The position numbers and the translations under genes were made by a program. Shown piece after piece: positions 1 to 36,134 of a stretch of 36,134 nt of DNA (positions are counted from its first letter, which is position 1; each line of letters begins with the position of its first letter). The stretch is from NCBI GenBank assembly GCA_029551925.1, contig JAKPEO010000126.1:1-36134 (forward strand), written 5' to 3'. The stretch is from a bacterium. Its GTDB lineage: Bacteria > JAGOBX01. The notes beneath the pieces were generated by a model. That model was given only the letters and a program-made list of their open reading frames with translations. It was not told where the DNA came from and ran no database searches.

Positions 1-1044
1 GAGCAATTAGGTAGAGTAACAAATGATTTACAGGAAGCGGTAATGAAAACAAGAATGGTGCCAATAGGCACTGTATTCAATCGTTTTCCGCGAGTGGTGC
101 GCGATATAGCAAAGAATCGTGGTAAAAAAGTGAATCTAATAATAAAAGGAGAAGAAACAGAATTAGATAAAACAGTAATAGAAGAAATCGGCGATCCGAT
201 GGTGCATTTAATAAGAAATGCAGTTGACCACGGAATAGAAGAGCCGGAAAAGCGCAGAGCAGCAGGAAAAAATGAAACTGGTAATTTAATATTAAATGCT
301 TTTCATGAAGGAAATCATATAATAATAGAAATAGAAGATGACGGCGCTGGTATAAATCCAGAAGTAATCAAAAGAAAAGCAATAGAAAAAGGGTTGGCGA
401 CGGAAGATGAATTAAAAAATATGCCTGATAATGAAATTGTAAAATTCATATTTAAAGCCGGATTTTCTACAGCTGAGAAAGTGACAGATATATCCGGCCG
501 CGGCGTGGGGATGGATGTAGTAAAATCGAATATATCGAAAATTAATGGCATAGTAGATATTAATACAAAAGTAAATGAAGGTACGAAATTTATTATTAAA
601 TTGCCGCTGACACTTGCGATTATAAATTCTCTGTTAGTGAAGGTGGCAGATCAGATATTTGCAGTGCCGCTCGCTTCTGTTATAGAAAGCGTGAAAATTT
701 CAGCGAGCGATATTGGTTCAATTGAAGGTAAATATGAAGTTATAAAATTGCGAGACAGCGTTTTATCTGTTATACGATTAAATAAAGTATTTGACATTTC
801 AGAAGAAGAAAATACTGCAAAGAAAAATAAATTATTTGTGGTAGTCATTGGTTTAGCGGAAGAAAAATTTGCATTAATAGTAGATGAATTGTTAGGGCAG
901 CAGGAAATAGTAATAAAATCATTAAATCACAAGATTGTCAATACTCCGGGCATAGCAGGCGCGACGATACTTGGCGATGGTAAAGTTGTATTGATTATAG
1001 ATGTTGCCACAATAATAGCAAATTCTCGTAAAAAAGTAATATAA
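1..1044 (+). CDS. cheA: Chemotaxis histidine kinase CheA, C-terminal part (5' end outside window)
   Basis: CheA is the cytoplasmic kinase that phosphorylates CheY and CheB in response to chemoreceptors. The frame is open from base 1, and the residues before the first in-frame ATG (position 43) already match CheA (GRVTNDLQEAVMKTRMVP), so that ATG is not the start. About 347 residues are present. They cover the ATPase domain with N box (HLIRNAVDHGIE), G1 box (DDGAGI) and G2 box (GRGVGMDVV), followed by the CheW-like regulatory domain starting near LPLTLAIINSLLV. The Hpt phosphotransfer domain and most of the dimerisation domain lie upstream. It is the first visible gene of the chemotaxis operon, 20 nt before cheW. 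Family assignment is secure; which receptors it serves is not visible. Confidence 0.97.
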   Translation, partial: EQLGRVTNDLQEAVMKTRMVPIGTVFNRFPRVVRDIAKNRGKKVNLIIKGEETELDKTVIEEIGDPMVHLIRNAVDHGIEEPEKRRAAGKNETGNLILNAFHEGNHIIIEIEDDGAGINPEVIKRKAIEKGLATEDELKNMPDNEIVKFIFKAGFSTAEKVTDISGRGVGMDVVKSNISKINGIVDINTKVNEGTKFIIKLPLTLAIINSLLVKVADQIFAVPLASVIESVKISASDIGSIEGKYEVIKLRDSVLSVIRLNKVFDISEEENTAKKNKLFVVVIGLAEEKFALIVDELLGQQEIVIKSLNHKIVNTPGIAGATILGDGKVVLIIDVATIIANSRKKVI

Positions 1045-1064
1045 AGCAATGAGGTGATATTTTT

Positions 1065-1568
1065 ATGGATTTATTAAAAAAATCGTATAGGGACCAAGAA
1101 AAAAATACAGATAAAGAAGAAGTGAGAAATATTCAAGTAGTGACATTTAATATTGGCAAAGAAGAGTATGCAATAGATATTATGCTTGTTATAGAAATTA
1201 TAAAAACTACGCAAGTAACGAAAGTGCCGCTGTCATTAGATTTTGTGAAAGGCGTAGTAAATTTGCGCGGTAATATTGTGCCTATAGTAGATTTAAAGAA
1301 AAAATTTAAAATAGTAAGCAAAGAAAATCCCAAAGATGTACGATTTATTGTAGTTGATATTCATAAAAAGACTATTGGTTTTCAAATAGACAAAGTGAAT
1401 GAAGTTATAATGATACCTGAAAATCAAATAGATTCAGCGACAGCGATAGTATCGGGTATTTCACAAAATTATATTACGGGCATAGCGAAATTAGGAAATC
1501 GCCTGATAATTTTGTTAAATATCGAAAAACTGCTGTCAGAAGAAGAATTAGAAAAAATAACAGAATGA
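1065..1568 (+). CDS. cheW: Chemotaxis adaptor CheW
   Basis: CheW is the scaffold that couples CheA to chemoreceptors. The 167-residue protein is a single CheW domain beginning near residue 25 (VVTFNIGKEEYAIDIMLVIEII), with the typical VKGVVNLRGNIVPIVDL strand pair and a C-terminal IAKLGNRLIILLNIEKLL segment. A short charged N-terminal extension of about 24 residues precedes the domain. The start at 1065 follows a good Shine-Dalgarno (GAGGTGAT near 1050). It ends in TGA and is followed 34 nt later by the HEAT-repeat gene. The operon position directly after cheA supports the call. Confidence 0.96.
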   Translation: MDLLKKSYRDQEKNTDKEEVRNIQVVTFNIGKEEYAIDIMLVIEIIKTTQVTKVPLSLDFVKGVVNLRGNIVPIVDLKKKFKIVSKENPKDVRFIVVDIHKKTIGFQIDKVNEVIMIPENQIDSATAIVSGISQNYITGIAKLGNRLIILLNIEKLLSEEELEKITE

Positions 1569-1602
1569 CAATATTTTAAATTTATTAGGAACTAATAAAA
1601 AA

Positions 1603-3993
1603 ATGAGCGAAAGAGAAGAAGATATATTAATAGAAAGTTTGAATTCTGCAGATGAAGAGACACGCAGACAAGCGATAGAGTTATTAGGCGAATTGCGTTT
1701 AAAAAAGGCTGTGCCTAAGATAGCGGAATTAGTAAATTCTGAAAATTGGCGTATTCGCAAAAGCATAGTGGAAGCATATAAAAAAATAGATGACGATAGT
1801 TGTCTGCCGCTTCTTCAAAAATTAATAAAAGATTCAAATGTAGAAGTTCATTCGACTGCTATTGATGCAATGGTATATTACGGTGATAGAGCCATTCCAT
1901 ATTTATTGCCGTTATTGAAAGATGATGATGAAGATGCGCGTATTTTATCAGCGAATGTATTGGGCTTTATGCGTTCGGCTAAGGGCGTTAAGTCATTAAT
2001 AGAAAGACTAAAAGTTGAAGATAGTATGAATGTCCGTTATGCGATAATAGAGGCATTGGGCTATATTGGCAATGAAGAAGCAATAGATTATTTATTGGAA
2101 TTGCTTGAAAAAGAAGATATGTATTTGAAAATAGTAATTATCGAAGCATTAGGAAAAATAGGGTCGCTTCGCGCTTGCGTTGTAATTATGAGTTTATTAG
2201 AAGATGAATTATTGAGGTCTGTTTGTATAGATGCATTAGGAAATATAGGTGCAGAAATATCGATAAATACAATTATTGAATATTTTAATAGCGATGACGA
2301 TACAAATGTAAGAGTAGTAATTGCTATTGGCAAAATATATTCTAAGCATATAAATAATCAAAGTTATGCGGTTTTAATAAAAGAAATATGCAAGCAGTTT
2401 TTTAAGAAAAAAGAACGATATGATAAATTATTGGAGTTATTAAAAAATGATAATATAGAATTGCGAAACAGCGTATTATTGATATTATCGTGGATAGACG
2501 AATTAAAATTAACAAAAGAATTAATGGAATTATTAGCAAATGAAGATTATACAGAAAAAATCAAGGATTTATTTATACGATTAGGCGATAGAGTATTAGA
2601 TGATTTGTATAATGAAATTAATAAGACAGACAATTATGAAATTAGAAAAGCGATAATACAAATTATAGGATTAATAGGGAACTCGCGAGAAATAGAGTTA
2701 TTAATGAAGATGCTGGATAATGAAAACGAACGCGGATATTATGATGTTATAATATCATCATTAGGTTGGCTTCAAGCGGAATGTTCGGTAGAAAAATTAG
2801 AAAAATTATTAAATGAAGAAGATGATAATATCAGATTAGCGAGTATCGGCGCATTAAGTTTGATAGGCAGCAAAGCGATTGTTGAATTTTGTGCAAAAAA
2901 TATAAATTCTGAAGATTTAAAATTAAAAATCAGCTGTATAAAAATTTTAGGATTTATTGGAGATTCGAACGCAATAGAAATTTTAAAATATGTCTCTAAT
3001 TTTGAAAATGCTGAAGTGAAATTAGCATATATTCAGGCATTAAATTATCTGAATAAAAAAGAAGGCATAGATTTAATAGTGAAATTTATAAATGAACCGG
3101 ATGCAAGGATAAAAGAAGCGGTTGTTGAAACATTTGAGCGACTTAATGATAAAAGCGTTGTGCCATATCTATTAAAATTATTGAAAGATGAAGATATGTG
3201 GATAAAATACTTTGCTTTGCGGACATTAAAAAAATACGCTGATGAAACAATTAAAGATAAAATAATTTCATTATTAGATTATCCTGCTGGGTTAATAAAA
3301 ATTGCGGTATTAGATATACTTGCGAAAATAAATTATAAAATTGAATTTTCTAAAATCTTAAATTTATTGGACGATGAAGATATTGATGTGCGTATTGAAA
3401 TAATCAAATATTGTGAAAAATTGAATATTATTGAATTTTCTAATAGAATTAATGATTTAATAAAATCAGAAGATTGGCGCATAAAAAATGCGGTAATTGA
3501 AGCAATAGGGACATTTGGTAAAAATCAGCCGCAATATTTAGAGTTATTATTTGATATTTTTGCTAATCCAGACAGCGATATAATTATCAAAAAACAAATA
3601 TGTAGAACAATGGGAAAATTGCGGACGCTTCGGACATTTGAATTTTTATTAGAAACTTCAAAAAATGAAGAATTATATACTGAATGTTTTGACGCATTAT
3701 TGAATTTTGAAGAAGAATACATTTTAAAAGTGCTCGAAAAATTCTGGAGTTTGAATGAATTTTTGCAACTACTTGTTATTCATCTAATTGAAAATTCTAA
3801 AACTACTATTTACGATGATAAATTGATTTATCTTTTGAATAATACAAATTCGCCGACTTTAAAATATGAAATAATTGTATGTATGGGTAAATTAAATCGT
3901 AAAAAGTTTATAAATACCTTGTATCCATTGGCATATCCGGATAAAAACATTCAGAAGATTGCGCAGGAAGTATTGAATATCTTAAAAAAATAA
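1603..3993 (+). CDS. Large HEAT-repeat protein in chemotaxis operon
   Basis: The 796-residue protein is built almost entirely from helical HEAT / PBS-lyase-type repeats of about 31 residues. A recurring pattern is visible: VPYLLKLLKDEDMWIKYFALRTL, AIPYLLPLLKDDDEDARILSANVLG and many similar copies. No signal peptide, membrane segment or catalytic motif is seen, so it is predicted to be a cytoplasmic protein-interaction scaffold. It lies between cheW and cheR with 34 and 25 nt gaps and reads as part of the operon. HEAT proteins are known to occur in bacterial chemotaxis loci, but their partners are mostly undefined. A scaffold or adaptor for the CheA/CheR/CheB machinery is an inference from position only. 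Confidence 0.88.
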   Translation: MSEREEDILIESLNSADEETRRQAIELLGELRLKKAVPKIAELVNSENWRIRKSIVEAYKKIDDDSCLPLLQKLIKDSNVEVHSTAIDAMVYYGDRAIPYLLPLLKDDDEDARILSANVLGFMRSAKGVKSLIERLKVEDSMNVRYAIIEALGYIGNEEAIDYLLELLEKEDMYLKIVIIEALGKIGSLRACVVIMSLLEDELLRSVCIDALGNIGAEISINTIIEYFNSDDDTNVRVVIAIGKIYSKHINNQSYAVLIKEICKQFFKKKERYDKLLELLKNDNIELRNSVLLILSWIDELKLTKELMELLANEDYTEKIKDLFIRLGDRVLDDLYNEINKTDNYEIRKAIIQIIGLIGNSREIELLMKMLDNENERGYYDVIISSLGWLQAECSVEKLEKLLNEEDDNIRLASIGALSLIGSKAIVEFCAKNINSEDLKLKISCIKILGFIGDSNAIEILKYVSNFENAEVKLAYIQALNYLNKKEGIDLIVKFINEPDARIKEAVVETFERLNDKSVVPYLLKLLKDEDMWIKYFALRTLKKYADETIKDKIISLLDYPAGLIKIAVLDILAKINYKIEFSKILNLLDDEDIDVRIEIIKYCEKLNIIEFSNRINDLIKSEDWRIKNAVIEAIGTFGKNQPQYLELLFDIFANPDSDIIIKKQICRTMGKLRTLRTFEFLLETSKNEELYTECFDALLNFEEEYILKVLEKFWSLNEFLQLLVIHLIENSKTTIYDDKLIYLLNNTNSPTLKYEIIVCMGKLNRKKFINTLYPLAYPDKNIQKIAQEVLNILKK

Positions 3994-4018
3994 AAATGTG
4001 AAAAGCTAAGGAAAAAAA

Positions 4019-4864
4019 ATGAGTAATTTGATTGAGCAGAATAAAATTTTGATGACTGATGAAGAGTTTAAATTATTGAGTTCATTAATCAATGAATTCT
4101 GCGGGTTGTATTATGATAGTTCAAAAAAGTTTTTGTTGGAAAGCAGATTAAGCGTGCGGTTAAAAGCGTTGAATTTTCGGACATTCAAAGAATACTATTA
4201 TTATTTAAAATATGATTCAAAAAAAAATGCAGAATATGATGCAATTATTGATATATTGACTACTAATGAAACATATTTTTTTCGAGAAACCGGTCAGATA
4301 AAAATTTTAGTAGATGAAATTATTCCGGAACTTTTAAAAACTAATAAACGCTCGATAAAAATTTGGTCTGCTGCTTCATCGTCTGGCGAAGAGCCATATA
4401 CAATAGCGATGGAATTATGTGAAAAGAATTTTGATAAAATGGGGTTGAATATAGAAATAATAGCTACGGATATATCGCTGCGAGTATTAGAGCAAGCTAA
4501 ATATGGAGTGTATTCTCAATTTTCGTTTCGCAGCGCCAATCAAATGTATTTGAATAAATATTTTATCAAAGACGGTTTGAAATACAGAATTAATGACAGC
4601 ATCAAAAAAATGGTGAAATTTGAAAGATTTAATTTACTTGATACATTCGCATATTCAAAATATACCAATATAGATGTTATATTTTGCAGAAATGTCTTGA
4701 TTTATTTTGAAGATGCAATTAAAAAAAAGGTAGTGGATAGTTTGCATAAATGTTTAAAACAAAACGGCGTTTTATTTTTAGGGCATTCGGAGTCATTATT
4801 TAAGTTTTCTGTTGCGTTTGAATTAAAACAATTCAAAAATGGATTGGGTTATATAAAAAAATAA
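4019..4864 (+). CDS. cheR: Chemoreceptor glutamate methyltransferase CheR
   Basis: CheR transfers a methyl group from S-adenosylmethionine to receptor glutamates during adaptation. The 281-residue protein has the usual length. An N-terminal helical domain (residues about 12-80) is followed by the diagnostic NETYFFRE motif (83-90), the SAM-binding segment SAASSSGEEPYTIA (117-130) and DVIFCRNVLIYF near residue 220. The start at 4019 follows AAGG eight bases upstream. It is 23 nt upstream of cheB, giving the paired adaptation enzymes. No C-terminal pentapeptide-binding or TPR extension is present. Confidence 0.97.
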   Translation: MSNLIEQNKILMTDEEFKLLSSLINEFCGLYYDSSKKFLLESRLSVRLKALNFRTFKEYYYYLKYDSKKNAEYDAIIDILTTNETYFFRETGQIKILVDEIIPELLKTNKRSIKIWSAASSSGEEPYTIAMELCEKNFDKMGLNIEIIATDISLRVLEQAKYGVYSQFSFRSANQMYLNKYFIKDGLKYRINDSIKKMVKFERFNLLDTFAYSKYTNIDVIFCRNVLIYFEDAIKKKVVDSLHKCLKQNGVLFLGHSESLFKFSVAFELKQFKNGLGYIKK

Positions 4865-4887
4865 AAAAGAAAGGAATCGATAATAAT

Positions 4888-5988
4888 ATGAAAAAAATCA
4901 GAGTGATGCTTGTTGACGATTCAGCGTTTATAAGAGTAGCGCTAAAAAATATAATAGAATGCGAAGATATAACTATTTGCGGAGTTGCGCGCGACGGATT
5001 AGATGCATTAGAAAAAGTAAAATTATATTTGCCTGATGTGATAATGCTGGATGTTGAAATGCCGAATATGAACGGCTTAGAATTTTTAAAAGAGTATATG
5101 AAGAATCCGAAGCGCGCATCAGTGATAATGTTCAGTTCGCTTACTCGTGAAGGCGCGGATGTAACTTTACAGGCATTAAATTTAGGCGCGGTAGATTTTT
5201 TATTAAAGCCGACGAAATATGAATTAGATAAACTTGAAAATTTGCGCGAGCGTTTTCGTCAGCATATTCGCGCTGCAGCCGGTGTAGATGTACAGAAAGT
5301 TGCAGAAAATCTAAAAAAACTTCAATTATCAGACAAGCCCAAAGTAGAGCCAATAAAACCAGAGATATCAAAAGCGCCAGCGCAGCCGATAAAGTCATTA
5401 TTAAAACCGAGCAAAAAAATTGAATTATGTCTGATTGGCACATCGACAGGCGGACCGCCAGCATTGCAGAAAGTATTTGAATGTTTTCAGGAAAATTTGC
5501 CATTTCCGATTGTGGTTGTGCAGCATATGCCTAAGGGCTTTACAAAATCATTAGCAGAGCGATTAGATGCAATATCAAAATTAGAGGTCAAAGAATCCGA
5601 ACAGGGCGATATAGTAAAGCCGGGCCGCGCGCTTATAGCGCAAGCAGGTTATCAAATAGGATTTATGCGCCAGAATAATGAAATAGTAATAAAACATATA
5701 ATGCCCAAAGCAGAGGATTTATTTAAGCCAGCAGTGAATGATATGATATTTAATGCTATGCAAGTAGTGAAACCGGAAAATATTTTGTGCGTTATTATGA
5801 CAGGTATGGGCAATGACGGCTTACTAGGGATTCGCGAATTAAAGAAACAAGGTAGTTTTGTAATAGCGGAATCAGAAGAAAGCGCTGTTGTTTTCGGTAT
5901 GCCCGGAGTAGTTGTAAAAGAAAATTTAGCGGATAAAATTTTGCCAGTATGGGAGATAGGCAAAGAAATAGTAAATTTAGCAAAGTGA
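4888..5988 (+). CDS. cheB: Chemoreceptor methylesterase/deamidase CheB
   Basis: CheB removes methyl groups from receptors after phosphorylation by CheA. An N-terminal receiver domain carries the acidic pair D10/D11, phospho-acceptor D55 (MLDVEMPNMNG) and the FLLKP lysine. A proline-rich linker (about 140-177) leads to the methylesterase domain with catalytic triad S186 (IGTSTGG), H213 (VQHMPKG) and D310 (MTGMGNDG). At 366 residues it has the usual length. All key residues are intact, so it should be active. It is followed after 7 nt by the pseudo-receiver/ATPase gene. No stand-alone CheY gene is visible in the window. Confidence 0.97.
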   Translation: MKKIRVMLVDDSAFIRVALKNIIECEDITICGVARDGLDALEKVKLYLPDVIMLDVEMPNMNGLEFLKEYMKNPKRASVIMFSSLTREGADVTLQALNLGAVDFLLKPTKYELDKLENLRERFRQHIRAAAGVDVQKVAENLKKLQLSDKPKVEPIKPEISKAPAQPIKSLLKPSKKIELCLIGTSTGGPPALQKVFECFQENLPFPIVVVQHMPKGFTKSLAERLDAISKLEVKESEQGDIVKPGRALIAQAGYQIGFMRQNNEIVIKHIMPKAEDLFKPAVNDMIFNAMQVVKPENILCVIMTGMGNDGLLGIRELKKQGSFVIAESEESAVVFGMPGVVVKENLADKILPVWEIGKEIVNLAK

Positions 5989-5995
5989 AAAATCT

Positions 5996-6829
5996 ATGGA
6001 TATAACAGGCAAAAATATATTGATTTATTCACCGACAAATAGTTTATTAAATTTTATTTCGAGTTATATATTACAGAATAATGCTATTCCTTTTGCCACA
6101 AGCACTATTTCAGAAGCGATTAATATATTGATGAATGAATGCATTGATTTAGTTATATTAGGAATAGAAAATTATGCAGATGAACGGAGTTATGAAACAG
6201 AATTCGGATTATTGAAAATTATCAATACAAATTTTTTATATATGCCGACGATTGTGATAATGAGAGAATTCAATCAAGATGTTTTAAAAAAAATACTGAA
6301 AAATGGTATTGTAGCGTTTTTTGTTCAACCATTTGAAATAGAAGAATTAGGCTTGGAAATTCAAAAGATAAAATTATGGCGCGGCTCAATTTTAAATCGT
6401 TTGAAGATTGCCAATACATCAACTCTTAATTATCGCGTATCTATTGAGAGCGATGAAAATTATGTAGGCGCAGTGAGTAATAATATTGCAGATATAATTT
6501 TGGCTATTCGACCTAATGTGCGCGAGGAGATAAACAGTATAGTTTTAGCGATAAATGAAATGCTGATGAATGCAATATTGCACGGAAACAAACGCGATAA
6601 AAATAAAAAAGTAGATATTAATTTTTTTATTGACAGCGAGAAAGTTACTATTATTATTACAGACGAGGGCGCTGGGTTTGATTATAATAATTTGCCGGAT
6701 CCCACTGAAGCAGAATATATATTGAGAGACAGCGGGCGTGGAATATTTTTGACTAAAATGTATATAGATAAAGTAAATTATTATTTGAATGGCAGAAGAA
6801 TAGAATTAATAAAATATTTAAAAAAATAG
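5996..6829 (+). CDS. Pseudo-receiver fused to anti-sigma-type (RsbW/SpoIIAB-like) ATPase
   Basis: The 277-residue protein has two parts. Residues 6-125 have the length and layout of a response-regulator receiver, but its chemistry is lost: the acidic pair is Y11/S12, the phospho-acceptor aspartate is G56 (DLVILGI), and the conserved KP is Q111-P112. Residues about 145-270 form a GHKL serine-kinase/anti-sigma ATPase with N box AINEMLMNAILHGN (E188, N192), G1 box DEGAGFD and a SGRGIF lid. It lies 7 nt after cheB and 9 nt before a STAS gene, the classical kinase/antagonist pair of partner switching. A role gating the STAS protein is inferred. The receiver-like domain probably acts by protein contact and not phosphorylation. 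Confidence 0.85.
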   Translation: MDITGKNILIYSPTNSLLNFISSYILQNNAIPFATSTISEAINILMNECIDLVILGIENYADERSYETEFGLLKIINTNFLYMPTIVIMREFNQDVLKKILKNGIVAFFVQPFEIEELGLEIQKIKLWRGSILNRLKIANTSTLNYRVSIESDENYVGAVSNNIADIILAIRPNVREEINSIVLAINEMLMNAILHGNKRDKNKKVDINFFIDSEKVTIIITDEGAGFDYNNLPDPTEAEYILRDSGRGIFLTKMYIDKVNYYLNGRRIELIKYLKK

Positions 6830-6838
6830 GAGGAAAAA

Positions 6839-7138
6839 ATGGCGAATAATATTATTAAAGCGGTTCCATCTATAACAACAGATGAGATTGAGTTATTCAA
6901 AAAAAAATTAGAAGATGCAGTAAAGACAAGCGATAGAGTAATAGTAGATTTTTCAGAAACCAAATTAATATGCAGTTCTGGTATCGGCATATTAATTTCA
7001 GCATTAAAGACAGCAAAACAAAAAGGCGGCACTGTTGATTTGATTATTCCGTCAAGTAATAATGAAATTATACAAATATTCAATATAACGCGATTAAATA
7101 AAATATTTCAGATATTTTCGTCAAAAGATGAAATTTAA
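6839..7138 (+). CDS. STAS-domain anti-sigma-factor antagonist
   Basis: This 99-residue protein is a single STAS domain of the SpoIIAA/RsbV type. In these proteins a serine is phosphorylated by the partner anti-sigma kinase, which releases or captures the partner. The key segment is ICSSGIGILISALK at residues 44-57, with the serine pair S46/S47 at the usual phosphorylation position. It starts after a strong RBS (AGGAGG) 9 nt after the RsbW-like gene, so the two are likely made together. No sigma factor gene is visible nearby, so the output could be a protein complex instead of transcription. Confidence 0.9.
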   Translation: MANNIIKAVPSITTDEIELFKKKLEDAVKTSDRVIVDFSETKLICSSGIGILISALKTAKQKGGTVDLIIPSSNNEIIQIFNITRLNKIFQIFSSKDEI

Positions 7139-7164
7139 TTTTTAGTTATTTAGGAGTGTGAATT

Positions 7165-10100
7165 TTGGCTATAGAAAATGATAAATCGTTAAATTTTGAC
7201 GAATTAGACGCGGTCTTTCAAAATTTAGATAAAGAACTTCAAGATTTGACCGGCAAGAAAAAAGAGGTCAAACAATCTCAGCAGCAAGAAGAAAAAAAGA
7301 AAGATTCTGAAAAGTCCAAAAAAACAGGCGAAACTGTAATATATTGTTTAAGTCATAATGTTTTAGCCGGTTCGCCCGCTGAAATATTTCAAAAATTGCA
7401 GAATTTAGAATTTGTATTTCCCGGGCAATTGCTGTTATATCAAAACAAAACGAAAGATGATAAAGTTTTGTATTATTCGGGAAAAAATGTAAGCATCACA
7501 GAAGATTTTTCGAGAATGTATTCAATGACAAAAGGAATAATTTCGTGGCGCGGCAGAAATTTAACTGTTGAAGAAATGGATATTATTGACGCTGAAATAC
7601 CGCCCGGCGTTGGGCAATTAAATTATGAAAAATCTGTTTATATAAAAAGCAAAGTCGCTGACGGCGTAAAAATACGGTCAAAAGGCGATGTGTATGTGGC
7701 GCAGAATATAGGCGATGTAGATATATATGCCGAAGGTAATATTTATTTTTTAAATGGAATAACAGGTCACGGCAAAGCCAAGATAATAGCGCGATTATCT
7801 ATATTTGCAAGATTTATTGAAAATGCCGATGTTCGCGCAGGCGAAAATCTAATTGTAGAAGAATCAATTTTGAATAGTAAAATATCGGCAAATAACGCGA
7901 TAGAAATGGTCGGGCGCAAACAAATAATAGTCGGCGGAAATTATACAGTTGGCGAATTTGTAAATTGTAAAGTATTGGGCTCTGAAAATTTTACAACTAC
8001 CAATATAACTGCTGGATTATTAGGAGATGAACGCGATGAATTAGAAGAAGCGCAGAAACGCATAGAATTCATCAAAAAGCGGTCAGTTGAAATGGACACA
8101 AAAATTAGCGGATATGTTGTAAAAAAAACCAATGAAGGTTTAACTGACGCCGAAAACGCAGATTTAGAAAATCTTAAAAATGAAAAGGCAAAATATCGTG
8201 AAGAAGAAAAAAAATTAAATGACACTATAAAAAATATAGAATCAAAAATTCAGAATAGAATTAATTCAACTGTTAATATTGAAGAGAAGGTCTATCCCGG
8301 CGTAAATATAGAAATAAACAAACAATTGTATAATGTTCAAAAAGAAATACACAAAGTAAGTTTTGTTTTAAAAGATAACAAGATATTTCAAGACAAAGTT
8401 CAGCGCAAAAAAATAGAGTTGAATTTTAATGAACCGATAAAACAAGATATGGCTACGCTTTCAATAGTAGATTATAATAAAATTAGGCGAAGCGCTGTAT
8501 TAGAAGCGAGCACATTAGAACAAGCGCAGGATATGGCTGAAAATTTTTTGGAGATAGAAGCAAAGCGCTTAATCAGTATAACAATCAATAAAACAGACAC
8601 TTCTGTAAAAGTAGCGTTTTTTGAAGTCAAGCCGAATGAAAATCCGGCATTAGTGCGAAGAAAGGCAATGCAATTAGTGCAGGTTGAAAAAGTATCAGCT
8701 TCTGGCGCTACAATAGAAGAATGTTTAGCAAAGGCGTCAAAGACGCTTGGCTTGCCTATAGAAGAATTAGAATACAGAGTTTTACAAGAAGGCTCAAAAG
8801 GCATTTTAGGCATCGGTAAAAAAGATTTTATACTTGAAGTCTCGAAGAAAAAAGAAAAGAAGGTAATGGCTGTTACTGAAAAACCAGTTGACGGCAGATT
8901 TGAAGTGCAAAATACAATTGAGGGCTTGAAATTGCGAGTGATTGCGCCAAAAGGCACTGGTAAGACAGTAGAGCGCGAAGAAGTAGAAGCGTATTTAGAA
9001 AGCAAAAAATATATGCGAGATATAGAAAAGAAAAAAATCGCTGAAATAGTAAGCAAAGCGGACGGAGAGCAATATATTATCGGTCCGCGTCAGCCTGAAC
9101 CAGAATTAGATGGCAAATTTACAATTGAAGTTTCGCCTGATAAATTAACTGCTTATGTAGTAATAACGCCTCCAAAAAAAGGCGGGATATATCCGAAAAT
9201 TAGTGAAATTGAAACAGAATTATCAACTAAAAATATCAAAAATTTTGATTTGAAAGAAGTAGAAGAATCCTATAAAAAACAAAACAGCCGCGAATATAAA
9301 GTCGTAGTTGCACAAGGTAAACCTATGCAGCCGCCTGTGAATCCGACAGTAGAATTAAAATTTGAAACATCAACAGGCAAACAAAATATAGGCGACGAAC
9401 AAATAGATTTTAAATCAATAACATCAATTGTAAATGTTATTGAAGGACATTTATTAGCAGTAATAAATAAAGGTAAGCCTGGAGTAGAAGGCATAGATGT
9501 TTATGGCGCGCCTATACCTCCGCCGCCAATGTCAGAAGTGCCAATAAAAGCAGGGAAAAATGTCAGGGTATCAGAAGACGGCTTGAAATTTTTCTCTGAA
9601 ATTGAGGGCTGGGTGATGTTTGAAAATAATGTCATCAAAGTCGAAAATGTTTATCAGATAAATGGCGATGTTGATTATAACACAGGCAATATAACATCAT
9701 TAGGCACTGTAATAGTCAAAGGCACAGTAAAAGATGGATTTAGAGTTGAAGCTACTGGCGATATAATTGTGAATGCAGTTGAAGCTGCGGAATTAGTAGC
9801 AGAAGGCAGTATAACAATAAAGTCTGGAATTCAAGGCAAAGGGACAGGCACAATAAAAGCCAAAGGAAATGTTTATGCAAAATTTGTTGAACAAGCTAAC
9901 ATAGAGACCGAAAGTAGTTTAGTTGTAACAGATTCGATAATGCATTCAAATGTAATAGCAAAAGAACATATTATAGTATTGAAAGGTAAAAAAGGTCTTA
10001 TTGTTGGCGGTAAATATCGCGCAGGCACTGTTATAGCAGCGAAAAATATCGGGTCGAAAGTAGCGACTTTAACCCAATTAGAAGTTGGATTTGATCCTTT

Positions 10101-10560
10101 TATTAAAGCAGAATTAGATAAAACATTGGAAAAAACAACATATTTAAAAGAAGAATATGTCCAGACTCGTTTGAATTTGCAGAGATTGATAAATGAAATA
10201 AAAACAGTTGGCGAGCAAAATGTAGATAAAGAAAAAAAAGATATGCTTAAAAAATTGACTGATAAATATCAGAAAATATCATTAGAAGTAAAAGAACTAA
10301 ACACTCAATTACAAAAATTGCAATTGAAATTACGCGAAAACAAGAAGGGCTTTATCTTTGCTCGTGAAAAGATGTTTACTAATATAGAAATAGGCATTAG
10401 AAATTTAAGTTATAAAGTTCGTGAAGAAACAGATTTTTGCACATTTTATGATGAAAACGGTGAAATAAAATGGAAGCAATTTGACGAGATAATATTAAAT
10501 AAATATGCAGGCGCATTAATGGCTACTGCCGAAAAAGAAGAGAAAACTAAAAATAAATAA
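7165..10560 (+). CDS. Duplicated FapA/DUF342 protein with central Jag-N-like domain
   Basis: The 1131-residue protein starts at TTG 7165, chosen for the AGGAG eight bases upstream. Two DUF342/FapA-like halves are visible. Each has a repetitive glycine-rich beta-helix-like region (residues about 155-285 and 830-975, both ending in a IVGGxY...G segment) followed by a charged coiled coil (about 287-370 and 985-1070). Between them, near 508-560, is a Jag-N-type module (GATIEECLAKASKTLGLP then GSKGILGIGKKDF), as in the KhpB/Jag family. FapA proteins are linked to flagellar assembly and polar signalling in some bacteria. Here the gene is part of the chemotaxis operon. No membrane segment is seen. 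The tandem form is about twice the usual FapA length. Confidence 0.85.
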   Translation: MAIENDKSLNFDELDAVFQNLDKELQDLTGKKKEVKQSQQQEEKKKDSEKSKKTGETVIYCLSHNVLAGSPAEIFQKLQNLEFVFPGQLLLYQNKTKDDKVLYYSGKNVSITEDFSRMYSMTKGIISWRGRNLTVEEMDIIDAEIPPGVGQLNYEKSVYIKSKVADGVKIRSKGDVYVAQNIGDVDIYAEGNIYFLNGITGHGKAKIIARLSIFARFIENADVRAGENLIVEESILNSKISANNAIEMVGRKQIIVGGNYTVGEFVNCKVLGSENFTTTNITAGLLGDERDELEEAQKRIEFIKKRSVEMDTKISGYVVKKTNEGLTDAENADLENLKNEKAKYREEEKKLNDTIKNIESKIQNRINSTVNIEEKVYPGVNIEINKQLYNVQKEIHKVSFVLKDNKIFQDKVQRKKIELNFNEPIKQDMATLSIVDYNKIRRSAVLEASTLEQAQDMAENFLEIEAKRLISITINKTDTSVKVAFFEVKPNENPALVRRKAMQLVQVEKVSASGATIEECLAKASKTLGLPIEELEYRVLQEGSKGILGIGKKDFILEVSKKKEKKVMAVTEKPVDGRFEVQNTIEGLKLRVIAPKGTGKTVEREEVEAYLESKKYMRDIEKKKIAEIVSKADGEQYIIGPRQPEPELDGKFTIEVSPDKLTAYVVITPPKKGGIYPKISEIETELSTKNIKNFDLKEVEESYKKQNSREYKVVVAQGKPMQPPVNPTVELKFETSTGKQNIGDEQIDFKSITSIVNVIEGHLLAVINKGKPGVEGIDVYGAPIPPPPMSEVPIKAGKNVRVSEDGLKFFSEIEGWVMFENNVIKVENVYQINGDVDYNTGNITSLGTVIVKGTVKDGFRVEATGDIIVNAVEAAELVAEGSITIKSGIQGKGTGTIKAKGNVYAKFVEQANIETESSLVVTDSIMHSNVIAKEHIIVLKGKKGLIVGGKYRAGTVIAAKNIGSKVATLTQLEVGFDPFIKAELDKTLEKTTYLKEEYVQTRLNLQRLINEIKTVGEQNVDKEKKDMLKKLTDKYQKISLEVKELNTQLQKLQLKLRENKKGFIFAREKMFTNIEIGIRNLSYKVREETDFCTFYDENGEIKWKQFDEIILNKYAGALMATAEKEEKTKNK

Positions 10561-10566
10561 AATAAT

Positions 10567-10604
10567 TTATTTCGATTTTTTGAAAACTCGAAAAATCGAA
10601 ATGA
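10567..10604. promoter_or_regulatory. Stem-loop between the FapA-like and TPR genes
   Basis: A perfect 11-bp inverted repeat, TTTCGATTTTT (10570-10580) and AAAAATCGAAA (10591-10601), extends by a few weaker pairs with a 10-nt loop. It lies 10 nt before the GTG of the lipoprotein gene. No T-run follows, so it is better read as a processing or attenuation hairpin than a strong terminator. Confidence 0.5.
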
Positions 10605-10613
10605 TAAAAAATA

Positions 10614-11771
10614 GTGAAAAAAAAAAAATTAATAATTTGCATTTCAATTTTATTTTTAATATCGAACTGCGCTTACAAAGATTTTAAAAAAGCGCAGATG
10701 TTCGAAGAATCTGAAGATTATCATTCTGCTGCTAAATATTATCAAAAGGTGATATTGCGCGATAAAAAAAATACCAAAGCGTATTTGGGGCTTGCTGATG
10801 CGCTATATGGCATTGCCATCAAAAGAAGTATCGACGTTGATTTCATCGAAAAAGATTGGCTCAATGCAGCGCGCTCTCTTGAAGTTGCTGTGGAATTGCC
10901 AGATAAAAATGTCAGTGTCAGAAAAAAAAATTTAGGCAATACATACAAAGTTTTATCTTCTATTTATCTCAAAGAAGAAAATTATCCAAAAGCCGAAGAC
11001 TATGCTTTAAAAGCAAAAGAATATTTAACTAACGAAGCGGAAATTTATTTTAATTTGGGATTTTTGAAATATAAAGATAATCAAATTGATTCAGCTATTG
11101 AGTATTATAATCAGGCGCTAAAAATCAATCAAAATTTATATGAAGTAAAGGTTAATTTAGCGTTGTTGTATAAAGAACAAAATCAATTCAGCGAATCTGA
11201 GAAAATTTTAAAAACAGCGTTAAATTCTGATACTAATAATTATTCGCCGGAGTTGCTGTTAACTGAAATTTATCTTATTAATAATGAAATCGCAAAAGCA
11301 AAGGATATTATAAAACTTGTAAAAGTAGAAAATATCAAAAATAATCTTTTAAAATCAAATTATTATAATTATTTAGGAATAATTGATTTAGAAGAGAAAA
11401 ATGAAATTAATGCGTTTGAAAATTTCAAACAAGCGATAAGATATAATTTTTGGAATTATAAAGCGCGAGTAAATGCCGCAAAAATATTTTATAATCGCGG
11501 CGAATATCAGATAGCGTTGCTGGAATTGAAAACTTCGCTCGAACAAAAGCCAGATGATATTGAAATTATAAATTTTATGGCGTTGTCTTATATTGGCTTG
11601 AATGATTATAAAAATGCTGAACAAATATTAGTGCGCGCTTTTAAGTTATCACCTAAAAATCCTGATGTTTTGAAAAATTTGATTTATTTGTATGGCGAAT
11701 GTCTAAAAGATGAAGTCAAAACTGAATTGTATAAAATGATATTAGACGATTTAAAAAATAGAAAAAATTAA
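10614..11771 (+). CDS. TPR-repeat lipoprotein
   Basis: The protein begins at GTG 10614 with a lipoprotein signal: a KKKK n-region, a hydrophobic core LIICISILFLIS and a cysteine at residue 19 (ISNC, with Asn an uncommon residue at -1). The rest of its 385 residues are tandem tetratricopeptide repeats such as AEIYFNLGFLKYKDNQIDSAIEYY, which bind other proteins. It is probably tethered to an envelope membrane. It is the last gene of the signalling operon, 53 nt after the FapA-like gene and behind a stem-loop. The RBS is weak. Its function is unknown; an outer-envelope assembly or tethering role is possible. Confidence 0.85.
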   Translation: MKKKKLIICISILFLISNCAYKDFKKAQMFEESEDYHSAAKYYQKVILRDKKNTKAYLGLADALYGIAIKRSIDVDFIEKDWLNAARSLEVAVELPDKNVSVRKKNLGNTYKVLSSIYLKEENYPKAEDYALKAKEYLTNEAEIYFNLGFLKYKDNQIDSAIEYYNQALKINQNLYEVKVNLALLYKEQNQFSESEKILKTALNSDTNNYSPELLLTEIYLINNEIAKAKDIIKLVKVENIKNNLLKSNYYNYLGIIDLEEKNEINAFENFKQAIRYNFWNYKARVNAAKIFYNRGEYQIALLELKTSLEQKPDDIEIINFMALSYIGLNDYKNAEQILVRAFKLSPKNPDVLKNLIYLYGECLKDEVKTELYKMILDDLKNRKN

Positions 11772-11800
11772 TTTTTTAATCAAAAAAAAATAATAACTTA

Positions 11801-11829
11801 TTGACTTTAAAGCAATTAATAATTAAAAT
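11801..11829 (+). promoter_or_regulatory. Sigma70-type promoter of the molybdenum hydroxylase operon
   Basis: TTGACT (11801-11806) and TAAAAT (11824-11829) are separated by exactly 17 nt. They lie in the 87-nt gap upstream of the FAD subunit gene, whose RBS is a strong AGGAGGG. This marks the end of the long upstream operon and a new transcription unit. Confidence 0.6.
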
Positions 11830-11858
11830 AAAAAAAAATAAAATTTAGGAGGGCTGAT

Positions 11859-12680
11859 ATGCAGTTTGGTTTTACATATCACAGACCGGCGAGTGTGATA
11901 GAATTATGTGAACTTCTAAATCGCTACGGTGCAAAATGTAAAATTTTGGCAGGCGGCACGGATTTGATTGTTGATATTAGGGCTGGCTTGAAAAAATACG
12001 ATTATATTGTAGATATTAAAAATATTCCAGAATTAAATGAACTATCGTTTTCAAAACAAAAAGGTTTGTCAATAGGTGCGGCTGTTACTTGCAGTCAATT
12101 AATTGAAGATAGCACTGCGCAAAAAAAATATCATTTGCTTTGTGAATGCGCAGAAACAATCGCGTCATATCCTTTGCGTAATCGCGCAACTATCGTTGGA
12201 AATATAGTTAATGCCTCGCCTTGCGCTGATACCGCGCCGGGATTATTGTGTCTTGATGCGCAAGTTTTAATAAAATCGTCAAGCGGCGAAAAAACAATAG
12301 CGCTCAAAGATTTTTTTGAAGGCGTAAAAAAAGTAAAATTAGCGCCGAATGAATTTGTCAGCAAAATTATAGTGCCGCCAGCATCAGCTGAAGCAAAAGG
12401 CGCATATATGAAATTAAAAAGAATCAAAGGGCACGATTTATCGCTGGTTAGCGTAGCGATGGCTGTTATTAAAAAAAATATTATCAGAGTAGCAATTGCT
12501 TCAGCCGCACCGACGCCTGTAATATTGCCGGATTTTTCTAAAAATACGAAAGTTGACGAAATTATAAATGTCGCATTAAAAACAGTTAAGCCGATTGACG
12601 ATATTCGTTCATCAAAAGATTATAGATTGCATATGATTGGCGTTTATATAAAAAGATTATACGAACAATTAATAAAATAG
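11859..12680 (+). CDS. Molybdenum hydroxylase, FAD-binding subunit (XdhB/CoxM type)
   Basis: This subunit of a xanthine dehydrogenase-family enzyme passes electrons from the iron-sulfur subunit through FAD to the acceptor. The 273-residue protein has the FAD-binding motif LAGGTDLIVDIR near residue 31 and the second motif ATIVGNIVNASPCADTAP near 110, followed by the C-terminal CO_deh_flav_C-like region. Length is normal for the family (about 270-290). It is first in the order FAD, 2Fe-2S, Mo subunit, with a 16-nt gap to the next gene. The substrate cannot be told from this subunit. Confidence 0.93.
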   Translation: MQFGFTYHRPASVIELCELLNRYGAKCKILAGGTDLIVDIRAGLKKYDYIVDIKNIPELNELSFSKQKGLSIGAAVTCSQLIEDSTAQKKYHLLCECAETIASYPLRNRATIVGNIVNASPCADTAPGLLCLDAQVLIKSSSGEKTIALKDFFEGVKKVKLAPNEFVSKIIVPPASAEAKGAYMKLKRIKGHDLSLVSVAMAVIKKNIIRVAIASAAPTPVILPDFSKNTKVDEIINVALKTVKPIDDIRSSKDYRLHMIGVYIKRLYEQLIK

Positions 12681-12696
12681 GAGAAGGGAGGCACTA

Positions 12697-13182
12697 ATGA
12701 AAACAATAACATTCACAGTGAATGGTCAAAAATATACGCGAGAAGTAGAAGAACACAAAACATTATTGCGTTTTTTAAGAGAAGATATTTCGCTGACCGG
12801 CACAAAAGAAGGATGCGGCGCTGGCGAATGCGGCGCTTGCACAGTGCTGTTGAATAGCAAGCCGGTAAATGCTTGTTTAGTGCTGGCTGTTGAAATAGAC
12901 GGCAAAGAAGTAATTACAATAGAAGGTATCGCGCAAGATGGAAAACTCTCGCCGCTTCAAGAAGCATTTGAGCGCCATCATGCTATACAATGCGGATTCT
13001 GCACGCCGGGAATGATTATATCTGCGCATTCGTTATTACAACGCAATCCTAATCCTAAACGAGAAGATATACAGGAAGCCATAGAAGGAAATTTTTGCAG
13101 ATGCACTGGCTATTTACAAATAATCGAAGCGATTGAAGATGCGGCGGAACAATTGAAACCTAAAAAATCCAAAAAAAGATAG
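12697..13182 (+). CDS. Molybdenum hydroxylase, 2Fe-2S subunit (XdhC/CoxS type)
   Basis: The 161-residue protein carries both [2Fe-2S] clusters that link the molybdenum centre to FAD. The N-terminal plant-type ferredoxin fold has GCGAGECGACTVLL (about 48-61) with its fourth cysteine near residue 68. The C-terminal helical domain has CGFCTPGMI and CRCTGY. All eight expected cysteines appear present. The RBS GAGAAGGGAGG is very strong. It is 32 nt upstream of the catalytic subunit. Confidence 0.96.
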   Translation: MKTITFTVNGQKYTREVEEHKTLLRFLREDISLTGTKEGCGAGECGACTVLLNSKPVNACLVLAVEIDGKEVITIEGIAQDGKLSPLQEAFERHHAIQCGFCTPGMIISAHSLLQRNPNPKREDIQEAIEGNFCRCTGYLQIIEAIEDAAEQLKPKKSKKR

Positions 13183-13214
13183 AATTAAAAAGAATATTAA
13201 AGAGGTGATAAACC

Positions 13215-15587
13215 GTGTTTGAAAATATTGATCCAAAAGAATTAAAATATGTCGGTAAAGGTTTAAAAAGAATAGACGGCATAGAAAAAGCAACTGGCGA
13301 TGCTTTGTATGTGTCAGATATGTTTTTGCACGGAATGCTTCACGCGAAAGTAAAAGCGAGTCCGTTTGCTTCTGCGCGTATAAAAAAAATAGATACATCA
13401 AGAGCGGAAAAATTACCGGGCGTGCGCGCAATATTAACAGGCGCAGATTTGAATTATCGCGTAGGTTTGTATATAGTAGATAAATATATATTAGCGAAAG
13501 ATATAGTGCGTCATCAAGGCGAGGCGGTAGCGGCAGTCGCAGCTGATACGGAAGAAATAGCAAAAGCCGCAGTTGATTTAATTGAAGTGGAATATGAAGA
13601 ATTAGAGCCGGTATTAGATCCGTTAAAAGCAATACAGACAGATGCGCCGTTGGTGCATCCTGATTTAGGAAAATATAGTTATGTTGAAGCTGCGTTTACG
13701 CCTGTGCCTGGCACAAACATAGCGAATCATACTAAATTGCGAAAAGGCGATATTGAAAAGGGCTTTAAAGAAGCGGATTATATATTTGAACGAGAATATT
13801 CAAATCCGTCAGTTCAGCATGTGCCGATGGAAACTCATGTGTCAATAGCGCAGTGGCAAGCTGGCGATAAGATTACTATATGGTCGTCGGCGCAGTCTCC
13901 GTTCACTGTTAGAAATTTATTTTGCTATTCCTTTGGCATATCACATAAAAATGTGCGCGTAATAGTGCCGTATGTCGGCGGCGGGTTCGGCGGTAAAGCC
14001 GGAATAGCGTTAGAGCCGCTTGTTGCGTGTTTATCAAAAAAAGCCGGAGGCAAACCTGTAAAACTTCAAGCGACTCGCGAAGAAGAATTTAATTTATTGG
14101 CTTGCCGCAGCGCGTTAGTTTATAAAATAAAAACCGGCGTAAAAAAAGACGGAAAAATTATAGCGCAAAGAATGGAGATGTTTTGGGATTCTGGCGCTTA
14201 TGCTGATTATGCAGTGAATGTAACGCGCGCTTCAGGTTATTCTGCTGCTGGTCCATATGAAATACCAAATGCGTGGCTTGACGCTTATACGATTTATACC
14301 AATAAGGTTTATGGCACTGCGTATCGCGGATTTGGACATGTTGAATTTTTTTGGGGATTAGAAAGACATATGGATTATATTGCGGATAAATTAAAAATAG
14401 ATCCGCTGAAATTTAGATTGATAAATACGCTTAAACCCGGCAGCCGCACGATTACAGGAGAATTGATACACGAAAATAGCGGAAATGTTAGTAAATGTTT
14501 AGAAACAGTCGCAAAAGCGATAAATTATGGCGTCAAAACAAAAGAAGAAGAAAAACGCGAAAAGCAAAATAAAACAATTATTAGTAAAGCTGTATGCGCT
14601 TTGCATAAAGCGCCTGCAATGCCGCCGTTTACCGGCACTGTTGTAATTATTAAAATGAACGAAGACGGCAGCGTAATTGCAAATTTAGCGTTGACAGATT
14701 ACGGCGCAGGCACATATACATCAATCGCTCAAATTATAGCAGAACAATTGAGAATACCGTTTGAAAAAGTAAAAATTGCTTTTGAATGCGATACGGATCG
14801 CGATCCGTATGATTGGCAGACAGTCGCTTCAAAAGGGCTGATGCTTTCTGGAAATGCGGCAATTTTAGCGTGTAAAGATATGCTCGAAAAAATGTATGAT
14901 ATGGCTGCGCAGATATTGCGTGCGAATCCTTGCGATTTGAGGCATAATGACGAAAAGGTCTATATTGTTCACGATCCGCATAAATTTGTAAGATACCGCG
15001 AAATGGCTGTTGGTTATGCATATTCAAATGGCAATGGCATCGGCGGACCATTAGTAGGAGTGGGCAGATACACTGCTTGCGGCTTGACTAATTTAGATAA
15101 AGAAACAGGGCAAGGCAATCCAGCGCTTGATTGGACTTATGGCGCGCACGGCGTGGTGATAGAAATTGATCCTGAAACAGGAGAATTTTCAGTAATACAC
15201 AGCGCTTCAGCATTTGATGCAGGCAAGGTCATTAATGCCGCAGCTGCGCGCGGACAATGCGTCGGCGGATTTATTCAGGGATTAGGCACTGCAATATGCG
15301 AGGGCTATATTTACAATAGTAAAGGGCAATTAATGAATCCGTCGTTTACTGATAATAAAATTCCAACTGCCAAAGATATACCGGAAAAAATGGAAGTATT
15401 TTTTGTAGAGACACCGCAGTTGGACGGACCTTACGGCGCGCGCGGTATCGGCGAACATTCGATGATTAGCGTTGCGCCGGCAATAGGCAATGCTTTGAAA
15501 AATGCGCTCGGTATTGAATTATTGAGAATGCCTATACGTTCAGAAGATGTATGGCGCGAATTGTCTAAAAAACGCAAAGCAAAATAA
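13215..15587 (+). CDS. Molybdenum hydroxylase, molybdopterin-binding catalytic subunit
   Basis: The 790-residue catalytic subunit starts at GTG 13215, supported by AGAGGTGAT six bases upstream. It hydroxylates a purine, aldehyde or related heterocycle at a molybdenum centre. Visible signatures are the N-terminal a/b hammerhead domain (GIEKATGDALYVSDM), VGGGFGGKAG, AYRGFGHVE and the C-terminal YGARGIGEH containing the expected catalytic glutamate E747. The AYRCSFR loop of form I CO dehydrogenase is absent, so it is not CoxL. Purine hydroxylase or nicotinate/aldehyde-type activity is possible. No cofactor-maturation genes are visible in the window. Confidence 0.93.
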   Translation: MFENIDPKELKYVGKGLKRIDGIEKATGDALYVSDMFLHGMLHAKVKASPFASARIKKIDTSRAEKLPGVRAILTGADLNYRVGLYIVDKYILAKDIVRHQGEAVAAVAADTEEIAKAAVDLIEVEYEELEPVLDPLKAIQTDAPLVHPDLGKYSYVEAAFTPVPGTNIANHTKLRKGDIEKGFKEADYIFEREYSNPSVQHVPMETHVSIAQWQAGDKITIWSSAQSPFTVRNLFCYSFGISHKNVRVIVPYVGGGFGGKAGIALEPLVACLSKKAGGKPVKLQATREEEFNLLACRSALVYKIKTGVKKDGKIIAQRMEMFWDSGAYADYAVNVTRASGYSAAGPYEIPNAWLDAYTIYTNKVYGTAYRGFGHVEFFWGLERHMDYIADKLKIDPLKFRLINTLKPGSRTITGELIHENSGNVSKCLETVAKAINYGVKTKEEEKREKQNKTIISKAVCALHKAPAMPPFTGTVVIIKMNEDGSVIANLALTDYGAGTYTSIAQIIAEQLRIPFEKVKIAFECDTDRDPYDWQTVASKGLMLSGNAAILACKDMLEKMYDMAAQILRANPCDLRHNDEKVYIVHDPHKFVRYREMAVGYAYSNGNGIGGPLVGVGRYTACGLTNLDKETGQGNPALDWTYGAHGVVIEIDPETGEFSVIHSASAFDAGKVINAAAARGQCVGGFIQGLGTAICEGYIYNSKGQLMNPSFTDNKIPTAKDIPEKMEVFFVETPQLDGPYGARGIGEHSMISVAPAIGNALKNALGIELLRMPIRSEDVWRELSKKRKAK

Positions 15588-15600
15588 TATATAATTTTTG

Positions 15601-15678
15601 AAAATGTAGAAAATGCTTTGATATCGCGTTTAATTATATAATAATAATTGCGCATTTTTAGAGCGTTTTCTACATTTT
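15601..15678. promoter_or_regulatory. Long inverted repeat between the Mo hydroxylase operon and the HU-like gene
   Basis: The arms AAAATGTAGAAAATGCT (15601-15617) and AGCGTTTTCTACATTTT (15662-15678) pair along 17 bp with one G-U. Pairing continues inward to 21 bp with two more wobbles. The spacer of about 36-44 nt contains TATAAT (15637-15642). It could be a transcript hairpin ending the upstream operon, or two inverted operator half-sites flanking a promoter for the HU-like gene that starts 31 nt downstream. Confidence 0.6.
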
Positions 15679-15709
15679 AAGAAGTATAAAGAAGGTGAAC
15701 TGAAATTTT

Positions 15710-16075
15710 ATGAATATTACTCGTCAAGATTTGATTGAAATGATTTGTGAAAAAATGCAAAATGAATCGCCAGCCACTATAACAGATGTGGTTAATAAAT
15801 TATTTGATGTTATTATAGATGAATTAAAACAAGGTAATAGAATAGAATTTAGAAATTTTGGCAGATTTTATATTAAAGAAAAAAAACAAAGAATTAGACA
15901 TAATCCTAAAACATTAGAAAAGGTGGAATTACCGCCAGAAAAAGTGCCTGTATTTAAACCGGGGAGACAATTAAAAAAAGCAGTAGAAAATACTATCAAT
16001 CAAAAAAACAAAAATATTGTTAATATTGTTTCAAAAGTTTTAGCTGAAAAGTTTCAAGCATATAACAAAAAATAA
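15710..16075 (+). CDS. HU/IHF-family DNA-binding protein with C-terminal tail
   Basis: HU/IHF proteins bend and compact DNA. The first 90 or so residues match the family: NITRQDLIEMICEKM at the N-terminus, RIEFRNFGRFYIKEKKQRI, and the DNA-intercalating arm with HNPKT in place of RNPKTGE, ending in VPVFKPGRQLKKAV. The 121-residue length exceeds the usual 90-100 because of a lysine-rich tail of about 25 residues. The start follows AAGGTGA. It is 8 nt upstream of the YchF-like gene and directly downstream of a long inverted repeat that may regulate it. Confidence 0.93.
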   Translation: MNITRQDLIEMICEKMQNESPATITDVVNKLFDVIIDELKQGNRIEFRNFGRFYIKEKKQRIRHNPKTLEKVELPPEKVPVFKPGRQLKKAVENTINQKNKNIVNIVSKVLAEKFQAYNKK

Positions 16076-16083
16076 TTTTTATT

Positions 16084-17148
16084 ATGAAAGCGATTATTAT
16101 TGGCTATCCGCTTAGCGGTAAAACTACTTTTTTTGATGCTATTTCTGGGCAAATAACAACAGACACTCAAAAAAACAGCGTAAATATTAGAAATATAAAA
16201 GTCATTGACGAGCGGCTTGAATATCTGCGAAATATTTATAAACCTAAAAAATACACGCCCGCTGAAATTAATGTGATTGATAATTATATTTCTGTTTCTG
16301 ATTATTTAAAAGATAATACTATATTTACTCGCTCAACATTAGAAAATATCAATAAATCAGAAGTAATTATTATATTGATTCGCGCTTTTTCAAATAATGA
16401 ATCGCCGTATTTTAAAGATAAAGTTGAACCGTTTTTAGATTTAAAAAATTTAGTTGAAGAAATGTGTTTTTTGGATCTAATGACAGCGGAAAAACGAATA
16501 GAGCGTTTAAAAAAAGAAAATAAAAAAAATCTTGAATTTAATGCTATTAATAAAGCATTCGAGCATTTGCAGAATAATAAACCTGTATATCAATTGAATT
16601 TTTCAGAAGATGAAATTAATGCGCTGTCCGGTTTTAAATTTATAACTCAAAATAAAATTATGGTATTGATAAATTCAGATGATACAAATGATTTTTCTCA
16701 AGATATTGCAAAAATCGAAGAATATTGCCGAACGCTTGATTTGACTGCGGTGAGATTAAACGCTAAAATCGAATTTGAAATTTCGCAATTTTCAGATGAA
16801 ATAGAAAAATTAGAATTTTTAAAAGAATATGGATTATCAGAACCGATCTCAAATCGTTTTGTCAGAAATGTTTATAAAATGATGAATTTAATTTCGTTTT
16901 TTACTGTCGGACAGGACGAAGTAAAAGCGTGGACTATAAAAAAAAATACGAGCGCTTTAAAGGCGGCTGGGAAAATTCATTCGGATATAGAGCGCGGATT
17001 TATTAGAGCGGAAATTATGCATTATCCTGATTTTTTTGCAGTTTCAGGCAATATCCAAAATTTGAAAGCCGCTGGCAAATTGCATTTAGAAGGCAAAGAA
17101 TATATTGTTAATGATGGAGACATAATAAATTTTAGATTTAATGTTTGA
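16084..17148 (+). CDS. YchF/OLA1-like P-loop protein with altered G motifs
   Basis: The 354-residue protein matches YchF over its full length (usual length about 363). The C-terminal TGS part is well kept (FFTVGQDEVKAWTI, AAGKIHSDIERGFIRAE and the ending DGDIINFRFNV). The P-loop is GYPLSGKTT (7-15), where YchF normally has GLPNVGKST. The DxxG switch is replaced by VIDNYIS (65-71), and the NVxE nucleotide-specificity motif appears as NSDD. YchF normally binds ATP and the ribosome. This copy may bind nucleotide but is probably altered in hydrolysis. A second, canonical YchF might exist elsewhere in the genome. No RBS is seen, so coupling to the HU-like gene is likely. Confidence 0.85.
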   Translation: MKAIIIGYPLSGKTTFFDAISGQITTDTQKNSVNIRNIKVIDERLEYLRNIYKPKKYTPAEINVIDNYISVSDYLKDNTIFTRSTLENINKSEVIIILIRAFSNNESPYFKDKVEPFLDLKNLVEEMCFLDLMTAEKRIERLKKENKKNLEFNAINKAFEHLQNNKPVYQLNFSEDEINALSGFKFITQNKIMVLINSDDTNDFSQDIAKIEEYCRTLDLTAVRLNAKIEFEISQFSDEIEKLEFLKEYGLSEPISNRFVRNVYKMMNLISFFTVGQDEVKAWTIKKNTSALKAAGKIHSDIERGFIRAEIMHYPDFFAVSGNIQNLKAAGKLHLEGKEYIVNDGDIINFRFNV

Positions 17149-17167
17149 TGAAAGGAATTAATTTTTA

Positions 17168-17911
17168 ATGGTAAAAGGTGAAAATGAAAATTCAAAAATT
17201 GAGAAACCAAAGAAAAAAAAATCAAAAGAAAAAATAAAATTATTAATAGATGATGCCGGCTCCGGTAATTTTGTAGGCGGAATGGTAATAGCCGGCTGGT
17301 CCGACGATATTGAAGAATATAAAAGCATTGAGCTCTCACCAGAAAAATATAATGAGACATTTGCTAATATTCAAGAGGCAGTTTATTCTGCTGTAAAAAA
17401 AATCATAAATTATTTTTCTAATGACTATGAACTAATCAGTATTTTTTTGTGTCAAAGCATGCTGTTTGATTTTTCAAGCGATAAATTAATAGAAGACGGC
17501 TGCGTTGTGCTGCGCGGTAAAATCGAAGGAGAATTACAAAATTTAATAGAATATGATTTTATGAATCATCTAAAAAAACTCGGGCTGCCGAAATATGTTG
17601 ATTTTTTTATGAAAATCATTGACCGCGACAAAAATTTGGGCTATCGGCTGTTAAATAATTTTTGCGTTAATTATGTCAAAGTTGATTTAGAAAATAGATT
17701 GAAATTATGCAAAAGTCAAAGTAAATTATATTTGGATTTGAAAAATTCTGTGCTGCATCGTGAAATAGTTGAAAATAAATTCAAAAAAAAACCCAAATTA
17801 TGCTGTAATTGCGGGCATTATATATATGATACTTCATTATATAAAAATACTTTGTCATTTGAACATAATGTTTTTTATACGCATATAAATTGTAGAATGC
17901 CAAAACATTAA
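17168..17911 (+). CDS. Unknown protein with RNase H-like N-terminal motif and C-terminal Cys/His cluster
   Basis: I do not recognise a named family. The 247-residue protein has a lysine-rich head (1-25) and then LLIDDAGSGNFVGGMVIAG (about 26-44). This resembles the IDEAGRGP..GP strand of RNase HII, with paired acidic residues and a glycine-rich turn. The middle is helical. The C-terminus has CCNCGHYI, a late His and NC, a plausible zinc site. It sits between the YchF-like gene and recO with short gaps. A nucleic-acid role would fit the neighbours but is inference. The start at 17168 has AAAGGA upstream. Confidence 0.7.
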   Translation: MVKGENENSKIEKPKKKKSKEKIKLLIDDAGSGNFVGGMVIAGWSDDIEEYKSIELSPEKYNETFANIQEAVYSAVKKIINYFSNDYELISIFLCQSMLFDFSSDKLIEDGCVVLRGKIEGELQNLIEYDFMNHLKKLGLPKYVDFFMKIIDRDKNLGYRLLNNFCVNYVKVDLENRLKLCKSQSKLYLDLKNSVLHREIVENKFKKKPKLCCNCGHYIYDTSLYKNTLSFEHNVFYTHINCRMPKH

Positions 17912-17926
17912 CATTAATTTTGTTTT

Positions 17927-18727
17927 ATGTCTTATTATAAAATCGTTTTTTTTTCGCTGACCGCTGAAAAAATACAAGATACTAAATATTTTATAAATGT
18001 TTTTAGTAGAACAAACGGTAAATTAAAACTAATTGCTAATGGGCTCGGCAAACCGAAAAGCAGATTTACAAAATTACAATTGCCTTTTATATTAGCAAAA
18101 GGAATGATTTATAATTCACGAGAACAAAGTGGTTTTATTTTGACTGATATTGATATTATCAATACTTTTGAATATTTGCGCAGCGATTTTGTCTCGCTTA
18201 ATTCATTAAGTTATTTTGCGATTTTTTTGAATTATGTATTAGCTGAAAGATTGAAAAATACTGCGTTTTTTGATAAAACATTGGAATTTATTAAAAATAA
18301 TGCTATCTTAAATTTAAAAACTATTTTAAGTTATGAAATGTTAACGCTTGATGAATTAGGATATTTGCCGAAATTAGAAACCTGTCAAAACTGCAAATCT
18401 GCTGTTCCTGACGGGTTTTATATGTTTAATTTCGACACTGAAATTTTATGTAAAAATTGCGCCGAAATAATAAAAAAAAATAATGTTGAACAAACTAAAA
18501 AAAAAACTAATTATTTTGATGGGGAATTCATTCAATTTTATAAAGAATTACAAGCAAAAAAAAATCTCAAAAATTGCTGCGAGTTAGATATTGAAAAATT
18601 AAATAATATTTTACTAAAAAAACTTGAAAATTATCTTAATAATTTTATAATTAATATTCATAAAAAATGCTATGACGATTATATAGCATTGAAAAAAATT
18701 ATTAGGGCTTATAAAAATGGCGATTAA
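17927..18727 (+). CDS. recO: DNA repair protein RecO
   Basis: RecO acts in the RecFOR pathway, annealing DNA strands and helping RecA displace SSB. The 266-residue protein has an N-terminal OB-fold (start MSYYKIVFFSLTAEK, then SRTNGKLKLIANGLGKPKS), a helical centre and the C4 zinc finger CQNC...CKNC (about 152-176) typical of many RecO proteins. Length is normal. No clear RBS precedes the ATG. Its last 11 bases overlap the next gene, which suggests translational coupling. Confidence 0.9.
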   Translation: MSYYKIVFFSLTAEKIQDTKYFINVFSRTNGKLKLIANGLGKPKSRFTKLQLPFILAKGMIYNSREQSGFILTDIDIINTFEYLRSDFVSLNSLSYFAIFLNYVLAERLKNTAFFDKTLEFIKNNAILNLKTILSYEMLTLDELGYLPKLETCQNCKSAVPDGFYMFNFDTEILCKNCAEIIKKNNVEQTKKKTNYFDGEFIQFYKELQAKKNLKNCCELDIEKLNNILLKKLENYLNNFIINIHKKCYDDYIALKKIIRAYKNGD

Positions 18728-19547
18728 AAAAAAAGTGTTAGTTATCGACGACCAGATATTTATGCAAAAACTGCTTGCGGCAGTTATTGCTAAAATCGAT
18801 GCTGATTATTATTCCGCTGAAAACGGCGAAATCGGCTTAAAAAAAAGTTTGGAAATTTTTCCAGATATTATAATTTTAGATGTGATGCTTCCTGATATCA
18901 GCGGTATTGATTTGTTAAAAAAAATAAAAGAACAACCAGAAATAAAAAATATACCTGTGATTATGCTGTCAGGCAAGAGCGACGAAGAGATAATTAATCT
19001 TGCCGAAAAAATTGGAGCATATTCTTATTTTACTAAACCGATTAATCCAAAAAAATTTGAAAAAGTATTGAGCGGTATTTTGATAGAACTTGATTTATTG
19101 CAAGAGATAGAAGAAGAAAAAATTATTGCAACTTTAAATATTATTAGAAATGAAGATTATGTTTTATCAGTAAAAGCAATAAAAAAAATTGTTTTGAATT
19201 ATTCTAATTCAAGAAAAATTTTGACTGAATTAATACATATTATCGGCGAACGAAAAATTTTTGAATTAAAAGGATTAGTGTATAGTTTGCTGAAAAAAAG
19301 CGGCATTCAGCCGGTGCGAGAAAAATGTATATGGGCGCTCGGACAATTACTCGAAGCAAATAATAAAGTAAAAGATGAAATTGATAATAAAAAAATAATG
19401 GAGTTAATTTATTCTATTGCTGTTTCAGATATAGAGCCGATAGAATTAAGATTAGTAGCATGCGTAGCGCTTAAACAAATCGGATTAGAAAATGCGATTA
19501 AAGAAATATATGAAGTACTAAAAAAGAAATATAGCGAAATGCTTTAA
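18717..19547 (+). CDS. Response regulator with HEAT-like output domain
   Basis: The 276-residue protein has an intact N-terminal receiver (acidic pair D11/D12, phospho-acceptor D55 in IILDVMLPD, K107-P108). The C-terminal region (about 130-276) is all-helical with HEAT-like segments (REKCIWALGQLLEANN, IELRLVACVALKQIGL). There is no DNA-binding or enzymatic output, so signalling is presumably through protein contact, as with the large HEAT protein of the chemotaxis operon. It overlaps the end of recO by 11 bp and is convergent with the M48-like gene, their stop codons sharing bases at 19544-19547. Confidence 0.88.
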   Translation: MAIKKKVLVIDDQIFMQKLLAAVIAKIDADYYSAENGEIGLKKSLEIFPDIIILDVMLPDISGIDLLKKIKEQPEIKNIPVIMLSGKSDEEIINLAEKIGAYSYFTKPINPKKFEKVLSGILIELDLLQEIEEEKIIATLNIIRNEDYVLSVKAIKKIVLNYSNSRKILTELIHIIGERKIFELKGLVYSLLKKSGIQPVREKCIWALGQLLEANNKVKDEIDNKKIMELIYSIAVSDIEPIELRLVACVALKQIGLENAIKEIYEVLKKKYSEML

Positions 19548-21235
19548 TTATAGTTGTTAATATTTTCATAATATATTTGTAAATATTCTAATTCGTTTTT
19601 ATCGAACCATATTGTTTGACAAATATTGCATCTGTCTACCACAATATAATCTGTGTAATTAATAAATGTCCGCATCATTTTTTGTGAACACTGCGGACAA
19701 TTCAATAGTTCTGTGCCGTCTATTAATTTAGGTTTTAGATTATAATTTTTATTAATGAATTTTTTATAAGTTTTGGCTTCGTTTATTAAGTTCTCATCGA
19801 ATTTTTCAAATTTGCGATTTAAAATTTTTAAAAGCGATTTGTCTGATACTAAATAACCGCCGCATCTATTACATTTTTTTACTGCGGCAAATTCATAATT
19901 ATAATCAATTAATCTGCCACCTAATCGCCAGCAGCGCGGACAATAATTATATCCTTTTTGGAATTGCGTAAAATCTTGAAATTCATTTGACACAATATCT
20001 TTTATTTGCAGTATTTCATTTGAGCCGGCAATATTTATAAATGTATCTAATAAAATATTCGGAAGAGCAAACAAATCAAAATACGAATAAGGTCCGCGCC
20101 ATTTATCGGCAGTATAAACATAAAATAATTTTTCTGCCATTTCAAATTGTTTATTCTGCTGATTAATTTTATTTTTAGTAGAATCGCCTTCGGCGCCGCA
20201 GTATTTTTCTTTATTTTCATTATCTAATTTTATAAAATCGTCAAATCTTAATTTGCACATTTTTAATAAAATTTCGATCCTTTCTTGCGTTGGCGGATGC
20301 GTAGAAAACATATCCGCAAATAATCCGCGCTTTTCATTCAAACTTTCATTTTCAGGCGGAATAATGAATATCGGAGAATAAGCATTATCTAAAAAAATAT
20401 TTTTACTGCCGCGCGCTTGTGAAATTTTATGCAAGCCCTGCGCTAATGCTAATGGATTGCGTGTGAATTCCACTGCTTTGGCATCCGCAAAATAATGACG
20501 ATTTCTTGAAATTGCCATTATCAATAATTTTATTGTAATCTTTATAATTTTTAGAATGATGAGCAAAATAAAAAATCTCGGCAGTTTCCGTAATTTCGCA
20601 GATTTTAATAATTGAATATTGTAGATATTTATATATTCTTTGTCTTTGTTGTATTCGCAATTTAAAAAGTTGAATTTATCGCGCGAATAAAAGGAATATA
20701 TCGAACTTATAAAACTCAATATTTTAGTATCGCCGGATATTAATAATGATATTTGCTGAGCAAGCATTGCTTGTATCTCGTCGCGCGTGAAATTGCCAAT
20801 TATCGCTTCGGTCAGGCATATAACATTAAAACCGCCGCCGCTTAATACAAATATATTTTTGTTTAATGATTGAATTATTATTATGTCTATTCGTTTATTA
20901 TAACCAGCCGCAATTTTTAGTTCATCTACTATATTTATTATTTGTTTGTGCAGTAAATCGCGTTTGTCAGCGCTCGATTTTTTTATTAATGACAATATTG
21001 TGTCAACGAAAGTATAGTTAAAGTAATACCAATGCCAATATCCTAAATTTATCGCTATTACAATGCTAATAATAAAAAAATGTAATTTTGATAAATAATC
21101 CCCGAAAAAAAATAGCAGTATTAGATAAATATATAAAATGTAAAGAATAATAAGCGCGGCAAATATTTTTTTGAATTTACGATTGTTAATTTTTTGAAGT
21201 TCCCAAAAATCATTAGTTTTAGGAGTATATATCAC
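19544..21235 (-). CDS. M48-family-like membrane protein lacking HExxH, with zinc ribbons
   Basis: The 563-residue protein follows the layout of M48 (HtpX/Ste24-type) membrane metalloproteases: two N-terminal membrane helices (about 25-45 and 52-70), the GGGFNVICLTEAII segment before the active site, another hydrophobic stretch (about 221-241), and the ADAKAVEFTRNPLALA stretch. The zinc site is destroyed: where HExxH is expected the sequence is Q160-Q161-I-S-L164, and the usual ExxxAD-type glutamate ligand is H247 (HYFAD). The C-terminus adds a WRGPYS segment and two CxxC...CxxC ribbons (about 440-475 and 515-550, zf-TFIIB-like). It is probably a proteolytically dead scaffold or substrate-binding protein. 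It is the last gene of the minus-strand operon. Confidence 0.82.
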   Translation of the reverse strand: MIYTPKTNDFWELQKINNRKFKKIFAALIILYILYIYLILLFFFGDYLSKLHFFIISIVIAINLGYWHWYYFNYTFVDTILSLIKKSSADKRDLLHKQIINIVDELKIAAGYNKRIDIIIIQSLNKNIFVLSGGGFNVICLTEAIIGNFTRDEIQAMLAQQISLLISGDTKILSFISSIYSFYSRDKFNFLNCEYNKDKEYINIYNIQLLKSAKLRKLPRFFILLIILKIIKITIKLLIMAISRNRHYFADAKAVEFTRNPLALAQGLHKISQARGSKNIFLDNAYSPIFIIPPENESLNEKRGLFADMFSTHPPTQERIEILLKMCKLRFDDFIKLDNENKEKYCGAEGDSTKNKINQQNKQFEMAEKLFYVYTADKWRGPYSYFDLFALPNILLDTFINIAGSNEILQIKDIVSNEFQDFTQFQKGYNYCPRCWRLGGRLIDYNYEFAAVKKCNRCGGYLVSDKSLLKILNRKFEKFDENLINEAKTYKKFINKNYNLKPKLIDGTELLNCPQCSQKMMRTFINYTDYIVVDRCNICQTIWFDKNELEYLQIYYENINNYN

Positions 21236-21246
21236 AATCTATCACT

Positions 21247-22362
21247 TCACATTGTTTTTTTTAATTTTATAGTAAAGCATACGCCGTTATCGATATTTTC
21301 GTAATAGATTATTCCTTGATGCTGTTCGATTATAATTTTTGAAAATGTTAAGCCCAACCCAAAACCATTTTTTTTGGTAGAAACAAAACTTTCAAAAATA
21401 TCAAGAGTTTCAGGAATTTTCGCACCGTTGTCAATTATTTTTATAATCGCTTCGGTTTTATCCGAATAACATTTTATATTAATTTTTCCGCCGGATTTTT
21501 CAAATTTTTCAATTGCATTTTTTAATAGATTAATAATTACAATTTTAAGATTTAATTTATTGCCCGTCACAAAAACAGTTTTTTCTGCATAGTCGAATGC
21601 AAGCGTTATGTTACTTGGAATTCGTATATTAATCAGCGCTTCGTTAATTAATTCTATTAAATTTATTTTTTCTGGTTCTTGATTATTGTTGCTGCTGAAT
21701 TTCGGAATTTTATTTAATATTTCATTTGCATAATCTATAGTTTTTTTTAGGTCTTCAAATTTTTCAATTGAAATATTTTGTTTTAGATTTTCTAAATTAT
21801 TAGCAATAACAGCGAGCGGATTTTTTAATTCGTGCGTGATTATAGCGCTTATTTTGGCTATTGCCGATAATTTTTCTATCTCAATAATTTTTTTTTGCGC
21901 TTGCGCAAGGTCATTATATGCTGCTGTTAATTTTTTGTTTTTTTCACTTAATTCTTTTATAAGATTGGCATTTTCACGTTGCGCTGAAATTAATCTGTTT
22001 GCTACTCTTATGCGCGCAAATAATTCTTTAAATTTAAATGGTTTAGTTAAATATTCGTCAGCGCCTGATTCTAAACCTTCGATTTTATCGTCAACAGAAA
22101 TTTTTGCGGTGAGCATAATAAAATAAATATCTGTATATTCCGGAGTAGATTTAATGATTTTGCATAATTCTATACCGTTAATATCAGGCATAATAATATC
22201 TGATATTATTATATCTGGCTTTTCGATTTTTAGATATTCTAATAAACTGCGGGCGGTTTCAAATGTTTTTAATTCAAAGTCTTTGACCGATTTGAAATTT
22301 AATTCTAAAATTTCGCGGACATAATCTTCGTCATCAACTGCGAATATTTTTATTTTATTCAT
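21247..22362 (-). CDS. Receiver-histidine kinase (cytoplasmic hybrid)
   Basis: The 371-residue protein starts with a full receiver (D10/D11, D55 in ISDIIMPDING, K107-P108). A coiled coil (about 125-170) follows, then a HisKA dimerisation domain with phospho-acceptor H177 in THELKNPLAV, and a HATPase domain with N box INLLKNAIEKF, G1 IDNGAKIP and G2 GFGLGLTFS. There are no membrane segments, so input comes from another kinase through the receiver. It overlaps the upstream CBS protein gene by 4 nt and lies 11 nt before the M48-like gene, so the three are co-transcribed. Confidence 0.92.
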   Translation of the reverse strand: MNKIKIFAVDDEDYVREILELNFKSVKDFELKTFETARSLLEYLKIEKPDIIISDIIMPDINGIELCKIIKSTPEYTDIYFIMLTAKISVDDKIEGLESGADEYLTKPFKFKELFARIRVANRLISAQRENANLIKELSEKNKKLTAAYNDLAQAQKKIIEIEKLSAIAKISAIITHELKNPLAVIANNLENLKQNISIEKFEDLKKTIDYANEILNKIPKFSSNNNQEPEKINLIELINEALINIRIPSNITLAFDYAEKTVFVTGNKLNLKIVIINLLKNAIEKFEKSGGKINIKCYSDKTEAIIKIIDNGAKIPETLDIFESFVSTKKNGFGLGLTFSKIIIEQHQGIIYYENIDNGVCFTIKLKKTM

Positions 22363-23639
22363 TTTAATTCTAATCTTACTTTTATTATTCGCCTGTCGTC
22401 TGCATCTAAAATTGTAAGCTTGATTTGTTCGTTAATTTCTAATTTCATACCTTTTGGCGGTATTTTTCCTAGTTTGTATAAAATGTATCCCGCCACTGTT
22501 GTGATTTCTGTTTCATCTGGCAAATCAAATTCGATATTTAATTTTTCTGATAATTCGCTTAATTCTAAATCCGCGTCAATATCTAATATCGGCTGATTGG
22601 CTATATTTGTCAACTCTAAATTTGTTGTTGTTTTGTTGAATTCGTCTTCTATTTCGCCAAGCACTTCCTCCACTATGTCTTCTATTGTTACTATGCCCGA
22701 CACTCCGCCAAATTCATTCACTACGACAGCAAAATGATTGTAGTTGATTTTCATTTCTTTTAATATTTCTTTTATTGGTTTCGTTTCAGGTATAAAATAC
22801 GGTTTAGTCATTATTGTTTTTACAGGTGCGTTTAAGTCCAGAGTTTTTAGATCGATACCTTTAATATTAGCTATACCAATAACATTATCCACGCGTTCGT
22901 AATATACTGGTATTTTACTGTGTCCAGTCTTTTGGATTAATTCTATCAACTCGGTTATTGACTTGTTTGCTTCAATCATATTTATTTTTATTAGCGGACA
23001 CATTATATCGCTTGCTGTGTTTTTTTTGAAATTTAAAATTCTTAACAACATATTCAAATCATCTTTTTTTAAATCGCCCTCTTTTACACCTTCTTCAAAT
23101 AATGATTTTATTTCGTCAATGCTTGAAAACATTTTATTTTCTTTTTTTAATGTCCCTGTTATTTTTCCGAGCAGCCACGAGATACGCGTCGCTATCGCAA
23201 TAATAATGAATAATATATAATAAAATGTTTTTATGAATTTCGCCATTTTCAGCGCTAAAGTTGTATTATAAAGACGACCTATACTTAACGGCACAATTTC
23301 GCCAAACATCAATATGATCGGCCCTACTAATAATGTAGAAATTATAGGCTGCACTGATTTATAATCAGGAAAATAATTGTTGAGAATTTTGAAAATTAAC
23401 GATGCTGTTAACGCCGAACTCGTTACAACTGAAAGATTCACGCCGACAAGAGTTGTCCCTAAAAATTTATGAGAGTTGTTCAATAAATATTCAATAATTT
23501 GAGCGTTTTTATTGCCTTGTTTCGCTAAGTAATGTATTTTTAATCTATTCGACGATACGATACTCATTTCGCTGCAAGCGAATAAAAATTGCAATGCCAC
23601 AAAAAAAACTATTCCTAAAATTAATAATATATATTCCAT
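22359..23639 (-). CDS. CNNM/CorC-type membrane protein with CBS pair (second copy)
   Basis: This 426-residue inner-membrane protein belongs to the HlyC/CorC (CNNM) family. It has an N-terminal DUF21 transmembrane domain of about 3-4 helices (residues 1-165) with the family SEMS motif (ACSEMSIVSSNRLKIHYL), a CBS-domain pair (about 205-330; VVVNEFGGVSGIVTIEDIVEEVLGEIEDE) and a C-terminal CorC/HlyC transporter-associated domain (VAGYILYKLGKIPPKG). Members are linked to magnesium or other cation export and resistance. It is 4 nt downstream of its paralogue and 4-nt overlapped with the hybrid kinase. Confidence 0.93.
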   Translation of the reverse strand: MEYILLILGIVFFVALQFLFACSEMSIVSSNRLKIHYLAKQGNKNAQIIEYLLNNSHKFLGTTLVGVNLSVVTSSALTASLIFKILNNYFPDYKSVQPIISTLLVGPIILMFGEIVPLSIGRLYNTTLALKMAKFIKTFYYILFIIIAIATRISWLLGKITGTLKKENKMFSSIDEIKSLFEEGVKEGDLKKDDLNMLLRILNFKKNTASDIMCPLIKINMIEANKSITELIELIQKTGHSKIPVYYERVDNVIGIANIKGIDLKTLDLNAPVKTIMTKPYFIPETKPIKEILKEMKINYNHFAVVVNEFGGVSGIVTIEDIVEEVLGEIEDEFNKTTTNLELTNIANQPILDIDADLELSELSEKLNIEFDLPDETEITTVAGYILYKLGKIPPKGMKLEINEQIKLTILDADDRRIIKVRLELK

Positions 23640-23643
23640 AATA

Positions 23644-24939
23644 TTATATTTTTTCTACTCGCACGCTTTTTATTTCGTTTTTTGAAACTTCATCAACTAC
23701 TAACTTTAAATTATTATTTAGTATTATTTCTTCGCCAATATTAGGAATTTTTCCTGTTTTTTTTATAATATATCCGTTTATTGTAATTGCGTCATCACTT
23801 ATATTCGCTTGGAATAACTCGTTAAAATATTCGATGTTCATTCTTCCAGAAATTTTATATTTTGATAATCCGATTTTTTTTATGTATTTGTTTTCTTGCT
23901 GCTGATGATTGCGTTCTAATATTTCGCCGAATATTTCGTCAATTAAATCTTTGATTGTTATTATTCCTGTTAATCCACCGAATTCATCTACTACCAGTGC
24001 TATTTGTATTTTTTTGGTTTTAAATGTCTTTAATAATGATGCGGCGCTTTTTAATTCTGGCGTGATATACACTGGTCTTATTAGTTTTGTCCAATTATTT
24101 TGTTTTAACTTTGCATAATTTAAAAATAAATCTTTTTTATATATAAATCCGCAAATGTTATTTAGACATTTTTCATAAACAGGCAATCTTGACAGCCCTG
24201 ATTTATTGAATAAATTCAATACTTCGGGTAAATCATTATTGATTGAACAAAAAACAATATCTGGTTTCGGCGTCATTATTTCGCGCACGCGCGTTTTACT
24301 AAATTCAAATACGCTTTTTAACATATCTTCTTCATCGCCTGTCAGCATTCCGTCTGTAAGCCCTAATTCTATTGCTAATTTTAATTCTTCTTCATTTAAT
24401 TTCGAGGTCTTTATAGGAAATATTTCAGTTATTTTTTCAATTATTGCATTTGAAATTTTTCCTAAAATTTTATAAATCGGCTCAATTATTTGAGACAATT
24501 TGTTTATTATTGGTGCGACTTTTAATGCTATTTTTACTGAATTTGCGAGCGCTATTGTTTTTGGCGTTATTTCGCCGAATATTAATATGATAAATGTCAT
24601 TATCGTAATTGTTATTAATTCATTGTATTCTTTCACATAATTTAAATATTGTCCGAATATTCTTAATCCGTTTCTATTTAAAAATTCACGGATTAAATTT
24701 TCTGATATTGTAGTTGAAAAGACATTTACTGCAATATTGCCTAATAAAATTGTTATTATTAATTTTTGCGGATTTTTCAGCAGTTCGTTTATCAGCGCGC
24801 CGGTTTCAGATTCTTTTTTTAGAGTATTAAGTTTTATTTTGCTGATTGAAAATAGAGATGTCTCGCTGCCTGAAAATAATGCTGATAAAGTTATACAAAA
24901 TATAAATACTATAATCTCTATTAAAATTAGTAATGTCAT
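23644..24939 (-). CDS. CNNM/CorC-type membrane protein with CBS pair (first copy)
   Basis: A paralogue of the next gene in the operon, with the same order: DUF21 membrane domain (FSGSETSLFSISKIKLNTL motif), CBS pair (VVDEFGGLTGIITIKDLIDEIFGEI) and CorC/HlyC C-terminal domain (NGYIIKKTGKIPNIGEE). I place the start at the ATG whose reverse complement is 24937-24939, giving 431 residues starting MTLLILIEIIVF. The frame stays open to a TTG at 24978, but that would begin inside a perfect 15-bp hairpin and add 13 residues atypical of the family. It is the first gene of the minus-strand operon. Confidence 0.92.
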   Translation of the reverse strand: MTLLILIEIIVFIFCITLSALFSGSETSLFSISKIKLNTLKKESETGALINELLKNPQKLIITILLGNIAVNVFSTTISENLIREFLNRNGLRIFGQYLNYVKEYNELITITIMTFIILIFGEITPKTIALANSVKIALKVAPIINKLSQIIEPIYKILGKISNAIIEKITEIFPIKTSKLNEEELKLAIELGLTDGMLTGDEEDMLKSVFEFSKTRVREIMTPKPDIVFCSINNDLPEVLNLFNKSGLSRLPVYEKCLNNICGFIYKKDLFLNYAKLKQNNWTKLIRPVYITPELKSAASLLKTFKTKKIQIALVVDEFGGLTGIITIKDLIDEIFGEILERNHQQQENKYIKKIGLSKYKISGRMNIEYFNELFQANISDDAITINGYIIKKTGKIPNIGEEIILNNNLKLVVDEVSKNEIKSVRVEKI

Positions 24940-24955
24940 CTTTGCAAAAATATAA

Positions 24956-24991
24956 AAGCGGAATTTTATTAATGCCAATAAAATTCCGCTT
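24956..24991 (-). promoter_or_regulatory. Perfect 15-bp leader hairpin (attenuator-like) before the CNNM operon
   Basis: AAGCGGAATTTTATT (24956-24970) and AATAAAATTCCGCTT (24977-24991) are fully complementary around a 6-nt loop. On the minus strand the stem is followed by a T-rich run and then, 16 nt later, the proposed start codon. On the plus strand it is also followed by a T-run (GCTTTTTATTT), so it can act as a terminator in both directions. Its place in the leader suggests attenuation or insulation of divergent transcription. Confidence 0.7.
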
Positions 24992-25058
24992 GCTTTTTAT
25001 TTAATTATTAGTTATTAAACAAATAAATAACCCCAATAATTTATGTCCATTAGCCATA

Positions 25059-25086
25059 AGTATATTTTTATTGTTAAAAAAATCAA
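25059..25086 (-). promoter_or_regulatory. Sigma70-type promoter for the minus-strand CNNM operon
   Basis: On the minus strand TTGATT (25086-25081) and TATACT (25064-25059) are spaced by 16 nt. Transcription would start near 25050, giving a leader of about 110 nt that includes the 15-bp hairpin. Confidence 0.5.
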
Positions 25087-25150
25087 TATAAAATTTGATA
25101 ATGTTGATATTGATATTTATAAGAATTCCAGATTTTTTTATAAAAAATGC

Positions 25151-25179
25151 TTGTAAAATTTAAAATCTTAAAATATAAT
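25151..25179 (+). promoter_or_regulatory. Sigma70-type promoter of the carD operon
   Basis: TTGTAA (25151-25156) and a perfect TATAAT (25174-25179) are spaced by 17 nt. They lie 55 nt before the CarD start, which has the strong RBS AAGGAGAG. The predicted leader is about 48 nt. Confidence 0.65.
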
Positions 25180-25233
25180 ATGGCAGTTTATATTTTATAA
25201 AAATTATAAAAATGTTAAGGAGAGTATTGGAAA

Positions 25234-25845
25234 ATGTATAAAGTTGGAGCAAAAGTTGTGTCGGTAGTTTATGGCGCTGGCACTATCACTGAAATTGTTA
25301 AAGAAAAAATCGATGGGGTAATGCATGAGTTTTATAAAATAAAATTAACGCATTCTCCTATGGAATTATTGATTCCGACCAAAAAAACAAATAAAAATTT
25401 AATTCGCCCGATTTCTACTGATAAGCAATTAGCGAAAGCACTAAATATTTTAAAAAAAGAACCATTAAAAATGTCAGAAGAAGATTTGAGGATTATTACC
25501 AATGATGTAAGTAGTATAATAAAAAATTCTGATATTGTAGAAATAGCAAAATGGCTGAGTAAATTAATATCGCGGCGAAGAGCATTAGGTCAGCCAAACG
25601 CTAATGAAAAAAAATTGTATTTGAATTTTAAAACTTTAATTTGCGGAGAACTTGCATTAATAAAAAATATTGATTTTAAAGAAGCCGAAGCGCATTTAGA
25701 AAAAATATTGAAGAAAAATTTTAGCGTATCTCAAAAAGATTTGGAATTTTTAGGTATTGACGAAAATGCTAATTTGGACGAAGATGATGAAAATGTAAAA
25801 TTAATAAAGGAAAATGAAGATTTTGACGAAGACGACGAAAATTAA
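25234..25845 (+). CDS. carD: CarD-family transcription regulator
   Basis: CarD/CdnL proteins bind the RNA polymerase beta subunit and stabilise open promoter complexes. The N-terminal Tudor-like RNAP-interaction domain is clear ([19 protein letters not shown], residues 4-22). It is followed by the [18 protein letters not shown] strand and a helical DNA-contacting domain (about 70-160). The length of 203 residues is slightly above the usual 160-180 because of a very acidic C-terminal tail (about 170-203). The last 32 bases overlap the PIN-TRAM gene. Start, RBS and promoter all agree. Confidence 0.92.
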
Positions 25846-26839
25846 TTTTTTTGTTTATTCTTATGCCGCTGTTAATTTATTAATAATTTTAACTGCTGCG
25901 ATAATCGACAGAGATTTGAATATTAATTTTTTCTTGTTGAGTTTAATCGCGGCAATATATTTATTGATATTTTATGCGCTTATAAAATATAAAATAGAAT
26001 ACCTTTTAAAAATATTCGGAGTTTTATTAAGCATCTTTTTACTTTTGTTTTGCGGGTATTATTTAATCGGAGATATGCTTTATATCAAACCCGCGTTAGT
26101 GGTTTATATTAAATATTATCTGCTGTTTTCAGCGGTGTTTGTAGTGTTTATAGTAGCAAAATTATTAAGCAACACCGACGAAAAAAATCTGGAATTATCT
26201 TTGATAAAAAAAGAAGATAGTATTAGCGGCGCGGCAAAAGAAAAAATTTTAGATACAAGCGTGATTATAGATGGAAGAATAGTAGATTTATGTAAATTGA
26301 ATTTTATTGAAGGCAATATAATCATTCCTAAATTTATATTAAAAGAATTGCAGGTATTAGCTGATTCGCACGATAATTTAAAACGTAATCGCGGTAGACG
26401 CGGGTTGGAAATATTGAATGTAATACAAAATGAATTAAAGCAACCGATAAAAATTATAGATTTGGATTTTGACGAAATAAAAGAAGTAGATGAAAAATTG
26501 CTGAAATTAGCAACAAAACTTGGCGCCGCGCTAATTACTAATGATTATAATTTGAATAAAATTGCAGAATTGCATAATGTTTCAGTTATAAATTTGAATG
26601 ATTTAGTAAACGCATTAAAACCGATATTACTGCCAGGAGAACAAATAGAAATATTGATAATCAAAGAAGGCAAAGAAAATAATCAAGGTATAGGCTATTT
26701 AAATGACGGAACAATGGTGGTAATTGATAATGCTAATAGAAATATAAATCAAAAAGTAAAAGGTATTGTTACGAGCACTATCCAAACCTCTGCTGGTAGA
26801 ATGATATTTGCCAAAAAACCAGAAGATTTGAATAAATGA
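25814..26839 (+). CDS. Membrane-anchored PIN-TRAM protein (YacL-like)
   Basis: The 341-residue protein has four predicted N-terminal membrane helices (about 12-30, 38-57, 64-86, 98-117). A PIN-domain nuclease follows with acidic residues D147 ([10 protein letters not shown]), E178 and D244 ([11 protein letters not shown]), and then a C-terminal TRAM domain (about 275-335; [16 protein letters not shown]). This is the YacL architecture, and YacL is often a neighbour of CarD in other bacteria. The start at 25814 lies inside carD, in another frame, with AAAGGA just upstream, so translation is probably coupled. It overlaps the next gene by 4 nt. RNA cleavage is predicted; the substrate is unknown. 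Confidence 0.9.
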
Positions 26840-27717
26840 AAAAAATAATTATAATATTTTTTTTGCTGATTTTGTCATTAATTAATATTGTAAACGCTGC
26901 AGCGCCAGCGTCTACTGTTAAAATAGTAGAAGAAGAAAAATTAAAAGACAGTGATTTGAATAAAAATATCGCGGGATTAGTGTTGTTTCCCACAGCTCAT
27001 CGTCAAGATGATATGAAAGGACCTGCAATAGATTTCACGCTTACAAATATAGTAGGAGAATTATACGGAAAACGCAAAAAAACAGCTGCTACTGAATATA
27101 CAAGTCCGATATTAATGTCTATTGTTACTTTTTCGGCAAAATGGTCATTACTTACAGATACTGGTAATATTCCAGTGGCATTGTCAGCAGGCAGTATATT
27201 TTCATTAGCATTAGATTTAGGCAATAAAATTAATTCTGAATTGGACTATAAAAATTATTCAAGACCGAGTACAGCCACAGGATTATTTATTAATACAAGC
27301 AAAAAGATAATAAACAAACAATCGAGAATAACATTGGGCTATGTGACTGGCGGCTATTCAAAAATTTTTGCTAATTTTGCACCTTATTATTATCCAGAAA
27401 AAGCAGATATTGTTTATCTTGGACTGGATTTGAATACTAAAAAACGCGGAATGTATTTGGAAATTATTAAACCTACTGAGACACTACAAAATCCGCTGTT
27501 AATAAATATGAATTTTAAGTTTAGAAAATTGCCTATAATTGTTTTTTCGTATCTTACTACAAAATCTGGAAATTCGCTGCTCGGCATAGTAAATATTCGC
27601 ATACCACTGTATCCACCATTTGACGACGCTGTCGCTGAAAAACAGAAAAAGAAAAAAGAAGAAGATGAAAAATTTGAGAAATTACAGAGAATGATAAAAG
27701 AAATAGAATTAAAATAA
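26836..27717 (+). CDS. Predicted exported envelope protein
   Basis: I do not recognise a family. The 293-residue protein begins with a clear Sec signal peptide ([20 protein letters not shown], cleavage likely after residue 21, NAA). The mature part alternates polar and hydrophobic strands ([44 protein letters not shown]), suggesting a beta-rich, possibly outer-membrane barrel protein. It ends in a lysine/glutamate-rich helix (about 265-293), which is unusual for a barrel. It overlaps the PIN-TRAM gene by 4 nt. A hairpin follows its stop codon. Confidence 0.7.
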
Positions 27718-27722
27718 AATTC

Positions 27723-27750
27723 TAAACTCTTGATTTATATTGAGAGTTTA
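27723..27750 (+). terminator. Stem-loop after the exported-protein gene
   Basis: TAAACTCT (27723-27730) pairs perfectly with AGAGTTTA (27743-27750) across a 12-nt loop, directly after the stop codon at 27715-27717. No long T-run follows, so it may only partly terminate transcription before pta. Confidence 0.5.
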
Positions 27751-27786
27751 AACGATTTAATAAAATAAAAAATGGAGGTAAAAAAA

Positions 27787-28800
27787 ATGAATTTTTTAGA
27801 AAGCGTAATAGAAAAAATTAACGGCAAAATTGCAAAAACAGGTATAAAAAAAAGTTTGGTGTTGCCTGAAAGCACAGATATCCGCACATTAAAAGCAATA
27901 TCTATATTAAGTAAAAAAGATTGGCTTAATAAAATATACACAATCGGCAGCGCAGAAGCAATTAGAAAATTAGAAAAAGAAAATAATATAGATTTGTCAA
28001 AAGTAGAAATAATAGACATAGAAACTTCAAAGGATTCAGAAAAATATGCTGAGATATTTTATGAACTGCGCAAAGCAAAAGGTATGACAAAAGAAGAAGC
28101 GCAGAAAACTCTTAAAAATCCGCTGTATTACGGCGCAATGATGCTTAAAGAGAATGTTGTTGATGGTATGGTTGCAGGCGCAATAAATACTACCGGCGAT
28201 GTTTTAAAAAGTGCAATATTGACAGTAAAAACAGCGCCCGGAATAAGCAAAGTATCGAGTTGCTTTGCTATGCTGACTAATAAAAAAGAATATGGATTAG
28301 ATGGAAAATTTGTATTTGCTGATTGCGCAGTAATACCAGATCCTGATTCTGAAACTCTTGTAGATATAGCGATTTCATCAGCGCGCACATTTCAAGCGCT
28401 GTTTGATGCAAAACCGATAATAGCATTTTTATCGTTTTCAACGAAAGGCAGCGCAAAGCATCCGATGGTAGATAAAGTGCAGGCGGCAGTAAAATTAGCG
28501 CAAGAAAAATATCCTGATTATGAGATAGACGGAGAACTGCAATTAGATGCGGCAATTGTAACCTCTGTAGGCGCGCAAAAAGCGCCAGGCAGCAAAGTCG
28601 CAGGACGCGCTAATGTTTTAGTATTTCCAGATTTAAACGCTGCGAATATTGGTTATAAATTAGTTCAGCGATTAGCAGGAGCAGAAGCCTTTGGCCCTAT
28701 TATTCAGGGCTTGGCAAAGCCTGTCAATGATTTATCGCGCGGCTGCTCTGTTGATGATATTGTCAATGTCGCTGCTATAACAACTTTGAATTCATATTGA
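27787..28800 (+). CDS. pta: Phosphate acetyltransferase
   Basis: Pta interconverts acetyl-CoA and acetyl phosphate, and with acetate kinase yields ATP or activates acetate. The 337-residue protein matches the short class I Pta: LVLPESTDIRTLKA near the N-terminus, NPLYYGAMMLKENVVDGMVAGAI split across the active-site region, then TKGSAKHPMVDKVQ and GRANVLVFPDLNAANIGYKL. I start at ATG 27787, not the in-frame ATG at 27772, because the sequence GGAGG at 27774-27778 is the RBS. No acetate kinase gene is visible in the window. Confidence 0.95.
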   Translation: MNFLESVIEKINGKIAKTGIKKSLVLPESTDIRTLKAISILSKKDWLNKIYTIGSAEAIRKLEKENNIDLSKVEIIDIETSKDSEKYAEIFYELRKAKGMTKEEAQKTLKNPLYYGAMMLKENVVDGMVAGAINTTGDVLKSAILTVKTAPGISKVSSCFAMLTNKKEYGLDGKFVFADCAVIPDPDSETLVDIAISSARTFQALFDAKPIIAFLSFSTKGSAKHPMVDKVQAAVKLAQEKYPDYEIDGELQLDAAIVTSVGAQKAPGSKVAGRANVLVFPDLNAANIGYKLVQRLAGAEAFGPIIQGLAKPVNDLSRGCSVDDIVNVAAITTLNSY

Positions 28801-28801
28801 T

Positions 28802-28840
28802 AAAAAAGAGGTCAGACGTCTCTAAAGTCTCTTTTTTTTT
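28802..28840 (+). terminator. Intrinsic terminator after pta
   Basis: AAAAAAGAG (28802-28810) pairs with CTCTTTTTT (28829-28837) and runs into a T-tract. The 18-nt loop contains the small palindrome AGACGTCT. It lies directly after the stop codon and marks the end of the core block. Confidence 0.7.
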
Positions 28841-29171
28841 ATTTTTGAAAAATAAAAAATTAATGATTAAAACAAAATTAGAGTTGATAGTCTAATAATT
28901 GAAATTTTTTTATATAGATTTTTATTTTTATCTTTTTTCAATATAAGATTATGGTTTAAGATTTTATCATAAAGTTATAATAAAAGTTATAAAAAAACAT
29001 TTGTGCATTTGTGCAAGTATGGCACATATATAGTATGCTACATATATGGATGCAACTTTCATTTAACGAAAGTTAAACAATTATTTTTACGTCCTGGGGG
29101 CTTTTTATGGACTTAAAAACAAAAAGATTTATAATAATAATGATAAATCTTAATTTTATTTGGAAGTTAAT
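28841..29171. other. Intergenic region with small repeats upstream of the methyltransferase
   Basis: This stretch of about 330 nt holds no gene that I can support. It contains an 8-nt tandem repeat ATTTGTGC (28999-29014), an inverted repeat CATATAT/ATATATG (29025-29031 and 29042-29048) and a perfect hairpin AACTTTC/GAAAGTT with a 7-nt loop (29054-29074). These lie 100-170 nt before the methyltransferase start and are candidates for its control region. No well-spaced sigma70 promoter was found. Confidence 0.5.
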
Positions 29172-30323
29172 ATGAAAAACAACAAAATCACTTTATTTGA
29201 TTTCAATACGGAATTTGATAAAAAAACTAATTGGAAAAGAGAATCTATTATTAATAAAAATATGTTCTTGGAAGTTTTATCTAAAATCGAAGAACTAAAT
29301 GAAAATAACAAAATAAGATTTGAAACACTAAAAGTTATTGAAATTATCAAAAATCCAGTAAAGGATAATTTTGGATTATTAAATATTTATTCTAATGGCG
29401 ATACTGTTAAAGTAAATAAAGATGTACTTTTAGAAGATTTAAATCAAATAGCAGATTCTCAAACTATCGATAGAGCGAAATATTATATTAGACGACTCAA
29501 AAAAAGTTTAACTGAAATCAAAACGAGTAAGATTAATGATTTAAACTTAAATCGTTGGAAAGAGTATGATGATATCTTAACTGAAAGTTTATGGATTTTA
29601 GATAAAAGAGATAAATCAGGTGCCCACAACGCCAACTATTGGGGTAATTTTATACCACAAATTCCAAATCAATTCTTAAGAAGATATACTAAACAAGGTG
29701 ATTGGATTTTAGACCCTTTTTTGGGAAGTGGGACTACCTTGATTGAATGTAAAAGATTAGGTAGAAATGGAATTGGGGTAGAGTTGTCGCCAGAAGTAGT
29801 AACTATAGCAAAAAAAAACATAGATTCTGAAGAGAATAAATTTAACATTAAAACCGAAGTTATTAATGCGGATAGCACAGAATTGGATTTTAAACAGGAA
29901 TTAGAAAAGAGAAATATCAAATCAGTTCAATTCTTAATAATGCACCCACCATATTGGGATATTATAAAATTCAGTAAAAATAGTAGAGATTTATCAAATG
30001 CAAAAAGCATAGAAGAATTTCTAAATTTATTTGGTAAGGTTGTTGATAACACCTATGATGTTTTAGATGAGGGAAGATATTTTGCTGTAGTCATTGGGGA
30101 TAAATATTCACAAGGTGAATGGATCCCTTTAGCATTTTACACTATGAATGAAGTTTTAAAACGAGGGAAATATATTTTAAAATCTATAATTGTCAAGAAT
30201 TTTGAGGGAACAAAAGGAAAAATTAATCAAAAAAAATTATGGAGGTATAGGGCACTAGTTGGAGGATTTTATATTTTCAAACACGAATACATCTTTTTAT
30301 TTAAGAAGGAGGGAAAAAAATGA
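29172..30323 (+). CDS. DNA methyltransferase (N4-cytosine/N6-adenine), modification half of a restriction system
   Basis: The 383-residue protein is an amino-methyltransferase of the N6_N4_Mtase family. Motif X region (NYWGNFIPQIPNQFLRRYT, 155-173) leads into motif I DPFLGSGTT (181-189) and a GVELSPE ribose-binding segment. Motif IV is HPPYW (258-262), where SPPYW or DPPYW is usual. The first 150 residues are an extra helical domain that may recognise DNA. I start at ATG 29172 because GGAAG lies just upstream; a TTG at 29160 is in frame but has no RBS. Its TGA overlaps the ATG of the endonuclease gene (ATGA), as expected for a coupled modification-restriction pair. Confidence 0.87.
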   Translation: MKNNKITLFDFNTEFDKKTNWKRESIINKNMFLEVLSKIEELNENNKIRFETLKVIEIIKNPVKDNFGLLNIYSNGDTVKVNKDVLLEDLNQIADSQTIDRAKYYIRRLKKSLTEIKTSKINDLNLNRWKEYDDILTESLWILDKRDKSGAHNANYWGNFIPQIPNQFLRRYTKQGDWILDPFLGSGTTLIECKRLGRNGIGVELSPEVVTIAKKNIDSEENKFNIKTEVINADSTELDFKQELEKRNIKSVQFLIMHPPYWDIIKFSKNSRDLSNAKSIEEFLNLFGKVVDNTYDVLDEGRYFAVVIGDKYSQGEWIPLAFYTMNEVLKRGKYILKSIIVKNFEGTKGKINQKKLWRYRALVGGFYIFKHEYIFLFKKEGKK

Positions 30324-31474
30324 CCACACATGTTTTTATTGTAGATACGACTACATTCAAGTATCATTTAGAATATCTTTTTGCAGGAACAGGTGCAAAG
30401 GATCACGTTATTGATTTTAATAACAAAGCAACCACCAAATTAAAACATACAACCGAAAATAATTTGGTTGGAATGATTGCAGACTCTCAAAGAATCAGAA
30501 TGGGTGATTTTATTATTTTTTATTTGCAACAAAATTATTCTACAAAAGTTTTGGAAGGTAAGTTTTATGGTATTTTTAAAGCGAAAGAAGATTTATCTTT
30601 TTTGGACAATAATGATACTAAACAATTCTTAAAAAAAGAACTTAAAAAGTCTTTAACATTTAGGACAATGCTTGAACCTTTTGAGGTTTATCCAAAAGGT
30701 GTTACAGAATGGGAGGCATTAGACGAAATAAAACATATTCAATCGCCCAATCAAATGCTTTGGAGTTTAATTTATAGAAAATTAAAAGGTAATCGAGGAA
30801 ATACTATGATTACAATTTATGAAAGTGAAAGACTTTTTAAATTATTAAAAGATAAAAATAATAGACAAAAGCTTTCAGGACAAAATTTTACTTTTGACCT
30901 CTGTACCCAAGAAATAAAAGGGGACAATACTTCCCATAATTACACCGGAAGAAAAAATAAAATAAATATTCTTCCAAGATTGATTGAAAAATGTAAATCT
31001 AAAAAAGCGTTTGAAATTCATTTGCAGACGTATATTGTTCAAAATATTGGTAGAGGTATTAATAATGAATTGGATAAATGTTTACTTAATGGCTTAGATA
31101 TTGAATGGTTGGGAAATGAAGTTTCTTGTGGCGTAGGAATGCAGAGAATAGACATAATGCTTTCTTTGGTTAAGGAAAACATTAGGATTGTTTTGCCTAT
31201 TGAACTAAAATCTGTTGAAGCAACCAAAGATAATGTTATTCAAATTCAAAGGCATGTTGATTGGTTAGAACAATATTATATTCCTAATAGAATAAGTGAT
31301 ATTCAACCTGTTTTAATTTCTAAAAAAATAGACGATAAGAATTCAGAAAATTATAATAATATTATAGTTAGCTTCAAACAATTTAATAAAAAGAATTGTA
31401 GATGTATGCCCTTAAAATATATTGAATTTGAATTATCAAATAATAATCTGATATTTAAAGAAATAAATTATTAG
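30320..31474 (+). CDS. Putative restriction endonuclease: EVE-like N-terminus plus PD-(D/E)XK nuclease
   Basis: The 384-residue protein has two parts. The N-terminal 1-165 contains MGDFIIFYLQQ and EGKFYGIFKAKE, a pattern resembling EVE/PUA-like base-reading domains. The C-terminal part carries a nuclease core like that of NucS/DUF91 enzymes: helix with E232, D278 (QRIDIML), E295-L-K297 (IELKS) and QIQRHVDWLEQYY (308-320). It starts inside the last codon of the methyltransferase, with GGAGGG upstream, so the two are co-translated. It is predicted to cleave DNA lacking, or bearing, a particular modification. The EVE assignment is by eye and less certain than the nuclease motifs. Confidence 0.75.
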   Translation: MTTHVFIVDTTTFKYHLEYLFAGTGAKDHVIDFNNKATTKLKHTTENNLVGMIADSQRIRMGDFIIFYLQQNYSTKVLEGKFYGIFKAKEDLSFLDNNDTKQFLKKELKKSLTFRTMLEPFEVYPKGVTEWEALDEIKHIQSPNQMLWSLIYRKLKGNRGNTMITIYESERLFKLLKDKNNRQKLSGQNFTFDLCTQEIKGDNTSHNYTGRKNKINILPRLIEKCKSKKAFEIHLQTYIVQNIGRGINNELDKCLLNGLDIEWLGNEVSCGVGMQRIDIMLSLVKENIRIVLPIELKSVEATKDNVIQIQRHVDWLEQYYIPNRISDIQPVLISKKIDDKNSENYNNIIVSFKQFNKKNCRCMPLKYIEFELSNNNLIFKEINY

Positions 31475-31710
31475 AGCCCGCCCTTACGGAGGATGGATGA
31501 CTAATAATAAGAAAAAACTACGGCAACAACATAATTTACGGTTAGTTTTCGAACTCTGCGGAAGCCTAACGCTTCCTTGCCATGTTGCACTTTCGCCTGA
31601 AGGCTCGGCGCACACAGAACAGCGGCTATACGCCATTAAAACGGCACATAGACGCAGATGTTATGTGCAAAAAATTAGCTATTCTGATAAGGTGATTTGA
31701 GTTTTAAATA
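31475..31710. other. GC-rich structured non-coding islet (attC-like or transferred fragment)
   Basis: Positions 31551-31650 are 54% G+C by direct count, far above the flanking sequence. The islet holds GGAAGC/GCTTCC with a 5-nt loop (31560-31576), GCCT/AGGC in a CGCC...GGCG context (about 31595-31611), and GCACATA/TATGTGC with an 11-nt loop (31644-31668). The right end (GTTATGTGC) and a GCCTAAC element recall integron attC sites, but the two do not form a matching R''/R' pair. A 67-codon frame across it shows no protein-like features. I treat it as non-coding. Confidence 0.45.
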
Positions 31711-32013
31711 ATGAGGAAAAATATCTTTATTCAAAGGTATAATCATAATTTTTTATCTAATGGTGGTATAATTTGTCACGCAGTTAGAATGACAAAAGTA
31801 GATAAAGGCGAATGGGACAAGTCAAAAGGCGTTAATGAAAATCATGAATTTAATCTTTCATGGCTTTACTGATGCCAAAGGTTACTAAAACCTAATGGCA
31901 CTATTTGTGTATTAGGTGCTGATCATGCTATACACTTAATTATTAAAGAAATGTGAAAACTAAATAACTTTAAGCAAATGAAAACAGTACGGACTATATC
32001 AGTAAAAAGGTTA
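31711..32013 (+). pseudogene. Remnant of a second DNA methyltransferase
   Basis: Reading from ATG 31711 gives FLSNGG, then KVDKGEWDKSKGV, NHEFNLSWL and CQRLLKPNGTI, a run typical of the region after motif IV in DPPYFLSNGG-type amino-methyltransferases. The catalytic DPPY is gone (YNHNFLSNGG). Two in-frame TGA codons interrupt it (31870-31872 and 31954-31956). Downstream similarity fades by about 32013. No motif I region is visible. It is a decayed internal fragment lying between the GC-rich islet and the next restriction gene. An earlier modification gene was probably displaced here. Confidence 0.75.
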
Positions 32014-32084
32014 AAAACATATATTGAAAATAAAAAAAATAATCTTATTCTTTTAAAGATTTTATTATAAAATAGGTGTAAAAT

Positions 32085-35000
32085 ATGGACAGACAAACAT
32101 TAAAGCAAATCATCGTAAATACATTCGAGAGTAAGTTTGATGAAAAAAACTACAAAAAATTTCTCAAAAATTTATTAAAATTCTTTGATGAAAAAAACAC
32201 TTTCAGTTATGTAGGGCAGTTTATCCCCGATGCATACAAAGATAAAATAAGTTCTTTTGAACGCATTGGTAAATACACCTACGATGACAAAGAAATAGAT
32301 CTTTTGATAGTAAATATAAAAAAAGAAAGCAAATTAGAACGGGCTCGCACATCTCAAAGAAATTTTATTTCTTGGTATTTAAAGGGGTCAAGGGGAGGCA
32401 AGCTTAAAGATGCGGCACTTGTGGCTTTTGTCTCACCTGAGAGCGATGACTGGCGGTTTTCGCTTGTGAAAATGGAATATAAGTTTGAGCAAACAACTAC
32501 TGGAAAAATTAAGGTGAAAGAAGATTTTACCCCTGCAAAGCGTTGGTCATTTTGGGTTGGGCCAAACGAGAGTTCGCATACAGCACAATCGCGTTTTTTG
32601 CCTATCCTAGAAAACGATGATTTTAAACCTACTCTTGATGATCTTGAAAATGCTTTTAATGTTGAGATAGTAACAAAAGAGTTTTTTGAAAAGTATAGAG
32701 ACCTTTTTATAAAAACAAAACAACAACTTGATAAGATTGTAAAAAAAGATGAAAAAATAAAAAAAGAGTTTACAATAAAAAAAATTAACACCGTTGATTT
32801 TGCCAAAAAACTTCTTGGTCAAATCACTTTTCTTTATTTTCTTCAAAAAAAAGGATGGTTTGGAGTTGAGAAAGGAAAAAATTGGGGAACAGGTCCAAAA
32901 GATTTTATACGCCAATTATTCAATAAAAAGTATGGTAAATATACCAACTTCTTCAATGATATCCTTGAACCTTTGTTTTACGAAGCATTAAGAACCGACA
33001 GAAGCCCAGCAGATCATTTCTATAGTCGATTTAACTGTAAAATACCATTTCTAAACGGAGGTCTTTTTGACCCAATAAATAATTACGACTGGGTTAATAC
33101 TGAAATATTGCTATCAAATGATCTATTTTCAAATGAAAATAAAACAAAAGAAGGAGATATAGGAGATGGAATTTTAGATATATTTGATCGATATAATTTC
33201 ACTGTTAATGAAGAAGAGCCATTAGAAAAAGAGGTAGCACTTGACCCTGAACTGCTTGGTAAAATTTACGAAAAACTTAATGCTATCAGGCAAGACAATT
33301 TTGATGAATACTTAAAAGTTATCTCATCTGGCAACAAAGGCGAAGAAAATAAATTCAACAAAGAGTATGGTGTTTATTATACTCCGAGAGAGATAGTGCA
33401 CTATATGTGTCAGGAAAGTATAATCAACTTTTTAGCAACAGAACTTAATAGTAAAGTGAGACAAGACGACTTGGAAGAATTTGTTTTATATGCTGATCTA
33501 ATATACGAACATGAAAAAACCGCTTTACAAAAGAGCGAAGCAATAAATAGAGGTGAGATAAAAGGGACTAAATACGAACATAAGATACCGCAAAGCATTA
33601 GAGAACACTCAAAAGAGATAGATAAGTTACTGGCAAATATTAAAATATGTGACCCCGCAATAGGCTCTGGTGCTTTCCCTATAGGGATGCTTCAGGAAAT
33701 TGTAAAACTAAGAAGGTTGCTTTCTATATATTGTAATACAGGCATTCCTGCCTGTAAATTTGAAAATTCACACGCTGATGAAGTCCATATCACCCATCGC
33801 AACTTGCCTCACTGGACAAAAAAAGGTTCAATTTACTGGGTTACTTTTAGACTTGCAGACTCTTTACCACAGGAGAAACTTGAAATATGGAAAAGTGAGC
33901 GTGATGAATGGTTGAAAAAACATCCACAACCATGGAATGATGAAGAGTGGCAAGAGTTCAATAAAAATTTTTTGGGACGATTAGAAAACTGGTTAGACTC
34001 AGGGTATGGTTCTTGTGTTTTATCTATACCAGAGATTAGGGAAAAGGTAAAAGAATGCATTATGAAATATGATGGCGTTCGTCTAAAGATACATGCAGTT
34101 GTTATTATGCCCAATCATGTTCACTTACTAATTGAACCTCTTATGAAATATTCTTTATCAGAAATTCTGAAAGGTATAAAAGGTGCAAGCGCCAATGAGG
34201 TTAATAAAATTTTAGGCACTACAGGAAAGAAAGTTTGGATGGAAGAATCATATGACCATATTGTTCGTAGTGAAAAAGAGTATTTTCATTTTATCAATTA
34301 TATTAAGGAAAATCCAACTAAAGCCCATTTGACAGTGGATAATTACTGGCTCTATGTGGCACAGGTATTCTTGCTTGTGGATAATAAAGATACACAGACA
34401 GGAATGTCTGTGCTACATTCTGCTGATACACAGACAAGAATGTCTGTGCTACTTCCTCCTGATTCACAGACAGGAATGTCTGTGCTACATTCTTCATACG
34501 ATTTAAAACGCCATTGTATTGAAAATTCTTTGTATGGAGTGGATATTGATAGCGGAGCAGTTGAGGTATGCAAACTCAGATTTTGGCTATCTATGATTGT
34601 GGATGAAGAAGATTTTAAAACCATAAAACCACTGCCAAACCTCGATTATAAAGTGGTTTGTGGTGATTCGCTCCTGGGAGTAGAAAAAGATTTATTTAAC
34701 AATCAAGCTTTTGAAAAACTTGAAAAATTAAAACCGCAATATTTTAACGAAACTAATCCAAACAATAAACAAAAATTAAAAAAAGAAATTGACAAAATAA
34801 TTGATGAAATAACCAACGGACACAATGAGTTTGATTTTGAGGTCTACTTTTCGGAGGTGTTTCATCAGAAAGGTGGCTTTGATGTAGTCATTGCCAATCC
34901 GCCGTATGTTCAATTACAAAAGAGCAGTGGAAGATTTGCTAATTTGTATCAAAACAAAGGATTTAGTGTATTTGATCGTATGGGTGATATCTATTGTCTT

Positions 35001-36134
35001 TTTTACGAAAAGGGAATAAAAATACTCAAAGAGGGCGGTCATCTTTGCTTTATAACCTCCAATAAATGGATGCGTGCCGGTTATGGCGAAAAGCTGAGAA
35101 ACTTTTTCTTACAGTATAATCCGAAAGTACTAGTGGACTTAGGACCAGGTGTATTTGAAAGTGCTACGGTAGATACAAACATTATATTAATTCAAAAAGT
35201 GCAAAAACAGCTCTTAAGTGTAAGGGCTGTAACTTTGGCCAAAGACGAAGATATCAATATAGCTAACCAGCTTACACAGCTTGGTGTAATACTTGAAAAA
35301 CTTAGTAAAGATGCCTGGTTTATTGGCTCAAGTGCCGAGCAACGACTTAAAGAAAAAATCGAACGCATAGGTAAGCCGCTTAAAGATTGGGATGTGAATA
35401 TTTACTATGGAATAAAAACCGGACTTAACGAAGCCTTTATTATAAGTACCGAAAAGCGTAATGAAATATTGGCGAATTGCAAAACAGAAGATGAACGCCG
35501 TCGCACTGAAGCAATTATTAAACCTATTCTTAGAGGTAGAGATATCAAACGCTACTACTACGAATGGGCTGGGCTGTGGGTGATAGTTATCCCTGCTGGT
35601 TGGACCAATGAAAATAAAAAAAATGAGGACCCAGAAATATTTATTAAAAAGAATTTTCCATCACTAATGAATTATTTAATTCCATTTGAAGATAAAGCAA
35701 AAAAACGAGATGATCAAGGTGATTATTGGTGGGAACTTCGCGCGTGTGCCTACTACCCCGAGTTTGAGAAGGAGAAGGTGGTGTGGCAGAGAATAACACA
35801 AGAACCAACATTTTGTTTAGTAAAGTCAGGTGTATTAATTTTAGATAGTATGGCATTTTTTACAGGGAAAAAATTGAAATTTATTATGGCTCTATTAAAC
35901 TCAAGGTTAATTTATCAATATGTTAATATGATAGTTCACCAATATGGTTTTACAGGATATAGATTATCAAATCAATATGTAGAAATTATTCCCCTTCCCC
36001 CCATCACAGAAGAAAACCAACATATTGTCAACCAAATAGAATCCCTTGTGGATAAAATCCTTGCATCCAAAAAACAAAATCTACAGGCTGACACAACTAA
36101 ATTAGAGGAAGAAATAGACCAGCTGGTGTATCAA
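32085..36134 (+). CDS. Eco57I-like restriction-modification enzyme carrying an in-frame RAYT transposase (3' end outside window)
   Basis: One frame is open for all 1350 codons from ATG 32085 (AGGTG six bases upstream) to the window edge, with no stop. The host enzyme has an N-terminal region with EIDLLIVNIKKESKLERARTS in pieces near residue 70, a helical part, GVYYTPREIVHYM, methyltransferase motif I DPAIGSGAF (523-531), GVDID (about 819-822), motif IV NPPY (938-941) and a C-terminal target-recognition region (ILRGRDIKRYYYEW). The end LVYQ suggests only a few residues are missing. Residues about 551-803 are foreign: a RAYT transposase plus REP repeats, in frame. Without them the protein has the usual length for type IIG enzymes. 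Activity after insertion is unknown. Confidence 0.85.
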   Translation, partial: MDRQTLKQIIVNTFESKFDEKNYKKFLKNLLKFFDEKNTFSYVGQFIPDAYKDKISSFERIGKYTYDDKEIDLLIVNIKKESKLERARTSQRNFISWYLKGSRGGKLKDAALVAFVSPESDDWRFSLVKMEYKFEQTTTGKIKVKEDFTPAKRWSFWVGPNESSHTAQSRFLPILENDDFKPTLDDLENAFNVEIVTKEFFEKYRDLFIKTKQQLDKIVKKDEKIKKEFTIKKINTVDFAKKLLGQITFLYFLQKKGWFGVEKGKNWGTGPKDFIRQLFNKKYGKYTNFFNDILEPLFYEALRTDRSPADHFYSRFNCKIPFLNGGLFDPINNYDWVNTEILLSNDLFSNENKTKEGDIGDGILDIFDRYNFTVNEEEPLEKEVALDPELLGKIYEKLNAIRQDNFDEYLKVISSGNKGEENKFNKEYGVYYTPREIVHYMCQESIINFLATELNSKVRQDDLEEFVLYADLIYEHEKTALQKSEAINRGEIKGTKYEHKIPQSIREHSKEIDKLLANIKICDPAIGSGAFPIGMLQEIVKLRRLLSIYCNTGIPACKFENSHADEVHITHRNLPHWTKKGSIYWVTFRLADSLPQEKLEIWKSERDEWLKKHPQPWNDEEWQEFNKNFLGRLENWLDSGYGSCVLSIPEIREKVKECIMKYDGVRLKIHAVVIMPNHVHLLIEPLMKYSLSEILKGIKGASANEVNKILGTTGKKVWMEESYDHIVRSEKEYFHFINYIKENPTKAHLTVDNYWLYVAQVFLLVDNKDTQTGMSVLHSADTQTRMSVLLPPDSQTGMSVLHSSYDLKRHCIENSLYGVDIDSGAVEVCKLRFWLSMIVDEEDFKTIKPLPNLDYKVVCGDSLLGVEKDLFNNQAFEKLEKLKPQYFNETNPNNKQKLKKEIDKIIDEITNGHNEFDFEVYFSEVFHQKGGFDVVIANPPYVQLQKSSGRFANLYQNKGFSVFDRMGDIYCLFYEKGIKILKEGGHLCFITSNKWMRAGYGEKLRNFFLQYNPKVLVDLGPGVFESATVDTNIILIQKVQKQLLSVRAVTLAKDEDINIANQLTQLGVILEKLSKDAWFIGSSAEQRLKEKIERIGKPLKDWDVNIYYGIKTGLNEAFIISTEKRNEILANCKTEDERRRTEAIIKPILRGRDIKRYYYEWAGLWVIVIPAGWTNENKKNEDPEIFIKKNFPSLMNYLIPFEDKAKKRDDQGDYWWELRACAYYPEFEKEKVVWQRITQEPTFCLVKSGVLILDSMAFFTGKKLKFIMALLNSRLIYQYVNMIVHQYGFTGYRLSNQYVEIIPLPPITEENQHIVNQIESLVDKILASKKQNLQADTTKLEEEIDQLVYQ
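33737..33756 (-). repeat. Left REP-like hairpin of the RAYT element
   Basis: TACAGGCA and TGCCTGTA form a perfect 8-bp stem around loop TTCC. Read on the minus strand the loop is GGAA, the same as in two of the three right-hand repeats, so left and right copies are inverted relative to each other, as in REP pairs around RAYT genes. Confidence 0.8.
34393..34484 (+). repeat. Three right-hand REP-like hairpins at exact 36-nt spacing
   Basis: CACAGACA-(GGAA/AGAA/GGAA)-TGTCTGTG occurs at 34393-34412, 34429-34448 and 34465-34484. Each is a perfect 8-bp stem with a 4-nt loop. The 36-nt period equals 12 codons, so the frame passes through unchanged and encodes repeated QTGMSVL / QTRMSVL peptides. 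Confidence 0.9.

Follow-up and report, generated by a model that had tools for sequence, protein, structure and literature searches.

How a whole RAYT transposase comes to be read in frame through the middle of a restriction enzyme, and whether it does anything for that enzyme, is the question raised by the open frame at the end of the window, i.e., the 36,134-nucleotide stretch of DNA analyzed here. Since the window comprises an entire contig (C131 of G000), this frame is truncated at its 3' end, a few residues before the end of its relatives. The first-pass annotation described a frame of 1350 codons without stops, from 32085 to the window end, in which an Eco57I-like enzyme was interrupted at residues about 551-803 (33737-34490), after the motif I helix and before the GVDID strand, by a RAYT with an intact HUH pair and catalytic tyrosine. 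On re-translation the frame again held 0 stops, H678, H680 and Y739 were all present, and the Pfam Eco57I and PADLOC type IIG matches agreed with the proposed host (Table 1).

Table 1. Coordinates of the composite gene, its embedded unit and a neighboring methyltransferase gene (positions in the window).
Feature	Position	Strand	Evidence or remark
Neighboring separate type II DNA methyltransferase	29160-30323	+	PDLC03351; context, outside the element
Composite ORF: type IIG restriction-modification enzyme with embedded REPtron	32085-36134	+	3' end cut off by contig end
Host part 1 (residues 1-549): type IIG N-terminal region and start of the methyltransferase domain	32085-33731	+	PADLOC PDLC03596 (1-458); alignment with uninterrupted relatives
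Methyltransferase motif I region, DPAIGSGAFP (residues 523-532)	33651-33680	+	Sequence; alignment with relatives
In-frame insert of ~253 codons in loop "site a", between motif I helix and GVDID strand	33732-34490	+	Comparison with ~60 empty-site relatives
Left REP: GTAA and palindrome ACAGGCATTCCTGCCTGT (33738-33755), translated CNTGIPAC	33733-33756	+	Palindrome search
RAYT core (residues 569-757), TnpA-REP fold	33789-34355	+	Pfam Y1_Tnp; NCBIfam REP_Tyr_transpos; profile match; top Foldseek match 4ER8
HUH motif H678-V679-H680	34116-34124	+	Both histidines invariant in 11 aligned type IIG-embedded copies
Catalytic tyrosine Y739 (YIKENP)	34299-34301	+	Invariant in embedded copies; alignment with ISDra2 TnpA; Y motif of PMC6006769
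Three right REPs, 36-bp tandem (palindromes 34394-34411, 34430-34447, 34466-34483)	34389-34488	-	Palindrome search
Host part 2 (residues 803-1350): remaining methyltransferase (GVDID 818-822, NPPY 938-941) and TaqI-like specificity domain	34491-36134	+	Pfam; PADLOC; alignment

The host has the type IIG layout, a single chain that comprises the N-terminal region, the methyltransferase motifs and the specificity domain. PADLOC assigned it to PDLC03596 with 1312 bits, and Pfam recognized Y1_Tnp at residues 651-723, Eco57I at 814-1020 and TaqI_C at 1146-1304, all three above the cut-off. It shares with other type IIG enzymes (PADLOC PDLC03596; Eco57I-like) the host domains, motif I (DPAIGSGAF, intact and ending at residue 531), NPPY and the TaqI-like C-terminal domain, but differs from them in being interrupted by a REPtron, most of its relatives being uninterrupted. 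Despite the insert, the host enzyme presumably still works.

When aligned with its uninterrupted relatives, the window enzyme has ~253 residues at site a where they have ~5-9, and the insert is thus placed at about 33732 to 34490 (residues about 550-802), close to the span first annotated and in the same position relative to motif I and GVDID. In the structure model the ends of the insert are predicted disordered linkers, with pLDDT mostly 65-93 over the RAYT core and below 50 over the REP linkers. Foldseek placed 4ER8 first for the core (E 1.2e-6, with a low TM-score of 0.41/0.48), the remaining matches being IS200-type TnpAs, and NCBIfam REP_Tyr_transpos matched residues 666-750 with 60 bits, its equivalog cut-off being 80 bits. 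The RAYT is flanked on both sides by GTAG-type tagged palindromes, the arrangement by which a REPtron is recognized: the left one carries GTAA, and those on the right carry GTAG on the minus strand, are inverted with respect to the left REP and are translated as (D)TQTGMSVL. With a translated left REP and three inverted right REPs around the RAYT, the insert makes up a complete REPtron (REP-RAYT-REP). The palindromes at the two insert ends had been overlooked in the first-pass annotation, which had also missed the absence of further REPs of this type in the genome. A search of the whole genome with one mismatch allowed found 4 REP palindromes, all of them at the insert, and none of the dispersed copies expected of a REPtron; a recent invasion of the genome by the element was rejected, there being no other REP of the same type and no other close RAYT.

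The case had been treated as a possible singleton, with a second insertion loop and dozens of further carriers unnoticed, and an assembly chimera at 33737 or 34490 had been considered. A chimeric contig is excluded, since this RAYT type recurs within the gene family in a second genome (G055) and in 11 further carriers. A search for Eco57I-class proteins with an internal Y1_Tnp at this loop, proposed in the first-pass annotation, found carriers alignable to uninterrupted relatives: close relatives of the window RAYT occur in PDLC03596 enzymes of 13 genomes at two loops, either site a or a second one ~100 residues upstream (site b), and about 60 of 80 loci are empty. Most of the records compared are metagenome bins; among plasmids and phages, 0 fused relatives were found at 80% query coverage. 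In G055 the RAYT is intact, motif I is lost and the frame is shifted at residue 934, and therefore not every carrier enzyme can work.

In-frame copies of related RAYTs also occur in further type IIG enzymes, in HsdR, in DUF1156/HmaB methylases and in a PLD-SNF2 helicase. A restriction of the arrangement to such genes was rejected once other hosts turned up, namely single-copy alanyl-tRNA synthetase (AlaRS) in two Planctomycetota genomes, FabZ in Planctomycetota with both of its halves present, PurH and an oxidoreductase. The count of carriers leaves out some ambiguous long frames in G+C-rich genomes (L231, L234, L235, L182 and L255). With dozens of restriction genes and a few essential ones involved, in several bacterial phyla, the arrangement is recurrent and no freak insertion. 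The in-frame RAYTs in AlaRS and the predicted disordered ends of the insert support the protein-neutral insertion suggested at first.

Purifying selection acts on the insert, whose catalytic residues are retained. Its dN/dS, another proposed check, was 0.08-0.24 (NG86, with synonymous sites saturated in many pairs), and the catalytic residues of embedded RAYTs are invariant across phyla. In the tract shared by carriers L040 and L042, 19 synonymous changes over 106 sites compare with 22 nonsynonymous changes over 461 (Fisher p = 2e-5). Low synonymous divergence of the insert had first raised the idea of an insert-only transfer between these two, which was rejected because the low-divergence block reaches into the host flanks, forming one recombination tract at about residues 440-870 of L040 in which insert and flanks go together.

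The type IIG-embedded RAYTs form one clade (100/96), and in a larger RAYT tree, where lineages are bound to host families, 14 of the 15 rows of the type IIG group are embedded RAYTs (97). Carriers are dispersed over the host tree, which forces at least four changes for site a (at least three on a short flank tree). Purely vertical descent of one insertion is disfavored by the host trees, though recombination tracts complicate matters, and recombination may account for more of the scatter than new insertions do. REP palindromes are concentrated in the carrier ORFs (69 in 44 kb, vs. 9 in 91 kb of flanks), and the 2 found in the G055 genome are both at its insert. Site-a carriers also contain REPs without a RAYT, either at site b or around residue 225, and L056 has such REPs at site a; these copies would be consistent with REP movement within the gene.

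The locus is probably best explained as a gene-borne REPtron that is translated through in the host frame, accommodated by disordered loops, expressed only along with its host, and disseminated as restriction genes are transferred and recombine. The REPtron (REP, RAYT and inverted REPs) would reside in the type IIG gene as an open cassette, in the host reading frame throughout and in a surface loop of the methyltransferase tolerant of extra sequence, and its REP-derived peptides would act as disordered linkers, so that two folded domains could coexist in one polypeptide; we infer that this composite protein is made and folds. Under purifying selection the RAYT would keep a HUH/Y active site, presumably catalytic, and could carry REP copies to permissive loops close by in the same gene. 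Between bacteria, the unit would travel with the restriction gene and through recombination of restriction alleles, and separate arrivals at the same loops would be needed as well.

It is rather unlikely that the RAYT domain is instead a working part or controller of the restriction enzyme, several restriction families having independently recruited a single-strand nuclease. Such a functional fusion, kept for the benefit of the host and adding single-strand nicking or hairpin recognition to the restriction system, would fit the purifying selection on intact catalytic residues, the recurrence in unrelated restriction and defense families and the binding of RAYT lineages to host families, but most relatives do without the insert, AlaRS, FabZ and PurH, for which DNA nicking would be pointless, also house related RAYTs, and G055 carries an intact RAYT in a broken methyltransferase; we give it a minor share of belief. 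A one-off, tolerated and slowly decaying passenger is very unlikely: the site a loop does accept short unrelated repeat peptides in other relatives, but the selection test disfavors this reading, as do catalytic residues conserved across phyla and the many genomes involved.

Removal of the insert to give an uninterrupted enzyme, in an intein-like, intron-like or precise IS200-like manner, is highly improbable: the same loop is used repeatedly and the flanking hairpins resemble IS200/IS605-type ends in principle, but no intron or other RNA family came near its gathering score in an Rfam scan of 33000-35200, where microRNA matches were REP hairpins scoring by chance, and Pfam and NCBIfam scans of the composite protein found no intein splicing (Hint) domain. 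We know of no protein splicing by RAYTs. A separate RAYT protein from an internal start, for which TTG codons lie near the RAYT N-terminus, is hardly credible. Most stand-alone RAYTs have an ATG in the 25 codons upstream of the core, but among 12 type IIG-embedded copies examined 10 lack it, and in the absence of a RAYT stop any internal product would include the remaining methyltransferase. The gene-borne REPtron, with neither an ATG near its core nor a stop of its own, as first annotated, would be made solely as part of the host enzyme, a possibility raised in the first-pass annotation that these start codon data support at the sequence level.

Known REPtrons consist of a RAYT/TnpA-REP gene with its own start and stop and REPs on both flanks (PMC6006769; PMC3116915). 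The embedded unit shares with them the HUH/Y transposase, the TnpA-REP fold and inverted GTAG-like tagged palindromes on both sides, but here the whole unit is read through within another gene and its REPs are confined to it. Peptides of 20-80 residues are added to ORFs by in-frame REPs and Rickettsia palindromic elements, which carry no transposase (PMC3733652); as in those, palindromic repeats are translated in frame and probably loop-tolerated, whereas here the transposase itself lies within the host ORF. The tnpA-REP genes of subclass 2.4 contain internal REPs with the reading frame kept (PMC6006769), so that in those genes the RAYT hosts the REP, whereas here a restriction enzyme hosts both REP and RAYT. 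Inteins and homing elements are similar in that a monophyletic element recurs at the same positions in conserved enzymes, across scattered hosts and with co-transferred flanks; unlike them, the present element has no splicing domain and gives no sign of removal or of site-specific homing cleavage. In-frame REPs are thus already known, and the open-access papers searched contained no report of entire RAYTs embedded in frame within other genes as host-bound lineages.

A survey of RAYTs had discarded proteins longer than expected, taking them for fusions or annotation errors (PMC6006769), and embedded RAYTs would explain such "fusion" proteins. More generally, a protein-coding gene can harbor a complete transposase together with its repeats as an open cassette that persists under selection, across several enzyme families and phyla and including an essential tRNA synthetase. 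RAYTs are not known to move autonomously, and a possible route of spread is suggested here, as passengers of horizontally moving restriction genes. Embedded RAYTs may also offer clean material for testing what a RAYT domain does inside another enzyme.

The frame at 32085-36134 runs without a stop through 1350 codons up to the contig end, as the first-pass annotation had reported, and the host protein that it encodes belongs to the type IIG restriction-modification enzymes (PADLOC PDLC03596, 1312 bits; Pfam Eco57I and TaqI_C). Alignment with uninterrupted relatives, which have about 5-9 residues at this position, confirmed that about 253 extra codons (33732-34490) follow the motif I helix and precede the strand ending GVDID (site a), and the RAYT (HUH/Y1 REP-associated transposase) said to lie in this insert indeed possesses the HUH histidines (H678, H680) and the tyrosine (Y739). 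The best Foldseek match of the RAYT core modelled alone was 4ER8, a REP-bound TnpA-REP structure, with low TM-scores. Both insert ends are REPs arranged as in a REPtron (REP-RAYT-inverted REPs), and nearly all carriers of the window-type RAYT read their own REPs in the same two frames. In a model of residues 429-1045, block pLDDT was 65-92 in the RAYT core and <50 in the REP stretches, as expected of flexible linkers; the pTM was just 0.49, too low for the relative domain placement to be read from this model. About 600 bp upstream of the composite gene, a separate type II DNA methyltransferase (PDLC03351) and then an overlapping 384-aa protein, the latter with no match in Pfam or PADLOC, occupy 29160-31474 and may constitute a second restriction-modification system.

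REPs of the window insert and host genes with in-frame RAYTs in other genomes
Feature	Position or loci	Strand	Remarks
Left REP	33733-33756		GTAA and palindrome ACAGGCATTCCTGCCTGT; translated TGIPAC
Right REPs	34389-34488	minus	Inverted unit, present three times and tagged GTAG; translated TQTGMSVL
Alanyl-tRNA synthetases (AlaRS)	L224 (G443), L226 (G516), L229 (G464)		RAYT ahead of the SAD domain
FabZ-like dehydratases	L199, L203, L205, L208, L209, L213, L214, L225		RAYT within the hotdog domain; 8 Planctomycetota-phylum genomes
HsdR (type I restriction)	L178, L262, L263, L264		4 genomes
DUF1156/HmaB-type methylases	L028, L147, L179, L181, L266, L268, L269		RAYT after common motif FTPRQLVALTTFSDLV; G049 and six further genomes

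The REP palindrome (≤1 mismatch) occurs four times in the whole window genome, always at the insert, and the two further Y1 transposases of this genome are both of distant type, so the element came in together with its gene. In G055, a second genome with the insert, the host enzyme is 66-67% identical to that of the window and both copies of the palindrome (≤1 mismatch) again lie at the insert. Among 80 loci of the enzyme family scanned in named genomes, about 60 were empty, site a held RAYTs 64-75% identical to that of the window in L040-L045 and a more distant one in L046, and RAYTs were present in L051, L054 and L056 at site b, a loop about 100 residues upstream of site a and upstream of motif I. 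With two added site-a carriers (L217 and L260) the window-type carriers number 13, and their record names include Omnitrophota, Ignavibacteria, Smithella, Planctomycetota and Acidobacteria. In the G055 gene, which is frameshifted at residue 934, the left flank of site b runs directly into the site-a right flank, and motif I has thereby been lost; REP-REP recombination between site b and site a would produce exactly this junction. Unrelated short repeat peptides (e.g., SREGGNP, RQDACAT) lie in frame at site a in other type IIG enzymes (L065, L068, L085, L089, L090, L092, L106, L118), so the loop is an insertion hot spot for small palindromes.

Host labels mapped onto a 98-RAYT tree changed 28 times, vs. 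58.9 when shuffled (0 of 200 shuffles as low). Window-type RAYTs form one clade (support 97 in this tree, 100/96 in another), including L261, hosted by a different type IIG enzyme; AlaRS and FabZ RAYTs fall in one common clade, and all 15 RAYTs found with E <1e-90 were embedded. Site-a carriers are scattered in the host tree, with at least four forced changes, and at least three are forced in a short tree of the insert flanks, built on few columns. This scatter may owe something to repeated arrival at one loop, to allelic recombination and to losses. One recombination tract is evident between L040 and L042: their identity is 92-98% across most of residues 440-870, both in the insert and in its flanks, but about 80% elsewhere.

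Thirteen carrier loci hold 69 REPs within composite ORFs (44 kb), most of them part of the inserts themselves, vs. 9 in flanking DNA (91 kb). REPs are also found at site b in the site-a carriers L040-L043, L045 and L260, and near residue 225 in L043, L045 and L260; in L056 the RAYT occupies site b and a group of REPs lies at site a. At residue 225, L219, which carries another RAYT lineage, shows a REP pair that has shrunk to one REP-like stretch in its close relative L065. In the simplest reading, the RAYT would place REPs into tolerant loops of its own gene.

Further searches were blind to the host gene, with a ceiling of 8-9 scored candidates per genome; most records in the analysis were metagenome bins, and hosts were named by profile matches. 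Among the candidates so scored in 386 genomes, eight RAYTs lay in frames >800 codons, hosted by type IIG enzymes (2, window included), HsdR (1), DUF1156-type methylases (4) and an SNF2 helicase (1). The Ignavibacteria carrier's phylum yielded six close RAYTs (E ≤1e-40), every one in a type IIG, HsdR or DUF1156 gene; that of the Acidobacteria carrier yielded 20, of which seven lay in such genes and most others were stand-alone. Planctomycetota added AlaRS (3), FabZ (8), PurH and a flavin oxidoreductase as hosts. The RAYT-bearing AlaRS, interrupted between its aminoacylation and SAD (editing) domains, is the single copy in G443 and G464 and is split by a frameshift in G516, and the C-terminal half of FabZ is present downstream of the RAYT; essential enzymes can so tolerate in-frame RAYTs. 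The HsdR genes of four genomes look to have their insertions at one shared place, after the nuclease part and before the helicase part or the reverse, that is, between the two. Two DUF1156/HmaB-type methylases (L180, L220) have another RAYT site in common. In L111 and L118, an uninterrupted type IIG gene is preceded by a PLD-SNF2 helicase gene with an in-frame RAYT closely related to that in the type IIG gene of L046.

Between carriers, dN/dS was 0.08-0.24 for the RAYT core vs. 0.05-0.16 for the N-terminal part of the host, and in the L040/L042 tract, whose divergence reflects time inside the host gene, the synonymous rate exceeded the nonsynonymous one (p = 2e-5). A useless passenger would have its frame held open by the host, but its amino acids would not be kept. 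In 10 of the 12 carriers examined, the 25 codons preceding the RAYT core contain no ATG. The insert is probably best read as a neutral, gene-borne REPtron; a working fusion of RAYT and restriction enzyme is possible but less likely.

In-frame REPs and Rickettsia palindromic elements within genes are already known (PMC3733652), as are REPs in frame within RAYT genes of one subclass (PMC6006769), the latter survey having left out proteins longer than expected, which it regarded as fusions or misannotations. None of the open-access papers searched described a whole RAYT in frame within a restriction or housekeeping gene. The in-frame RAYT arrangement is real and recurrent, a variant of something known that apparently had escaped description.
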